DNA of 43,617 nt from a virus. How positions within the stretch are numbered: the stretch's first letter is position 1; the number at the start of each line of letters is the position of its first letter. The translations under genes were made by a program, and so were the position numbers. The stretch is from positions 1 through 43,617 of IMG/VR virus record IMGVR_UViG_3300025646_000090. The stretch is one strand, 5' to 3'. This document shows, one piece after another, positions 1 to 43,617 of this stretch. The notes beneath the pieces are model-generated. The model saw only the letters and a program-made list of their open reading frames with translations. It made no database searches and was not told where the DNA came from.

Positions 1-35
1 ATCATGATACGAACAGTAGATCCTTGCTGGTACAT
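1..35 (-). CDS. Possible 5' end of a gene running off the left edge
   Basis: A - strand ATG at 35 opens a frame (MYQQGSTVRIM...) that stays open to the window edge. Only about eleven residues are visible, so no function can be given. The same strand carries the 68-residue gene at 135-341, with a hairpin between them. No convincing promoter motif or Shine-Dalgarno site precedes it. It could equally be a chance open frame. Confidence 0.25.
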   Translation of the reverse strand, partial: MYQQGSTVRIM

Positions 36-77
36 CTATAGAAAGGTAGCCCCTATTGAATTGCGAAAAGGTACGCA

Positions 78-98
78 CCCCCACCCGTCAAGTGGGGG
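78..98 (-). terminator. GC-rich hairpin, possible terminator of the 135-341 gene
   Basis: CCCCCAC (78-84) pairs with GTGGGGG (92-98) around a 7-base loop. Read on the - strand it follows the 135-341 gene and is followed by a short T-rich stretch (CCTTTTC) after a few other bases, so the T tract is imperfect. Positions 1-134 otherwise hold no supported complete gene. Confidence 0.35.
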
Positions 99-134
99 GC
101 GCCTGCGCCACAGACAGGAACCTCTAAATTTGCG

Positions 135-341
135 TCAAAATTTCTGGTATTCCTGCTCCAACCACCCTCTGGCGTCACTGCCCAATAGTGCATAGATGCG
201 AGTAATAAATTTTGCCGCCACTTTCGGCTCCATTGCTGTGATTTGTTTTAGTAATTGGTGAGTACCTAATTGGGAGCGACAATTAATGGCAATTATTAGG
301 GCTATTGCGAGGGTTGTTTGTTGTTGTGGGTCAAATAACAT
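135..341 (-). CDS. Small hypothetical protein, 68 aa
   Basis: Not recognised. The protein is mildly hydrophobic near residues 10-20 (LAIALIIAIN) and then mixed helical, with a WLEQEYQKF end. A - strand promoter-like sequence, AGGTATAATG, lies 31 bases before the ATG and crosses the + promoter of the 384 gene, so the two genes are divergent. The overlapping + frame at 4-195 looks like a shadow because its composition is odd and it lacks a promoter. The composition here is ordinary and gives no sign of function. Confidence 0.55.
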   Translation of the reverse strand: MLFDPQQQTTLAIALIIAINCRSQLGTHQLLKQITAMEPKVAAKFITRIYALLGSDARGWLEQEYQKF

Positions 342-346
342 GGTTA

Positions 347-356
347 TGGTACACTA
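347..356 (+). promoter_or_regulatory. Extended -10 phage promoter motif
   Basis: TGGTACACTA, 27 bases before the ATG of the 384 gene. It fits the recurrent WGGTANNCTA motif of this phage. Confidence 0.55.
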
Positions 357-372
357 ATTTAGGTTTATATTA

Positions 373-382
373 CATTATACCT
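373..382 (-). promoter_or_regulatory. Extended -10 promoter, - strand
   Basis: AGGTATAATG on the - strand contains a perfect TATAAT and lies 31 bases before the ATG at 341. It belongs to the GGTANAATG variant also seen before the sigma gene. Confidence 0.5.
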
Positions 383-383
383 G

Positions 384-779
384 ATGGCTGTTTTAGACAC
401 TAGTGGGAACTGGTCAGCGGGTGATGATCTCAGGGTATTAGAAGCCATGGGGATGGCTTTTAGTGAGTATGGTATAAATGGATTACGGACGTGTATGAAT
501 CAATTAGAGGGGATATCTAGTGGGGCTGTATTGAAGGTATTGGAGGCGGTTGATCGATATGAGGCTGGTAAGGCGGCTAAGACGACTAGTGATTTAGCTG
601 ATGTTGATGGGAAGGTGTTAGTTAAGGCGGATGTATTAAGTTGGGAGGTTACTAAGGGTTCCAGTGGTATTGATGATGAGATAATGGATGCACGGCTACA
701 GGTTATTAAGTATTTTGAGTTTTGTCCGTATACGCCTAAGGTAGGTGAGACGGGTGCTACTATGTTAATTAGGTCATAA
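384..779 (+). CDS. Hypothetical protein, 131 aa
   Basis: Not recognised. It is a soluble protein of mixed composition with an acidic middle (DLADVDGKVLVKADVLSW). It starts the leftmost + operon: the stop at 779 is one base before the ATG of the 48-residue gene at 781. The N-terminal part (DDLRVLEAMGMAFSEYG) looks like amphipathic helices. A phage promoter motif precedes it. The position among small virion-type proteins suggests a structural or packaging-associated role, but that is only context. The - strand frame at 500-787 is a shadow. Confidence 0.75.
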   Translation: MAVLDTSGNWSAGDDLRVLEAMGMAFSEYGINGLRTCMNQLEGISSGAVLKVLEAVDRYEAGKAAKTTSDLADVDGKVLVKADVLSWEVTKGSSGIDDEIMDARLQVIKYFEFCPYTPKVGETGATMLIRS

Positions 780-780
780 G

Positions 781-927
781 ATGCCATTTAAATCTGGTAA
801 GCAACGTCGGTATTTGTATTCACAGGAGCCTGAGGTAGCTCGTAAGTTTGCTATGGAGGAGAAGAAAAAGAAGTATAAGAAAGGTAAGGCCAAGGGTTCC
901 AGTGCATCTAAGGGGCGTAAGTCGTAG
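781..927 (+). CDS. Small basic phage protein (MPFKS..QRRYLYSQEPE type), 48 aa
   Basis: An ATG directly follows the stop of the previous gene, giving a 48-residue Lys/Arg-rich protein. The N-terminus MPFKSGKQRRYLYSQEPE closely resembles a widespread small phage protein that starts MPFKSxAQRRWLYAxHPE; I recognise the pattern but not a function. The C-terminal half is nearly all Lys, Gly, Ser and Arg, consistent with binding DNA or packing with it. It is translated with the 384 gene, probably by coupling. Confidence 0.75.
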   Translation: MPFKSGKQRRYLYSQEPEVARKFAMEEKKKKYKKGKAKGSSASKGRKS

Positions 928-933
928 GGGTGT

Positions 934-943
934 TGGAATTATA
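934..943 (+). promoter_or_regulatory. Extended -10 phage promoter motif
   Basis: TGGAATTATA, 20 bases before the ATG at 964. It is a weaker match to the motif, but the spacing is typical. Confidence 0.45.
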
Positions 944-963
944 GGTGAGTTGTATAGGATGCT

Positions 964-1284
964 ATGTTATCCACTAGTTATCGATTAAAGCTAGAGTATA
1001 TATGTAAGTGTATTATTGTGGGGGCTGATGTACAATTAGGTGATATGATATGGGCGGAGAAGTTGGCTAAGGTAAATAGGCATGCGGCTACGATGTTAAG
1101 GCAGGCCAGGCGTAAGGCAGAGAATCCTGATATGGAGCCTGGTAGTATGGATGATTTTTTAAACCAACTTGATATTGGAGGTATTGGGAATGATGCTAAA
1201 GGTATACGTGGATTTAATAGTGTGGATGATATTGCTGAATGGTTTCATCAGGAGCGGCCTGATGATTGGAGGCAACGGGATTAA
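964..1284 (+). CDS. Conserved-looking phage hypothetical protein, 106 aa
   Basis: The protein has an N-terminal helical part (KLEYICKCIIVGADVQLGD) followed by MIWAEKLAKVNRHAATMLRQARRKAE, then a linker and an acidic end. The pattern of a short helical start, a basic helix and a flexible acidic tail resembles small conserved proteins of tailed cyanophages, but I cannot name a family with confidence. It has its own promoter motif 20 bases upstream. Neighbours are other small, basic, virion-type proteins. Confidence 0.7.
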   Translation: MLSTSYRLKLEYICKCIIVGADVQLGDMIWAEKLAKVNRHAATMLRQARRKAENPDMEPGSMDDFLNQLDIGGIGNDAKGIRGFNSVDDIAEWFHQERPDDWRQRD

Positions 1285-1314
1285 TACTAGGTAGCCTCGG
1301 TAGGTAGTTTTACT

Positions 1315-1324
1315 AGGTAGTCTA
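1315..1324 (+). promoter_or_regulatory. Extended -10 phage promoter motif
   Basis: AGGTAGTCTA, 19 bases before the ATG at 1344. Confidence 0.55.
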
Positions 1325-1343
1325 GATAGATAGGTACTATGAG

Positions 1344-1544
1344 ATGCCTTTAAATGTTGTCACGGGTAAAAAAATGGCTAAAAAGAGGCCGGGATTATGG
1401 GAGAACATTCGTGCGAAGCGTCGTCGCATTGCGGCGGGTTCTAAGGAAAGGATGAGGCCTGTTGGGGCTAAGGGTGCTCCTAGTAAGGCTGATTTTAAGG
1501 CTGCTAGTGCAAAGAAGAAAGCCCGTAAGAAACGGGCCAAGTAG
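1344..1544 (+). CDS. Small basic phage protein (PGLWENI..KRRRIAAGSKERM type), 66 aa
   Basis: A 66-residue, very basic protein. Its core (RPGLWENIRAKRRRIAAGS, then KERMRPVGAKGAPS) matches a family of small phage proteins of unknown function common in tailed phages, which I know by this signature only. The tail is almost pure Lys/Ala/Arg. A second Met at residue 11 (MAKKRPGLW) matches where homologues usually begin, but the promoter spacing (19 bases) favours the first ATG. Its role may be DNA or capsid association. It converges tail to tail with the antisense glycosidase-like gene one base later. Confidence 0.8.
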   Translation: MPLNVVTGKKMAKKRPGLWENIRAKRRRIAAGSKERMRPVGAKGAPSKADFKAASAKKKARKKRAK

Positions 1545-1545
1545 T

Positions 1546-2442
1546 TCACAGGATGGAGTTAATATAGGCTCTATCTGGGGCTAGATTAGAGGCATTTCTT
1601 AGGATATCACCTCCTAGGCCATCCATTAACCAGAGGGAGTCGCCGCGACGGTTTGCAGCCTGCAAGCCGGCTACGTTGGTGCGTAATGCACTTGCATGAT
1701 CGGTATCGAATACGTAATGGCCTTTGAAGCCGGGGATGCGTTCACCGCCTGCTGGGGCTGCCCAATCGGCGTTGGTTTTTGCTATCCAGGACTGGGTGCG
1801 GCCGGCTGATGGTTTCACGCGACTAGCGTAGGATACCCCTACGGGTTTATCGGTGAACTTTTTAACCCATTTAACCACGTTTTTCTGGAATGACGATACA
1901 GAATTGCGATGTAATTCATTACCAACTTCAAATATGACGTTATTATAGGGCTCTAGGGTTTTAACCATTTCTTTAACATGGGCGCGTTGGAAGGTATTCC
2001 AAGGGCCTTTGGAGTGTACTTCAGAGGGATCTGAAGGTCCCAGGCCATTGAAAGGGTGGAATTCCCAGCCTCTATCCATATAGGATGTCCAGGCATTATC
2101 AAATAAGCAGACACCTACGACTATATCTCGTTTTTCTGCGCGTTTTACTATGGTTTCAAACTGGGAATAAAATTGTTTATTAAGACGGCCATCTTTTTTC
2201 CAGGGCACGACATTAACTTTTGCCAGGCCACTTAGATTACTACCATAAAATTTGTTTCCTAGGACAAAACCTTTTGTTTCTATGGTCCAAAGGCGCGTAA
2301 AATTACCTGTTATGGCATCTAGGGAGACTTTTTTACCTGCAATGGACTGTACGGTATTCCATGTATGACTACCTGCTAGGTTTAGTTTGGTTTTATTTTG
2401 GTAGAAGCCTGATTTTTTAACTTTAATAATAGAATCGGACAT
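1546..2442 (-). CDS. Glycoside hydrolase clan A-like (beta/alpha barrel) protein, 298 aa
   Basis: Predicted (beta/alpha)8-barrel glycosidase. The stretch NVIFEVGNELH (residues about 168-178) carries the Asn-Glu pair typical of the acid/base strand of clan GH-A enzymes (N175-E176). A later DTDH (246-249) and WLMDG (271-275) resemble a GH5-like subgroup with a DTDH motif, in which I do not see the usual second catalytic Glu. No signal peptide is present. It is a lone antisense gene inside the + virion operon, with its own - strand promoter motif 19 bases upstream that overlaps the promoter of the 2501 gene. It could be a virion depolymerase or a late-acquired cargo gene. The substrate is unknown. 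Confidence 0.65.
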   Translation of the reverse strand: MSDSIIKVKKSGFYQNKTKLNLAGSHTWNTVQSIAGKKVSLDAITGNFTRLWTIETKGFVLGNKFYGSNLSGLAKVNVVPWKKDGRLNKQFYSQFETIVKRAEKRDIVVGVCLFDNAWTSYMDRGWEFHPFNGLGPSDPSEVHSKGPWNTFQRAHVKEMVKTLEPYNNVIFEVGNELHRNSVSSFQKNVVKWVKKFTDKPVGVSYASRVKPSAGRTQSWIAKTNADWAAPAGGERIPGFKGHYVFDTDHASALRTNVAGLQAANRRGDSLWLMDGLGGDILRNASNLAPDRAYINSIL

Positions 2443-2461
2443 CTTAGGGTAACAACTGCGC

Positions 2462-2471
2462 TAGGGTTCCA
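2462..2471 (-). promoter_or_regulatory. Extended -10 phage promoter motif, - strand
   Basis: TGGAACCCTA on the - strand, 19 bases before the ATG at 2442. It shares base 2471 with the + motif at 2471-2480. Confidence 0.6.
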
Positions 2472-2480
2472 GGTAACCTA
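2471..2480 (+). promoter_or_regulatory. Extended -10 phage promoter motif
   Basis: AGGTAACCTA, 20 bases before the ATG at 2501. It is back to back with the - strand motif of the glycosidase-like gene. Confidence 0.65.
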
Positions 2481-2500
2481 GAATAGCACTTTTTCATTTT

Positions 2501-2776
2501 ATGGCTGTTGAATATCGGGGTGAAAAATTTGCGGGTTATAATAAACCCAAGAGGACCCCTGGCCATGCTAAGAAGTCGCACGCTGTTCTAGCGAAAGAAG
2601 GTGATACTGTACGTCTTATTCGTTTTGGGCAGCAGGGTGTTAAGGGTAGCCCTAAGAAGAAAGGTGAATCCAAGTCATATGCTGCGCGGCGACAGTCGTT
2701 TAAAGCGCGACACGCGAAGAATATAGCCAGAGGTAAGCTATCGGCTGCTTGGTGGGCTAGTAAGACCAAGTGGTAG
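2501..2776 (+). CDS. Conserved small basic phage protein (RFGQQGVKGSPKK type), 91 aa
   Basis: The central RFGQQGVKGSPKKKGESKSY and the C-terminal RRQSFKARHAKNIARGK then AAWWASKTKW form a signature I know from a small protein conserved across many tailed phages. Its function is not established to my knowledge. The protein is strongly basic with a Trp-rich end, consistent with a virion-associated or DNA-binding role. The start is fixed by a promoter motif 20 bases upstream. The - strand frame at 2536-2847 is a shadow. Confidence 0.8.
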   Translation: MAVEYRGEKFAGYNKPKRTPGHAKKSHAVLAKEGDTVRLIRFGQQGVKGSPKKKGESKSYAARRQSFKARHAKNIARGKLSAAWWASKTKW

Positions 2777-2787
2777 ATAACATAAAG

Positions 2788-2797
2788 TGGTATACTA
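2788..2797 (+). promoter_or_regulatory. Extended -10 phage promoter motif (best consensus)
   Basis: TGGTATACTA, 20 bases before the ATG of the mini-ORF at 2818. Confidence 0.7.
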
Positions 2798-2817
2798 GAT
2801 ATAGACACCAAAATTTT

Positions 2818-2865
2818 ATGCCTAAAGCCCGATGGCGCTTTAGCCAATACACCAGAGTAATATGA
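2818..2865 (+). CDS. 15-aa mini-ORF coupled to the 2862 gene
   Basis: An ATG exactly 20 bases after a consensus promoter motif opens a 15-residue frame (MPKARWRFSQYTRVI). Its TGA overlaps the ATG of the next gene as ATGA (2862-2865). The promoter spacing points to this ATG rather than the downstream one, so it may act as a leader whose translation feeds the membrane protein gene. A comparable layout precedes the HNH gene. There is no functional evidence for the peptide. Confidence 0.45.
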   Translation: MPKARWRFSQYTRVI

Positions 2866-3050
2866 GATTAAAACAGAAACGTCTGCTACATCCTAAGTTA
2901 GTTGTTTTAGCCAAGGCTTTAGGAGAAAAGGCAGATACGAATGAAATTCATGCAGATACTATAGGTCTTATCAGAATTATTATATTTTTATCATACATGA
3001 CAACTAATATGTTTATTGTAGCCGGTGTTATTCGGCATTGGAACAATTAG
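2862..3050 (+). CDS. Small membrane protein, 62 aa
   Basis: The N-terminal half is basic and polar. The C-terminal half holds one clear membrane segment (TIGLIRIIIFLSYMTTNMFI, residues about 34-53) ending in VAGVIRHWNN. This layout of a cytosolic basic head and a single helix near the C-terminus fits small phage membrane proteins that are often virion-associated or lysis-related; I cannot decide which. The start overlaps the stop of the mini-ORF at 2818 as ATGA. Confidence 0.7.
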   Translation: MRLKQKRLLHPKLVVLAKALGEKADTNEIHADTIGLIRIIIFLSYMTTNMFIVAGVIRHWNN

Positions 3051-3052
3051 GA

Positions 3053-3062
3053 TGGTACCCTA
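3053..3062 (+). promoter_or_regulatory. Extended -10 phage promoter motif
   Basis: TGGTACCCTA, 30 bases before the ATG at 3093. The spacing is longer than usual. Confidence 0.5.
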
Positions 3063-3092
3063 TTATAGCTTATTTACTAGGGTTTTGGGGTA

Positions 3093-3596
3093 ATGGCCTC
3101 TCCTTTATTACCGTATGCAAATGCCCTGGTACGAGTTACCTCTAAGGGAGGTGTTAGTACAGTAAATGGTTATTTAGTAGAAGCTGCAGGGCCGGTATAT
3201 TTGTTTAGGTGTTTTATGAAACGCCAACAGTATAAGGGTGTATCTTCGGGTAGTGTCAAACAGCCGCTGCCTAGCCAGCTTGGGGGCGAGCTGATGACTG
3301 GTGCAAGCGGTGACCAGTTTTATTACAGGGGTTTTTACCTACAGAAGGCTACGGTTTCCAGTGGGTTTGACTGGAGGGGGGATCTTAGTGGGGTGACCTG
3401 GACGAATATTACCGCTGCAGATGACGCCCTGAGGGCCGGCACGCGGGTTGAATTTGCCATCGGGACCCAGGACACCATGACGGCTACTGTAGAGCGTAAT
3501 ACGGGCGTTTATGGGGGTACTGGTATTGATAGTATCCTGTATGCTGAGATTGGTGGTGTTGAGTTACAATTAACGGGGGCTGAGGTGTTGAATTAA
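3093..3596 (+). CDS. Probable neck/head-tail connector protein, 167 aa
   Basis: It is mainly beta-type, with a short loop LFRCFMKRQQYKGVSS and a later RAGTRVEFAIGT. It sits directly before an HK97 gp10-like protein and the tail chaperones, with a one-base overlap (TAATG) into the next gene. In many siphophages that place is held by head-completion or stopper proteins. I do not recognise the sequence itself, so this call rests on synteny. A minor tail protein is the main alternative. Confidence 0.6.
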   Translation: MASPLLPYANALVRVTSKGGVSTVNGYLVEAAGPVYLFRCFMKRQQYKGVSSGSVKQPLPSQLGGELMTGASGDQFYYRGFYLQKATVSSGFDWRGDLSGVTWTNITAADDALRAGTRVEFAIGTQDTMTATVERNTGVYGGTGIDSILYAEIGGVELQLTGAEVLN

Positions 3597-4084
3597 TGGC
3601 TAATTATAGTAATGTTGCTGATGCATTAGATGGTGTAATTAAACAAGTAATAAAAGATACCAAACAACTTGAGCAGACCTCTTTCAAATCATCTGTTCTT
3701 ATTAGGCCTTTTAATCTAGATTTAGAAATTGATGCTGATGGTTTACAGGAGCTAAGCGCAAAAATAGAACAAGCTAAGGATGCTACGTTAAGAGAAGCTG
3801 CTATTGATTTACGGGGTAAATTAGATGCCAGTATTGTTGCTTTTAATTTGGTTAAAACCGGAAGATTAAAAAATTCTTTAGCTATTAATATTAATGCCAG
3901 TACTTTGGAGATTTCATATAATGTGCCTTATGCTGCTTTGATGCAGTATGGTGGCTATATTATCCCTTACGGCAACCCTGATGCTGAGCCTGTGTATATC
4001 TCTCCTAGGCCCTGGATAGATGTTGTCTTAGCAACCTATGATTTTGCCTCTTTATTTAATAAAAATCTAAATGAGCTTCTTTAG
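3596..4084 (+). CDS. HK97 gp10-like tail completion/neck protein, 162 aa
   Basis: The segment VKTGRLKNSLAI followed by YNVPYAALMQYGGYI and SPRPWI matches the layout of HK97 gp10-like proteins, which have a G-R-L-x-N-S-I core, a YAxxxxxG stretch and a PRPF/W motif near the end. These proteins complete the neck or tail top. The length (about 160) is usual for the family. The first 90 residues are helical and acidic. It overlaps the previous gene by one base and is followed by the chaperone pair, as expected. Confidence 0.7.
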   Translation: MANYSNVADALDGVIKQVIKDTKQLEQTSFKSSVLIRPFNLDLEIDADGLQELSAKIEQAKDATLREAAIDLRGKLDASIVAFNLVKTGRLKNSLAININASTLEISYNVPYAALMQYGGYIIPYGNPDAEPVYISPRPWIDVVLATYDFASLFNKNLNELL

Positions 4085-4092
4085 GTATTATA
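4083..4092 (+). promoter_or_regulatory. Extended -10 phage promoter motif
   Basis: AGGTATTATA, 21 bases before the ATG at 4114. It supports that start over the upstream TTG at 4105. Confidence 0.5.
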
Positions 4093-4113
4093 AAACACCA
4101 CTTCTTGATTTAT

Positions 4114-4677
4114 ATGGCTGGGTTACCTTTTGTTGTGCAACCGAGGTTACAACCTATTGTAGAACGTATTGGCGATGAAGATAGCGGTATTATTGAAATA
4201 GAACGTCGTGGTTTTCTTAGTGTAGCCGAAAAAACATTTTTACAACAAGGGGCCGGCAACGATGAAGTTGCTAGTCATTTGTTGAAAGTTATCCGTAAGG
4301 TATCTAGTGATCTGCGCATTCCAGCAGACAAAGCGCATGTCCTTGTTATGGATGCCTTAAGTGGTAATACTAATAAGGATAAGAATTACCCTAAAGTTGT
4401 AGAAAATTATAGCGCTGATTTAGATGTAGTTACTCAAATAGCCGTACAGCATGAAAGTAAGAAAGAATATTTAAGGGCTATTTGCATGATTATCCATCGT
4501 ATCAATTCTGATTTTGATCTTGATAATGTATCAGAAATTCACCCTACTATTATTACTGGTCTTTCTAAGTTATGTGAAGAGGAGGAAAACAAGAGCACTG
4601 AGCGTTTGATTAGTTCTAAAGCTAATTCTGAGTTTTCTAGTAAAGAAACAGAAGTTAGTGCCTTAGAAAAAAAGTAA
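4114..4677 (+). CDS. Tail assembly chaperone, G-like short form, 187 aa
   Basis: This is the zero-frame product of a two-frame gene in the place and form of lambda G. Residues 1-130 are mixed helical, and the end is a charged linker (EEENKSTERLISSKANSEFS). The frame stops at 4675-4677 right after a slippery A AAA AAG. The start is taken at ATG 4114 because of the promoter spacing and the weak TTG alternative nine bases upstream. In related phages such proteins coat the tape measure during tail assembly and are not found in the virion. Sequence identity alone would not reveal the function; the frameshift and gene order do. Confidence 0.75.
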   Translation: MAGLPFVVQPRLQPIVERIGDEDSGIIEIERRGFLSVAEKTFLQQGAGNDEVASHLLKVIRKVSSDLRIPADKAHVLVMDALSGNTNKDKNYPKVVENYSADLDVVTQIAVQHESKKEYLRAICMIIHRINSDFDLDNVSEIHPTIITGLSKLCEEEENKSTERLISSKANSEFSSKETEVSALEKK

Positions 4678-5294
4678 CGGAGGGTGATGACGGCTTTGAT
4701 TTCCAGAGTTATTATTGGGAGCTAAAGCGTTTTTACCCTGGGGACCCGGAATTTAGTTTAGAAAAGTATTGGAATTTACCATTTGATTATGTAATAGAAG
4801 CCTATGCTAATTTTTCTAGGATAAGGCTTTTTGAGCTTCATGCTTATGAGCGTCCTATTTCAATGCTTGCTCAACTAACAGCTAGTATGAATATGGATAA
4901 GAAAAAACATAAACGACCTACTATTGAGCAGTTTTATCTTTATCAACCAATTGAAACTAAGAACTTACCTGAGGCGCAATATGGTGCTGCTGTTAAGGAA
5001 TTGATCAGCAGAAATCTATTTCCTGCTTGGGGGTTATTCTGCTATAAAGATCTGGTTTATAGAGCTAGCACTAGGCCTCCTGAGTTATTGTGTTTTAAGT
5101 GTGACACAGCTATTTTGATTGCTCCCACTGAGGTCACCAACGGCTACAAAGGACTGTTAATTGCCCTAGAAGAAGCCAGTAACCAAACTTTACAGATGGA
5201 ATCTCCTTGCGGCCGCAAAGTTAATTTAAATGTGCCTTATATACACACTAAAGTCATAGCTAAGGAAGATGTAATTCTTCAGCTAGTTAAATAG
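4114..5294 (+). CDS. Tail assembly chaperone, GT-like -1 frameshift product, about 393 aa
   Basis: After a -1 slip at 4668-4674 the ribosome reads on through 4674-5294 without a stop, joining the open stretch 4678-4862 (no ATG of its own) to the frame at 4863-5294. The extension begins KKVTEGDDGFDFQSYYWELK and includes a Cys-rich patch (LCFKCDTA, then ESPCGRK). Such a G/GT pair is the standard arrangement upstream of siphophage tape measures, where the T part contacts the tail tube protein. The last 16 bases overlap the antisense HNH gene. The region 4678-4862 would otherwise be an unexplained gap. Confidence 0.75.
4668..4674 (+). other. Programmed -1 frameshift site
   Basis: The heptamer A AAA AAG is in phase with the upstream frame (codons GAA AAA AAG TAA) and is the same slippery site used in E. 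coli dnaX. A stop codon follows immediately, and the -1 frame is open for more than 600 bases. No obvious strong stem-loop was found just downstream by eye. Confidence 0.75.
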
Positions 5295-5698
5295 TTAGAG
5301 ATGTAATCTAACCAAAGGGTATCGTCTAAAGTTTCAGCCTCCAGGACTTCGCCTGTACGCAACCAATGCTTAATTTTTAGCTCCTTGGAGAAGGAGTAGA
5401 AAGGTTGCATGCGGTACCAGGCTAACCAGTGGTGGGAGCCTTTGTGGTGGTTACAATCTCGACAAGCAGGGATGCAGTTACTGGTGCGGTCTTCTCCACC
5501 ACGCATACGAGGTTTAACGTGATCAATTGTTAAGGATTTATTATCAATTGGTGGCTTACCGCAGTAAGCGCAACAATTTTTCCAGGCAGCTTTTATGGCA
5601 GCTCGCCATTGCCTTTTAGCTTCTGAGGAAGTCATGGCTTGTAAATCAAAGAGTAATTGATCAGCCGTCTCAGGGATCGGCTTCAGGAAGGAACTCAT
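5279..5698 (-). CDS. HNH endonuclease, 139 aa
   Basis: The HNH core is complete: CAYCGKPP (C43, C46), LTIDHVKPRMRGG with D59-H60, N74 in TSNCIPACRDCNHHKG, and the second zinc pair C79/C82. The metal-binding His and the structural CxxC pairs are all present. It lies antisense between the chaperone and the next tail gene, overlapping the chaperone end by 16 bases, which is typical of a free-standing homing endonuclease. A role in packaging is the alternative, but HNH packaging proteins normally sit beside the terminase. A 23-residue mini-ORF precedes it. Confidence 0.85.
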   Translation of the reverse strand: MSSFLKPIPETADQLLFDLQAMTSSEAKRQWRAAIKAAWKNCCAYCGKPPIDNKSLTIDHVKPRMRGGEDRTSNCIPACRDCNHHKGSHHWLAWYRMQPFYSFSKELKIKHWLRTGEVLEAETLDDTLWLDYISNYLTS

Positions 5699-5766
5699 TG
5701 ATTTACGACTGTTACACCTCCGTTGCTCATTTTGTGTTTACACAAATTAAGCGAACGTAAGTGCAT
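5695..5766 (-). CDS. 23-aa mini-ORF leading into the HNH gene
   Basis: The frame MHLRSLNLCKHKMSNGGVTV... ends with a TGA that overlaps the HNH start codon as ATGA. Its ATG lies 24 bases after a perfect - strand promoter motif, whereas the HNH ATG lies more than 90 bases away. The layout matches the 2818 mini-ORF. The frame contains GGAGGT, which might serve as a distant Shine-Dalgarno site for the HNH gene. It may be a coupling leader rather than a functional peptide. Confidence 0.4.
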   Translation of the reverse strand: MHLRSLNLCKHKMSNGGVTVVNQ

Positions 5767-5790
5767 AAAACCTCCAAGGTTTTCTAGTTA

Positions 5791-5800
5791 TAGTATACCT
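5791..5800 (-). promoter_or_regulatory. Extended -10 phage promoter motif, - strand
   Basis: AGGTATACTA on the - strand, 24 bases before the mini-ORF at 5766. Confidence 0.6.
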
Positions 5801-5803
5801 GAT

Positions 5804-5813
5804 AGGCACCCTA
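5804..5813 (+). promoter_or_regulatory. Extended -10 phage promoter motif, weak
   Basis: AGGCACCCTA, 23 bases before the ATG at 5837. An alternative AGGTATAAAA lies closer (from 5817). Confidence 0.4.
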
Positions 5814-5836
5814 GTTAGGTATAAAATAGCTGAAAA

Positions 5837-6268
5837 ATGGCTCAAACTTTAGCCTCTAGTCCTGAAGTAATTTATACTACATTAACTAATGATGCTACTT
5901 TTATGGCTGAAGTTGGTACTTATACTTTTAAATCAGGTGGTACTGCTCCCAGTATTAGTATTGTTACTCCTGGTTCTGATCTACCAGCAGTTTCTAAACA
6001 GACTGGAGTAGAGGTAGTTATCCATGATGTTGGGGATATGAGCACTAAAAAGTACCTTACTGATGCTGTGGATGTTACTTATTTATGGAAGATATTTTTA
6101 ATTGTATGGGAGCCGGCTACTGGGGCTGATGTTACGGCAGCTCTCACTAGGATCGGTGAATTATTCCCATTAGCTACTTCTGTGGATGTTTTTGCTACTG
6201 GTACTAATTTAGGCGTGGCTTTTCAGACGCAGGTGCGTATACCTAGTGACTGCCCAATTTTGGGGTAA
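5837..6268 (+). CDS. Possible tail terminator protein, 143 aa
   Basis: It starts with a helical stretch (SSPEVIYTTLTNDATFMAE) and continues with beta segments, including VTYLWKIFLIVWEP and a final FQTQVRIPSDCPILG. Size, alpha/beta layout and position right before the tail tube gene fit a tail terminator (lambda U type). No diagnostic motif is visible, so this is inference from order and size. A minor tail protein is the alternative. Confidence 0.5.
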   Translation: MAQTLASSPEVIYTTLTNDATFMAEVGTYTFKSGGTAPSISIVTPGSDLPAVSKQTGVEVVIHDVGDMSTKKYLTDAVDVTYLWKIFLIVWEPATGADVTAALTRIGELFPLATSVDVFATGTNLGVAFQTQVRIPSDCPILG

Positions 6269-6290
6269 TTTGTAGGATACCAAATTTAAT

Positions 6291-6300
6291 TGGCAAACTA
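6291..6300 (+). promoter_or_regulatory. Extended -10 phage promoter motif of the tail tube gene
   Basis: TGGCAAACTA, 76 bases before the ATG at 6377, implying a long leader of about 70 bases. Confidence 0.5.
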
Positions 6301-6306
6301 GGATAG

Positions 6307-6366
6307 TAGGTAGGGGCCTACCCTGCCGAATTCCTTGTCGTTTCGTACTAGGGCTTCTACCTAGCT
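6307..6366 (+). other. Possibly structured leader of the tail tube gene
   Basis: The leader contains AGGTAG near 6310, which can pair with CCTACC just downstream or with CTACCT near 6357-6362, so alternative folds are possible. No Shine-Dalgarno site is evident. Pairing was judged by eye only. Confidence 0.35.
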
Positions 6367-6376
6367 AATCAATCCG

Positions 6377-6991
6377 ATGGCAAATTTTAGTTCTGCTTTT
6401 GGCTATACCACCTATATTGTGCCGTTAGCCTCTTCTTCTGTTGATACTACCTTCACTGGTGTAACTGGTGGCGTGGGTGCTGGTGCTACCTATTTTATCA
6501 ACACCACTTCACTGGTTCCTGCTAACGAGAAGATCACCTACGCTAGTGGTGTGTTCTCCTTAGGTGCTACGCCTGCTGCAGAGCCTACTGATGGCACTAT
6601 GAAGCCGGTGAAGCTGCTTGGTCTGACCAATGCTTCTCTGGAGACGGATACCGACTCCGAGGACGTGGTGACTTATGACGACACCAGCTTAGGTTTCGCC
6701 CAGTCGATTGCTACTGGTAAGAGCTGGACTGTTGGTTTAGCCGGTGTGGCTGACTTCAAAGACGCTGGTTATCAGATCATCCGTCTGGTGGAGCAGAACA
6801 CTGTGGCCGATAGCCTGCGGGTTAAGTTCGCCCGTGTGGGCCCTACGGGCACCGTTGAAACGGTGTACGGCTATGGTACCCTCAGCGGCTACTCGGAAAG
6901 CATCGAGGCCGGCTCTATCGTGTCCTGGGAGATGGAACTGGTGGGTTATGGTCCGTATCGCGTTGAGCTGGACGAGAACACTGGTACCTGA
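6377..6991 (+). CDS. Major tail tube protein, 204 aa
   Basis: Predicted tail tube subunit. It lies between the tail chaperones and the tape measure gene, has the usual size, is beta-rich and has a C-terminal part (GYGTLSGYSESIEAGSIVSW) typical of tube proteins. Codon use changes inside the gene: the first 200 bases are T-rich, and from about 6600 on most third positions are C or G, as in the capsid gene, which suggests very high expression. It is followed by a strong terminator. There is no lambda V-like Ig domain. The overlapping frame at 6744-7001 is a shadow. Confidence 0.75.
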   Translation: MANFSSAFGYTTYIVPLASSSVDTTFTGVTGGVGAGATYFINTTSLVPANEKITYASGVFSLGATPAAEPTDGTMKPVKLLGLTNASLETDTDSEDVVTYDDTSLGFAQSIATGKSWTVGLAGVADFKDAGYQIIRLVEQNTVADSLRVKFARVGPTGTVETVYGYGTLSGYSESIEAGSIVSWEMELVGYGPYRVELDENTGT

Positions 6992-7016
6992 TAATAACTA
7001 ACAATTGAATAACTAG

Positions 7017-7039
7017 GCCCCCGTAATTGGGGGCTTTTT
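7017..7039 (+). terminator. Intrinsic terminator after the tail tube gene
   Basis: GCCCCC (7017-7022) and GGGGGC (7029-7034) form a 6-bp stem with a GTAATT loop, followed by TTTTT. Confidence 0.85.
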
Positions 7040-7041
7040 AG

Positions 7042-7051
7042 TGGTATCCTA
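7042..7051 (+). promoter_or_regulatory. Extended -10 phage promoter motif
   Basis: TGGTATCCTA, 21 bases before the tape measure ATG and directly after the terminator. Confidence 0.7.
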
Positions 7052-7072
7052 AATAAGCATGTTACGCTTTAA

Positions 7073-9919
7073 ATGGCTAAGTCCGAAGATATTTTAGTCA
7101 GGGTTAAGGCTGATGTTTCTACGGCTAATAGAGACTTTCAGACTTTATTTACGGAAGCTATAGATGGTTCTGAAAAAGCTAAAGATCAGATTAACAAAAT
7201 ATTGGGTGGTACTAAAGAAACTGTTGTTGAACTTAAGCTTAATGCGCGTACTGGGGAGTTAGAAAAAACTACCAAAGTTTTACGAAGTGAGTGGGATAAA
7301 ATTGACAAACAAAGGAAGCAAATTCTTAAGACAGAAGAGGGCTCTTTAACTAATCTTAAGCAAACTTTATCTAATTTAGTGCAGGCAAGAAATGCTATTG
7401 CTAAATATAAAGATGGTGTAGATGCTTCTGGTCGTTCTATACGTGTTATAACAAATAAATGGAGTGAAGCAAACGCTAAGGTAGACGAGGCCTCAAGAAA
7501 ATTACGTGAGGCTAGCCGCATTACTTTTGCTGGTGTCACTTTACCAAGTTTTGATGGTCTTCTTAAAGGTATTGGTAAATTTAATGCTATTGGAGCGGCT
7601 GTAGCTACTGTTATACAACTTATAGGACAAATTAATCAATCTATTCAGATTTTTGTACAACGAGCTACTCAAGTTTCTCAAATTCAACTAGCTTTTAAAA
7701 CTTTTGGTCTTAGTGTAGATGATGCTGCTCAAGCATTAAATGATGCTAAGGCTATTTCGTTATCTTTTGGTGTTTCCCTAGAATCTGTTGAAAAAGCCTA
7801 TAAACGTCTAACACCTACTATTACTGCTAATGGTGGTACTATTTCGGATGTTAGTGGTACTATCCAAGCGTTATCTGCAAGGATGACGGCTCTTGGTTTA
7901 AATACAGATCAATCTAATCGATATATTGAAGCATTTGCTCAGGTTATGGGTAAAGGCAAACTTCAAGGTGAGGAATTAAATCAACAATTTGCTGAAATTG
8001 ATGGTGCTTTAAGGGCACAAATTGCTAATTATGCTGCCGCTAAATATGGCATTACAGATTTTGAAGGTGCTATGAGTTCTGGAGCGATTACTGCTGAATT
8101 GTTCCGAGAGGCTTTTATTGCTATATCGCAAGAGGCTATTAAAGAATTAGAGGGTAGCATTGGGGATTTACAATCACGTCTTGATGATTTAAATCCAGCG
8201 CAAATTGAAAATATTAAAGGTACTATAAATACAATCAGTATTGATCAACTTAACGAAGCTTTTAGTGAAACTGGACAATTATTCCAGTCGATTGGTCTTT
8301 ACATCTCGCAATTTTTTGCTGATCTACTTATTAAAAGTGACGGTTTTAAAGAAGCCTTAGCACTAATCGGCAACCTTTTAGGCGGTGCTATCTATGGAGC
8401 TGTTTTAATAATCGCTCAGGCTATAAAAATTTTTGTTACTACTATAGAAATTATAGTATTTCTTTTAAAAGGAGCTGCCCGAATTCTTGTGTTTCTTGCT
8501 GCTAAATTTGGTGAAATAATAGGATTAGGAGAAATATTTGCTCAGGCGCCTTGGGTGAAACCTTTTATTGAAGGTAAAACAACTATCAATGACTTATTTA
8601 ACGCTACTAGAAATTGGTTTGCTGATAACTTTGGTAAATTTCCTGCTTTACAACAGTACGTAAAAGAATACAATAATGAGAATAAAAAAGTAGTTCAAAC
8701 TTTAGATCAACAAATTGCTGCTACTCAACGAGCTTTAGATGCACGTAAAGCAGAATTAAACGAAGCAAAGATACTTTGGGGTATTGAAAAAGCTAATTTA
8801 GAAGAGCGTATTGAAAAATTAAAAGGAGAAAAAGATGTCCGTATCCAAGGTTTAGAGGATGCTAAGAGTGCCGAAGATACATATCATAGTGGTCGGATGG
8901 CTCAATTAAATGAGCAATTAGAAGCACTTAAAAAGCAGAAAGACGAGATAAAAGATCGTTATGCTGCGGAGATTGCTGCGTTAGAGGCTAAGACGCCTGC
9001 TGAAGAACGTCTTCTACAATTACGTAAACAAGAGTTACTAGCTAAGGCTAATAACGCAAAACTTACAGAAAAAGAACGTCTAGAGGCACAAGCTAGTTAT
9101 GATCAATTAGTTAGAAGTGAAAAAATAGCAGAAATTCGATTGAAGCAAAAACAAGAAGAAGAGGCACTAGAGAAAAAAATTGCAGATAAACAAAAAGAGA
9201 AAACAGAAGAAGAGAATCGTCATAAAGCTGCAATAGAGGATTTAAATAAAAAATTAGATCAGACCAAAAAAAACTATGATGAGCAAATTAAAGCTTTAAA
9301 TGAACAAATAAAGCAAAAAGATAATCAATTTCAAAAAGCAGATGCTGTCTTAAAATTAGAACAGAGTAGATTAGAAGCAGCAAAACAATCAGCTAAAGCT
9401 ACTGGGGATTTAAACAAAGCGTTGGATGACACTCAACCAAAGATAGGGAATGTAGCGAATGCTGCCGAAAGGATCGAAAGTGCCTTACGTAAAGCTAGTA
9501 CGTATAAACTTCAGATTCCTAATATAGGAAAAAATGAATTTGCTGGTGGCCCTGTTACTGGTGGTACTACCTATACTGTTAATGAATTAGGTCAAGAAGC
9601 TTTCCTTAGTGCCTCTGGTCGTCTCAGCATGATTAATGCACCTGCATGGGGTCAATGGAAAGCCCCGGCTACTGGTACCATTATTCCTGCCCACTTAGCT
9701 GCCCAGTTAGATATCCCTAAGGGAGGTATTAACTTAAATGCCATTAGGACACCTAAAGCGGGTGTTTCTATGGGCAGCATTAGTTCTACCTACTCACGTA
9801 GCAAGACTGTTGGGGATAACATTATTAATAATGTTACTATTCAATCAGATAATCCCACGCAAGCTGCAAGTGACATACTAGTTAATCTGGTACGTCAACG
9901 TCGTATGCGTCGTCAATAA
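7073..9919 (+). CDS. Tail tape measure protein, 948 aa
   Basis: This is the longest gene in the window and the length ruler for the tail. The N-terminal half holds the tape measure pattern MGKGKLQGEELNQQFAEID near residues 295-315. A hydrophobic segment lies at about 429-489 (GAVLIIAQAIKIFVTTIEII and ILVFLAAKFG), probably membrane-interacting during DNA entry. A long charged coiled coil covers about 540-800. The C-terminus has GGPVTGGTTYTVNELGQEAF, a common tape measure ending. As a rough rule of about 1.5 angstrom per residue, the tail would be near 140 nm. It has its own promoter between the tail tube terminator and its ATG. The - frame at 7186-7539 is a shadow. Confidence 0.95.
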   Translation: MAKSEDILVRVKADVSTANRDFQTLFTEAIDGSEKAKDQINKILGGTKETVVELKLNARTGELEKTTKVLRSEWDKIDKQRKQILKTEEGSLTNLKQTLSNLVQARNAIAKYKDGVDASGRSIRVITNKWSEANAKVDEASRKLREASRITFAGVTLPSFDGLLKGIGKFNAIGAAVATVIQLIGQINQSIQIFVQRATQVSQIQLAFKTFGLSVDDAAQALNDAKAISLSFGVSLESVEKAYKRLTPTITANGGTISDVSGTIQALSARMTALGLNTDQSNRYIEAFAQVMGKGKLQGEELNQQFAEIDGALRAQIANYAAAKYGITDFEGAMSSGAITAELFREAFIAISQEAIKELEGSIGDLQSRLDDLNPAQIENIKGTINTISIDQLNEAFSETGQLFQSIGLYISQFFADLLIKSDGFKEALALIGNLLGGAIYGAVLIIAQAIKIFVTTIEIIVFLLKGAARILVFLAAKFGEIIGLGEIFAQAPWVKPFIEGKTTINDLFNATRNWFADNFGKFPALQQYVKEYNNENKKVVQTLDQQIAATQRALDARKAELNEAKILWGIEKANLEERIEKLKGEKDVRIQGLEDAKSAEDTYHSGRMAQLNEQLEALKKQKDEIKDRYAAEIAALEAKTPAEERLLQLRKQELLAKANNAKLTEKERLEAQASYDQLVRSEKIAEIRLKQKQEEEALEKKIADKQKEKTEEENRHKAAIEDLNKKLDQTKKNYDEQIKALNEQIKQKDNQFQKADAVLKLEQSRLEAAKQSAKATGDLNKALDDTQPKIGNVANAAERIESALRKASTYKLQIPNIGKNEFAGGPVTGGTTYTVNELGQEAFLSASGRLSMINAPAWGQWKAPATGTIIPAHLAAQLDIPKGGINLNAIRTPKAGVSMGSISSTYSRSKTVGDNIINNVTIQSDNPTQAASDILVNLVRQRRMRRQ

Positions 9920-9920
9920 T

Positions 9921-9930
9921 AGGAAGTATA
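9921..9930 (+). promoter_or_regulatory. Extended -10 phage promoter motif, weak
   Basis: AGGAAGTATA, 21 bases before the ATG at 9952. Confidence 0.4.
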
Positions 9931-9951
9931 ATCCACAAAATCACTAAAGTT

Positions 9952-10311
9952 ATGCTTTCTTTCGGCGACCCAAAAGATGAAGCAAATATGTTATTAGATA
10001 TGCTATCTGCTAGACAGACCACAGGACAAAAATGCCCTATAGAAAACTGGCAGAATTTACCTTTAGATAAACAAGAAGTTTATTTTGTGTATTTACGTAT
10101 GGCTTTGCAATATGCCGCACGTAATTCTGAAGACATATCAGAAGAAGCAATGACTTATCTATTTGAAGTTTATGAAAGTCTTTTTAAACATTTAGTCAAT
10201 ACTGATAGCCGGTTACGGACAGCTGTTAAAAATAATAGGCATCAGTATTTATTTATGAATGAGCCTCATATTATTCAACACTTTCAGTCATTAATTGAAG
10301 ACAAAGAATAG
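9952..10311 (+). CDS. Hypothetical tail-region protein, 119 aa
   Basis: Not recognised. It is mostly helical and soluble, with a Tyr-rich middle (VYFVYLRMALQYAARNSE) and an acidic end. It follows the tape measure gene and precedes the tail tip genes, where siphophages often encode small minor tail or assembly proteins. It has its own weak promoter motif. Confidence 0.7.
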   Translation: MLSFGDPKDEANMLLDMLSARQTTGQKCPIENWQNLPLDKQEVYFVYLRMALQYAARNSEDISEEAMTYLFEVYESLFKHLVNTDSRLRTAVKNNRHQYLFMNEPHIIQHFQSLIEDKE

Positions 10312-10319
10312 GCATCCTA
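10310..10319 (+). promoter_or_regulatory. Extended -10 phage promoter motif
   Basis: AGGCATCCTA, 19 bases before the ATG at 10339. It starts within the stop codon of the previous gene. Confidence 0.5.
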
Positions 10320-10338
10320 CGACAGGATTTTAAAGCCG

Positions 10339-10740
10339 ATGTCTACTATCAGTATAGCATATACTAAGGAAGGTACCTCAACAACTTATAATGTATCCTT
10401 TCAGTTATTTGATAATGATAGTTTACCTCGGACTTATTCAGGGGCTAGTCAATATAATTTAACAGCTAAAGGTACTCTTAGTTATGGAGGCCCAGCACAT
10501 CCTGATAAACGCATATGGGCTATTTCTAGCGTATTAAATGACGCAGATGCACAAACTTTAGATTCTTTATTCAGGGCATGGAATGAAGATAGAGCTGATG
10601 GATACAATGCTGTTGTGGGTATTTTAGACGATACTTTTGGTGCTACTGTAGATACTGATGCAGCTATAACTACACCTCCTGTTTTTAATAAATTTGGTAT
10701 TGGGTACTGGGTTACTTCTATTGGTTTAACGGAGGTTTAA
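10339..10740 (+). CDS. Minor tail protein, 133 aa
   Basis: It is beta-rich, with IWAISSVLNDADAQTLDSLF and a C-terminal FGIGYWVTSIGLTEV. The pattern of a helix-containing DADAQTLDSLFRAW followed by strands recalls small tail-tip adaptor proteins, but no named family is certain. The next gene begins two bases after its stop. Position between the tape measure and the large hub-like protein supports a distal tail role. Confidence 0.6.
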   Translation: MSTISIAYTKEGTSTTYNVSFQLFDNDSLPRTYSGASQYNLTAKGTLSYGGPAHPDKRIWAISSVLNDADAQTLDSLFRAWNEDRADGYNAVVGILDDTFGATVDTDAAITTPPVFNKFGIGYWVTSIGLTEV

Positions 10741-10741
10741 T

Positions 10742-13096
10742 GTGGCTTATATTTCTAACGGTTTAAAATTTGCTGCTATTACGATTGCCGGCACCGATTT
10801 TACTGATTCCTTTATTAGTTTTCAATGTGCAGATTCTAGTGCTGATCGTAGGGGTATTATTTCTACAAAAGGTAGTATAACTTTAACGTGGTCTTCCAAT
10901 TTTAATTTACTTAATGAGTACAGACGTAAAATTTTCTTACGTGGTAATTTAGTCACAATTGACTTACAAAAAGATGATGGGACTATTGTGCGCCACCCTC
11001 GGGGTTATTTATATGTAATTACCAATTCTTATAACCCAGAAAATGATACACTTACTATTGAAGTAGGGTGCAAATTAGCTCTATTAGAACTTAGTACTGA
11101 AAATGATGTATCTAGTTTATTACAGTATATATCAGTTCCTTTAAGCCCCGAATTGCAGACTTTTAATAATATATCGGCAGTCTTAGCTCTAGAAGGCAAA
11201 ATTTTATATCAAAATAAAAATGGTTCTTTAATACAACGCTCTTTTTTTATAAATTCTTTAGAATATGGTGCAGAACTTTCAGGTCAAAATGCGGCAAAAT
11301 GGGTTAGTGTCTTAGGAACTACGTTATTAGCGGCTTCTCCTATAAGTACCACAGAGCCTTTACCTGATGCTTTAGCTATAAATTATAGTTTACCTACTAC
11401 TGAAGGGGGTTCATTTGAAAATATTCAAATAGATGAAACTACTACAAATTATTACATACGATTCCCCATGAAAATTTACACCAGAATTCCACCATCTTCA
11501 GGAGTTGCTGGGTTAGGTATTTCTGGTGCTTTTGCTGTAGAAAATAATTATGGTTCTGGAGATTGTGGTAATAATCCTACGCAACCTGATGGTAATAATG
11601 GTTCAAATTTTGACTCTTGTACTGAAGGTTTTGTAGCTGAAGATTACACTGAATACTTATATGTTACTAAAACTAATACACAAATTAGTAGATATTATGG
11701 AGTAGGTGGGCAACTTTCTGAAGTTGAGCAAGTTTCATATGGGCCTGCATTAGAGGTTAATTCTCAATATTATACAGATAAATATGCATACTGCGTAGCT
11801 AGTTTTTCTAGTCGTTGTAATTTAACAGGTAGCTGCCGAGCCACTGGGGATAGAAATATTTTCCAAGGTAAATCTATAACAACATATACTTATAATGCAG
11901 ACGGCTCGGTTAAACAAACTGTTACTGAAAATTATCAGAATATAGGGTATGCCGCACAACCTACTGATTGGCGCTCTACCACTGAAGAAGATGCCGAAGG
12001 AACTTTAGTGAAACGACCTTGGGAAGGAGGAGCATTTGAAGCACGTATGGAAAGTGGGGAGTATTATTTAGATAGTAAGCAAATTGATGATTATGAGTAC
12101 TTTAATAATGGTACTCGACAGACTACTACTAGTTATGCAAGTGTTGCTTCTGAAGGGATCGGCATTAAAAGTTACCTCGATTTAGATGCAACACAAGGAA
12201 TTAAAACGGTACAAATTAGAACTAGTAGTACTTTAAGTATTAATCCCGATGCTCCTGAAAGGAATACAGGAGGGGCTCAATTAGAGACTACAGAGGAAGT
12301 ATCATTAACGCCTATTATTGCTAATACGTATATTACTCCGCCTTCAGAATCTCAAGAATTTGTAGTGCAGGAGCAGTTACCTATTGATGTTCTATCTTTT
12401 TATGAGAATGACCCTATACAAGTACAACGGGAGAAAATTTTACAGGTCGTTGAAAAATATAAACAATATTTAATTTTATGGATTAAAGGTAATACTTTTG
12501 GTTTAAATTTATCTGAAAATCTTAGGGAAGAAATTGTGAGTAATTGGGTACCAGGAGTACCTTTTTATTATTACGATCCTATAGCTAATGAAGCTTTCTT
12601 AGCTTGTTTAGATGCTGGTAGCTGGGCTATAGATAAAGATTCTTCAGTTGTAACTTTTAAGGCAGTATTTTTAGGTAATGTTGCTTCTTCGTTCACATAT
12701 TTTCCTGGTGATAATACTACAGGTAGTCATGTACGCCCAGTACATCCTGAGGATCCTGCAGGAACACCAGGAGTTCCTGGTATAAGCACTCCACCTAGTA
12801 TATTGGGTGCGAATATTCTAGAAAGTGGCAGCATAGTATTAGAAATTAAAATTGAAATAGGGCTACAAGCAGAATTAGCCTCAATAGATGAAGCTGAAAT
12901 TTCTATTATTGCCCGAATACAAATTATTGATTTAAATCCGAATGCTGAGCATACCATTTATTGTTTAACATCAGGGCAAATTGTACAACCTGGAGGTTTG
13001 ATAGCAGTTGAGGGTGCAGGAGGAATACCTATATCAGCAGACAACATACTTTTAACTGTAGGTGCGAATGTATTGCAAACGTCTTTATTTGGTTAA
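10742..13096 (+). CDS. Large tail tip/hub-like protein, 784 aa, GTG start
   Basis: The start is GTG at 10742; the overlapping ATG at 10740 gives only eight codons. Residues 1-120 are beta-rich (ITIAGTDFTDSFISFQ, then KGSITLTWSSNFNLLNEYRR) and resemble the N-terminal domain of phage tail hub proteins. The middle contains several Cys residues (CGNNPTQPDGNN..SCTEG, then CVASFSSRCNLTGSC) and many Tyr. A short collagen-like link (PAGTPGVPGIS) lies near residue 675, followed by a final beta domain. It probably forms the tail tip that holds the fibres. The exact fold is not recognised. Confidence 0.65.
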   Translation: MAYISNGLKFAAITIAGTDFTDSFISFQCADSSADRRGIISTKGSITLTWSSNFNLLNEYRRKIFLRGNLVTIDLQKDDGTIVRHPRGYLYVITNSYNPENDTLTIEVGCKLALLELSTENDVSSLLQYISVPLSPELQTFNNISAVLALEGKILYQNKNGSLIQRSFFINSLEYGAELSGQNAAKWVSVLGTTLLAASPISTTEPLPDALAINYSLPTTEGGSFENIQIDETTTNYYIRFPMKIYTRIPPSSGVAGLGISGAFAVENNYGSGDCGNNPTQPDGNNGSNFDSCTEGFVAEDYTEYLYVTKTNTQISRYYGVGGQLSEVEQVSYGPALEVNSQYYTDKYAYCVASFSSRCNLTGSCRATGDRNIFQGKSITTYTYNADGSVKQTVTENYQNIGYAAQPTDWRSTTEEDAEGTLVKRPWEGGAFEARMESGEYYLDSKQIDDYEYFNNGTRQTTTSYASVASEGIGIKSYLDLDATQGIKTVQIRTSSTLSINPDAPERNTGGAQLETTEEVSLTPIIANTYITPPSESQEFVVQEQLPIDVLSFYENDPIQVQREKILQVVEKYKQYLILWIKGNTFGLNLSENLREEIVSNWVPGVPFYYYDPIANEAFLACLDAGSWAIDKDSSVVTFKAVFLGNVASSFTYFPGDNTTGSHVRPVHPEDPAGTPGVPGISTPPSILGANILESGSIVLEIKIEIGLQAELASIDEAEISIIARIQIIDLNPNAEHTIYCLTSGQIVQPGGLIAVEGAGGIPISADNILLTVGANVLQTSLFG

Positions 13097-13103
13097 TTTT
13101 TCT

Positions 13104-13113
13104 TGGAATACTA
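13104..13113 (+). promoter_or_regulatory. Extended -10 phage promoter motif
   Basis: TGGAATACTA, 26 bases before the ATG at 13140. Confidence 0.55.
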
Positions 13114-13139
13114 GAACAGTCTTATAGCCGTGAATTTAA

Positions 13140-13856
13140 ATGTCTATTGCAGCTAAAATTAGCTCTACAGAGATTACGACGCAAATGACTAGTGCTTATG
13201 TTGATAAGTATTTTGAGGTAGCTTTAATTGATAGTTCTGGTACTACTTATACCCCAGGAACAACTGTAGATTCTACGTTTTTAACTGCCGAGGTTACAGA
13301 AGGCTCTGGAGGTTATTATCGTCAAATTATAGGGTATTCAAGTTCAGACCTTAGTAATTACACGGATTTAGGAGTTAGTTTAACAAGAAAAGCAGCTATT
13401 TTTGACCACGATAATAGTGCTACACCTATATATTTTACGCATGTTGTGCTACTTAGAGGATCTGGAAATATTTTAACTTTGGGCTCAACTGGGGCTACTC
13501 CTACTAACGCTGTGGATGGTGTATATAATGATTTACCTACTGCTACTTTTGGTAATGGTAAGCAAGCTTTAGTAGATTTAGTTGTATCCAATAGTGGTAC
13601 CGCATTTACAGTTTCTGTGGCATACCCCGGTTATGATTATGTAGTATCTGATCAATTAACCGTTTTGGAAGCGGATTTAATTACCGCAGGAGTTTGTAGC
13701 CAAGGAGATGGTAATTTAAATGTTTTTGTATCTAGCGTTACTGCAGGAAGTAATACAATCTATTCTGTAAGTAAAACAAGCTCTAGAGTAACTTTATCAG
13801 GAGGTAATCAAGCTGTTATTTATTTTGATATTAAACACTTTGGCTTCTATAATTAA
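13140..13856 (+). CDS. Tail tip/fibre-associated protein, 238 aa
   Basis: The N-terminus (SIAAKISSTEITTQMTSAYVD) is followed by beta-rich Ser/Thr/Gly sequence and ends with SGGNQAVIYFDIKHFGFYN. Low charge and many short strands fit a virion surface or fibre-adaptor protein. The next gene begins six bases after its stop, so the 13140-16620 genes appear to form one operon behind the 13104 promoter. No family is recognised. Confidence 0.6.
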   Translation: MSIAAKISSTEITTQMTSAYVDKYFEVALIDSSGTTYTPGTTVDSTFLTAEVTEGSGGYYRQIIGYSSSDLSNYTDLGVSLTRKAAIFDHDNSATPIYFTHVVLLRGSGNILTLGSTGATPTNAVDGVYNDLPTATFGNGKQALVDLVVSNSGTAFTVSVAYPGYDYVVSDQLTVLEADLITAGVCSQGDGNLNVFVSSVTAGSNTIYSVSKTSSRVTLSGGNQAVIYFDIKHFGFYN

Positions 13857-13861
13857 AAACT

Positions 13862-14122
13862 ATGACAGCCCTTCAAGACAGTTTAGCTTTATACTATGCA
13901 GAAAGAGAAATTTTTCTACAACAACCTAAAAACATTACAGATATGGGTGATTTTGAAGGCACTGTTAAAGCTTCTTGGGCACGTTTAAATTCCGATGGTA
14001 TCGGGGAAGTAGTATATAAAAATAAAACATACTTTGTGCGCCCTTTAGGTAAAAAATCTATACCTAAAAATACGCCAGTGGCTTTAACTTTTGCAAATGG
14101 TATTTACTTCGCTGATTGGTAG
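13862..14122 (+). CDS. Small tail-region protein, 86 aa
   Basis: A compact protein with a helical start (LQDSLALYYAEREIFLQQ) and a beta-rich SH3-like second half (VKASWARLNSDGIGEVVYKN, then KNTPVALTFANGIYFADW). The latter resembles a small beta-barrel that might adapt fibres to the tip, but this is inference. It sits in a tight operon with 5-base and 2-base gaps. Not recognised. Confidence 0.6.
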   Translation: MTALQDSLALYYAEREIFLQQPKNITDMGDFEGTVKASWARLNSDGIGEVVYKNKTYFVRPLGKKSIPKNTPVALTFANGIYFADW

Positions 14123-14124
14123 TT

Positions 14125-14388
14125 ATGGCACAGTTTAAATACGGCATTATAGATACTTCAGATACTTTAGATAATGTTGACGGTGCTGTAGAGTTTTTAA
14201 CTTTTAAACCTAGCCCAAAAGTCACTTATTCAGAATATCGACAACCTGGAACTTTGTGCGCCTATGTCGTAATACCTTGTATAAATTATCCTAATACTAC
14301 AAGTTTTTGTAATCCAAACCCTGACCTTACGTATGCTTTACTTTATGTTGTTGACTCAAGTGGCTACAAATTTACTCCTATAGAATAA
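14125..14388 (+). CDS. Small tail-region protein, 87 aa
   Basis: The start is taken at ATG 14125, two bases after the previous stop; a TTG nine bases earlier is the only alternative. The end ALLYVVDSSGYKFTPIE and the middle RQPGTLCAYVVIPCINY resemble LYVIDPSGQRV and KKPGSLYGTIYKLPGY in the next protein, so the two look like tandem paralogues. Four Cys are present in 87 residues. The function is unknown, presumably tail tip. Confidence 0.6.
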   Translation: MAQFKYGIIDTSDTLDNVDGAVEFLTFKPSPKVTYSEYRQPGTLCAYVVIPCINYPNTTSFCNPNPDLTYALLYVVDSSGYKFTPIE

Positions 14389-14389
14389 A

Positions 14390-14683
14390 ATGGCTATTTA
14401 TAATCTTCCTGAATTAGAGCATAACCCCATACCTCCGGGTACTATTAAATATAGGGTAACTCCTTTGGTAAAAACAGATGTGTCTTTCCAAACTGTAGGT
14501 CCTGGAAATTTTTTTATTACAGATTTTGGTAATGGCTTAAGAGGGCATGAAGTCTTAAATGATACTAAAAAACCTGGAAGTTTGTATGGAACAATATATA
14601 AACTACCCGGTTATGTAGGTTATGATGTAATTCGTCTATACGTAATAGATCCTAGCGGGCAAAGAGTTCTTATTTTACACTAA
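14390..14683 (+). CDS. Small tail-region protein, 97 aa, likely paralogue of the previous one
   Basis: The ATG follows the previous stop by one base (TAAAATG). It shares a [Q/K]-P-G-[T/S]-L core and an LYV[V/I]D.SG ending with the 14125 product, while the N-terminal half differs (NPIPPGTIKYRVTPLVKTD). This suggests a duplication with divergence. It lacks the Cys residues of its neighbour. Function is not known; the context is tail tip or fibre base. Confidence 0.6.
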   Translation: MAIYNLPELEHNPIPPGTIKYRVTPLVKTDVSFQTVGPGNFFITDFGNGLRGHEVLNDTKKPGSLYGTIYKLPGYVGYDVIRLYVIDPSGQRVLILH

Positions 14684-14684
14684 A

Positions 14685-15104
14685 ATGGCTGTAATTTCTC
14701 CTACATTTTCAGGCACTACAGGGCCTTATACAGTTGCCTCTAATATTAAAGTACTTAGTACTATAAAAGGGGGTCCTTATTATCCAACTAATATAATCGG
14801 AAGTACTCCTACGGTTACTTACAGTACTTTTGAGAAAGTAACAGGTGCTTCGGGAGGAGCTACGTATACTTATGAATTAAAAGTTTACCCTGAGTATGCT
14901 GGACAATTAATGTGGACTAATGTTATGACACCAGAAGCTACGGTAACTGGCGTCACACCTTACACTGCTCGTTTATTTTTAGCTGTACCAGCTGGTATTG
15001 ATGAAACGGATCCTGAAACTGGAAGAATTATTTTCTTAAAATGGGTACCAGTATTTTCATCTTTTGCTTTAGAAAATCCGTATCGTATAGTAGCTGCAAT
15101 TTAA
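14685..15104 (+). CDS. Small tail-region beta-rich protein, 139 aa
   Basis: It starts one base after the previous stop. The sequence is almost all short strands (TVTYSTFEKVTGASGGATYT, then ARLFLAVPAGIDETDPETGR) and ends FALENPYRIVAAI. It is part of the tight 13140-16620 operon. No family recognised. A virion surface protein near the fibre base is the likeliest role, by position only. Confidence 0.6.
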   Translation: MAVISPTFSGTTGPYTVASNIKVLSTIKGGPYYPTNIIGSTPTVTYSTFEKVTGASGGATYTYELKVYPEYAGQLMWTNVMTPEATVTGVTPYTARLFLAVPAGIDETDPETGRIIFLKWVPVFSSFALENPYRIVAAI

Positions 15105-15108
15105 TATC

Positions 15109-16620
15109 ATGGTTCTAGGAAATAGCCAAAATATAGTTCCTAAGCTGTTTAATAAGGTTCAACAAGAAATTTATAGGGCGCCTTTTGTCCCTATAGGTTC
15201 TATGGTTAGTCCTATATTTGCAGGGCTATCCTCTAGAGCAAAAGATAATACGGCTACAACATATTTAGCTACTACTAATACTAAGTGTTCAAGTTCGCAA
15301 GAATGTGGCGCTGGTTTTTATTGTAATAATGGGACTTGTGTTTCTTCGGGTGGAGGTAATACTTATTCTATAACATCTGGGATAGGCTGCTCTGTTGGAC
15401 CTAATGGAGTAGATTCGGGAACATATGGGGGAGGTGGTTCTAGATGTGGGTCCTCTTCTGGTACAGGGAATGGTTGTTATTCTGCTGGATGCGGTCAAGG
15501 ATCCCGTGTAAATGATGCGGCTTCTAGTGGGTCTAAGGGTAACCCCTGTGCCACTTGTTGCCGAGAAGATTCTTCTGGGAATGTACGATGCACATCAGGC
15601 AGCTGTCCACCTGAAGGTACCTGCTCTGAGTATTGTACAAATGAAAAGGAAAGTTACGGCTCTTATGGCGAAGGGTGTGACTCTAGAAATACTTGTACAG
15701 AATGCTCTAGTTGTAATGACGGGACTTGTGAAGAAAAATCAGATGCTGAAAGACCCTGCCATTGCAATAATGAATGTGGTGAAAGAGAAGACATAACTTG
15801 TTGTAATTTTAGAGATACTTGCAAAGGTCGTATAGAAGGTCTTTATTGTCACCCTACATATAGAACATGGTACCCTCGTTGTTATGACCCAGATGTCGAA
15901 TGCCTACCTGGAGGCAGTGCTTGTAGAGGATGTACCACGGGGAGTGGACCATCAGTACCTGATGGTTGCACATCTAAAGGATTTATTACAAGTGATTTAA
16001 CAGGAGAAACTATTTATATTTATGAGTGCTGTGAAGTTTTAAATGAAAAACCTGGGTGTGTTCAATGTGATGAAGATCAGAATTGTGGTGAGTGTCAATA
16101 TTGCGATAGAGGACTTTGCGTAAAATATAGTAATTGCCCAGGAAAATATGTACCTCCTCCAGTTTATGCTAGGGCTGTAGGTACTGTTTATGGTAATGGG
16201 TGGTATGGTCCTCCAGAACAATATAATTTTACAGGGTATTGGGTAAATGTCAGTAATGGGGAATCTATAGGAGCCGTTCGGGCACCAAATTTACTTCCTA
16301 GTTATCCTAATTATTGTGTTGAGTATTCTGAAGGAGGCCCTTGGGTAAGTACTAGAGTAATCACGCATCCCGGAGATTTTGGATGTAGTATTGAGTGTAA
16401 CAATTGTAATATGTTTGTTGTGTATGATGCAAATGGGAACTATCTCAATCCATATTCGGGTAAAGTAGGCTATCAAAAATATACAAATTTAAACGATCCT
16501 CCTGAAATAGTAGCTTGGGGGAATGTAAAATTTGAATTTAGTTACAACCAGCAGGATGTTTTTTATTCTAATTCTGGTAATGCGGATCCTAACTTTCCTT
16601 CTAATTTACCTCAAGCTTAA
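15109..16620 (+). CDS. Cysteine-rich virion-type protein, 503 aa, with three C-x5-C-x5-C-x4-C repeats
   Basis: About 45 Cys are present, most of them between residues 60 and 343. Three near-identical repeats, C-x5-C-x5-C-x4-C, start at residues 60, 190 and 320, about 130 residues apart, each ending in C-[N/D]-x-G-x-C. Between them are other paired Cys (CATCC, CHCN, CCNF, ECCE). Residues 1-59 have no Cys and may anchor the protein to the tail. The C-terminal 150 residues are Tyr/Asn-rich and beta-like with a four-Cys cluster. The spacing recalls small disulphide modules of extracellular animal proteins; metal binding is an alternative. No signal peptide is seen. It closes the tail tip operon. 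Shadow frames at 15289-15498 and 15512-15796 were left out. Confidence 0.7.
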   Translation: MVLGNSQNIVPKLFNKVQQEIYRAPFVPIGSMVSPIFAGLSSRAKDNTATTYLATTNTKCSSSQECGAGFYCNNGTCVSSGGGNTYSITSGIGCSVGPNGVDSGTYGGGGSRCGSSSGTGNGCYSAGCGQGSRVNDAASSGSKGNPCATCCREDSSGNVRCTSGSCPPEGTCSEYCTNEKESYGSYGEGCDSRNTCTECSSCNDGTCEEKSDAERPCHCNNECGEREDITCCNFRDTCKGRIEGLYCHPTYRTWYPRCYDPDVECLPGGSACRGCTTGSGPSVPDGCTSKGFITSDLTGETIYIYECCEVLNEKPGCVQCDEDQNCGECQYCDRGLCVKYSNCPGKYVPPPVYARAVGTVYGNGWYGPPEQYNFTGYWVNVSNGESIGAVRAPNLLPSYPNYCVEYSEGGPWVSTRVITHPGDFGCSIECNNCNMFVVYDANGNYLNPYSGKVGYQKYTNLNDPPEIVAWGNVKFEFSYNQQDVFYSNSGNADPNFPSNLPQA

Positions 16621-16630
16621 GTGATGTTAA

Positions 16631-16640
16631 TGGTAAACTA
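16631..16640 (+). promoter_or_regulatory. Extended -10 phage promoter motif
   Basis: TGGTAAACTA, 19 bases before the ATG at 16660. Confidence 0.65.
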
Positions 16641-16659
16641 AACTAGCTTAAGAGTACGT

Positions 16660-16968
16660 ATGGCTGCTGAATTACGCCGAATTAGATTAAAATACAGTGA
16701 GGACCCAGAAAGTACTTTATTAAGTGATATTTCTAGTACTGGCCCTGATACTATTTTACCTGGAGAATTAGTTGTAGGTATTGATGCAGGATCTGAAGCT
16801 ATTTATACTGTAAATAATAATGGAGATGCTGTAGTTATCCCTTCGATAGCTTCTAGAACTAATAATATAACCGGAGAAACTCGTATTAAAAATATTGTCT
16901 CTTTAACTGCAGCTGAGTACACAGCTTTAACTGTTAAAGATGCGGCTACTTTGTATATTGTGTTGTGA
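16660..16968 (+). CDS. Short fibre-related protein, 102 aa
   Basis: The core LPGELVVGIDAGSEAIYTVN has the same plan as the N-terminal domain of the 17222 and 18509 fibres (LAGELGVESDTNKVKIGDG, EPGEFAISSDTNYARVGDG). The end VSLTAAEYTALTVKDAATLY matches a frequent C-terminal fibre motif (LTxAEYxAL...DxxTLYIV). It is therefore probably a small fibre or fibre-base protein. Its stop is one base before the next ATG. Confidence 0.65.
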   Translation: MAAELRRIRLKYSEDPESTLLSDISSTGPDTILPGELVVGIDAGSEAIYTVNNNGDAVVIPSIASRTNNITGETRIKNIVSLTAAEYTALTVKDAATLYIVL

Positions 16969-16969
16969 T

Positions 16970-17191
16970 ATGACAACTGCTATACAGTTAGGTACCAATT
17001 CAGCTTACAAAATTTTTTTTGGCTCTAGAGAAGCTGATGTGATTTTTTTAGGTAGTAACCTTCTATATGCTAGAAATCATATTGTGTATACAGCTAAAGA
17101 TTCTAGTACTTTAATCTTAGATTTTATTCAAGCTGGGAGTGCTAGCAACCCGGCTACAGATATTCTTAGAGCAGCTGGGGCCTTGACTTAG
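16970..17191 (+). CDS. Small tail/fibre-region protein, 73 aa
   Basis: The start is taken at ATG 16970, one base after the previous stop, rather than at the in-frame ATG at 16940 inside the previous gene. Residues IQLGTNSAYKIFFGSREADV then IFLGSNLLYAR suggest a small beta domain of the kind found in phage neck or fibre proteins (LGxxxV..I.LGSNxVW). It is part of the 16660 operon. The function is unknown. Confidence 0.6.
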   Translation: MTTAIQLGTNSAYKIFFGSREADVIFLGSNLLYARNHIVYTAKDSSTLILDFIQAGSASNPATDILRAAGALT

Positions 17192-17192
17192 T

Positions 17193-17202
17193 AGGTATAC
17201 TA
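17193..17202 (+). promoter_or_regulatory. Extended -10 phage promoter motif
   Basis: AGGTATACTA, 19 bases before the ATG at 17222. Confidence 0.7.
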
Positions 17203-17221
17203 CACTAGCGTTACCTTCATA

Positions 17222-18502
17222 ATGACTGTTATAGATGCTCGGCAGCAACAAAGATATGATACAGCAGCGAATTGGGCTACTGTAAATCCTTTATTACTAG
17301 CTGGAGAACTTGGGGTAGAAAGCGATACTAATAAAGTTAAAATAGGTGATGGTAACTCACTTTGGAACAGTCTTTTATATGTAGAAGTAGAACCTATTAG
17401 TATTAATGATATAGCTGATGTTAATATTTCCAGTACTCCTAGCGAAGGCACCACATTAATATATAATAGTAACACAAATGAATGGGTTCCTGGTCCTGTT
17501 ATTGGTTATTTAGACCCTAGTACAGATACTTATTATGACGATGTTACATTACTTTTGAAGTTTAATGGAGTAGCTGGGACTAGTAATTTTAATGACTCTA
17601 GTAGTTTTAATACGCCTTTAACTATACAAGGAACTCCTATACATTCTACAACACAAGTTAAATACGGTTATACTTCAGGATTTTTTAACAATACTATAGC
17701 TACGGCTCAAGGTTTACGAGTACTTGCTGCTAATAATCAAGGATTTCCTTTCGGGTCTGCTGGTTTAACTATAGACACATGGGTATATGTAGAAGCTACT
17801 AGTTCCACTAATATGCAGTTTTTCTACTCTATTCCTTTTTCAATATATTTTGTTAAGAGTACCTCTACTACATATTATCCAGTAGTTACTTGGAGTTATT
17901 CAGGCTCAGCTCCTTCAGCAAGTTTATCCCCTCCTACGGCTTTTAGAAACAGCATTCCAGTTAATACTTGGGTTTATTTATCGGCATGTAAAGATAGTAC
18001 TTCTGTGCGCGTTTATATTAATGGCGTTAAAATAGCTGAAGATACTGCAAATGGTAGCTTACCTATATATTCATCTAGTCCGCCTATTATGTATCTGGGT
18101 ACTAGTACGACAACTAATACTGTCACTTCTGTAGGATTTAAAGGATATATAGATGACTTTAGAATAACAAAAGCAGTAGCTAGATATACTACAGATTTTA
18201 CCCCTCCTTTAGTAGAAGTTCCTAGTAGTTCAGTTACTAGTCCTACATTAATTTATAGCATAAAAGAACATTCAGACGTAAATATAACTGGAATTCCTTC
18301 AAATGGGCAAACTTTAGTTTGGGATGGAGCCACCTCACAATTTATTCTTGGTGATATTACAGGTAAAAAGATAACTAATACAGCGGCCCCAACTAGTGCT
18401 ACTGATACAGGTTCAACAGGAGAGATCAGGTATGATAGTTCTTATGTGTACGTATGCACGGCCACTAATACGTGGGTACGTAGCCCTTTAAATACTTGGT
18501 GA
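17222..18502 (+). CDS. Tail fibre with LamG-like lectin domain, 426 aa
   Basis: It is modular. Residues 1-55 form a phage fibre N-terminal domain (LAGELGVESDTNKVKIGDG). A link with SINDIADVNISSTPSEGTTL and NEWVPGPV follows. Residues about 100-325 look like a concanavalin/LamG domain (VTLLLKFNGVAG, FNDSSSFN, YIDDFRITKAVARYTTDFTP). A second DVN..P.NGQTLVWD repeat and a 40-residue end (GEIRYDSSYVYVCTATNTW, then VRSPLNTW) close the protein. The end recurs in the 18509 and 26256 products. LamG-like domains bind glycans, so host surface recognition is likely. The next fibre gene begins six bases later. Confidence 0.8.
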   Translation: MTVIDARQQQRYDTAANWATVNPLLLAGELGVESDTNKVKIGDGNSLWNSLLYVEVEPISINDIADVNISSTPSEGTTLIYNSNTNEWVPGPVIGYLDPSTDTYYDDVTLLLKFNGVAGTSNFNDSSSFNTPLTIQGTPIHSTTQVKYGYTSGFFNNTIATAQGLRVLAANNQGFPFGSAGLTIDTWVYVEATSSTNMQFFYSIPFSIYFVKSTSTTYYPVVTWSYSGSAPSASLSPPTAFRNSIPVNTWVYLSACKDSTSVRVYINGVKIAEDTANGSLPIYSSSPPIMYLGTSTTTNTVTSVGFKGYIDDFRITKAVARYTTDFTPPLVEVPSSSVTSPTLIYSIKEHSDVNITGIPSNGQTLVWDGATSQFILGDITGKKITNTAAPTSATDTGSTGEIRYDSSYVYVCTATNTWVRSPLNTW

Positions 18503-18508
18503 GATAAT

Positions 18509-19078
18509 ATGACTACTACTTCCGCTAGATTTAAACAAAAAATAGATACTTATAGTGTATGGCAAAATAGTACATTAGTTCTTGAGCCTGGTGAATTTGC
18601 GATTAGTTCTGATACTAATTATGCAAGAGTTGGTGATGGTAATCAGACTTGGAGTAATTTAACACCTTTAAATATAAAGCCTCATTCTTTAGAAAGATAC
18701 CAAGATGTTGATTTTCAAAATCCTGTAGTTACTGCGTGGGTACCTATTGTCTATATGGGACCTGTATGGCAATGGCGTAGTGGTCCACCTATTGTATACA
18801 TTGATCCTGTTACAAGTGCTTACAATTATAGTATTGATGTTTTTAATGATGTAGATATTAGTACTACTTCTTTAGTTTCTGGTGATATCTTAAGTTGGGA
18901 TGTAGTGAATACACAATTTATAAATAAAGAAGTAGTTTTAGAAAAAATAACAACTGTGGCACCTCCTAATTTAAGCACAGATACAGGCGAAGAAGGTGAA
19001 ATAAGATTTGGAGCGGGTTATTTGTATATTTGTATAGCTATAAATACCTGGAAAAGAGCTGCTTTAAGTACTTGGTAG
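18509..19078 (+). CDS. Short tail fibre, 189 aa
   Basis: It shares the N-terminal domain (EPGEFAISSDTNYARVGDGN) and the C-terminal cassette (GEIRFGAGYLYICIAINTW, KRAALSTW) with the 17222 fibre but lacks the LamG domain. The middle holds FNDVDISTTSLVSGDILSWD, a variant of the same DVD..L.WD repeat. It may form heterotrimers with, or act as an adaptor for, its longer paralogue. No promoter motif was found, so it is probably cotranscribed with 17222. The promoter of the next gene overlaps its stop codon. Confidence 0.75.
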   Translation: MTTTSARFKQKIDTYSVWQNSTLVLEPGEFAISSDTNYARVGDGNQTWSNLTPLNIKPHSLERYQDVDFQNPVVTAWVPIVYMGPVWQWRSGPPIVYIDPVTSAYNYSIDVFNDVDISTTSLVSGDILSWDVVNTQFINKEVVLEKITTVAPPNLSTDTGEEGEIRFGAGYLYICIAINTWKRAALSTW

Positions 19079-19082
19079 ACTA
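19073..19082 (+). promoter_or_regulatory. Extended -10 phage promoter motif
   Basis: TGGTAGACTA, 19 bases before the ATG at 19102. It overlaps the stop codon of the 18509 gene. Confidence 0.6.
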
Positions 19083-19101
19083 GAGCAGTTTAGTCTTTAA
19101 T

Positions 19102-19491
19102 ATGGCCTCTTTAAGATTAACCGCTGAGGATTTATCTTGTAATGGAATAGCTCCTATAGGCCCAGTATGCCCTTGGCCTAAACCAGAAACTTGGCCAGTG
19201 GAAAATACAAAAAAACAGGTACCTCAGTTTAAAGCCATTAAACATGATACTGTGGTCAAAGCTAGTGCAGCAAAAATGGCCTCTGGTTTATTAAAAAATG
19301 TTGGATACTTAGCATCAAATGGTAAAGTTAATTCTGAGATTAGGCAAGAGCGGTATGATATTTGCTTAGAATGTCCTCATTTTATTGAAGATTCTAAACG
19401 GTGCTCTGAATGTGGGTGTTTCATGGAAGCAAAAACATGGATAGCGGCTGAGCCTAGTTTATTATGTCCTAAAAATAAATGGCCTAGGTAA
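19102..19491 (+). CDS. Zinc-ribbon phage protein, 129 aa
   Basis: The C-terminal third has RYDICLECPHFIEDSKRCSE, then CGCFMEAKTWIAAEPSLLCP. The spacing C-x2-C ... C-x2-C-x-C ... C, ending CPKNKWPR, is a zinc-binding signature found in a family of small phage proteins (DUF6171-like, named from memory). The first 75 residues are Pro/Lys-rich and variable. It is placed between fibre and scaffold genes. Function is not established for the family. Confidence 0.75.
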   Translation: MASLRLTAEDLSCNGIAPIGPVCPWPKPETWPVENTKKQVPQFKAIKHDTVVKASAAKMASGLLKNVGYLASNGKVNSEIRQERYDICLECPHFIEDSKRCSECGCFMEAKTWIAAEPSLLCPKNKWPR

Positions 19492-19496
19492 CTATT

Positions 19497-19506
19497 AGGT
19501 ATACTA
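19497..19506 (+). promoter_or_regulatory. Extended -10 phage promoter motif
   Basis: AGGTATACTA, 24 bases before ATG 19531, or 21 before the in-frame GTG at 19528. Confidence 0.7.
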
Positions 19507-19530
19507 TAGGACACTTTATCTCTAGTCGTG

Positions 19531-20253
19531 ATGTCTGAGGAATCTATTCAAACTCCTGTGGCCGAAGTTGAGACTACTGTTACGCCCGAGAAGGGCAAAG
19601 TCTTTACTGAAGGTGAAGTTGAAAATCTCATGAAAGCCCTGAAGGCCGAACGTGAGACTCGTAAAAATTATGAAAAAGAAGCTAAAGAACGCGCCGCTCA
19701 ACTTGAGCGTTTTGCAAATATTAATCCTGATGAATATGCTAAATTGCAGGAGGAAGTGGCACGGGCTGCTCAATTACAAGCCCAGTATGGTGAAGCGAAA
19801 GAAGCTATTGAATTGAAGTACTCTAAGCAAGCGGAAGAGGCTGCTACTCGTGCTGAGGCTGCTGAGCGTCGGATGCAGGAATTTCAGAAGCGGTATGCTC
19901 TAGAGAAAGTTTTCTTTGCAGCTGGTGGTCGGACTGATGCGGCTGATGGCGTATCGTTCTTTGATATGCTGGCTGATCAGTTGGGTGGTCGTTTCCGTCA
20001 AGAATCTGATGGCTCTCTTACTGTAGTGGATCTGCAGGGCGATCCAGTGTTGGATAAAGAATCTGGTAAGCGCATTTCGCCAGAAGAGTTTGTCTCCAGT
20101 TTTAAGCATCATCCTATCTACGGTGCTTTCTTTAAAGGAACCAAGGGTTCTGGTGCTGGCCTCGGCTACGGTGGAACTGATGCTAATGGTATGCCTACTG
20201 AAGACCTGGATAGTCTGGATCCTGATCAATTATTCCAGCGAGCTTTTAGTTAA
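19531..20253 (+). CDS. Capsid scaffolding protein, 240 aa
   Basis: An acidic, Ala/Glu-rich protein directly before the major capsid gene. Residues about 20-125 are a long coiled coil (EGEVENLMKALKAERETRKN and onward). The C-terminal part has ISPEEFVSSFKHHPIYGAFF and a Gly-rich link, which would contact the coat. Size and order match siphophage scaffolds. The GTG at 19528 would add one residue and fits the usual promoter spacing better, so the start is uncertain by one codon. A terminator follows, with the capsid gene under separate control. Confidence 0.85.
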   Translation: MSEESIQTPVAEVETTVTPEKGKVFTEGEVENLMKALKAERETRKNYEKEAKERAAQLERFANINPDEYAKLQEEVARAAQLQAQYGEAKEAIELKYSKQAEEAATRAEAAERRMQEFQKRYALEKVFFAAGGRTDAADGVSFFDMLADQLGGRFRQESDGSLTVVDLQGDPVLDKESGKRISPEEFVSSFKHHPIYGAFFKGTKGSGAGLGYGGTDANGMPTEDLDSLDPDQLFQRAFS

Positions 20254-20278
20254 TAGTAACCCCTAGTTTACCAAAATG

Positions 20279-20300
20279 CCCCTAATTTTAGGGGTTTTTT
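20279..20300 (+). terminator. Intrinsic terminator after the scaffold gene
   Basis: CCCCTA (20279-20284) and TAGGGG (20289-20294) pair around ATTT, followed by TTTTTT. Confidence 0.85.
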
Positions 20301-20309
20301 ATTATTAAT

Positions 20310-20319
20310 TGGTATTCTA
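20310..20319 (+). promoter_or_regulatory. Extended -10 phage promoter motif of the capsid gene
   Basis: TGGTATTCTA, right after the scaffold terminator and 133 bases before the capsid ATG. Confidence 0.65.
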
Positions 20320-20367
20320 TTTATAGAGATACCCTAACCCTCCTAATCGTGACGAGGTGGACAGGAA

Positions 20368-20415
20368 AGGGTGTCGCGTTTGATACAGTGCGATGCTGTT
20401 TAAACGAATCACCCT
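20368..20415 (+). ncRNA. Structured 5' leader hairpin of the major capsid mRNA
   Basis: Three nested stems can be read: AGGGTG (20368) with CACCCT (20410), CGTTT (20377) with AAACG (20402), and ACAG (20385) with CTGT (20396), with small internal loops and a 7-base apical loop. Together they form a 48-base interrupted hairpin in the roughly 120-base leader. A role in mRNA stability or translation is inference. Confidence 0.6.
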
Positions 20416-20437
20416 GATCTTTGTTCATTTCATCTAA

Positions 20438-20443
20438 AAGGAG
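20438..20443 (+). promoter_or_regulatory. Shine-Dalgarno site of the capsid gene
   Basis: AAGGAG, nine bases before the ATG at 20453. Most genes in this window lack such a site. Confidence 0.8.
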
Positions 20444-20452
20444 TTTTTTACT

Positions 20453-21343
20453 ATGGCTTTAACCCTGCTTCAAGCTAAGAAGCATGCTCGTAATGTTCAA
20501 GAGCTTGCTGTTATTACCGAATTAGCTGCTGGTCAGCTGCTGTCGGCTCTGCCCTTCCGTTCTATCGAAGGCAACGGTCTGTTCTGGAAGCGTGAAGAGT
20601 CGCTGCCGGATGTGGGCTTCCGTAACTATAATGGTTCTCTGGCTGAGAGCTATGCTGAAGTGAGCCAGCAGTCCGAGAGCCTGAAGCTGTTCGGTGGCGA
20701 CATCAAAGTTGATCGCGCTATCGTTGAGCTGGAAGGTCCCGAGGCCAAGGCTTATCAGATCCAGGCCCGTGTGCGTGCCATGCGTCTGGCTTGGGAAGCT
20801 CTGTTCATCAATGGTGACTCCAACCAGTCGCCGGCTGAGTTTGATGGTCTGGCTGCTCGCATCAAGTCTGGTTCTTCCCAGTACTTCGCCAACGGTGGCG
20901 GTGCTCTGGATCTGAACAAGCTGGATGAGGCTATTGACAACGTGGATGCCCAGGGCGGTAGCAAGTACATTGTCTGTTCCAAGTCCCTGCGTCGTCATCT
21001 GAGCAAGCACGCCCGTGCTAATGGTCAGATCGATATCGAGCGTACCGAGTTCGGCTACCAGCAGCTCAGCTACTCCGGCATTCCTGTGCTGGAGCTTGAT
21101 CGTGACCACAAGAACGTGGCGATCCTCGATGGTACCCCCAGCGCCCAAGATCTGTATGTCGTGTCCTTCGGCAACGATCATCTGACTGGTATTCAGAACG
21201 GTGGCGTGAACGTGCGTGAGCTTGGCGAATCGCACACCCAGCCTCAACTAATCACCCGCGTTGAATGGTACTGCGGTCTGGCTCTGATCAATGGTCGTGC
21301 TGCTGCTCGCCTGGCTGGTATTGATGCTACTGCTAGCGTCTGA
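20453..21343 (+). CDS. Major capsid protein, HK97-fold type, 296 aa
   Basis: It follows the scaffold gene and has the composition and layout of HK97-fold coats: an N-terminal helix (ALTLLQAKKHARNVQELAVI), a GNGLFWKREE strand region, LFINGDSNQSPAEFDGLAAR (near 120-140) and a C-terminal RVEWYCGLALINGRAAARL. Nearly all third positions are C or G, in sharp contrast with the T-rich tail genes, as expected for the most abundant virion protein. It has a strong Shine-Dalgarno site and its own terminator. The long antisense frame at 20522-21247 is a by-product of this codon bias. Confidence 0.9.
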   Translation: MALTLLQAKKHARNVQELAVITELAAGQLLSALPFRSIEGNGLFWKREESLPDVGFRNYNGSLAESYAEVSQQSESLKLFGGDIKVDRAIVELEGPEAKAYQIQARVRAMRLAWEALFINGDSNQSPAEFDGLAARIKSGSSQYFANGGGALDLNKLDEAIDNVDAQGGSKYIVCSKSLRRHLSKHARANGQIDIERTEFGYQQLSYSGIPVLELDRDHKNVAILDGTPSAQDLYVVSFGNDHLTGIQNGGVNVRELGESHTQPQLITRVEWYCGLALINGRAAARLAGIDATASV

Positions 21344-21365
21344 TCTAAGCATTAACTAGATAAAG

Positions 21366-21389
21366 GCCTCCTTCGGGGGGCTTTTTTTT
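21366..21389 (+). terminator. Intrinsic terminator after the capsid gene
   Basis: GCCTCC-TTCG-GGGGGC (21366-21381) forms a stem with one G-T pair and a TTCG tetraloop, followed by eight T. Confidence 0.85.
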
Positions 21390-21391
21390 AT

Positions 21392-21401
21392 GGGTAACCT
21401 A
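21392..21401 (+). promoter_or_regulatory. Extended -10 phage promoter motif
   Basis: GGGTAACCTA, 28 bases before the ATG at 21430. An AGGAGGG Shine-Dalgarno site (21419-21425) follows. Confidence 0.5.
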
Positions 21402-21429
21402 GGATAACAAAATGCCGTAGGAGGGCATT

Positions 21430-21621
21430 ATGGCAACTACTTTAGCCACTCGCGGGATGAATATCCCGGCTCATGATTACATTCATAATACTTATACTGC
21501 AGGTAAATTAACCTTAGTTACGTACAAAATTGGAGGGGCTAGTGGTACCACTGTAGCTACTCAGGCTATTACCTATGACGGTAGTGGTAATGTTGAAACT
21601 GTCACCAAGACTAACTACTAA
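21430..21621 (+). CDS. Small virion-region protein, 63 aa
   Basis: The sequence ends ATQAITYDGSGNVETVTKTN, a strand-turn-strand motif common in small phage fibre or head-decoration proteins. DYIHNTYTAGKLTLVTYKIG in the middle also looks beta. A good Shine-Dalgarno site precedes the start. It is probably cotranslated with the following fibre gene, which begins 13 bases later with its own AGGAG. Function is not known. Confidence 0.65.
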   Translation: MATTLATRGMNIPAHDYIHNTYTAGKLTLVTYKIGGASGTTVATQAITYDGSGNVETVTKTNY

Positions 21622-21634
21622 TAGGAGCAAATAA

Positions 21635-23074
21635 ATGCCTTACACTTTTAACCCTTTTACTGGCACTTTTGACGATACTGTTCCTTTAGAGAATGGTCAG
21701 ATTTCTAGTGATTTATTGCCTAGTTACGTTGACGACGTTCTGGAGTACGCTGATTTTGCAAGCTTCCCAGTCACCGGCGAGACTGGCAAGATCTATGTAG
21801 CTATTGATGCTGGTACTACTTATCGCTGGAGTGGTTCGGCCTATATTGCTATCGGTGGCACAGTAAACAATATTGATGACTTAGCGGATGTTGATACTAG
21901 CACGGTAGCTCCTGCTGATGGTCAATCTTTAATTTGGGATAGTTCTACGCTTCACTGGAAGCCTGGGACTATTACATCTGGAGCTACAGAACTTAATGAC
22001 TTAAGTGATGTTGATACAGCCACTACGGCACCTACCGATGGTCAAGTTTTAACTTGGGATGATACTGCTGGTACATGGGAGCCGGGTGATATTGCCGCTG
22101 GAGCGGCAGCACTTAATGATTTAAGCGACGTAGATACTAGTGCTACTTTACAAGTAGGGTATCCTTTGGTTTGGAATGGGGTGGCATGGGTGCCGAGTAC
22201 CACTAAGCTGGCTTCTAGTAATTTAGATGGGATTGATGCAGATTATAACTCTACCGTTTTACAATTAAACTTTGATCATCCTGCAGGCACTACTCCTGCA
22301 AATATAATCGATGATTCCCCTTTAAATAATACTATTGCTGGTACAGGTTATAGCCCTATTGGCTCAATTATAGATACTAATCCTAAGGCGGGTTCGGGCT
22401 GTTTGTACGAAAAAATTAAAATTAATTCACCGCCAAGCTCCTTAAATATGCCTGCTGATGGTACTGCTCTTACTTTAGAATTCTGGATGCGTGATTGGGC
22501 CTCGACTTCTAATTTTTATGCAGTATACTTTACTAGTACTGTTTCTTCCCTTTCGGGTGGTATAAGGATTAATGGGACTAGTGGTGCTGTGTCTTGGTTT
22601 AAATATAATTCTGTAGTTATGACACATCAGAATACTATTACTAAAGGTTCTTGGAATCATATTGCTTTAACAAGACAATCAGGATCTGCTGCATGGCGTT
22701 TACACGTTAATGGAGTTGCAAGTGCCGTAGAAACTACTAGCTATTCTATGTATTGTCAAACCAGCTTAGAAATAGGTGGCTATGGTACTGTTATAGACTT
22801 ATATAGGCAAACATACGGTGTTGCTCGTTATAATGGAACTACTTTTACACCTCCAAGTACTGCTTACGTTAAAGGAGATGGCTATACAGCATCTTCTATA
22901 AATACCTTTGATGATGTTGATACTAGTACTACGGTACCCACTACTGATCAAGGTTTAACCTGGAATGGCAGTAAATGGGTACCTACTAATATTATTACTA
23001 CAACTAGTCTTAAAACAGTAACAGCAGCTTCTACAGACTTCGCTGATTTTCAATCACGCATAGCAGCTTTATAA
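21635..23074 (+). CDS. Tail or head fibre with LamG-like domain, 479 aa
   Basis: Residues 1-75 carry a common fibre start (SSDLLPSYVDDVLEYADFAS, TGETGKIYVAI). Three related repeats of about 30-40 residues follow, each with DLxDVDT..T.P.DGQ.L.WD and W.PG (residues about 80-195). A LamG-like domain (LQLNFDHPAG, WNHIALTRQ, GVARYNGTTFTPPSTAY) covers about 205-415. A fourth DVD repeat and the ending TVTAASTDFADFQSRIAAL close it. It differs from the 17222 fibre in both ends but shares the repeat and lectin modules. Placement after the capsid gene leaves open whether it decorates head or tail. An AGGAG site lies seven bases before the ATG. Confidence 0.8.
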   Translation: MPYTFNPFTGTFDDTVPLENGQISSDLLPSYVDDVLEYADFASFPVTGETGKIYVAIDAGTTYRWSGSAYIAIGGTVNNIDDLADVDTSTVAPADGQSLIWDSSTLHWKPGTITSGATELNDLSDVDTATTAPTDGQVLTWDDTAGTWEPGDIAAGAAALNDLSDVDTSATLQVGYPLVWNGVAWVPSTTKLASSNLDGIDADYNSTVLQLNFDHPAGTTPANIIDDSPLNNTIAGTGYSPIGSIIDTNPKAGSGCLYEKIKINSPPSSLNMPADGTALTLEFWMRDWASTSNFYAVYFTSTVSSLSGGIRINGTSGAVSWFKYNSVVMTHQNTITKGSWNHIALTRQSGSAAWRLHVNGVASAVETTSYSMYCQTSLEIGGYGTVIDLYRQTYGVARYNGTTFTPPSTAYVKGDGYTASSINTFDDVDTSTTVPTTDQGLTWNGSKWVPTNIITTTSLKTVTAASTDFADFQSRIAAL

Positions 23075-23088
23075 GTTACTTTATTAAT

Positions 23089-23098
23089 TGGTAAACTG
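23089..23098 (+). promoter_or_regulatory. Extended -10 phage promoter motif of psbA
   Basis: TGGTAAACTG, 121 bases before the psbA ATG. The same 10-mer precedes two - strand genes at 21 bases. Confidence 0.55.
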
Positions 23099-23115
23099 TA
23101 TTATCTTCCTTAACC

Positions 23116-23184
23116 GGGGCTTTTAGGAAGTAAAATACGCCCCTTATATCGCGCTTGAGGGTAGTGCGGGAATATTAAACTACC
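23116..23184 (+). ncRNA. Structured psbA leader with two hairpins
   Basis: GGGGCTTTTA (23116-23125) pairs with TAAAA (23131) and GCCCC (23139) around GGAAG. Downstream, GGTAGT (23160-23165) pairs with ACTACC (23179-23184). No T tract follows, so these are leader structures rather than terminators. A role in psbA mRNA stability is inference. Confidence 0.5.
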
Positions 23185-23219
23185 AGCTCCCTACTGGTTT
23201 AATTACCTTCATTTGTTAT

Positions 23220-24299
23220 ATGACTGCTACTATTGCAACACGTCCTAGTTTTTCTATTTGGGAACAGTTTTGTCAATGGGTGACTTCCACCAACAACCGC
23301 CTGTATGTGGGATGGTTCGGTGTGCTGATGATCCCCACCCTGCTGGCTGCCACCATTTGCTTCATTGTCGCCTTTGTGGCTGCTCCTCCCGTCGATATTG
23401 ACGGTATCCGTGAACCTGTTGCCGGTGCATTGCTTTATGGAAACAATCTCATCTCTGGAGCAGTTGTCCCCTCCAGTAACGCAATCGGACTACATTTCTA
23501 TCCAATTTGGGAAGCTAATAGCCTTGACGAATGGCTCTATAACGGGGGCCCGTACCAATTGGTCGTCTTCCACTTCCTTATTGGCGTCTTCTCTTACATG
23601 GGACGCGAATGGGAACTTAGCTATCGATTAGGGATGCGGCCTTGGATCTGCGTCGCGTATTCGGCTCCTGTGGCTGCGGCAACTGCAGTATTCCTTGTTT
23701 ATCCTTTTGGTCAAGGTTCTTTTTCTGATGGTATGCCTCTGGGTATCAGCGGCACCTTCAACTACATGCTGGTGTTCCAGGCTGAGCACAACATTCTGAT
23801 GCACCCCTTCCACATGCTGGGTGTGGCCGGTGTGTTCGGCGGCAGCCTGTTCTCCGCCATGCACGGTTCGCTGGTGACCTCCAGCCTGGTGCGTGAAACT
23901 ACTGAAATTATTAGCCAAAATTATGGATATAAATTCGGCCAAGAAGAGGAAACCTATAATATTGTAGCTGCTCATGGTTACTTTGGTCGTCTTATTTTTC
24001 AATACGCTAGCTTTAACAATTCTCGTAGTCTCCACTTTTTCCTTGCAGCATGGCCTGTTGTGGGTATTTGGTTCGCTGCTCTTGGCGTATCTACTATGGC
24101 GTTTAATTTAAATGGATTTAATTTTAATCAGTCTCTGCTGGATACTCAAAATAATGTAATTAATACCTGGGCAGATGTGCTGAATCGGGCTAATTTAGGT
24201 TTTGAGGTGATGCACGAGCGCAATGCTCATAATTTCCCTCTGGACCTTGCAGCTACGGAATTTACTCCCGTGGCTTTAAAAGCTCCGGTTATTGGTTGA
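23220..24299 (+). CDS. psbA: Photosystem II reaction centre protein D1, 359 aa
   Basis: Full-length D1. It aligns without gaps to the cyanobacterial protein in the first 130 residues ([33 protein letters not shown]) and keeps the plastoquinone and manganese-ligand regions ([31 protein letters not shown]). Residue 130 is Glu (MGREWELS), as in the high-light D1:2 form rather than the Gln of D1:1. The C-terminal processing site after LDLA is present. In infected cells phage D1 replaces turned-over host D1 so that photosynthesis continues. Codon use is patchy: 23280-23390 and 23740-23905 are C/G-ending, the rest T/A-ending, which suggests recombination. It has a long leader and a strong terminator, so it is expressed alone. 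Confidence 0.99.
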
Positions 24300-24321
24300 A
24301 TATACTCACAATTTGAGTGCT

Positions 24322-24347
24322 ACCACCCCTATATGGGGTGGTTTTTT
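24322..24347 (+). terminator. Intrinsic terminator after psbA
   Basis: ACCACCCC (24322-24329) and GGGGTGGT (24335-24342) pair around TATAT, followed by a run of T. Confidence 0.9.
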
Positions 24348-24349
24348 AT

Positions 24350-24359
24350 TGGAACACTA
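24350..24359 (+). promoter_or_regulatory. Extended -10 phage promoter motif of hli
   Basis: TGGAACACTA, 21 bases before the ATG at 24381. It fixes that start. Confidence 0.6.
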
Positions 24360-24380
24360 AGACACCTTTTATGTGTTATT

Positions 24381-24515
24381 ATGTCGGATCGTAATGTTCA
24401 CGAGACTCATTATGAGCGAGCTGAGCGTTTAAATGGACGCCTTGCTATGGTTGGTTTTATTGCAGCCGTTGGGGCGTATTTTGTAACTGGTCAAATTTTT
24501 CCTGGTGTTTTCTGA
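24381..24515 (+). CDS. hli: High-light-inducible protein, 44 aa
   Basis: A single-helix chlorophyll-binding protein. ERAERLNGRLAMVGF is the Hlip/ELIP signature (E..NGR.AM.GF), with the ligand-binding Glu and Asn-Gly-Arg in place, and the helix continues IAAVGAYFVTGQIFPG. Phage Hlips are thought to protect photosystem II and D1 assembly from excess light. An in-frame ATG at 24333 would start inside the psbA terminator and before the promoter motif, so 24381 is used. It follows psbA directly but has its own promoter, so the two photosynthesis genes are adjacent yet separately transcribed. Confidence 0.95.
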   Translation: MSDRNVHETHYERAERLNGRLAMVGFIAAVGAYFVTGQIFPGVF

Positions 24516-24532
24516 ATAGGTAATATATAATA

Positions 24533-24563
24533 TAACCGCGCCATTTCTCTACGGGGCGGGTTA
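24533..24563 (+). other. Imperfect hairpin in the leader of the 24591 gene
   Basis: TAACC-GC-G-CC (24533-24542) can pair with GGGGCGGGTTA (24553-24563) with one bulge and one mismatch. A TATAAT lies just upstream near 24526-24531, and TGGAG precedes the ATG by about ten bases. Confidence 0.4.
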
Positions 24564-24590
24564 CTTTCACATCTCTCTGGAGTTTTAATC

Positions 24591-24953
24591 ATGGCTGCAC
24601 GTTCTACTGGTATTTTCCCTCGCGAAGGTTTTGACCTGGATGACGCGAACAAGATCACGGCTACCGCTACTGGTACCGATGCCCCCTTCACCCTGACGGC
24701 TGCTAAGACCATCCGTGTGGTGGTTGTGGGCGCTTCTGGTATCGACAATGCCGGCACCAACAAGATTACCGTTACCCTGGGTGGTCAGGCTGTGGTATTC
24801 AACGCTGCTGATCTGGACGGCAACGGTGTGGGTATCGCTCATGTGCGCGGCGCTCTGTGCGACGCTGATGACAATGATGCTTACTACACCCTGGGTGGCA
24901 CTGCTGCCATCGCTGGCGGTGTGTTCCTGGATCTGGTGGAAGGCGTTTTCTGA
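24591..24953 (+). CDS. Abundant-looking small beta-rich protein, possible head decoration, 120 aa
   Basis: Gly/Ala/Thr-rich with alternating strands (APFTLTAAKTIRVVVVGASG, then TNKITVTLGGQAVVFNAADL). Nearly all third positions are C or G, a codon use shared in this window only with the capsid gene, the second half of the tail tube gene and parts of psbA. That points to very high expression. With a Shine-Dalgarno site, a hairpin leader and its own strong terminator it behaves like a capsid cement or decoration protein, but no family is recognised, so this is inference. Antisense frames here are shadows. Confidence 0.65.
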   Translation: MAARSTGIFPREGFDLDDANKITATATGTDAPFTLTAAKTIRVVVVGASGIDNAGTNKITVTLGGQAVVFNAADLDGNGVGIAHVRGALCDADDNDAYYTLGGTAAIAGGVFLDLVEGVF

Positions 24954-24976
24954 GTTTAACGCCAGATATAAAGAAG

Positions 24977-25001
24977 GGGGCTTCGGCCCCTTTTTTTTTT
25001 T
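24977..25001 (+). terminator. Intrinsic terminator after the 24591 gene
   Basis: GGGGC-TTCG-GCCCC (24977-24990) followed by eleven T. Confidence 0.9.
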
Positions 25002-25002
25002 A

Positions 25003-25012
25003 TGGAAAACTA
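25003..25012 (+). promoter_or_regulatory. Extended -10 phage promoter motif
   Basis: TGGAAAACTA, 20 bases before the ATG at 25033. It decides that start. Confidence 0.6.
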
Positions 25013-25032
25013 AATGGAATAGGGCAGTTCTA

Positions 25033-25344
25033 ATGCCGGATCATTTGTTTGTTCTTGTTATTACTGCTATGTTAGGTTGGGGCGGTTTTACATGGCGTCG
25101 ATCTGAGCACGCTGTTGATTTAGCAGGAAAAGCATGTGATCGTTCAGATCAATTAGAAATTAAATTAGCAGAGAAATATCTCAGTAAGCAAGAATTTGAA
25201 ATTCAAATGGAGCGTTTATTTAATACCTTAAATCGTTTTGAACAAAAATTAGATTTTCATGTGTATGCTCAGACCCAAGATATTAATAAACTTAGGGCTA
25301 GGTTAAGACAGTATGAAAAATCTGATGATGATGGTATACTATAA
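25033..25344 (+). CDS. Membrane-anchored coiled-coil protein, possible spanin/holin-like, 103 aa
   Basis: The start at ATG 25033 follows from the promoter motif and from the terminator lying inside the longer open frame. Residues 3-20 are an N-terminal membrane segment (DHLFVLVITAMLGWGGFTW) with WRRS at its end. The rest is a charged coiled coil (LEIKLAEKYLSKQEFEIQME and onward) ending in an acidic tail. This layout fits an inner-membrane lysis protein or a virion-associated anchor. The lysin lies 2.3 kb downstream rather than adjacent, which weakens the lysis reading. Confidence 0.65.
   Translation: MPDHLFVLVITAMLGWGGFTWRRSEHAVDLAGKACDRSDQLEIKLAEKYLSKQEFEIQMERLFNTLNRFEQKLDFHVYAQTQDINKLRARLRQYEKSDDDGIL
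25332..25341 (+). promoter_or_regulatory. Extended -10 phage promoter motif (best consensus)
   Basis: TGGTATACTA, 21 bases before the ATG at 25363. It lies inside the last codons of the 25033 gene. Confidence 0.7.
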
Positions 25345-25362
25345 CATTAGTGTCTAGTAACA

Positions 25363-25719
25363 ATGGCTCATCTTAGCAAGCTTCCTACTTATTTTGTAAA
25401 AGGCGATGATCGCCGTGCTGCTTATTATACTGTAACTGCCCGCGAGCTTTTGGATGCGGGGTACGTGGAAGAAGGTCCTAAGGCCGTTGCCGCTCCTCCG
25501 GCTCCTAAGGTTCCCGAACAGCCTGTTGTTGCCGGTGGTGACGCTTTTGAAGATTTAATGGATGCTGAGATTAAGACTGAGCTTGATTCTATGACTAAAG
25601 CAGAGCTTTTGGAGTGGGCTGAAGATCAGGGTTACGATCTTAAAAATTCTTTGCCGAAAGCTGAGATCTTAGCAATGTGTAAGCACATTGAAAATGGTAC
25701 TCAGGATGTGTTCCAATGA
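25363..25719 (+). CDS. HeH/SAP-like domain protein, 118 aa
   Basis: The first 35 residues form a small domain (HLSKLPTYFVKGDDRRAAYY) followed by a Pro/Ala link. The C-terminal part SMTKAELLEWAEDQGYDLKN then SLPKAEILAMCKHI matches the helix-extension-helix pattern of HeH/SAP DNA-binding folds. Phage proteins of this plan are often head or connector components. Its stop overlaps the next start (ATGA). Confidence 0.65.
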   Translation: MAHLSKLPTYFVKGDDRRAAYYTVTARELLDAGYVEEGPKAVAAPPAPKVPEQPVVAGGDAFEDLMDAEIKTELDSMTKAELLEWAEDQGYDLKNSLPKAEILAMCKHIENGTQDVFQ

Positions 25720-25898
25720 TGGACATTACGTACACTAGTGGGCCTCGTATTTTAGAAGATGGTACCAACCTAGATTTGGACGTAGTGGCAACTTTTCCTG
25801 AAAAAGATATCGAACTCAGTATTGATGCTCCTGTAACTGGTATCAGTGGTTTGGGTTATCAGCCAGGACAGAAGAACCGTAATGGTTCAGAACTGTAA
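25716..25898 (+). CDS. Small hypothetical protein, 60 aa
   Basis: Overlaps the previous stop as ATGA at 25716; a second ATG at 25719 would drop one residue. It is acidic, with YTSGPRILEDGTNLDLDVVA and a C-terminal GLGYQPGQKNRNGSEL. It is not recognised. Translational coupling to the HeH-like protein suggests a joint role, probably in the virion. Confidence 0.6.
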   Translation: MMDITYTSGPRILEDGTNLDLDVVATFPEKDIELSIDAPVTGISGLGYQPGQKNRNGSEL

Positions 25899-25901
25899 TT
25901 G

Positions 25902-25911
25902 TGGTAACCTA
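25902..25911 (+). promoter_or_regulatory. Extended -10 phage promoter motif
   Basis: TGGTAACCTA, 20 bases before the ATG at 25932. Confidence 0.7.
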
Positions 25912-25931
25912 AAGGTAGGTCAATAAGAACC

Positions 25932-26219
25932 ATGGCTCCTAAGAAACGCTCTACCGCTGACTTTTACAAGAAGAATCCAGAGGCATATCGTAAGAAGCTT
26001 GCTTATGATAAAAAGCGTAATGCTCGTAAGGATCAGAAAAAATACCGTGCTGAATTAGCACGCGAGCGTCGTCGTCGTGGGATCATGGGCAAGGGTGGTC
26101 CTGATGTGAGCCATACTAAAAATGGTGGCTTTAAACTGGAAGATCCTAGAAAAAACAGGGCTCGTAATGGCACAAAAAAAGGCCGACCAAAGCATATTCG
26201 TCGGGATACTAAGGCCTGA
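25932..26219 (+). CDS. Conserved small basic phage protein, 95 aa
   Basis: Lys/Arg-rich through residue 60 (STADFYKKNPEAYRKKLAYD, then RNARKDQKKYRAELARERRR). It then has DVSHTKNGGFKLEDPRKNRA followed by RNGTKKGRPKH. The DVSHT..G.....D..KNR.R pattern is a signature I know from conserved small proteins of cyanophages and other tailed phages. It likely binds nucleic acid or packs in the head; the function is not established. Start set by the promoter spacing. Confidence 0.75.
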   Translation: MAPKKRSTADFYKKNPEAYRKKLAYDKKRNARKDQKKYRAELARERRRRGIMGKGGPDVSHTKNGGFKLEDPRKNRARNGTKKGRPKHIRRDTKA

Positions 26220-26223
26220 TTGC

Positions 26224-26233
26224 TGGTATCCTA
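26224..26233 (+). promoter_or_regulatory. Extended -10 phage promoter motif
   Basis: TGGTATCCTA, 22 bases before the ATG at 26256. Confidence 0.7.
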
Positions 26234-26255
26234 GGGCCTAGTCTGCTTATTAGTA

Positions 26256-27650
26256 ATGTACTTTTCTAGTGCTAAAGAGATCAAAAAAGCTCTGCAAGCA
26301 GACATTTTAATTAGCGAATTAGTTGATAATATTGAAATTACTCGCGATGCTGATATTAAATTTTTACTAGGGTCTTCGATATTTATATCTGAGATTCCGT
26401 ATTTGGATGGTGTAGAGGCTGTTTGGACAATCAGGGTGTATGGTGTTTTGGATACTGATTTAGAAGTATTAAAAGCCGCTATAAAAGATAAGATTGGTGG
26501 TACATGGTTTGAGTCTACGTTAAAAATAATACAATTTGCCACGCCTGAGTTAATTGATGCCGTAGAGGAGCGCCAGCAGCTGTACCGACAACGGGAAGAG
26601 ATCGGCAGCGCCATCAAGTACGCGACTAGCCTTAAGAGCGGCTCTGACGGGGCTAGGGGGCCTGCTGGAGCACCTGGGCCTATGGGGCTTCCAGGGCCTG
26701 CTGGAAAGGATGGTAGGGATGGCCGTGACGGTCGTGATGGTCTGGATATGGTGGCTACTGAGGCCAAGTTAGAAGATTTGCAGGATGTTAATTTTGATGA
26801 GCTAGAATTAACTAAAGGTCAAGTACTTACGTTTGATGGTACTGGATGGACAAATCGTTATATCCCTCAAGTTTTGCATAATCGTTCTGGTGTTCCTAGT
26901 GATATCAATCTTGATAGTATTACTTTTAATACTGAAGTAGAGCAGTATGATCCTGCCCAAGGGAATATACATTGGGAGATAGATGAGAGTACTCTGGTTC
27001 TAGGCCTTGATGAGGCTGTTCATATGCACCTGGGTCAGGATACTTTTAGTCTTGTGCGTAATGACACTGTTTCAGTTATTCCAAAAGGCACAGCCGTAAT
27101 GTTTACGGGTACTTTAGGGGCAAGTGGTCGAATTAAAGTGGCTCCTATGGTAGCTGACGGTACATACCCTGGTTACGTGTTTTTTGGTGTGACAGCTGAG
27201 GCAATTAATCCCTCTGAAGATGGATTTGCTATTAGCTATGGTAAGCTTAAAAAAATTGACACTAGTATTTATCCTCAGGGTTCTATTTTATGGTGTAATC
27301 CAAGTGTGCCAGGTGGTTTTACTATTACAGAACCAAATGCTCCTAATTTAAAGTTGCCGGTGGCTGCTGTTATTTCTAGTAAAAATAATGGCACTTTAAT
27401 GGTTCGTTGGAGTACTGGTTCGCGCTTAGCAGATTTGCATGATGTGCAAACTAGTAGCCCGCATAATGCTGATGTTATTAAATGGTCTAGTATCACAAAT
27501 CGCTGGGAGCACACTTCTGTAGCTACTAATAATCCTCCGGCTACTGCAACCTCCCCTGGAGCTGCTGGAGAGATTCGGTATGATACAAATTATATTTATA
27601 CATGCATTAGTGATAATGTTTGGAAACGCGCTCCTTTATCCACATGGTAA
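26256..27650 (+). CDS. Collagen-like tail or head fibre, 464 aa
   Basis: The N-terminal domain of about 125 residues (YFSSAKEIKKALQADILISE) is unlike the other fibres. A Gly-X-Y stretch covers about residues 129-163 (GARGPAGAPGPMGLPGPAGK, then DGRDGRDGRDG). It is followed by a DLQDVN..GQVLTFDGTGW repeat, a beta domain (STLVLGLDEAVHMHLGQDTF) and the C-terminal cassette GEIRYDTNYIYTCISDNVW, KRAPLSTW shared with the 17222 and 18509 fibres. The beta domain resembles a trimeric fibre middle domain of other phages. Codons around 26560-26720 are C/G-richer than the rest, which suggests the collagen link was acquired separately. Confidence 0.8.
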   Translation: MYFSSAKEIKKALQADILISELVDNIEITRDADIKFLLGSSIFISEIPYLDGVEAVWTIRVYGVLDTDLEVLKAAIKDKIGGTWFESTLKIIQFATPELIDAVEERQQLYRQREEIGSAIKYATSLKSGSDGARGPAGAPGPMGLPGPAGKDGRDGRDGRDGLDMVATEAKLEDLQDVNFDELELTKGQVLTFDGTGWTNRYIPQVLHNRSGVPSDINLDSITFNTEVEQYDPAQGNIHWEIDESTLVLGLDEAVHMHLGQDTFSLVRNDTVSVIPKGTAVMFTGTLGASGRIKVAPMVADGTYPGYVFFGVTAEAINPSEDGFAISYGKLKKIDTSIYPQGSILWCNPSVPGGFTITEPNAPNLKLPVAAVISSKNNGTLMVRWSTGSRLADLHDVQTSSPHNADVIKWSSITNRWEHTSVATNNPPATATSPGAAGEIRYDTNYIYTCISDNVWKRAPLSTW

Positions 27651-27652
27651 TT

Positions 27653-28765
27653 ATGAAAACTTCTTGGGAAAAGATCTACGGCTATGCTAAAAAAGCGGGA
27701 GCTAAGTTTCCTGAATGTGTAGCCGCGCAATGGGCATGCGAATCAGGTTTCGGTGCATATACTAGTGGTAAAAATAATTTTTTTGGTATTAAAGGAACTC
27801 CAGGTACTACAGTTAGCACACAAGAATGGGTAAATGGTAAATTTATTACTATTCAAGATACTTTTAAAGATTACTATAATGCAGAGGATTGTGTCATAGA
27901 TTTAGTCAATAAATGGTATAAAAATTACAAAGGTTACGAAGGAGTTAACCGTGCTAAAACTCGGGAAGAGTGCGCTTTTCTTTTGAAGCAGGAAGGTTAT
28001 GCTACTGATCCTGGGTATTCTAAGAAGTTAGTTGATTTGATGAACAGGTACCACACAATGCCCATTAGTAACCCGGCTACATCTCCTGGCTTTTTACGTC
28101 GGGCTGCTGAACATTACAAATTTTATCCTCACCAAGATGCTGCTTTTGATTACCTAGAGGCTAATAGCGATCCTAAAGTGTTCGCTAAATTCAAAGAATT
28201 GTTTAGCCCCCCTAAAGTCGGTGTTTTTAAATTCCCATTGGATGTGCCTTACTTCTATCAACGAGATAGCAAGGAAGGACATGGCGAGCGTATGTGTTTT
28301 AGCTCAGCAATGGCGATGGCTTTGGACTACCTAGATCCTGAGGCTATTGCAGGTGATGATGACTGGTACTTGAATGAAGTATTTAAACGTGGTGATACTG
28401 TATCGTCTGTTGCACAAATTTCTACGGCGCATGCCTTAGGATTCACTAGTGCAGAGTTCCATACGGACGGCTGCGAAAAAGATTTGATCACATTATTAGA
28501 TCGTCAGGTTCCGGTGCCCATCGGTATTCTGCATAAAGGCCCGATCAGCTCTCCTACTGGAGGTGGTCACTGGGTTACTTTAATTGGATACGACCAGACA
28601 CACTTCTGGGTTCATGACCCTTATGGTGAATTAGATCTTATTAACGGTGGTTATCCTAAGCGTGGTAGCACTGATGGTAAGGCTGTAAGGTATACTCGAC
28701 AAAACTTATTAAAACGCTGGTTAATACATTCTAGCTCTGACGGCTGGTACGTATCTGTAATCTAG
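27653..28765 (+). CDS. Bifunctional lysin: glucosaminidase plus C39-like peptidase, 370 aa
   Basis: The start is ATG 27653, just after the previous stop. Residues 1-145 are a glucosaminidase (LYZ2/FlgJ-type) domain: QWACESGFG with Glu30, then GKNNFFGIKG. Residues about 190-370 are a papain-like C39-family peptidase: Cys215 (ERMCFSSAMAMAL), His306 (GGGHWVTLIGYD) and Asp322 (HDPYGE). It would cut both glycan and peptide bonds of peptidoglycan at the end of infection. There is no signal peptide, so a holin or other export path is needed. It closes the + strand block. An in-frame ATG at 27620 inside the fibre gene was rejected. Confidence 0.85.
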   Translation: MKTSWEKIYGYAKKAGAKFPECVAAQWACESGFGAYTSGKNNFFGIKGTPGTTVSTQEWVNGKFITIQDTFKDYYNAEDCVIDLVNKWYKNYKGYEGVNRAKTREECAFLLKQEGYATDPGYSKKLVDLMNRYHTMPISNPATSPGFLRRAAEHYKFYPHQDAAFDYLEANSDPKVFAKFKELFSPPKVGVFKFPLDVPYFYQRDSKEGHGERMCFSSAMAMALDYLDPEAIAGDDDWYLNEVFKRGDTVSSVAQISTAHALGFTSAEFHTDGCEKDLITLLDRQVPVPIGILHKGPISSPTGGGHWVTLIGYDQTHFWVHDPYGELDLINGGYPKRGSTDGKAVRYTRQNLLKRWLIHSSSDGWYVSVI

Positions 28766-28788
28766 TTTTAACGATTTTTTGGAAAAAC

Positions 28789-28929
28789 TTAATTAGGCAC
28801 TTTCCAACAAATATACCCTTGTTTATAAAACTTACGAATGGCTTGATCCACTATATCCAAGGGTAATACATGACTGGTAGTAACACCTTGGCTATAGATT
28901 TGGATAGTCTGAGTTTTCTTTTTAGTCAT
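28789..28929 (-). CDS. Small hypothetical protein, 46 aa
   Basis: A frame of 47 codons whose ATG overlaps the stop of the upstream - strand gene (28926) as ATGA. The protein starts MTKKKTQTIQIYSQGVTTSH and ends RKFYKQGYICWKVPN, a plausible small folded or binding peptide. It fills what would otherwise be a 160-base gap between the convergent lysin and the 28926 gene. No function is recognised. Confidence 0.55.
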   Translation of the reverse strand: MTKKKTQTIQIYSQGVTTSHVLPLDIVDQAIRKFYKQGYICWKVPN

Positions 28930-29312
28930 TCGTCATCCTCAGAGGGTTCATATTCATAGCCTTCGGGTCCGGAAGTTACTAACATTTCCATGTGGGTATC
29001 CACGTCTTCTTTTGTCCAACCATGAATGTCATGTAAGCTGCTCATTAGATGGCTAAGATATTCATACTGTTCTTCAGTCCATTCTTCTTGATCTAGAGCA
29101 GCATCTCTAGTTTGCAGACTAGCTTGAATTATCTGAAACTCATTTAAGGTTTGTAATTGGGGTAGTAAGACTTCGTAATACTCTGCTTGTTCTTTGGATA
29201 AAAATTTAGCAAGATTTTGAGTGGCTTGGGCTACTAGGACATTTATTGCGCTTATAAGCTTAAGAATTTTTGCACCAAATATCATAACTAGATGGTACAG
29301 TACCTGTCGCAT
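28926..29312 (-). CDS. Hypothetical protein with hydrophobic N-terminus, 128 aa
   Basis: Residues 1-30 are hydrophobic (VLYHLVMIFGAKILKLISAI) and may be a membrane anchor. The rest is acidic and helical, rich in Gln/Glu, with a highly acidic end (EGYEYEPSEDDE). The start at 29312 is supported by a - strand motif TGGTAAACTG 21 bases upstream. It is divergent from the small + gene at 29380. Not recognised. Confidence 0.65.
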   Translation of the reverse strand: MRQVLYHLVMIFGAKILKLISAINVLVAQATQNLAKFLSKEQAEYYEVLLPQLQTLNEFQIIQASLQTRDAALDQEEWTEEQYEYLSHLMSSLHDIHGWTKEDVDTHMEMLVTSGPEGYEYEPSEDDE

Positions 29313-29333
29313 CGTTACACCATGTACCTAATA

Positions 29334-29343
29334 CAGTTTACCA
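29334..29343 (-). promoter_or_regulatory. Extended -10 phage promoter motif, - strand
   Basis: TGGTAAACTG, 21 bases before the ATG at 29312. Confidence 0.6.
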
Positions 29344-29348
29344 AATTT

Positions 29349-29358
29349 AGGCATATTA
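29349..29358 (+). promoter_or_regulatory. Extended -10 phage promoter motif, weak
   Basis: AGGCATATTA, 21 bases before the GTG at 29380. It is the divergent partner of the 29334 motif. Confidence 0.4.
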
Positions 29359-29379
29359 TAAAGCAGACGATCCAAAAAT

Positions 29380-29583
29380 GTGTCTCAAGTTATACTAGAT
29401 TTTTTGCCTGGGTATATGTGGACTGGGGAGCGGCTTCAGTCTACTGGAATAGCTCTGCCCCCGACTCAGCATGTAAATCCTAATACAGGGGAACCTTGCT
29501 ATTATGTTAAACCTTTGGGGTGGTGTTGCGGAGCATATATACGCAAACAAGGTTTAATTGATTACGTCAATAGTTTGGGATGA
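29380..29583 (+). CDS. Small hypothetical protein, 67 aa, GTG start
   Basis: The only supported + strand gene right of the lysin. The GTG start lies 21 bases after a weak promoter motif. The protein (SQVILDFLPGYMWTGERLQS, then HVNPNTGEPCYYVKPLGWCC) has three Cys and a Trp/Pro-rich middle and looks folded. It ends one base before the stop of the convergent 29584 gene. The ATG at 29378 is in another frame and stops early. No function is recognised. Confidence 0.5.
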   Translation: MSQVILDFLPGYMWTGERLQSTGIALPPTQHVNPNTGEPCYYVKPLGWCCGAYIRKQGLIDYVNSLG

Positions 29584-29886
29584 TCATTTGCACTTGTCGG
29601 CATTTTTACGAGGATCATACAATTGCCAGAAAGTATTTAAATTCACATTAGACCAATCTTCTCCTGTCAATTCTTCAAACTCTTCGCGGATAATAACTTC
29701 TAATTCTTTGCTATCGTATTTTGCAATTAATCCAGGCATTACAGGGTCTAAGGCATCAAATACCATGGGGGCATATTTAAGGATCTTTGCTTGAATAAAC
29801 TTTTTGGCTATTGGTTTAATTACTGCTTCAGTTAGACCAAGAATAGCAAAAGCATAAGTCAGCTCTAGGAATAAAGAGATTTTCAT
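29584..29886 (-). CDS. Small membrane-anchored protein, 100 aa
   Basis: Residues 3-25 form a hydrophobic N-terminal helix (ISLFLELTYAFAILGLTEAV) followed by IKPIAKKFIQAKILKYAPMV and an acidic, helical C-terminal domain (KELEVIIREEFEELTGEDW). It looks like a single-pass membrane protein or an exported protein with an uncleaved anchor. It starts one base after the stop of the 29888 gene, so the two are one transcript. No family recognised. Confidence 0.65.
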   Translation of the reverse strand: MKISLFLELTYAFAILGLTEAVIKPIAKKFIQAKILKYAPMVFDALDPVMPGLIAKYDSKELEVIIREEFEELTGEDWSNVNLNTFWQLYDPRKNADKCK

Positions 29887-29887
29887 A

Positions 29888-30202
29888 TCAAGCCTTTTTA
29901 GTAGAACTACGAGTGCGACGGGTTGTAGGAGGAGCGGCTAGAATCTCTTCTTCAGGACGCTTCAGTGCTGGGTTATAGGTGTCAAAGCCCACTTTATAGC
30001 CGCTACGTCCGGCTACGCCAATGCCCATAATAGGCAGGCCTACAAAGTAGCAGTTGGTTGCTTGTTCATGGTTGTTGCCGGCGGTGATACGGCAATCCAC
30101 AATATAAACGGCCCCCATAATGGCGGCCATACTGGCTCCTGTAGCCATCGCTTGAGAGGCCCCTCCAGCAGCGGAACCAAGAGCTTTTAAAAGAATGTTC
30201 AT
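29888..30202 (-). CDS. Small membrane protein, 104 aa
   Basis: An Ala/Gly-rich membrane helix (residues about 17-36, MATGASMAAIMGAVYIVDCR), then GNNHEQATNCYFVGLPIMGI, a GYKVGFDTYNPALKRPEEE stretch and a basic tail (TTRRTRSSTKKA). Two Cys flank the predicted lumenal loop. A holin-like role is possible, but the tail and loop are unlike classical holins. A weak - strand promoter-like AGGAAGCCTC lies 19 bases upstream. Confidence 0.65.
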   Translation of the reverse strand: MNILLKALGSAAGGASQAMATGASMAAIMGAVYIVDCRITAGNNHEQATNCYFVGLPIMGIGVAGRSGYKVGFDTYNPALKRPEEEILAAPPTTRRTRSSTKKA

Positions 30203-30221
30203 GCTGGAGGAGCTACTAATA

Positions 30222-30231
30222 GAGGCTTCCT
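30222..30231 (-). promoter_or_regulatory. Extended -10 phage promoter motif, weak, - strand
   Basis: AGGAAGCCTC, 19 bases before the ATG at 30202. Confidence 0.35.
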
Positions 30232-30463
30232 ATTTGGAATTTAGCTGACTTTTTAGGTCCCTAATAGTTTTATAAAAATAGCCATAATCTCGTGTTTCTG
30301 TGACTCTTTTGTTTTTACCACAGACATTACATTTGCCAGACCATGTAGAACTACAGCCTACGCTATAGACTCCATACTTTTGGCCACAGTCATGACAAGT
30401 GGTGGCTGCGTTATTCAAGCGTCTGATTTGACCTCTAATGGTCAGTTGCTCAAAAGGTTTCAT
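30230..30463 (-). CDS. Small zinc-finger protein, 77 aa
   Basis: Two CxxC pairs (TTCHDCGQKYG and GKCNVCGKNK) plus one extra Cys form a four-Cys zinc site at residues about 23-50. The flanks are basic (RGQIRRLNN) and end in a helical tail (YFYKTIRDLKSQLNSK). It may bind DNA, RNA or a protein partner. Its ATG overlaps the stop of the 30460 gene as ATGA, so the pair is coupled. Confidence 0.65.
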   Translation of the reverse strand: MKPFEQLTIRGQIRRLNNAATTCHDCGQKYGVYSVGCSSTWSGKCNVCGKNKRVTETRDYGYFYKTIRDLKSQLNSK

Positions 30464-30906
30464 TTGAAATACACGCGATAATTACAGTGTTTTGCATCCA
30501 GAGGATGCTCGTAGGAGTCTTCTTCTGTAATTACACAGATTTTGCATCCTTCATTGTCTACATAGACACGCACATGATCTGTGATGTTATGAGCTTCAAG
30601 GGTATCAAAAATACCATTGATCAACTCTCTAGTGGAGGCTGTAGGATGACCATACTTATCAAAATGTCCTCCGCTGGTTACTAGAACGTCTTTATTTTGT
30701 TTATCAATAACTAGGACTACATTACCTTTAATATGAACTTCAAAGGTGTGATAACTGTAATTTACTCGGATAGGGCCATAGATTTTTTTATGTACTTTAG
30801 AGGAGGGCTCTAGGCTAAAGAAATCTCCGAGGTTGTTAATAACACGCTGCGTGAGCATCCGGTTTGACCGGCTACCAGCAGGTTTTCTGGTTTGTAGGAT
30901 GGGCAT
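30460..30906 (-). CDS. Hypothetical protein, 148 aa
   Basis: The start at ATG 30906 is preferred because GGGAG lies eight bases upstream and the longer frame to 30966 would run through the promoter and a terminator. The N-terminus is basic (TRKPAGSRSNRMLTQRVINN), followed by a beta-rich domain (RVNYSYHTFEVHIKGNVVLV, then VIDKQNKDVLVTSGGHFDKY) and an end with NEGCKICVITEEDSYEHPLD. The region may form a small alpha/beta domain; no family is recognised. It is transcribed from the one classical sigma70 promoter of the window. Confidence 0.6.
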   Translation of the reverse strand: MPILQTRKPAGSRSNRMLTQRVINNLGDFFSLEPSSKVHKKIYGPIRVNYSYHTFEVHIKGNVVLVIDKQNKDVLVTSGGHFDKYGHPTASTRELINGIFDTLEAHNITDHVRVYVDNEGCKICVITEEDSYEHPLDAKHCNYRVYFK

Positions 30907-30937
30907 GAGGGTTGCTCCCTTGCTTGGTGGCTTCCGT

Positions 30938-30966
30938 ATTATAGGCAGAAGAAAAGCCCCCGTCAA
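30938..30966 (-). promoter_or_regulatory. Classical sigma70 promoter (TTGACG-17-TATAAT)
   Basis: On the - strand TTGACG (30961-30966) and TATAAT (30938-30943) are separated by exactly 17 bases. The -35 lies in the loop and stem of the terminator at 30951-30972. It drives the 30906 and 30463 genes and is the only full consensus host-type promoter I found. Confidence 0.75.
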
Positions 30967-30972
30967 GGGGGC
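30951..30972 (-). terminator. Intrinsic terminator after the 30979 gene
   Basis: On the - strand GCCCCC-TTGAC-GGGGGC followed by TTTTC. Confidence 0.75.
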
Positions 30973-30978
30973 CAGGAC

Positions 30979-31167
30979 TCAACTGGACAGGGGAACGTCG
31001 TCCCAGGCCGTTGGGATGAACCGATGGCGACGGTTCTGTTTGGCTACATGGTAATCGTACTCAAATCGTTCATCAGTTTCAATAGCAATGTTTTGTGTTT
31101 TTTCTTGTTTAGTTTTTGGAGTACGATAGTATTTGTCTTCTGGATTTTTACGATAAGTGCGGGACAT
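30979..31167 (-). CDS. Small basic protein, 62 aa
   Basis: The start at ATG 31167 is 21 bases after the TGGTAAACTG motif; the in-frame GTG at 31185 would sit too close. The protein begins MSRTYRKNPEDKYYRTPKTK, ends RRHRFIPTAWDDVPLSS, and is basic in the first half. It may bind nucleic acid. A hairpin terminator follows. No family recognised. Confidence 0.6.
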   Translation of the reverse strand: MSRTYRKNPEDKYYRTPKTKQEKTQNIAIETDERFEYDYHVAKQNRRHRFIPTAWDDVPLSS

Positions 31168-31188
31168 GATCTTATAGAACTGCACCCT

Positions 31189-31198
31189 CAGTTTACCA
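31189..31198 (-). promoter_or_regulatory. Extended -10 phage promoter motif, - strand
   Basis: TGGTAAACTG, 21 bases before the ATG at 31167. Confidence 0.6.
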
Positions 31199-31199
31199 A

Positions 31200-31526
31200 T
31201 TAGTAATTAATGTTGACTGGTGCGATACCATCGATGGGTACGCCCAAATAACTAGCTGCTCCAGCCGACAGATCAATACTATTACAATTACAGCGATCAG
31301 TGATGGGCACAACTAGACTGCGGCCTTTTCGCGTTACTCGTACTTTTGTACCACACGGCAACCAGGGATGCGCTGCTGATACACCCCAATGTCTATAGGT
31401 CTGACCACAATATGTAGTCCGGCCATTATACCAAGGATGGTAGACCGTGGCTGTTACTGTACGTGCTTGTACGGGCACAGCAGAAAGCAACACTGCAGCA
31501 GCAGAGAGAAATTTTAGCATGGTCAT
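31200..31526 (-). CDS. Secreted RlpA-like double-psi beta-barrel protein, 108 aa
   Basis: A signal peptide (residues 1-22, MLKFLSAAAVLLSAVPVQA) is followed by a small double-psi barrel: ATVYHPWYNGRTTYCGQTYR, LPCGTKVRVT, PITDRCNCNSIDLSAGAASY. The GTKVRVT then TDRC....IDLS order is that of RlpA/expansin-like domains, which act on or bind peptidoglycan. The Asp in ITDR matches the catalytic acid position of the fold. Four Cys could form disulphides outside the cytoplasm. Its ATG overlaps the stop of the lysozyme-like gene, so both are made together. Confidence 0.8.
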   Translation of the reverse strand: MTMLKFLSAAAVLLSAVPVQARTVTATVYHPWYNGRTTYCGQTYRHWGVSAAHPWLPCGTKVRVTRKGRSLVVPITDRCNCNSIDLSAGAASYLGVPIDGIAPVNINY

Positions 31527-32167
31527 CAAGCGAAGGAGAAGTTCAGTCGAAGTTGTTGGAGCACTGCTCGGACTTTAGCCACTGTGGTATGGGCTCGATT
31601 GCCATAACCGTAGTAACTGTGGCCGGAGGTGGTTGGAATACCTGCCCATTCCTTAGCCAATTCATTAATAGCTGTTGGCAGATGATGACCTGTCTTGATG
31701 TACTGCCATACTTTTGGGCGCTTGTGTTGCAGTAAAGCAAGCAACAGTTTGTCTTGATTCTCAGGAGAGAAGTACTCTTCTTCTGAGAGTTTAGCCCACT
31801 TCACGGCTGCACGCAGGGTACTTGGGATGATCTGGTAGCGACCAACAGCATGCAATAGACCGCGACGTTGAAGGGCTTTGATTTCGCGGATGGTAATCTC
31901 TTCACAGGAGCGGCCCGTCAGTTTAATCAGGCCATTAGAGCCTAAGTCCATAGCGCGGCCAGCATTAGCTGCATTGTAGCCACCGACAGAATCAGACTCT
32001 ACTTCTCCTATGAGATCCGCCAATTCGGCAACATTGGTGGATTCCTTAGGGTTGAATGGGAGTTCTTTTGGAGTACTCTCAAGAAGCTTAGCGCTTTCTG
32101 AGTAGTGGATTTTTGAAGGATCGAAGAAAGGAGTTAGGGTTAGAACAGATTGAAGAAGAAAAAACAT
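31526..32167 (-). CDS. Exported lysozyme-like glycosidase, 213 aa
   Basis: A short hydrophobic start (FFLLQSVLTLTPFF) is followed by a lysozyme-superfamily domain: LIGEVESDSVGGYNAA with the likely catalytic Glu near residue 54, LLHAVGRYQIIPSTL, EEYFSPENQDKLLLALLQHK and LAKEWAGIP. The GRYQI.P.T...........FSPENQD..........KRP plan is typical of phage and cyanobacterial muramidase-like proteins. It overlaps the RlpA-like gene by one base. A leader mini-ORF at 32140-32187 overlaps its start. It could open the wall from outside, help release, or exclude other phages. Confidence 0.8.
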   Translation of the reverse strand: MFFLLQSVLTLTPFFDPSKIHYSESAKLLESTPKELPFNPKESTNVAELADLIGEVESDSVGGYNAANAGRAMDLGSNGLIKLTGRSCEEITIREIKALQRRGLLHAVGRYQIIPSTLRAAVKWAKLSEEEYFSPENQDKLLLALLQHKRPKVWQYIKTGHHLPTAINELAKEWAGIPTTSGHSYYGYGNRAHTTVAKVRAVLQQLRLNFSFA

Positions 32168-32187
32168 TGGATTGAAACAAAGGACAT
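32140..32187 (-). CDS. 15-aa mini-ORF overlapping the lysozyme-like start
   Basis: An ATG 25 bases after the TGGTAAAATA motif, with GGAG six bases upstream, opens a 15-residue frame (MSFVSIQCFFFFNLF) that overlaps the first codons of the lysozyme-like gene in another frame. It is the third case of a promoter-proximal mini-ORF here. It may tune translation of the next gene. There is no evidence for a functional peptide. Confidence 0.3.
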   Translation of the reverse strand: MSFVSIQCFFFFNLF

Positions 32188-32212
32188 GATTATCTCCGAC
32201 TCAACACTTAGA

Positions 32213-32222
32213 TATTTTACCA
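32213..32222 (-). promoter_or_regulatory. Extended -10 phage promoter motif, - strand
   Basis: TGGTAAAATA, 25 bases before the mini-ORF and 45 before the lysozyme-like ATG at 32167. Confidence 0.45.
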
Positions 32223-32232
32223 GATAATCCCG

Positions 32233-34224
32233 TTAGTGTGCTTCACTCCAACGATGACCCATCAGAGTTTCGCATTCTAGGGGAATAGTACCTAGGTATT
32301 TTTTCTGAAGATCAGCGTCACTCATACATTCTTTAACGATTTTTGCGGCATATTCTGCTTTGGCTTCAGGGACTTCCAACAGAATTTCGTCATGGACAAG
32401 ATGCAGGGGGATAACGTCAGGATTAGGAACGACTAGGCGCTCCCAGACCAGTATAGCAGCCTCTGCGAGCAAATCACGCCCAGCAGCCTGGATGGGCCAG
32501 TTCACCCCGTTGGTATGGATCAGGGGGCCTTCCTCAGGCCTGATATGGCCCCATTTATTGGTTTTCTTGCCTCCGAGGGGGCTGGGGGTGCCCATGATAC
32601 GACCAAGAGTGCTCCTAAGGAAATATTTTGGATTATTTTTGTCTCTAAATACTGACATTTGTGCAGAGATCATGTAATGCGTTTCATGCCAGGCTGTATA
32701 GGCTTTTTCTGCTTCAGCTTTATCTACTTTACGTTTGAGCACACTTTCTAGTTGGGCGTGTAGTTTATTGACACCGCAGCCGTACTGTAAGGCAAAGTTC
32801 GCGGTTTTGCCCACGGCACGTTGCTCAGAAGTCACTTCATCCTCAGGAACACCGAAGATTTTAGATGCCATTCGGCGGTGAGCATCAATATTAGGATCCA
32901 GAGCAAGCTCTTGCATAGCTGGGTCTTTATAGGTATGAGCTGCCAGGCGCACCTCGATGGCACTGAAGTCAGCGTCTAGCATTATATACCCAGGTCTAGC
33001 CACAAAGAACTCACGGGTTGTCTTAGGGGCTCCGTGTAAAGTTGCTCCCAGAATAATAGTAGTTGTTTTTTCTTTGCCCGTTTTAGTGAATTCACCAGAT
33101 GGCACAGAGCCCTTGAAGGCTGTAGGACAAGACATACGCCCTGTATCGGCTCCAATCACCCTGAGGTTTGGATGTACAGTTCCTCCAGTAAGCTCAGCCA
33201 TATTAAGCCAAGGTAGAATGTAAGTCCCGATAGTTTTAACAACTTCTTTTAATTCAAGCAGAACAGAAACTTGAGGATGCTTTCTAGCTAGGAATTCAAT
33301 GGTCTGCTTGTTGGTACTAGTAACGTCAGGGTCTAATTGTTGCAGTACTGGTAGTAATTGTGCAGGGCTATTGGGGTTATTTACGCCAAAGACTTCACAG
33401 CATTTAGCATAAAGTCGTTCTTTTTCTGCCTCTAATTTTATCTTGGTTTCTTGTACTTTTTCTACGTCTAAGGTAATACCATTAGCATTACAAGCTGCCA
33501 TCATGGGCAGTACGCGGAAATCTGCGCGTGCAGCAGCAAGCTGTTTGGTCTGTTGTAGACGTTCTTGATACAGTTTTTCTAAATCTAGGACACATAGAGC
33601 ATCTTTAGAAGCATAAACTAATTGAGATTGTGTCAGATCAGCACCCCAATTAGAAGTCTGTTCATCTTTATCTAGGAAGGCTTTTAAATCTCTACCTACG
33701 CAACTACCCAGGTCTAGTCCATAACCACTGCCTCTATTGGGTTCTAAGGGTAATAGATTAGCACTAAGAACCCTAGCGGCTACTTGAGTATCGAAGACAT
33801 CAGCAGTAGCACGTATTCCTAAGTGTTCCATATATAGAAACTCAAAAGCCAGATTATGGCCAACAATGGTACGTTTATCCCTGGGGCATTCTAATAAAGT
33901 TTTAAGAAAAGCTAGGCCTTCAGTGGGCACAGCTTTCATATCTATAATTATAACGTAGCGTTCATAGGTGTCAGTAATAAAACCGATCTGTACAGTACGA
34001 ACTTTGCCTCCAATATAGGGGTACAACGAAGCTACGTGGCGCCAGATATCTTGACGTTCATTATAGGTTTCTATATCAAAACCCAGTTTTTTTGGAGAAA
34101 CAGTTTTAAGCAGTTGCCGAGCACCTTTAACTTTATCTTGGGTATCTACCAGCAGTAAAATGTCTGGTTCTGGGTAGGGTGCGTAATCTTTGAAGGGGTC
34201 AATGGGGGCTTCTTTTTTAGGCAT
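32233..34224 (-). CDS. polA: Family A DNA polymerase with 3'-5' exonuclease, 663 aa
   Basis: Replicative phage polymerase. The exonuclease domain has Exo I LGFDIETY (D50, E52), Exo II GHNLAFEFLYM and Exo III YASKDALCVLDL. Polymerase motifs follow: A, LDADFSAIEVRLAA; B, RAVGKTANFALQYG; C, LVHDEILLEV. The residue equivalent to E. coli Phe762 is Phe (KTANF). There is no 5'-3' exonuclease domain. The gene lies downstream of the 34224, 34611 and 34902 small genes. Length is usual for phage enzymes. The + frames at 32360 and 32957 are shadows. Confidence 0.97.
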   Translation of the reverse strand: MPKKEAPIDPFKDYAPYPEPDILLLVDTQDKVKGARQLLKTVSPKKLGFDIETYNERQDIWRHVASLYPYIGGKVRTVQIGFITDTYERYVIIIDMKAVPTEGLAFLKTLLECPRDKRTIVGHNLAFEFLYMEHLGIRATADVFDTQVAARVLSANLLPLEPNRGSGYGLDLGSCVGRDLKAFLDKDEQTSNWGADLTQSQLVYASKDALCVLDLEKLYQERLQQTKQLAAARADFRVLPMMAACNANGITLDVEKVQETKIKLEAEKERLYAKCCEVFGVNNPNSPAQLLPVLQQLDPDVTSTNKQTIEFLARKHPQVSVLLELKEVVKTIGTYILPWLNMAELTGGTVHPNLRVIGADTGRMSCPTAFKGSVPSGEFTKTGKEKTTTIILGATLHGAPKTTREFFVARPGYIMLDADFSAIEVRLAAHTYKDPAMQELALDPNIDAHRRMASKIFGVPEDEVTSEQRAVGKTANFALQYGCGVNKLHAQLESVLKRKVDKAEAEKAYTAWHETHYMISAQMSVFRDKNNPKYFLRSTLGRIMGTPSPLGGKKTNKWGHIRPEEGPLIHTNGVNWPIQAAGRDLLAEAAILVWERLVVPNPDVIPLHLVHDEILLEVPEAKAEYAAKIVKECMSDADLQKKYLGTIPLECETLMGHRWSEAH

Positions 34225-34610
34225 TACCAGCGTTCTCCTTTAGATAAGCGGGACTCCATCTCGTCAATAGTAGCCGGGGGTTTCAGGTGAGATGGTCCTT
34301 TCCAGATCCACCACTTTTTCTCAGAGCTAATTAGCTTGGTGTCGTACAGACTGAGGATCTGTACCCAACTATTACCAAAATGGTCGTAACCTTTGACTGC
34401 GTAAGATGGACAACGACTTGCTGCCATATCTGCTACAAATCTGGGCCCCACACGATTCCAAGAGGGCTGCTTGCCTTTCCACGTAAGCGAACAGCTGGGC
34501 CAGGGTAATTCTTCTTTATCGTACAACCGGCAACAAGGCCCTAGGACTTCATAAACAAAAGAACCTCCAAAGGAACGAATGAATTTACCGGAATGTAGAG
34601 GATGGCTCAT
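34224..34610 (-). CDS. Hypothetical protein, 128 aa
   Basis: Trp- and Cys-rich: SFVYEVLGPCCRLYDKEELP, SCSLTWKGKQPSWNRVGPRF, YDTKLISSEKKWWIWKGPSH. The composition suggests a small beta domain, possibly metal-binding. It overlaps the polymerase start by one base and follows the 34611 gene without a gap, so it is part of the replication operon. No family recognised. Confidence 0.65.
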   Translation of the reverse strand: MSHPLHSGKFIRSFGGSFVYEVLGPCCRLYDKEELPWPSCSLTWKGKQPSWNRVGPRFVADMAASRCPSYAVKGYDHFGNSWVQILSLYDTKLISSEKKWWIWKGPSHLKPPATIDEMESRLSKGERW

Positions 34611-34856
34611 TCAATCTTCAGCATTAGTGCTCAGACTACGGGCATCAATAATACGCCCATCAGGGAAAAGGACCGTTGCCTCAATAACATAATCTTCGTG
34701 CTCTTGCATGAATTCAATGAATTCATACACATCCTCATCCTCGGGATATAGCATCTCCATAACTTGATTAGCATCTTCTGAGAAATATTCAGAAGCGTCT
34801 TGATCAAAGGTGACCCTGGCTAAGAACCCTGAGGTCATGCGGGTTTTGGCGGGCAT
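34611..34856 (-). CDS. Hypothetical acidic protein, 81 aa
   Basis: It has a short basic start (PAKTRMTSGFLARVTF) and then is strongly acidic (EYFSEDANQVMEMLYPEDED), ending in a beta-rich part (YVIEATVLFPDGRIIDARSL). Such acidic small proteins can be DNA mimics or polymerase partners, which is speculation. It heads the polymerase operon behind its own extended -10 promoter. Not recognised. Confidence 0.65.
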   Translation of the reverse strand: MPAKTRMTSGFLARVTFDQDASEYFSEDANQVMEMLYPEDEDVYEFIEFMQEHEDYVIEATVLFPDGRIIDARSLSTNAED

Positions 34857-34877
34857 GGGAGATTGCGTAGGCTTCTT

Positions 34878-34887
34878 CAGTATAGCA
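34878..34887 (-). promoter_or_regulatory. Extended -10 promoter, - strand
   Basis: TGCTATACTG, 21 bases before the ATG at 34856. A TTGACT -35-like hexamer lies 15 bases further up (34900-34905), shorter than the usual spacing. Confidence 0.5.
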
Positions 34888-34901
34888 GGTAACCTGGCCA
34901 G

Positions 34902-35087
34902 TCAAGTCACATAGGGCCAACAGGGCTCCACATCCGTAAGGTACGCTTCAGGATCAGCCGGATGAGTCTCGGCATAAGATCGGAATAACTTTTTCATTTC
35001 ATCCCATGAAACTCGACATTTTACAGCGGCCGTTGGTACATTCAATTTACCAGCAGCAAGCATGCTGCAAACTTCATTGCAGTCCAT
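34902..35087 (-). CDS. Small helix-turn-helix-like protein, 61 aa
   Basis: Residues 8-35 (SMLAAGKLNVPTAAVKCRVS, then WDEMKKLFRSYAE) resemble a small helix-turn-helix with a recognition helix after RVSWDEM. The acidic C-terminus ends PCWPYVT. It could be a regulator, but the match is by eye only. It follows the portal gene after 22 bases, with a weak CGGTAACATT motif 18 bases before its ATG. Confidence 0.6.
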   Translation of the reverse strand: MDCNEVCSMLAAGKLNVPTAAVKCRVSWDEMKKLFRSYAETHPADPEAYLTDVEPCWPYVT

Positions 35088-35109
35088 TTACTAGAGTAAA
35101 TATTTAATG

Positions 35110-36633
35110 TTACCGATTAATATCAGCCGTAGTTCCTTGGGTATCTTTCTGTTGATTTTGAGCGGCTAATTGCTCAGCAGCAATAGGATCCTTGGGTGCC
35201 GCAGGGGGTTCAATAGGTTGCTTTTCGGCTTCGTCTTCCTTGATGCGTTCCAGTTCTGCTTCGATCCGCACATCAGGATCCAGAACACCCCCTCGACGCA
35301 GTTCCTCAAGAATAGTCTGGCGACTAAGCAGACCTTCTCGATAAAGATTAACCAGTTGAGCCATACCAGAAGGATCAATAGGCTTATTGATTAAGCTGTC
35401 GTTCATAGCTAAGCCACTTTCAGGATTAATACTAGACTGCTCGCCTGCAAATAAAGCCCAGAGACGCATAATAGTATTAAAAGCACTGACTTTAGTACGA
35501 ATCATGCCAGACACCTGTGCGGCTACTTGAGAAGCCCGCAGGGAAGCCTCTGTGGCAGTTTTGATACTAGAACCATACAGGAAGTTCAAGCTGGAGCGGT
35601 CCATTAGGGCTTCAATGTGCTCGATTTCTTTCTGATGCTGCAGGAGAGACTGGCCCGTAGGTTCAGCGAACTTAAAGTCGCCATCCGTATCTAGATCAAC
35701 AGCAGTGTTCGGACCAAGCACCAGGGGTGGCATCTGACCATCAGAGCCGGCTACAGCCCCCTTCCGCACCGGCACTGGCATCGCACACTTGTGGAGCAGC
35801 TCAGTGAGGTCTGAGCGCATCTGGAAGTGCTGTAAGGTCATCGATGCCAGACCCTGCATCGGGAGATCTGAGACAGCAAAGTTGGTGTTGTTTGCGCCAT
35901 ACCACACCAGGGGCACATATTGAACGCTGGTACGCACTTGCTCTACTTTTTTATTACGCCACCCTTTTTCAGTTTTCTCAACGGTGTAGGTGGTTACTAG
36001 GCCAGGTTCAAGAACATGGTACACCGGCTCAATTTTAGAGCCAAAGCTGTTAGGAATACGAACTGGCTTATACTGACGTACAGTGGCTTGAGTTACTCGT
36101 TGACGACCTTTGATGTACTCTACTTGCCAATTGATGACATCCGCACGATCAATTTGTAACACATAAGGAGTACGGCCATCTCGTTGTTGGTCAAGAAAAC
36201 TCTCACTGCCATCGGACGGTAGCATATCCACCATGATATATACGCCGCCATCCCGAAGAACCTTTTCATCGCAACGACCTAAGAAGGATTGGATGCTGGA
36301 GCCGTGGAGGTCTACGTTATCTTGACTTGATTCCATGCTGGGCGGGACATCTATAAGTTCAAAGCGCCCTAACAGACCGGCATACCCACGAATCGCGTCC
36401 CTAAAAATAGGAACATATGTAGCTCTATGTAAGCGTTCTTTGTACGCCATTGATGGTTCGCCAGGTTCTTTGTGTAGATATTTTTCTTTAAGAGTTATAT
36501 CTTCAGCCCCTAAGCCATTCAAGCCGGCCCAACAGTCATAGGCAATCTCCAGATCAGGGAGAATCCGCACCAACTCAGGCCTATGGTACGAGACTAAAGA
36601 AGGATCGTTTATAGGATGGCTGATAGGGAGCAT
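35110..36633 (-). CDS. Portal protein (DUF4055-like), 507 aa
   Basis: The N-terminal SHPIN...YHRPELVRILPDLE, the later LHKEPGEPSMAYKERLHRAT and IFRDAIRGYAGLLGRFE match the DUF4055 type of phage portals. The C-terminal part has helical DRSSLNFLYGSSIKTATEAS and SQVAAQVSGMIRTK, as in portal crowns, and a Gln/Pro-rich tail. The start at ATG 36633 (ISHPIN) is preferred by similarity; ATG 36666 would add eleven residues and lies 12 bases from the promoter motif. It forms the DNA channel of the head and sits on the opposite strand from the capsid gene. Confidence 0.85.
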   Translation of the reverse strand: MLPISHPINDPSLVSYHRPELVRILPDLEIAYDCWAGLNGLGAEDITLKEKYLHKEPGEPSMAYKERLHRATYVPIFRDAIRGYAGLLGRFELIDVPPSMESSQDNVDLHGSSIQSFLGRCDEKVLRDGGVYIMVDMLPSDGSESFLDQQRDGRTPYVLQIDRADVINWQVEYIKGRQRVTQATVRQYKPVRIPNSFGSKIEPVYHVLEPGLVTTYTVEKTEKGWRNKKVEQVRTSVQYVPLVWYGANNTNFAVSDLPMQGLASMTLQHFQMRSDLTELLHKCAMPVPVRKGAVAGSDGQMPPLVLGPNTAVDLDTDGDFKFAEPTGQSLLQHQKEIEHIEALMDRSSLNFLYGSSIKTATEASLRASQVAAQVSGMIRTKVSAFNTIMRLWALFAGEQSSINPESGLAMNDSLINKPIDPSGMAQLVNLYREGLLSRQTILEELRRGGVLDPDVRIEAELERIKEDEAEKQPIEPPAAPKDPIAAEQLAAQNQQKDTQGTTADINR

Positions 36634-36678
36634 TTTATGACAAAAAATAACTTGAAACTCTAGCATCTAGAGTCTATT

Positions 36679-36688
36679 TAGGATACCA
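36679..36688 (-). promoter_or_regulatory. Extended -10 phage promoter motif, - strand
   Basis: TGGTATCCTA, 12 bases before ATG 36666 and 45 before ATG 36633 of the portal. Confidence 0.6.
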
Positions 36689-36691
36689 CAA

Positions 36692-36710
36692 GAAAAGGGC
36701 CTTTCGGCCC
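36692..36710 (-). terminator. Intrinsic terminator after the dCTP deaminase gene
   Basis: On the - strand GGGCC-GAAA-GGCCC followed by TTTTC. Confidence 0.8.
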
Positions 36711-36715
36711 ATTTA

Positions 36716-36725
36716 AGGTATACTA
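36716..36725 (+). promoter_or_regulatory. Orphan + strand promoter motif
   Basis: AGGTATACTA on the + strand at the 3' end of the deaminase gene. No + gene follows, so it would make antisense RNA or be a chance match. Confidence 0.3.
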
Positions 36726-36730
36726 TCTAA

Positions 36731-37279
36731 TTACCCTTTTGATGGGGTTGTAGTATCGTCGTTGTTGTACCGTCCTGTGACCGAGTAAGGACGAAGAGGC
36801 ACATCATCAAGATGACAAAAACGTAATTGAGCCATCTTCATACCGGCTTTCATTTGCAAGGAATTGAATTGGTTGTTGTTACGCAGCTCCAGCGTCACTC
36901 GACCGCTAAATCCAGGATCAATGTACCCTGCAAGTGCGTGCTCCCAACCTTCTCTTGCCCGGCTACTTTTAAGATAAAGAATAGCCTCTAAATAAGTAGG
37001 GACGCGAATTAATTCTTCCGTACAAGCCAGAACAAACTGACCAGGCAGCAATTCATAGGTTGTTTTGCTGATGTCAAATTCAATCCAACGATCTCCCCTA
37101 AGACCTACAGCTCCTTCAAATCGAAAATCGGAGGAGTAATACCTAGGTTTTTCAACAAGAAGGCAAGATCCCAGAGTTACATCATAGGAAGCAGGGTTCT
37201 GTTGCTCTGATTCATAGGGCTCAATCAAACCCGCAGAGCGTGCCAGATGTCGGATTTGGTGGTCAACAAGAGTGCTCAT
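36731..37279 (-). CDS. dcd: dCTP deaminase, 182 aa
   Basis: A member of the dCTP deaminase/dUTPase family. QNPASYDVTLGSCLLV, YLKSSRAREGWEHALAGYID and DPGFSGRVTLELRNNN carry the conserved SSxAR, GxIDPGF and TLEL elements, the last with the catalytic Glu of deaminases. It converts dCTP to dUTP toward dTTP synthesis. It lies downstream of the ribonucleotide reductase gene and is followed by a terminator. A hairpin separates it from that gene. Bifunctional dCTP deaminase/dUTPase is possible but cannot be told by eye. Confidence 0.9.
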   Translation of the reverse strand: MSTLVDHQIRHLARSAGLIEPYESEQQNPASYDVTLGSCLLVEKPRYYSSDFRFEGAVGLRGDRWIEFDISKTTYELLPGQFVLACTEELIRVPTYLEAILYLKSSRAREGWEHALAGYIDPGFSGRVTLELRNNNQFNSLQMKAGMKMAQLRFCHLDDVPLRPYSVTGRYNNDDTTTPSKG

Positions 37280-37300
37280 AATAAAAAATGTATGAAAGAA

Positions 37301-37316
37301 GGGGGAGGGATCCCCC
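37301..37316 (-). terminator. Hairpin between RNR and dCTP deaminase genes
   Basis: GGGGGA (37301-37306) pairs with TCCCCC (37311-37316). On the - strand it is followed by CTTCTTTC, a weak T tract, so it may be a partial terminator. TGATACAAT, an extended -10-like sequence, overlaps the end of the RNR gene just upstream. Confidence 0.45.
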
Positions 37317-37323
37317 TATTGTA

Positions 37324-39633
37324 TCAGGCCTTGCCTTCTTGCTGATCCTGTTCGGCCTTAGCCAAGCAGGCAGCAGAGGTACAGGCTGCTTCAGTAGTCA
37401 GTTCATAGTCAGCCCGGTCGTACTTAGCCAGCACACCCAGGAAGCCAAGTTCCTCATCTTCAGGCAGACGCCAGGCTTCTACGGCAGCTTGCAGTTCTTC
37501 GTACTTCTCTTTAGAGATGGGTTCAAAAGGAAGACGCGGGAACGTAGCATTAGCATCAAAGCGAGCAAGAAGTGCCGCAGAGATATAACCTTTGCCCATA
37601 TGTTCATGGATCAATGTGCCCAGGGTTTCAATTTCATTCTCTCGGAATTCAATGGTTGCCGAGGTGTTGTGATCTGTGTAGAACGTCTGGACTTGATGAT
37701 ACAAGCCAAACTGGGCAGCTGCGGAGAGTTGACTTAGATCAAAGGTATCACACCCCGGAAGATTAGCCCAAGACACCTCAGTAGGAATCTCTGCCAGCAC
37801 TTCATGCACGCGGGGATCATCGATATCATCGAGCAGATTACCCTGTTCATCACGGGCGCTCTGAGCAGGAATAATATTGTAACCCCAATCCCGCAGGGCA
37901 GAAACCAGAGGATCTTGACGACCAAAGGTGATGCGTCGGATAAAGCGCTGGGCTTTCGGGGGATGCCAGCCACTGGAGGCCCCCGTCAGAAGGCTCTTGG
38001 TGCCCGCTGGTTGCACCGTAGTGATGCGGTTGGGCAGTCGGATACCGTGCTCGGTGCAATAGGCCTCTACGGCTTCATGAGCAGCCACTCGCCAGATATT
38101 CAGAAAACGAGCTTCTTGTGCCTCAAAATACACCCCTTGATCGGATTTTGGCCGATCTTCCATCATCCACTGTAGCCACTCGGCTCCAAAGGCATGAACA
38201 AAGAAGTCAAAGAGGCCCGTGAAGCTGACGCCCACAATAGGGTCAATGCTACGAGAATATTGGTAACGCTCGTAGATAAACTCGTGCTGCAACAGAGCAG
38301 CCACTTGAATACCCGCAGCTCGGAAGGCTTTAATTTGGGCTTCAGTGTCTTTGGGATCAATAGTGTTCAGATGGACTTCTGCCAGGTTGCAGTGGAAATC
38401 CCGACCCACAATTTCCCCGCAAGGATTAAGACCATAGCGGGTCATACGATGTTCAAGTTCGCGGTTGTCTAAAGTAATACCCTTAGACTTGGCCACATCT
38501 TTCAGATACAACAGCGCCTTCTGTCGGCCGCTCTCCTCATAAATACTAAGGAAACGATCGCGGGTCGGCTGGTTATCCAACAGATCTACGTTGGCACGGG
38601 CTACTGCTTCAGGTACATACTGAACAGCCCCTTCACCACTATAAAACTGTTTGCGCACAGATTCAATAACCTCTTCAAGAGGAGGTTTTTTGTGGTAGCA
38701 GATCGTATGGTTTGCCATACGAAGGGCTTCTTTCTCAGGGTCTACACGCCAGTTACCGTTTTCATCTTGACTATAAAGGCCTTCTTTAGCATGGATTGCC
38801 TCTACATCGGTCTGAGAGAATTGGCGCATCCCTGCGCTACGGCGAATATTACCTGCTACAACACAAGCGGCTGCTTCATCAATCAGCAGGCATGCTTCGA
38901 CACTAGTAAGTTTACGCCCATTTGCTTTAGTCAGGATGTTTGCGACCTTAACAAACATCTCCTGGAGTTTGATAGGATTTGCAGTACCCCCAAAACCTTT
39001 GAGTTTAGAACCACTAGGGCGGACGTTAGAGAGATCCAGCACTAGGCGCACAGTATCTTCAGGGAACTCTTGCTCACTGAAGGCTGCATTAATAATACCT
39101 TGATATGCGTCTACCCAGCCTTTTCGACTATCACCAACTTGCAGGATGGCATAATCTCCCTTGTCAATGACATTGGTGTAAGGATTACCTTCTTTTTCAC
39201 CGACAGGAATGATCTCAATGAACTCAATCTTATTCCGAAGCACAGGCAGTTTAGCCAGGCTATAGTCCTCCAGAACGGCGCCAGTACCAGAGCCCACCAT
39301 AGCCAGATCCATCAGCAGACCAAAGGCTTGAATATCAGAGATATCCGTAGAGGTGCAGTTATAGTAGCCGGAGAAGTTCTTTTGTTCTTGACTCCACGCA
39401 CTTCCTGCAACCCAGAAAGAACGTCCACTAGGGAATGTATGCTGGGCCAGTGCTTGCTCTTTAATGAGCTTGCTGTCTTTTTTATTCAGCTTACCTACCT
39501 TCGTGATATCGTTGACCGTCCGAAGCATAGCTTCTTTGAACGATTCGCGCTGACCATTGGACTTTCGGCGACTGTAGGTACGATAAAAAACAGGGTTTGC
39601 AGAAGGGGCAGTAGCCTTAAACTCAGAACTCAT
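37324..39633 (-). CDS. nrdJ: Class II (B12-dependent) monomeric ribonucleotide reductase, 769 aa
   Basis: Reduces ribonucleotides to deoxyribonucleotides with adenosylcobalamin. C93 (YYNCTS) and C405 in LNPCGEI are the substrate-level and radical Cys; the N-x-C-G-E motif is intact. HCNLAEVHLN follows. The C-terminal C751-x4-C756 pair (ACTSAACL) is the redox shuttle of monomeric class II enzymes. Length and layout match the monomeric reductase type, not NrdA. Glutaredoxin, encoded just upstream on the strand, may rereduce the pair. The motif CGGCACACTA lies 20 bases before the ATG. The + frames over it are shadows. Confidence 0.95.
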   Translation of the reverse strand: MSSEFKATAPSANPVFYRTYSRRKSNGQRESFKEAMLRTVNDITKVGKLNKKDSKLIKEQALAQHTFPSGRSFWVAGSAWSQEQKNFSGYYNCTSTDISDIQAFGLLMDLAMVGSGTGAVLEDYSLAKLPVLRNKIEFIEIIPVGEKEGNPYTNVIDKGDYAILQVGDSRKGWVDAYQGIINAAFSEQEFPEDTVRLVLDLSNVRPSGSKLKGFGGTANPIKLQEMFVKVANILTKANGRKLTSVEACLLIDEAAACVVAGNIRRSAGMRQFSQTDVEAIHAKEGLYSQDENGNWRVDPEKEALRMANHTICYHKKPPLEEVIESVRKQFYSGEGAVQYVPEAVARANVDLLDNQPTRDRFLSIYEESGRQKALLYLKDVAKSKGITLDNRELEHRMTRYGLNPCGEIVGRDFHCNLAEVHLNTIDPKDTEAQIKAFRAAGIQVAALLQHEFIYERYQYSRSIDPIVGVSFTGLFDFFVHAFGAEWLQWMMEDRPKSDQGVYFEAQEARFLNIWRVAAHEAVEAYCTEHGIRLPNRITTVQPAGTKSLLTGASSGWHPPKAQRFIRRITFGRQDPLVSALRDWGYNIIPAQSARDEQGNLLDDIDDPRVHEVLAEIPTEVSWANLPGCDTFDLSQLSAAAQFGLYHQVQTFYTDHNTSATIEFRENEIETLGTLIHEHMGKGYISAALLARFDANATFPRLPFEPISKEKYEELQAAVEAWRLPEDEELGFLGVLAKYDRADYELTTEAACTSAACLAKAEQDQQEGKA

Positions 39634-39653
39634 AAAAATTTTTCGGGTAAAAA

Positions 39654-39663
39654 TAGTGTGCCG
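39654..39663 (-). promoter_or_regulatory. Extended -10 phage promoter motif, - strand
   Basis: CGGCACACTA, 20 bases before the RNR ATG at 39633. It is a weaker match with exact spacing. Confidence 0.45.
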
Positions 39664-39733
39664 ATTAATTGTCTTTTGGGAGTACTATCATAGCCAGGAT
39701 TAACAGGATTAAAATAGTAGTACCCATATGCCT

Positions 39734-39880
39734 TCAGCGGCCCTGACCACGATAGGGTTTGCTGCTTTTAAAAGAACCTTTTTTGCGGTTGCTATTGCCT
39801 TGAGATTGTTGCTTACGACGACGACCGAAGATGTGACCGTCCCGATGCAGATTCTTTTTGTTGGTTTTGGAAGAGAACAT
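39734..39880 (-). CDS. Small highly basic protein, 48 aa
   Basis: An ATG that overlaps the stop of the 39882-side gene (TGATG) opens 48 codons: FSSKTNKKNLHRDGHIFGRR, then RKQQSQGNSNRKKGSFKSSK, ending PYRGQGR. It has about one third Lys/Arg, no acidic run and many Ser/Gln/Asn, so it is probably disordered and nucleic acid-binding. The + frame at 39728-39919 is its shadow. No family recognised. Confidence 0.6.
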   Translation of the reverse strand: MFSSKTNKKNLHRDGHIFGRRRKQQSQGNSNRKKGSFKSSKPYRGQGR

Positions 39881-40098
39881 CAGTCGAATGGTTTAAAGGG
39901 ATTGCGCTTGAGTCGGTAAGCTGTGTAAGCTTTGACTAGGTACATTCTAACTAGAGCTGGTAATAATTTTAAATACCTGAGACAAAATGTAATAATGTCA
40001 TCCAGGTAACCAATGGCTCTAAAGAAAGATTCAACATCTACAATGATCCACCCAAGACAAAAGCAGACGAAATAGGCAGCTATTATAGAGGTGGTCAT
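39880..40098 (-). CDS. Small membrane protein, 72 aa
   Basis: The N-terminal membrane segment (IIAAYFVCFCLGWIIVDVES, residues about 5-22) is followed by an amphipathic helical, Leu-rich domain (DIITFCLRYLKLLPALVRMY) and a basic end. It starts eight bases after the glutaredoxin stop and is coupled to the basic 48-residue gene. Function unknown; a phage inner-membrane protein of the nucleotide operon. Confidence 0.65.
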   Translation of the reverse strand: MTTSIIAAYFVCFCLGWIIVDVESFFRAIGYLDDIITFCLRYLKLLPALVRMYLVKAYTAYRLKRNPFKPFD

Positions 40099-40106
40099 AT
40101 TTCTAA

Positions 40107-40337
40107 TTAGCCAAGTTTACCTTCTCTGTAAAGATCGTACACTTCCTTACACCCCCCAATATACTTGGGTCCAAAGTAAACTTGAGGGAAAGTGTGCAAG
40201 TCTCCTGGCAGATCTTGAGCGTCTACACAGAAAACCTCAGTGTACGTAATCCTAAGGCGGTTAAATAATTGTTTAACCCTAGAACAGAATACACAATTTG
40301 GGATGGTGTAAACGCAGACGCTAGCAGGGTAGCTCAT
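40107..40337 (-). CDS. grx: Glutaredoxin, 76 aa
   Basis: A compact glutaredoxin. CVYTIPNCVFCSRVKQLF has the C15-V-F-C18 active site, TFPQVYFG the cis-Pro motif and IGGCKEVYDLY the GG turn. The CVFC centre differs from the CPYC consensus. It could supply electrons for the class II reductase encoded downstream. Its ATG overlaps the stop of the phosphoesterase gene. Confidence 0.9.
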   Translation of the reverse strand: MSYPASVCVYTIPNCVFCSRVKQLFNRLRITYTEVFCVDAQDLPGDLHTFPQVYFGPKYIGGCKEVYDLYREGKLG

Positions 40338-41608
40338 ACCAGTTTGACAACAGTGGCAGGGGTCTGGGGTTTGGTAGTGCTGCGGGCATCGTGGGCCTGC
40401 AACTCGTCAATAATAGCATAGCCAGGCACGTTGGTGGTGTCCTGCAGGTCCAGCTTGATGCCGTCCAGGCCCTGGGTGGTTACAATATGTAAATTTTGAG
40501 CAGCTTTAGAGGCAAAGTTAAGACCTTCACTACTATAGGCATTAGAGCCTGCAAGTGAAGCATTACGGCTAACAAAATCACCAATGAGGGTGCTGTGGAT
40601 GTGACCGCAGAGAATATGTGTTACCTGCTGGCCAGCTATGGCGCTGTGCTTACCGATTACAGCCTGGATGGTCTTCTGGTCGTGGGCAGCAATTTGATGC
40701 CCGTGGAGCACCAGGAATACCTCGGAGTGTATCTGGAATAAAGCCTCATTGCCCTGTAGGGCATGGCAGCGAATCCCTTCTTCAGGATTATGCACCAAGG
40801 AGGACAGCATCCAATAGATACTAGCATCGTAACTATCCGTTACTGCAGGGTCCCCCCAGGACAACTCCTGTTTAGCACGGCCTTCATTACCAGTAATACC
40901 AAAGGTATCTACATCAAAATCGGCCTGGAGGTCTTGGATAAGTTGCCGCAGGAGGTGAACGGCTAAAACTACTGCCCTAGCGCGGTTAGTAGCCATACTA
41001 AGGACTTCATCAATGCGACGATCGCTATTGATTAGGTCGCCCCCAAAGACCACTACAATGCGCTCACAATTGTGTGCCCTGGCGTACAATTTAGTTTTTT
41101 GGGCAAGCAATTGCAGACGCTTAGCGGCTACTTTAAAGTCATATTTATTAGACGGCAGATCAATTAACTCATTGAAATGCAGATCGCTAAGATGCAGGAC
41201 AGCAACTGGGGCTTCTGTGTCCCACTGTTCCCAGCTAGAATAATCAAGAGTTAATTCTGTTTTGTACTCCTCAAGCGTTGCTAATATTTCAAGCTGAAGG
41301 GTTTCAATTGCAGTACACGCCCTAGCATGATTACGCCATGCTTTGCGCTCAATTCGATTTGTATCTGCCTGTTGCTGGTGTTTGCGGGCTAGGGTAACAT
41401 TGCTGCTAACTAACTCTTCTTCGTCAATATACCCGGTGTCATTATTAATGTGTTCAATTTCTATCTTTACTAATTTACGCAGCCATTCTGTTTTAGGGAG
41501 GTGTGGGTGCTCCTCACGCAGCGCCTCGGCTACGGCTGTATAGCTATTGGTAAGTTCGTACAGCTCTTGGCACTGACTTTTGAGATGGCTTATCGCGGTG
41601 AAATTCAT
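40334..41608 (-). CDS. Calcineurin-like metallophosphoesterase, 424 aa
   Basis: The metal-binding motifs are in order: SDLHFN (D142, H144), VVFGGDLINSDRRID, GITGNEGRAK, LHGHQIA and ILCGHIHSTL. These match the calcineurin-like superfamily with two metal ions. The first 130 residues are helical and basic (IEHINND.., KAWRNHARACTAIETLQ), possibly a DNA-binding part. Phage members are often annotated as DNA phosphatase or SbcD-like nucleases, but the actual substrate is unknown. A TGATAGAATG extended -10 lies 20 bases before the ATG. Confidence 0.85.
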   Translation of the reverse strand: MNFTAISHLKSQCQELYELTNSYTAVAEALREEHPHLPKTEWLRKLVKIEIEHINNDTGYIDEEELVSSNVTLARKHQQQADTNRIERKAWRNHARACTAIETLQLEILATLEEYKTELTLDYSSWEQWDTEAPVAVLHLSDLHFNELIDLPSNKYDFKVAAKRLQLLAQKTKLYARAHNCERIVVVFGGDLINSDRRIDEVLSMATNRARAVVLAVHLLRQLIQDLQADFDVDTFGITGNEGRAKQELSWGDPAVTDSYDASIYWMLSSLVHNPEEGIRCHALQGNEALFQIHSEVFLVLHGHQIAAHDQKTIQAVIGKHSAIAGQQVTHILCGHIHSTLIGDFVSRNASLAGSNAYSSEGLNFASKAAQNLHIVTTQGLDGIKLDLQDTTNVPGYAIIDELQAHDARSTTKPQTPATVVKLV

Positions 41609-41628
41609 TGAAAGGTCAGTAACCCTAT

Positions 41629-41638
41629 CATTCTATCA
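41629..41638 (-). promoter_or_regulatory. Extended -10 promoter, - strand
   Basis: TGATAGAATG, 20 bases before the ATG at 41608. It overlaps the sigma gene stop codon. Confidence 0.5.
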
Positions 41639-42319
41639 ATCCTCTAGTTCCCATGTGCTAAAGTCTGGCTCAGGACAGTCGGTAATTTTTAATATTCTAT
41701 CCAAAGTTTTTACGGCATCTACTGGGTATTTATTAGTCTCAGATAGTAAGAAGCCTTGCAGTTTTTCTTGCTGTGTTTCTGTTAATTCTTTTAAAACACC
41801 TTCCGCTTGTTTGATATATTGCTGCGTCATATCGATGTCTGGAATTTCAATATCAATAGTTGGAGCCCCTTGCTCTTTTAGCTCTAAAGGGGGACCGCTG
41901 CAAGTTACTCTAGTTTCTAACCATTCACTAAGGTCTATACCTAAAGCTTCTGCAATAGCATAGTCAGAATGTCCTTTGTAAATTAACTTGCGACCTTTTA
42001 ACCAATTCTCGCGCATTTTATGGCTAAGGCGCAATAGATATGTCCTATCTCTGATGTAATGTAATATAGCACCTCTGGTGTAAGGTACTGCAATAGAGCT
42101 GAATTTCATAGATTGTCCCGTATGTTCATTAATTAGCTCTGGATCGTATTTGTACGCTGCTTGACACAAGCCTTCAAAGGCCACAGACTCTAGGGTTCTG
42201 TAATCTATTTCTGTACGTCGCTGGTAACGCCAAGCTTCCCGCCGTGCTAGGTTTAAATTATCAACTACGAGTTGTTGTTGCTCAGCATTAAGTTTAAATT
42301 TGGCTGCTGATCTTGCCAT
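41636..42319 (-). CDS. Phage sigma70-family factor lacking an evident region 4, 227 aa
   Basis: Residues 18-92 match sigma region 2: NLNLARREAWRYQRRTEIDY, LESVAFEGLCQAAYKYDP, MKFSSIAVPYTRGAILHYIR. Region 3-like helices follow (LSHKMRENWLKGRKLIYKGH, YAIAEALGIDL). The last 60 residues (VLKELTETQQEKLQGFLLSE) show only a hint of region 4 and no clear helix-turn-helix. Region 2 opens and reads the -10; region 4 normally reads the -35. The factor may drive the extended -10 promoters found across this window. Its own promoter-like TGGTAGAATG lies 28 bases before the ATG. Confidence 0.8.
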   Translation of the reverse strand: MARSAAKFKLNAEQQQLVVDNLNLARREAWRYQRRTEIDYRTLESVAFEGLCQAAYKYDPELINEHTGQSMKFSSIAVPYTRGAILHYIRDRTYLLRLSHKMRENWLKGRKLIYKGHSDYAIAEALGIDLSEWLETRVTCSGPPLELKEQGAPTIDIEIPDIDMTQQYIKQAEGVLKELTETQQEKLQGFLLSETNKYPVDAVKTLDRILKITDCPEPDFSTWELED

Positions 42320-42346
42320 TAAACAGTAATAAAGATCCCATAGTAA

Positions 42347-43617
42347 TCATTCTACCAAATACTGAGCTTTTTTGCTTAATATAGGCCGAGCTTGACGGCC
42401 CCATTCAACTGTAGTTAATTGAGGCGCTCGTTTCTGGCTACAGTAATTAATAGCCATCGATAGAGCGTCTACCATGTCATCATTTTTACTGGCAGGGAAT
42501 AAACTGAATTCATTAATAAATGATTCTAACCAAAGAGCCGATTGTGGTAGATATACATTCCCTGCCTCCACTGTAGGGATAATGCCAGAAGCCCTTGCGA
42601 CTTTGCTTTTACCGTGAGGATTGTAACCTATGATGCCAGGTATCTTTTTACGCATCATCTGGAATACGGCAAAACCACTAGCAGCTAATTCAATTAAGCA
42701 CCCGCTAGGTTTATATCGTTTGTATAAACGAGAAATCATAGTCATAGTCCCTACGATATCTAGTTTTTCTCGGACAATTTCCAATACATAGAAGCTGTTG
42801 CCGGCCTGGCCCACAACTGCCCCCACAACATAGTCGCTATGTTTGGATTCAGTGAAAGTACAGTCAACACTTACAATTAGGCGTTCAAAATCAGGTAGAT
42901 CATCATCCACTCCGTAATACTGCCACCAGGAGGGATCAAATAAGTTACCACCTTCAGGTGCTGGGCGCTGCTGGTACAGCGATGCAAAGTCCCGACTACC
43001 TACGGCTTCTCTGATGCGCACCAGGGCCTTTTCATCGTACCGCTGAGGGCATAGGGCTTGGCCTATCTCTTCGCGCCAGTCAGGTACCACATAGCAATGC
43101 TGTGGTAGTGGTGGTCGGTCCCCAGGATCTTCATAGATGGCAGGCAGATCGATGATCGTCCAGTTCTCACGGGCTTCTTCAGAAACATTCATCTCCTGCT
43201 CCAGAGAGCGCCCAATTAGGTCGTTTTCTGCCCACCTAGTTTGCAGCATCACAATTGCTCCAATTTCAGGCTCTAGACGGGTGTACAGCGCAGAGGTGTA
43301 CCAATCCCATAGTCGCTGATTGATTAGAGGGCTTTCAGCTTCTGTACGGTCTTTGGTGGTGTCATCCAGAATAAGTAAATGACCTGAACGGCCAGTAACT
43401 GTACCACCTGTACCTGTTGCCCAGCAACTACCACCTTGCTCTGTTTTCCATAGCGTAACAGCCTGAGCATAAGGATCCAGCTGACCCCCAGCTGATCGAA
43501 ACATCTCTCGGGCTTCTCGGTTAAAACTTTGAGCCAGTTCCGCAGAGTATGAGGTGATACCAATGTTGCGCTCTGGATGAGCTAATAGGTATGCTGCAGG
43601 GAATAATTTAGAACTTA
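42347..43617 (-). CDS. terL: Terminase large subunit, C-terminal 422 residues (5' end beyond the window)
   Basis: The frame is open to the right edge, so ATG 43504 is internal. The visible part begins SSKLFPAAYLLAHPERNIGI, the ATPase domain after Walker A. HLLILDDTTKDR is the Walker B region, and TRWAENDLIGRSLE the coupling region. The nuclease domain has VSVDCTFTESKHSDYVVGAV, LIELAASGFAVFQMM and a final NDDMVDALSMAINY, each with the expected acidic residue. It packages DNA into the prohead through the portal. The small subunit is not visible. The gene is next to the sigma factor and on the strand opposite the capsid gene. Confidence 0.95.
   Translation of the reverse strand, partial: SSKLFPAAYLLAHPERNIGITSYSAELAQSFNREAREMFRSAGGQLDPYAQAVTLWKTEQGGSCWATGTGGTVTGRSGHLLILDDTTKDRTEAESPLINQRLWDWYTSALYTRLEPEIGAIVMLQTRWAENDLIGRSLEQEMNVSEEARENWTIIDLPAIYEDPGDRPPLPQHCYVVPDWREEIGQALCPQRYDEKALVRIREAVGSRDFASLYQQRPAPEGGNLFDPSWWQYYGVDDDLPDFERLIVSVDCTFTESKHSDYVVGAVVGQAGNSFYVLEIVREKLDIVGTMTMISRLYKRYKPSGCLIELAASGFAVFQMMRKKIPGIIGYNPHGKSKVARASGIIPTVEAGNVYLPQSALWLESFINEFSLFPASKNDDMVDALSMAINYCSQKRAPQLTTVEWGRQARPILSKKAQYLVE
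42348..42357 (-). promoter_or_regulatory. Extended -10 promoter of the sigma gene, - strand
   Basis: TGGTAGAATG, 28 bases before the ATG at 42319. It overlaps the terminase stop codon. Confidence 0.5.

Follow-up and report, generated by a model that had tools for sequence, protein, structure and literature searches.

The DNA studied here is the IMG/VR virus record IMGVR_UViG_3300025646_000090, a window of 43,617 bases hereafter called the record, in which the genes for the major tail protein and the tape measure are followed by two small genes, the hub gene, five further small genes, a cysteine-rich gene, fibre genes and then the capsid genes. The hub gene (10742..13096, + strand) encodes a tail-hub-like protein homologous to P-SS2 gp079 and S-CBS2 gp024 (tblastn E-values of 1e-120 to 1e-55), which was found at 80 IMG/VR loci and used as a synteny marker. 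Five small genes (13140..15104, + strand), whose equivalents in P-SS2 (ORFs 080-083) were detected in virions, lead from the hub to the cysteine-rich gene (15109..16620, + strand), the start of which lies four bases past the stop codon of the preceding gene. A first-pass annotation of this DNA had the cysteine-rich gene closing the tail operon, but the + strand tail genes run on (16660..19078) with a Phage_tail_C protein from 16660, a lectin (Laminin_G_3) and Mtd_N fibre from 17222 and a second Mtd_N fibre from 18509. Past the cysteine-rich gene, the first + strand terminator-like sites found are at 19935, within a gene, and at 20278, in an intergenic stretch.

The tape measure and hub proteins of the record have their nearest counterparts in S-CBS2 and S-CRES1-3 and, for the hub, in P-SS2 also. 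A cyanobacterial host is nearly certain, given these affinities and the presence of psbA. The virus is a cyanosiphovirus of the P-SS2/S-CBS2 group. The psbA gene itself (photosystem II D1; 23220-24299, + strand) shares 77.6% nucleotide identity with that of cyanopodovirus S-RIP2, and no psbA family match was found in P-SS2, S-CBS2, S-CRES1 or S-CRES3. Elsewhere in the record, a single ORF with Glucosaminidase and C39-like peptidase domains (27620-28765, + strand) may encode a lysis or cell-wall enzyme, a weak cellulase-family (GH5) match below the cut-off (E 1.6e-4) lies upstream of the tail genes (1546-2442, - strand), and a small protein of eight cysteines (phrog_13558, DUF6171-like; 19102-19491, + strand) is placed between the fibre and capsid genes.

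The product of the cysteine-rich gene has 503 residues and 45 cysteines, exactly as first described, coordinates included. Cysteine thus makes up 8.9% of this protein, compared to 1.0% of the remaining predicted proteome of the record and mostly 0-1% of the adjoining structural proteins. The three C-x5-C-x5-C-x4-C units reported earlier are indeed found at residues 60, 190 and 320, and three copies are reached by none of 20,000 composition shuffles of the protein and by 10 of 20,000 permutations of its cysteine gaps. Units 2 and 3 are in fact five-cysteine units of the form C-x5-C-x2-C-x2-C-x4-C, and unit 1 has four cysteines. The regular 130-residue repeat that had been read into their spacing is exact in this protein but is not conserved, with the two distances ranging over 99-289 and 107-255 residues in 41 homologues and agreeing to within one residue in only 2 of the 41; the exact spacing is, on this comparison, a coincidence.

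The protein can be divided into several parts, all encoded on the + strand. The N-terminal segment (residues 1-56; 15109..15276) is free of cysteine, is predicted by AlphaFold at low confidence to contain two short helices, and possibly serves as an anchor; over 60% of homologues retain its residues A49 and L53. Cysteine unit 1 follows (residues 60-77; 15286..15339; C-x5-C-x5-C-x4-C), with a pLDDT of about 94 and all four cysteines kept in 98% of 44 homologues, and is joined by a Gly/Ser-rich linker (residues 82-144; 15352..15540), in which the homologue alignment and the model place conserved C94, C113, C123 and C128, to a cysteine core of small hairpin modules (residues 145-345; 15541..16143). 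This core, covered by the 36-member alignment A5, is modelled by AlphaFold at a mean pLDDT of 70 with its best parts above 90, and it harbours unit 2 (residues 190-207; 15676..15729; pLDDT ~95), whose five cysteines include invariant C190, C196 and C199 and, in 95% of the 44 homologues, C202 and C207, together with the five cysteines of unit 3 (residues 320-337; 16066..16119; pLDDT ~90), of which C320, C326 and C337 are kept in 95-98%. The C-terminal extension (residues 346-503; 16144..16617) is optional and variable in the family, poorly modelled, and returns only weak Pfam matches.

Structure prediction does show a repeated element: the three units are modelled confidently and alike, each as a hairpin with a short helical turn, and their blocks reach pLDDT values of about 88-97. 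The model of the whole protein is poor (mean pLDDT 55 at full length and 70 for the core alone), and confidence is mostly low outside the units. Fold searches with the full model and the core gave only weak matches that resemble noise, the best Foldseek E-values being 0.37 in the PDB and 0.056 in BFVD, and VIA-align reached at best a Z of 2.9 over residues 269-311 only; since the models are poor, this absence of fold matches is not taken as a sign of a new fold. No convincing whole-protein relative was found in PHROGs (none at E <= 1), solved structures or NCBIfam. The likeness to extracellular modules that had been suggested is borne out to a degree by weak matches to two repeat models. The 503-residue protein scores 15.5 bits against Pfam DUF7107 (PF23416) over residues 55-78, below the gathering cut-off of 24.6, which is passed by two relatives, namely the protein at locus L095 (57.9 bits, six stretches) and, just, P-SS2 gp084 (24.9 bits). 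Against NCBIfam TIGR04201 (Myxo_Cys_RPT) it scores 14.5 bits over residues 60-77, and the genome scan gave 19.4 bits, each below the cut-off of 25. Both models match the four-cysteine unit and are small repeat models as opposed to a whole-protein family. As for EGF, EB and similar animal modules, no Pfam match was found in 44 family members at E 0.05, and the Foldseek and VIA-align matches of the low-confidence model are weak.

Named counterparts occupy the equivalent place in S-CRES1 (gp85), S-CRES2 (gp91), S-CRES3 (gp92) and S-CBS2 (gp029), showing about 29-30% identity to the 503-residue protein and sharing most of its cysteines. The succession of hub, small genes, cysteine-rich gene and fibre or structural genes holds in S-CBS2, S-CRES1-3 and P-SS2. 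Among the 80 IMG/VR loci retrieved with the hub as bait, 22 have less than 3 kb of downstream sequence and are uninformative; an ORF with at least 20 cysteines (6.3-14.5% cysteine) lies downstream of the hub in 56 of the remaining 58. Of the other two, L096 has a protein of 1,393 residues and 52 cysteines at the cysteine-rich gene's place, and L081 offers only 3.4 kb downstream, too short to reach the gene at the distance seen in L082 and L080, two loci with equally good hub matches. Every informative locus (57/57) therefore carries a cysteine-rich protein, with 22-270 cysteines each. The viruses of this group have hosts among ocean and estuary cyanobacteria, and the protein is present in nearly every one of them. 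A scan of cellular genomes with the hub alignment (the cysteine-rich protein itself not being the query) returned no relatives. A neighbour match in cyanomyovirus S-SZBM1 was rejected, its neighbouring proteins not being cysteine-rich.

Ten cysteines are invariant in the alignment of 44 homologues, including C172, C176, C190, C196, C199, C217, C219 and C223 of the core pattern, and over a dozen more are shared by at least 90% of them. Relatives with 92% identity retain 53 of 53 cysteines, and at 69% identity the figure is 42 of 42; the cysteines outlast other residues. The gene is under purifying selection, with a dN/dS of 0.19 between S-CRES1 and S-CRES2.

The counterpart in P-SS2 is gp084 (ORF 084), a protein of 2,612 residues and 282 cysteines that, like the 503-residue protein, is placed after the hub (079) and small tip genes (080-083) and contains repeated four- and five-cysteine units, but is five times longer, with about 25 four-cysteine units and an SMC-like match at its C-terminus. 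Its product was found in P-SS2 virions by mass spectrometry with 43 peptides on average, under the name 'Unknown structural protein, also in metagenomes', as were the products of ORFs 076-083 and 086-093 (Sullivan et al. 2009; PMC2784084, Table 2). The main text of that paper holds no mention of cysteine, and the cysteine content of gp084 goes unremarked there. The proposal that the protein belongs to the virion thus gains support through this counterpart; virion presence is documented for the P-SS2 protein only, and for the 503-residue protein it would follow from synteny.

The compact-core profile scores against P-SS2 gp084 and the P-SS2-type giants no higher than against shuffles in which the cysteines were held in place, and the link to the compact proteins therefore consists of position, shared cysteine units and bridging members. 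It is conceivable, if rather improbable, that the compact-phage proteins are instead non-virion tail-assembly factors or secreted proteins that share the position of gp084 by accident, as would be compatible with the core homology not being demonstrable and with S-CBS2 gp029 being annotated as hypothetical only, in the midst of neighbours called structural. Such a reading is at odds with the bridging members, namely L086 and L089, which combine the core with several tandem cysteine units, and L053, which the hub tree places as sister of the P-SS2 group and which aligns over the core cysteines. Moreover, an assembly factor would need neither an expandable cysteine stalk nor terminal cadherin and Ig repeats.

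The members of the family differ in the number of their units and in their C-termini. The four-cysteine unit occurs in 1 to about 26 copies in tandem arrays, with about 7 in L086, 15 in L095 and about 25 in each of L085, L088 and P-SS2, and the hub tree calls for no fewer than three changes to explain the state of five or more units. In some relatives, such as L095 and L086, the extra tandem units sit between unit 1 and the core. Of 44 homologues, 14 have no C-terminal extension or one of under 25 residues, and where the extension is present it takes different forms: the L096 protein (L096:7322-11503) joins a cysteine-rich N-terminal part to repeats of cadherin-like and Ig type (PF17803, PF17963), L037 ends in an S74-like match, and the SMC-like match of P-SS2 gp084 is of coiled-coil type. 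By eye, a C-terminal DTSGS motif in L086 (L086:14032-17841) resembles a von Willebrand A metal site, with no match in Pfam, and L083 shares the stretch that precedes it.

The earlier suggestion that the cysteines form disulphides is supported by their being gained and lost in pairs across homologues. From the N-terminus to C207 the cysteine count is even in 41 of 42 homologues (16, 18, 20, 22, 24, 26 or 28), the sole exception having 33, and up to C337 it is even in 22 of 28 members with a C-terminal extension, a parity bias not seen for other residues; these counts are not independent trials, as the members are related and the gain of a whole four-cysteine unit keeps parity. The presence and absence of individual cysteines co-vary most strongly for C151/C161 (r 0.93), C231/C247 (0.87) and C202/C207 (1.0, from few losses), and less so for C272/C308 (r 0.75) and C329/C343 (r 0.74). 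AlphaFold places the first three of these pairs on facing hairpin positions (E149-153/E159-163, E229-236/E242-249 and E200-203/E206-209, respectively), an agreement that is not independent of the co-variation because both used the same alignment.

Metal binding is a rival reading of the cysteines, and the tail-tip protein gpL of phage lambda is known to carry an iron-sulphur cluster. A metal-stabilised tail component, its cysteines binding zinc or iron-sulphur clusters in place of forming disulphides, would suit a 503-residue protein that has to fold in the reducing cytoplasm, and an even cysteine count is also compatible with four-cysteine sites. The C-x2-C-x2-C-x4-C of units 2 and 3 resembles the C-x2-C-x2-C-x3-C of ferredoxins, but the spacing of the last cysteine varies widely among homologues, from x4 to more than x10, and this variability disfavours a ferredoxin-like cluster. 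Unit 1 and the tandem units, for their part, are without the CxxC pairs usual for zinc, and the loss of cysteines in specific pairs facing across hairpins fits two-partner bonds better than four-ligand sites. Metal binding is considered unlikely, and we infer that disulphides are present in the mature virion.

The favoured explanation, which is held with somewhat better than even confidence, is that the protein is a disulphide-stabilised tail-tip anchor or stalk bearing a variable distal part. The cysteine-free N-terminal segment would probably dock to the hub and to the small tip proteins encoded just upstream, and the row of small disulphide-closed hairpin units would form a rigid, protease-resistant body or stalk, the length of which each lineage could set by adding or losing units. 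The optional, fast-changing C-terminal part would project outward and probably take part in host contact. The cysteines would remain reduced during particle assembly in the cell and pair once the virion reaches oxygenated water on release. A place in the adsorption device, at the tail tip and in contact with the host, is suggested by the neighbouring fibre genes and by the variability of the ends. Against this reading, no part of the compact members that lack a C-terminal extension is an obvious distal receptor-binding element.

Total cysteine counts are even in 10 of 13 members that stop after unit 3 and odd in 22 of 28 members with an extension; in the latter, at least one cysteine is therefore not paired within its chain, and the leftover cysteine might link chains. 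Bonds of this kind to other chains would also suit a redox latch like that proposed for the baseplate disulphides of Agrobacterium phage Milano: formed after lysis, the bonds would hold the tip locked until reduction at the host surface allowed the DNA to leave. In Milano, tail and baseplate disulphides must be reduced for contraction in vitro (PMC10811340). The Milano bonds link subunits of several proteins, whereas here the cysteines are concentrated in one. The tube, the tape measure and most neighbours of that one protein have 0-1% cysteine, most of its own cysteines appear paired within the chain, and siphovirus tails have no contraction to lock, all of which makes such a latch a remote prospect. 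Equally doubtful is a more ambitious form of the idea, in which the tandem disulphide mini-modules make up an extensible tail stalk, convergent with animal and myxobacterial extracellular proteins; once oxidised after lysis, this stalk would serve as a lock or sensor that responds to redox state where the virus meets its oxygen-producing host.

Milano and 7-7-1, both Agrobacterium phages, are precedents for virions stabilised by abundant disulphides, the baseplate included, but they have contractile tails and bonds spread over many proteins, with 2.6% cysteine in four capsid proteins of 7-7-1 (PMC12796354), and the available portions of the two accounts describe no comparable cysteine-unit protein (PMC10811340; PMC12796354). 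The family bears a functional likeness to the tail fibres and adhesins of siphoviruses in its fibre-gene neighbourhood, its variable C-termini and the cadherin/Ig or S74-like ends of some members, and differs from them in its 9-14% cysteine and in that no sequence relationship to any named fibre family could be detected. In the open-access literature on cysteine-rich proteins in cyanophages, siphoviruses and virions, a scope outside which the S-CBS2 genome paper falls, the family is not described; a "cysteine-rich" paper on Loki phage proved irrelevant, as it concerns a DnaJ-like domain. The protein is best regarded as a new family that probably performs a known job by means of an unusual architecture.

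For a tailed phage, a cysteine content of 9-14% in a virion protein seems highly unusual; in the precedent of Milano and 7-7-1, fewer cysteines are spread over many proteins. Essentially all members of a widespread cyanophage group retain the present protein. Should the disulphide reading hold, it shows how oxidation after lysis can be exploited by a phage whose assembly takes place in a reducing cytoplasm, and it provides an expandable stalk module and, in the variable C-termini, a clear test of the parts that determine host range in marine phages. A second cysteine-rich ORF, which seems to be missing in the record, lies further downstream in many relatives and encodes a protein of about 200-250 residues with 11-19 cysteines, as exemplified by L011:8866-9537 and L014:8470-9174, with similar ORFs in L021, L036, L061 and L092.

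Follow-up and report, generated by a model that had tools for sequence, protein, structure and literature searches.

Next to terL in a cyanosiphovirus genome lies a gene for a short sigma factor without a recognisable region 4, which raises the question of which promoters such a protein would read. The window, that is, the whole stretch of DNA analysed here, is IMG/VR record IMGVR_UViG_3300025646_000090, a linear fragment of 43,617 bases from a cyanosiphovirus whose cultured relatives are S-CBS2, S-CRES1-3 and P-SS2. As read from translations, virion genes lie mostly on the plus strand, replication and nucleotide-metabolism genes lie on the minus strand, and both psbA (23220-24299) and an hli-type gene (24333-24515) are present; gene starts were set mechanically. 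The virion block also encodes a 503-aa cysteine-rich protein (15109-16620) that has no PHROG match. Because the window is a fragment, a second sigma factor, a clamp or a coactivator cannot be inferred to be absent from the phage. We consider it likely that the short sigma factor is the late sigma of this cyanosiphovirus and would steer the host polymerase to -10-only late promoters of the form GGHANMCTA. Coordinates of the features discussed are collected in Table 1.

Table 1. Coordinates of the sigma factor, its domains, the promoters of the window and loci of related contigs
Feature	Record	Coordinates	Strand	Basis
Late sigma factor (putative), group-3/SigF type, 227 aa	window	41636..42319	minus	PHROG_36098, Sigma70_r2 in relatives, NCBIfam SigF profile, AF2
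Sigma region 2, residues 12-97, four helices	window	42029..42286	minus	AF2 helices 12-20, 22-36, 40-57, 73-97
Sigma region 3-like helices, residues 100-140	window	41900..42022	minus	AF2 helices 100-114, 119-126, 130-140
C-terminal three-helix part, residues 164-212, possible sigma-4.1 remnant	window	41684..41830	minus	AF2; weak hhalign
Putative late promoter TGGTACACTA	window	347..356	plus	EM motif
Putative late promoter -10 element TGGTATACTA (named earlier)	window	2788..2797	plus	EM motif
Putative late promoter TGGTACCCTA	window	3053..3062	plus	EM motif
Putative late promoter TGGTATCCTA ahead of tape-measure gene, right after terminator-like hairpin (named earlier)	window	7042..7051	plus	EM motif
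Putative late promoter TGGAATACTA	window	13104..13113	plus	EM motif
Putative late promoter TGGTAAACTA	window	16631..16640	plus	EM motif
Putative late promoter AGGTATACTA	window	17193..17202	plus	EM motif
Putative late promoter TGGTAGACTA	window	19073..19082	plus	EM motif
Putative late promoter AGGTATACTA	window	19497..19506	plus	EM motif
Putative late promoter TGGTATACTA	window	25332..25341	plus	EM motif
Putative late promoter TGGTAACCTA	window	25902..25911	plus	EM motif
Putative late promoter TGGTATCCTA	window	26224..26233	plus	EM motif
Putative late promoter TGGTATCCTA ahead of portal gene, among early genes	window	36679..36688	minus	EM motif
Promoter-like TGGTAGAATG ahead of the sigma gene itself	window	42348..42357	minus	EM motif
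RusA resolvase, tail-bearing clade	L047	1812-2201		
RusA resolvase, tail-bearing clade	L048	1276-1647		
RusA resolvase, tail-bearing clade	L050	2170-2541		
RusA resolvase, tail-bearing clade	L037	4922-5302		
RusA resolvase, tail-bearing clade	L002	15272-15643		
S-CBS2 rpoS frameshift locus	L002	20001-20757 (= S-CBS2 56832-57588)		

Domain anatomy of the sigma factor

The ORF is a SigF/group-3-type sigma factor in which regions 2 and 3 can be made out but a region 4 cannot, as the earlier note had read from its helices. It matched PHROG_36098 (RNA polymerase sigma factor) with an E of 1.8e-75, and its position beside terL is shared with the orthologues. The gene downstream encodes a phosphoesterase in the window and a DnaG-like primase in S-CRES1, S-CRES3 and S-CBS2. 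Pfam Sigma70_r2 was present in all 62 family members scanned (best E 6.4e-8), and on the window protein alone it scored E 0.0097, below the cut-off. The best NCBIfam model was PRK07408, cyanobacterial SigF (68 bits, E 8e-19), in which window residues 14-140 align with profile positions 29-155 of 258; since the alignment ends at position 155, the region-4 part of the profile is unmatched. PRK07408 and TIGR02980 both aligned over regions 2-3 only and missed their curated cut-offs for a full-length group-3 match (68 vs 261 bits and 41 vs 234 bits, respectively). The AF2 model of the protein has a pLDDT of 83.9, and its alignment to sigma-2 domains gave Z scores of 10-13 with an rmsd of 1.1-1.9 A over 70-77 residues. 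Most SigA and FliA matches obtained by hmmsearch and with PDB profiles end near residue 140 (134-143), and three weaker ones extend to 161-204. Bleomycin hydrolase matches in the PDB profile search were judged spurious. An orthologue is also carried by one bacterial MAG contig, which is probably a phage contig (L137).

The structure model, of the 227-aa protein by itself, points two ways. No recognition helix is visible in the AF2 model, and nothing that would read a -35 was seen in the protein; on the other hand, residues 144-153 are disordered and are followed by three helices (164-177, 181-191 and 200-212). Sigma70_r4 was found in none of the 62 family members and Sigma70_r4_2 in one, with an E of 0.16, and a search of the C-terminal part with PDB profiles gave no sigma matches. 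The first two of the three helices aligned weakly by hhalign to region 4.1 of E. coli (E 0.0097, probability 4%), and structure aligners can place the last helices on the sigma-4 end of full-length sigmas. Because of these two alignments a partial sigma-4 remnant is possible, and it might still be able to touch the beta flap. That the helices instead form a divergent, working region 4 in contact with DNA or with a non-canonical upstream element is unlikely in our judgement, even though the model has helices at the right end of the protein and the structure alignments pair that end with sigma-4 ends: Pfam, NCBIfam and PDB profile searches gave no match, conservation of the C-terminus is poor (column identity 37% on average), and the 63 aligned promoters described below have no conserved upstream element. 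A sigma factor that keeps regions 2 and 3 and has probably lost -35 reading is the form that we carry forward.

A -10-only promoter class that accompanies the sigma factor

Both promoters named earlier (2788 and 7042) match AGTGGTATMCTA exactly. As a search pattern allowing two mismatches, AGTGGTATMCTA was barely enriched in the window (14 sites vs 8.5 by chance), and the promoter class became clear only with de novo discovery confined to upstream regions. An EM search of 37 window upstream regions returned TGGTAtmCTA with a log-likelihood of 115.7, compared with 27-34 for shuffled sequences, and the sites far exceed the two already named. Most strong TGGTAnmCTA sites were computed to lie 19-22 nt 5' of a start codon, ahead of most late genes, and they precede plus-strand virion genes as well as the minus-strand portal gene. 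No site above 10 bits was found in seven upstream regions of minus-strand replication, metabolism, packaging and regulatory genes, nor did the motif reach 10 bits ahead of dCTP deaminase, RNR, terL or any small early gene tested. Although psbA lies in the late block, the 120 nt ahead of it score at best 6.9 and hold no late promoter motif. Another promoter-like class, GGTAGA[C/A]TG, was observed 5' of the sigma gene both in the window and in S-CRES1, S-CRES3, S-CBS2 and PSS2; it is perhaps a middle promoter.

A motif at a fixed distance of about 19-22 nt from the start codon could also be a translational or RNA-processing signal and no promoter at all. We regard this as very improbable, since several sites stand directly behind terminator-like hairpins, the spacing of GG, A and CT matches that of a -10, and most early genes of the window do without the motif. 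We accordingly treat the sites as putative promoters.

The same top motif was recovered de novo in S-CRES1, S-CRES3 and S-CBS2, as the variant GGAAgcCTAg in PSS2, on whose branch the consensus is shifted, and in related forms in most long metagenomic relatives. With a fixed test for GGHAnHCTA 14-26 nt ahead of an ORF, the motif was enriched in 17/17 sigma-carrying genomes (p 7e-4 to 4e-22). It is weak in some close relatives: one contig, G036, gave the p of 7e-4, and the de novo motif was missing there and in G044. None of the six cyanophages without this sigma showed GGHAnHCTA in this position, and S-CBS1, S-CBS3 and S-LBS1, which are among the six and have an RpoD-like sigma only, had no such motif. 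These computed co-occurrences agree with the earlier proposal that the sigma factor is matched to a -35-less promoter class.

The absence of a -35, also part of that proposal, was upheld in 63 pooled sites, where the best match to TTGACA reached 2.87 of 6 vs 2.84 +/- 0.10 in shuffled sequence; a weak AG stands at the expected start-site position. For these promoters, GG-type -10 element is a better description than extended -10, the term used earlier, which suits housekeeping promoters. Such GG-type elements are typical of group-3 sigmas, and are thus what would be expected of a group-3 protein. We suggest that GGHANMCTA constitutes a -10-only late promoter class.

Of 49 records, 45 also carry an RpoD-like sigma, so co-occurrence alone leaves some chance that an RpoD-like phage sigma, or a host sigma, reads the motif and that the window sigma has a different role; a second sigma may moreover lie outside the 43.6-kb fragment. 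We nevertheless think this improbable, given that the three phages with an RpoD-like sigma only have no motif, and that an RpoD-type factor would be expected at TATAAT, usually with a -35, rather than at a GG element without one. The RpoD-like phage sigma was also considered as the bearer of a region 4, but its Pfam matches were confined to regions 1.2 and 2.

We therefore retain the group-3 protein as the probable reader. Its origin would be a SigF-like sigma from which the -35-reading part of region 4 has gone, while regions 2 and 3 persist. The protein would take the place of the host sigma on the cyanobacterial RNA polymerase, with the core bound by region 2, and GG...CTA would be read by regions 2.4 and 3 while contact with a -35 is dispensed with. 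A single -10-type element, GGHANMCTA (TGGTAnmCTA in the window), would then direct late transcription, which is predicted to start about 13-16 nt ahead of the late-gene start codon. Computation, on which the whole analysis is based, shows the domain anatomy, the promoter class, where it sits relative to late genes and that it co-occurs with this sigma; from these we infer that the sigma physically pairs with the promoters, where transcription starts and that it is late.

A clamp-type C-terminus in the sister clade

One clade, with 35 of the 65 distinct complete orthologues, has a sigma factor whose last residues are Q-x-x-[L/V]-F. Across these 35 sequences Q and F never vary and L is found in 97%, behind a linker of variable sequence. 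Ends of the type Q..[LVMI]F occur in only 6 of 2743 other ORFs, namely four RusA resolvases, one DnaG primase and one PSS2 protein. The deposited rpoS of S-CBS2 (206 aa) is shortened by a frameshift relative to its orthologues, and the other frame ends GRLQGSLF; the S-CRES1 protein has GRIQGSLF at its C-terminus. As a separate observation, RusA proteins with Q-x-x-L-F or Q-x-x-L-x-F ends are frequent in the tail-bearing clade, unlike in the tail-less clade, and several further RusA proteins of the former end in QEELPF.

The bacterial beta-clamp-binding consensus is Q-L-x-L-F, usually C-terminal (PMC4549789), and T4 gp55 combines sigma-2, a divergent linker and a C-terminal clamp epitope (PMC2988020), a layout like that of the sister clade. 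A DnaG-like primase is encoded and a PolA polymerase is absent in 48/48 relatives, which therefore probably use the host Pol III and its clamp. An evenly balanced case can be made that late transcription in the sister clade is coupled to replication, in that the Q-x-x-L-F of the sigma would bind host DnaN on replicating phage DNA in parallel to T4 gp55 and gp45, with the window phage as a relative without the tether. The enrichment, the invariant residues, the S-CBS2 reading frame and the probable use of host Pol III argue for this. It is weakened by motif position 2, which is G, P or A and not L, and by the window protein and the other motif-less orthologues. Those amount to 30/65 and share the same promoter class, so the clamp would not be essential to it. 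At a similar level of confidence, one lineage of cyanosiphoviruses may have independently evolved T4-style replication-coupled late transcription, in which a SigF-derived sigma that does not recognise a -35 is tethered through Q-x-x-L-F to the beta clamp of the host in place of a phage clamp, with a RusA bearing a like motif.

The window sigma itself ends ...DFSTWELED, without the clamp motif, and none of the window ORFs of at least 60 aa ends in Q..[LVMI]F. In the tree a long branch places this sigma among other tail-less relatives, with which it has residues in common, and for this reason we make no claim of T4-like coupling in the window phage. A search of eight long tail-less contigs for a separate clamp-motif protein gave nothing recurrent. 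The suggestion that small window proteins of unknown function are coactivators gained nothing from PHROGs, which named none among 20 of them.

The window encodes a PolA-type DNA polymerase (32233-34224, minus strand) and no DnaG-like primase, the reverse of the 48 relatives, and its replication module appears to have been swapped; no relatives of this polymerase were found in IMG/VR. Loss of the clamp tail through a switch to a phage PolA was considered and set aside, as the relatives nearest in the tree and in shared residues (L065, L066, L075, L080, L089) are also tail-less and those checked keep the primase and have no PolA.

Comparison with known systems

Orthologues of the sigma gene are already annotated as sigma factors: P-SS2 ORF003 (group 3) and rpoS/SigF of S-CBS2 and S-CRES1-3, all adjoining terL and 40-57% identical. 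The window copy differs from them in its downstream gene and in the lack of a primase in the window. The authors of the P-SS2 paper placed its orthologue in group 3 and predicted that it has a specific, still unknown regulon (PMC2784084). No description of the cyanosiphovirus regulon, of the absence of region 4 or of the clamp motif was found in the open-access literature, and the regulon and the clamp-motif branch appear to be unreported. For this phage group-3 sigma, first noted in 2009, our analysis proposes the regulon that had been lacking and provides a promoter set ready for testing.

Phage sigmas without region 4 that use single-element promoters are themselves already known, from T4 gp55 and phiEco32 gp36. 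The latter has no region-4 homology and reads single-element middle and late promoters (PMC8948821); compared by description, the window sigma is alike in both respects, although the gp36 promoter is tAATGTAtA. Among curated families cyanobacterial SigF (PRK07408, group 3) remains the best for regions 2-3, with region 4 unmatched. The comparison with T4 gp55 that had been drawn earlier holds for a short sigma with sigma-2, no region 4 and -10-only late promoters (PMC2988020, PMC7892883). It does not extend to detectable homology, as BLASTP of the window sigma against one gp55, that of S-PM2, gave E 0.057 over 47 residues, and the clamp-type motif behind a divergent linker is a likeness of the sister clade only. 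The window sigma further differs from gp55 in being closest to SigF, in keeping sigma-3 and in a promoter, GGHANMCTA, that is not the T4 late element, and neither a gp33 nor a phage clamp was seen in the fragment. The comparison suggests that cyanophages, too, came to -10-only late transcription, outside the T4 lineage. Should the clamp motif be functional, a mechanism that a review confines to T4-related phages would gain a second, independent origin in which the host clamp is used.
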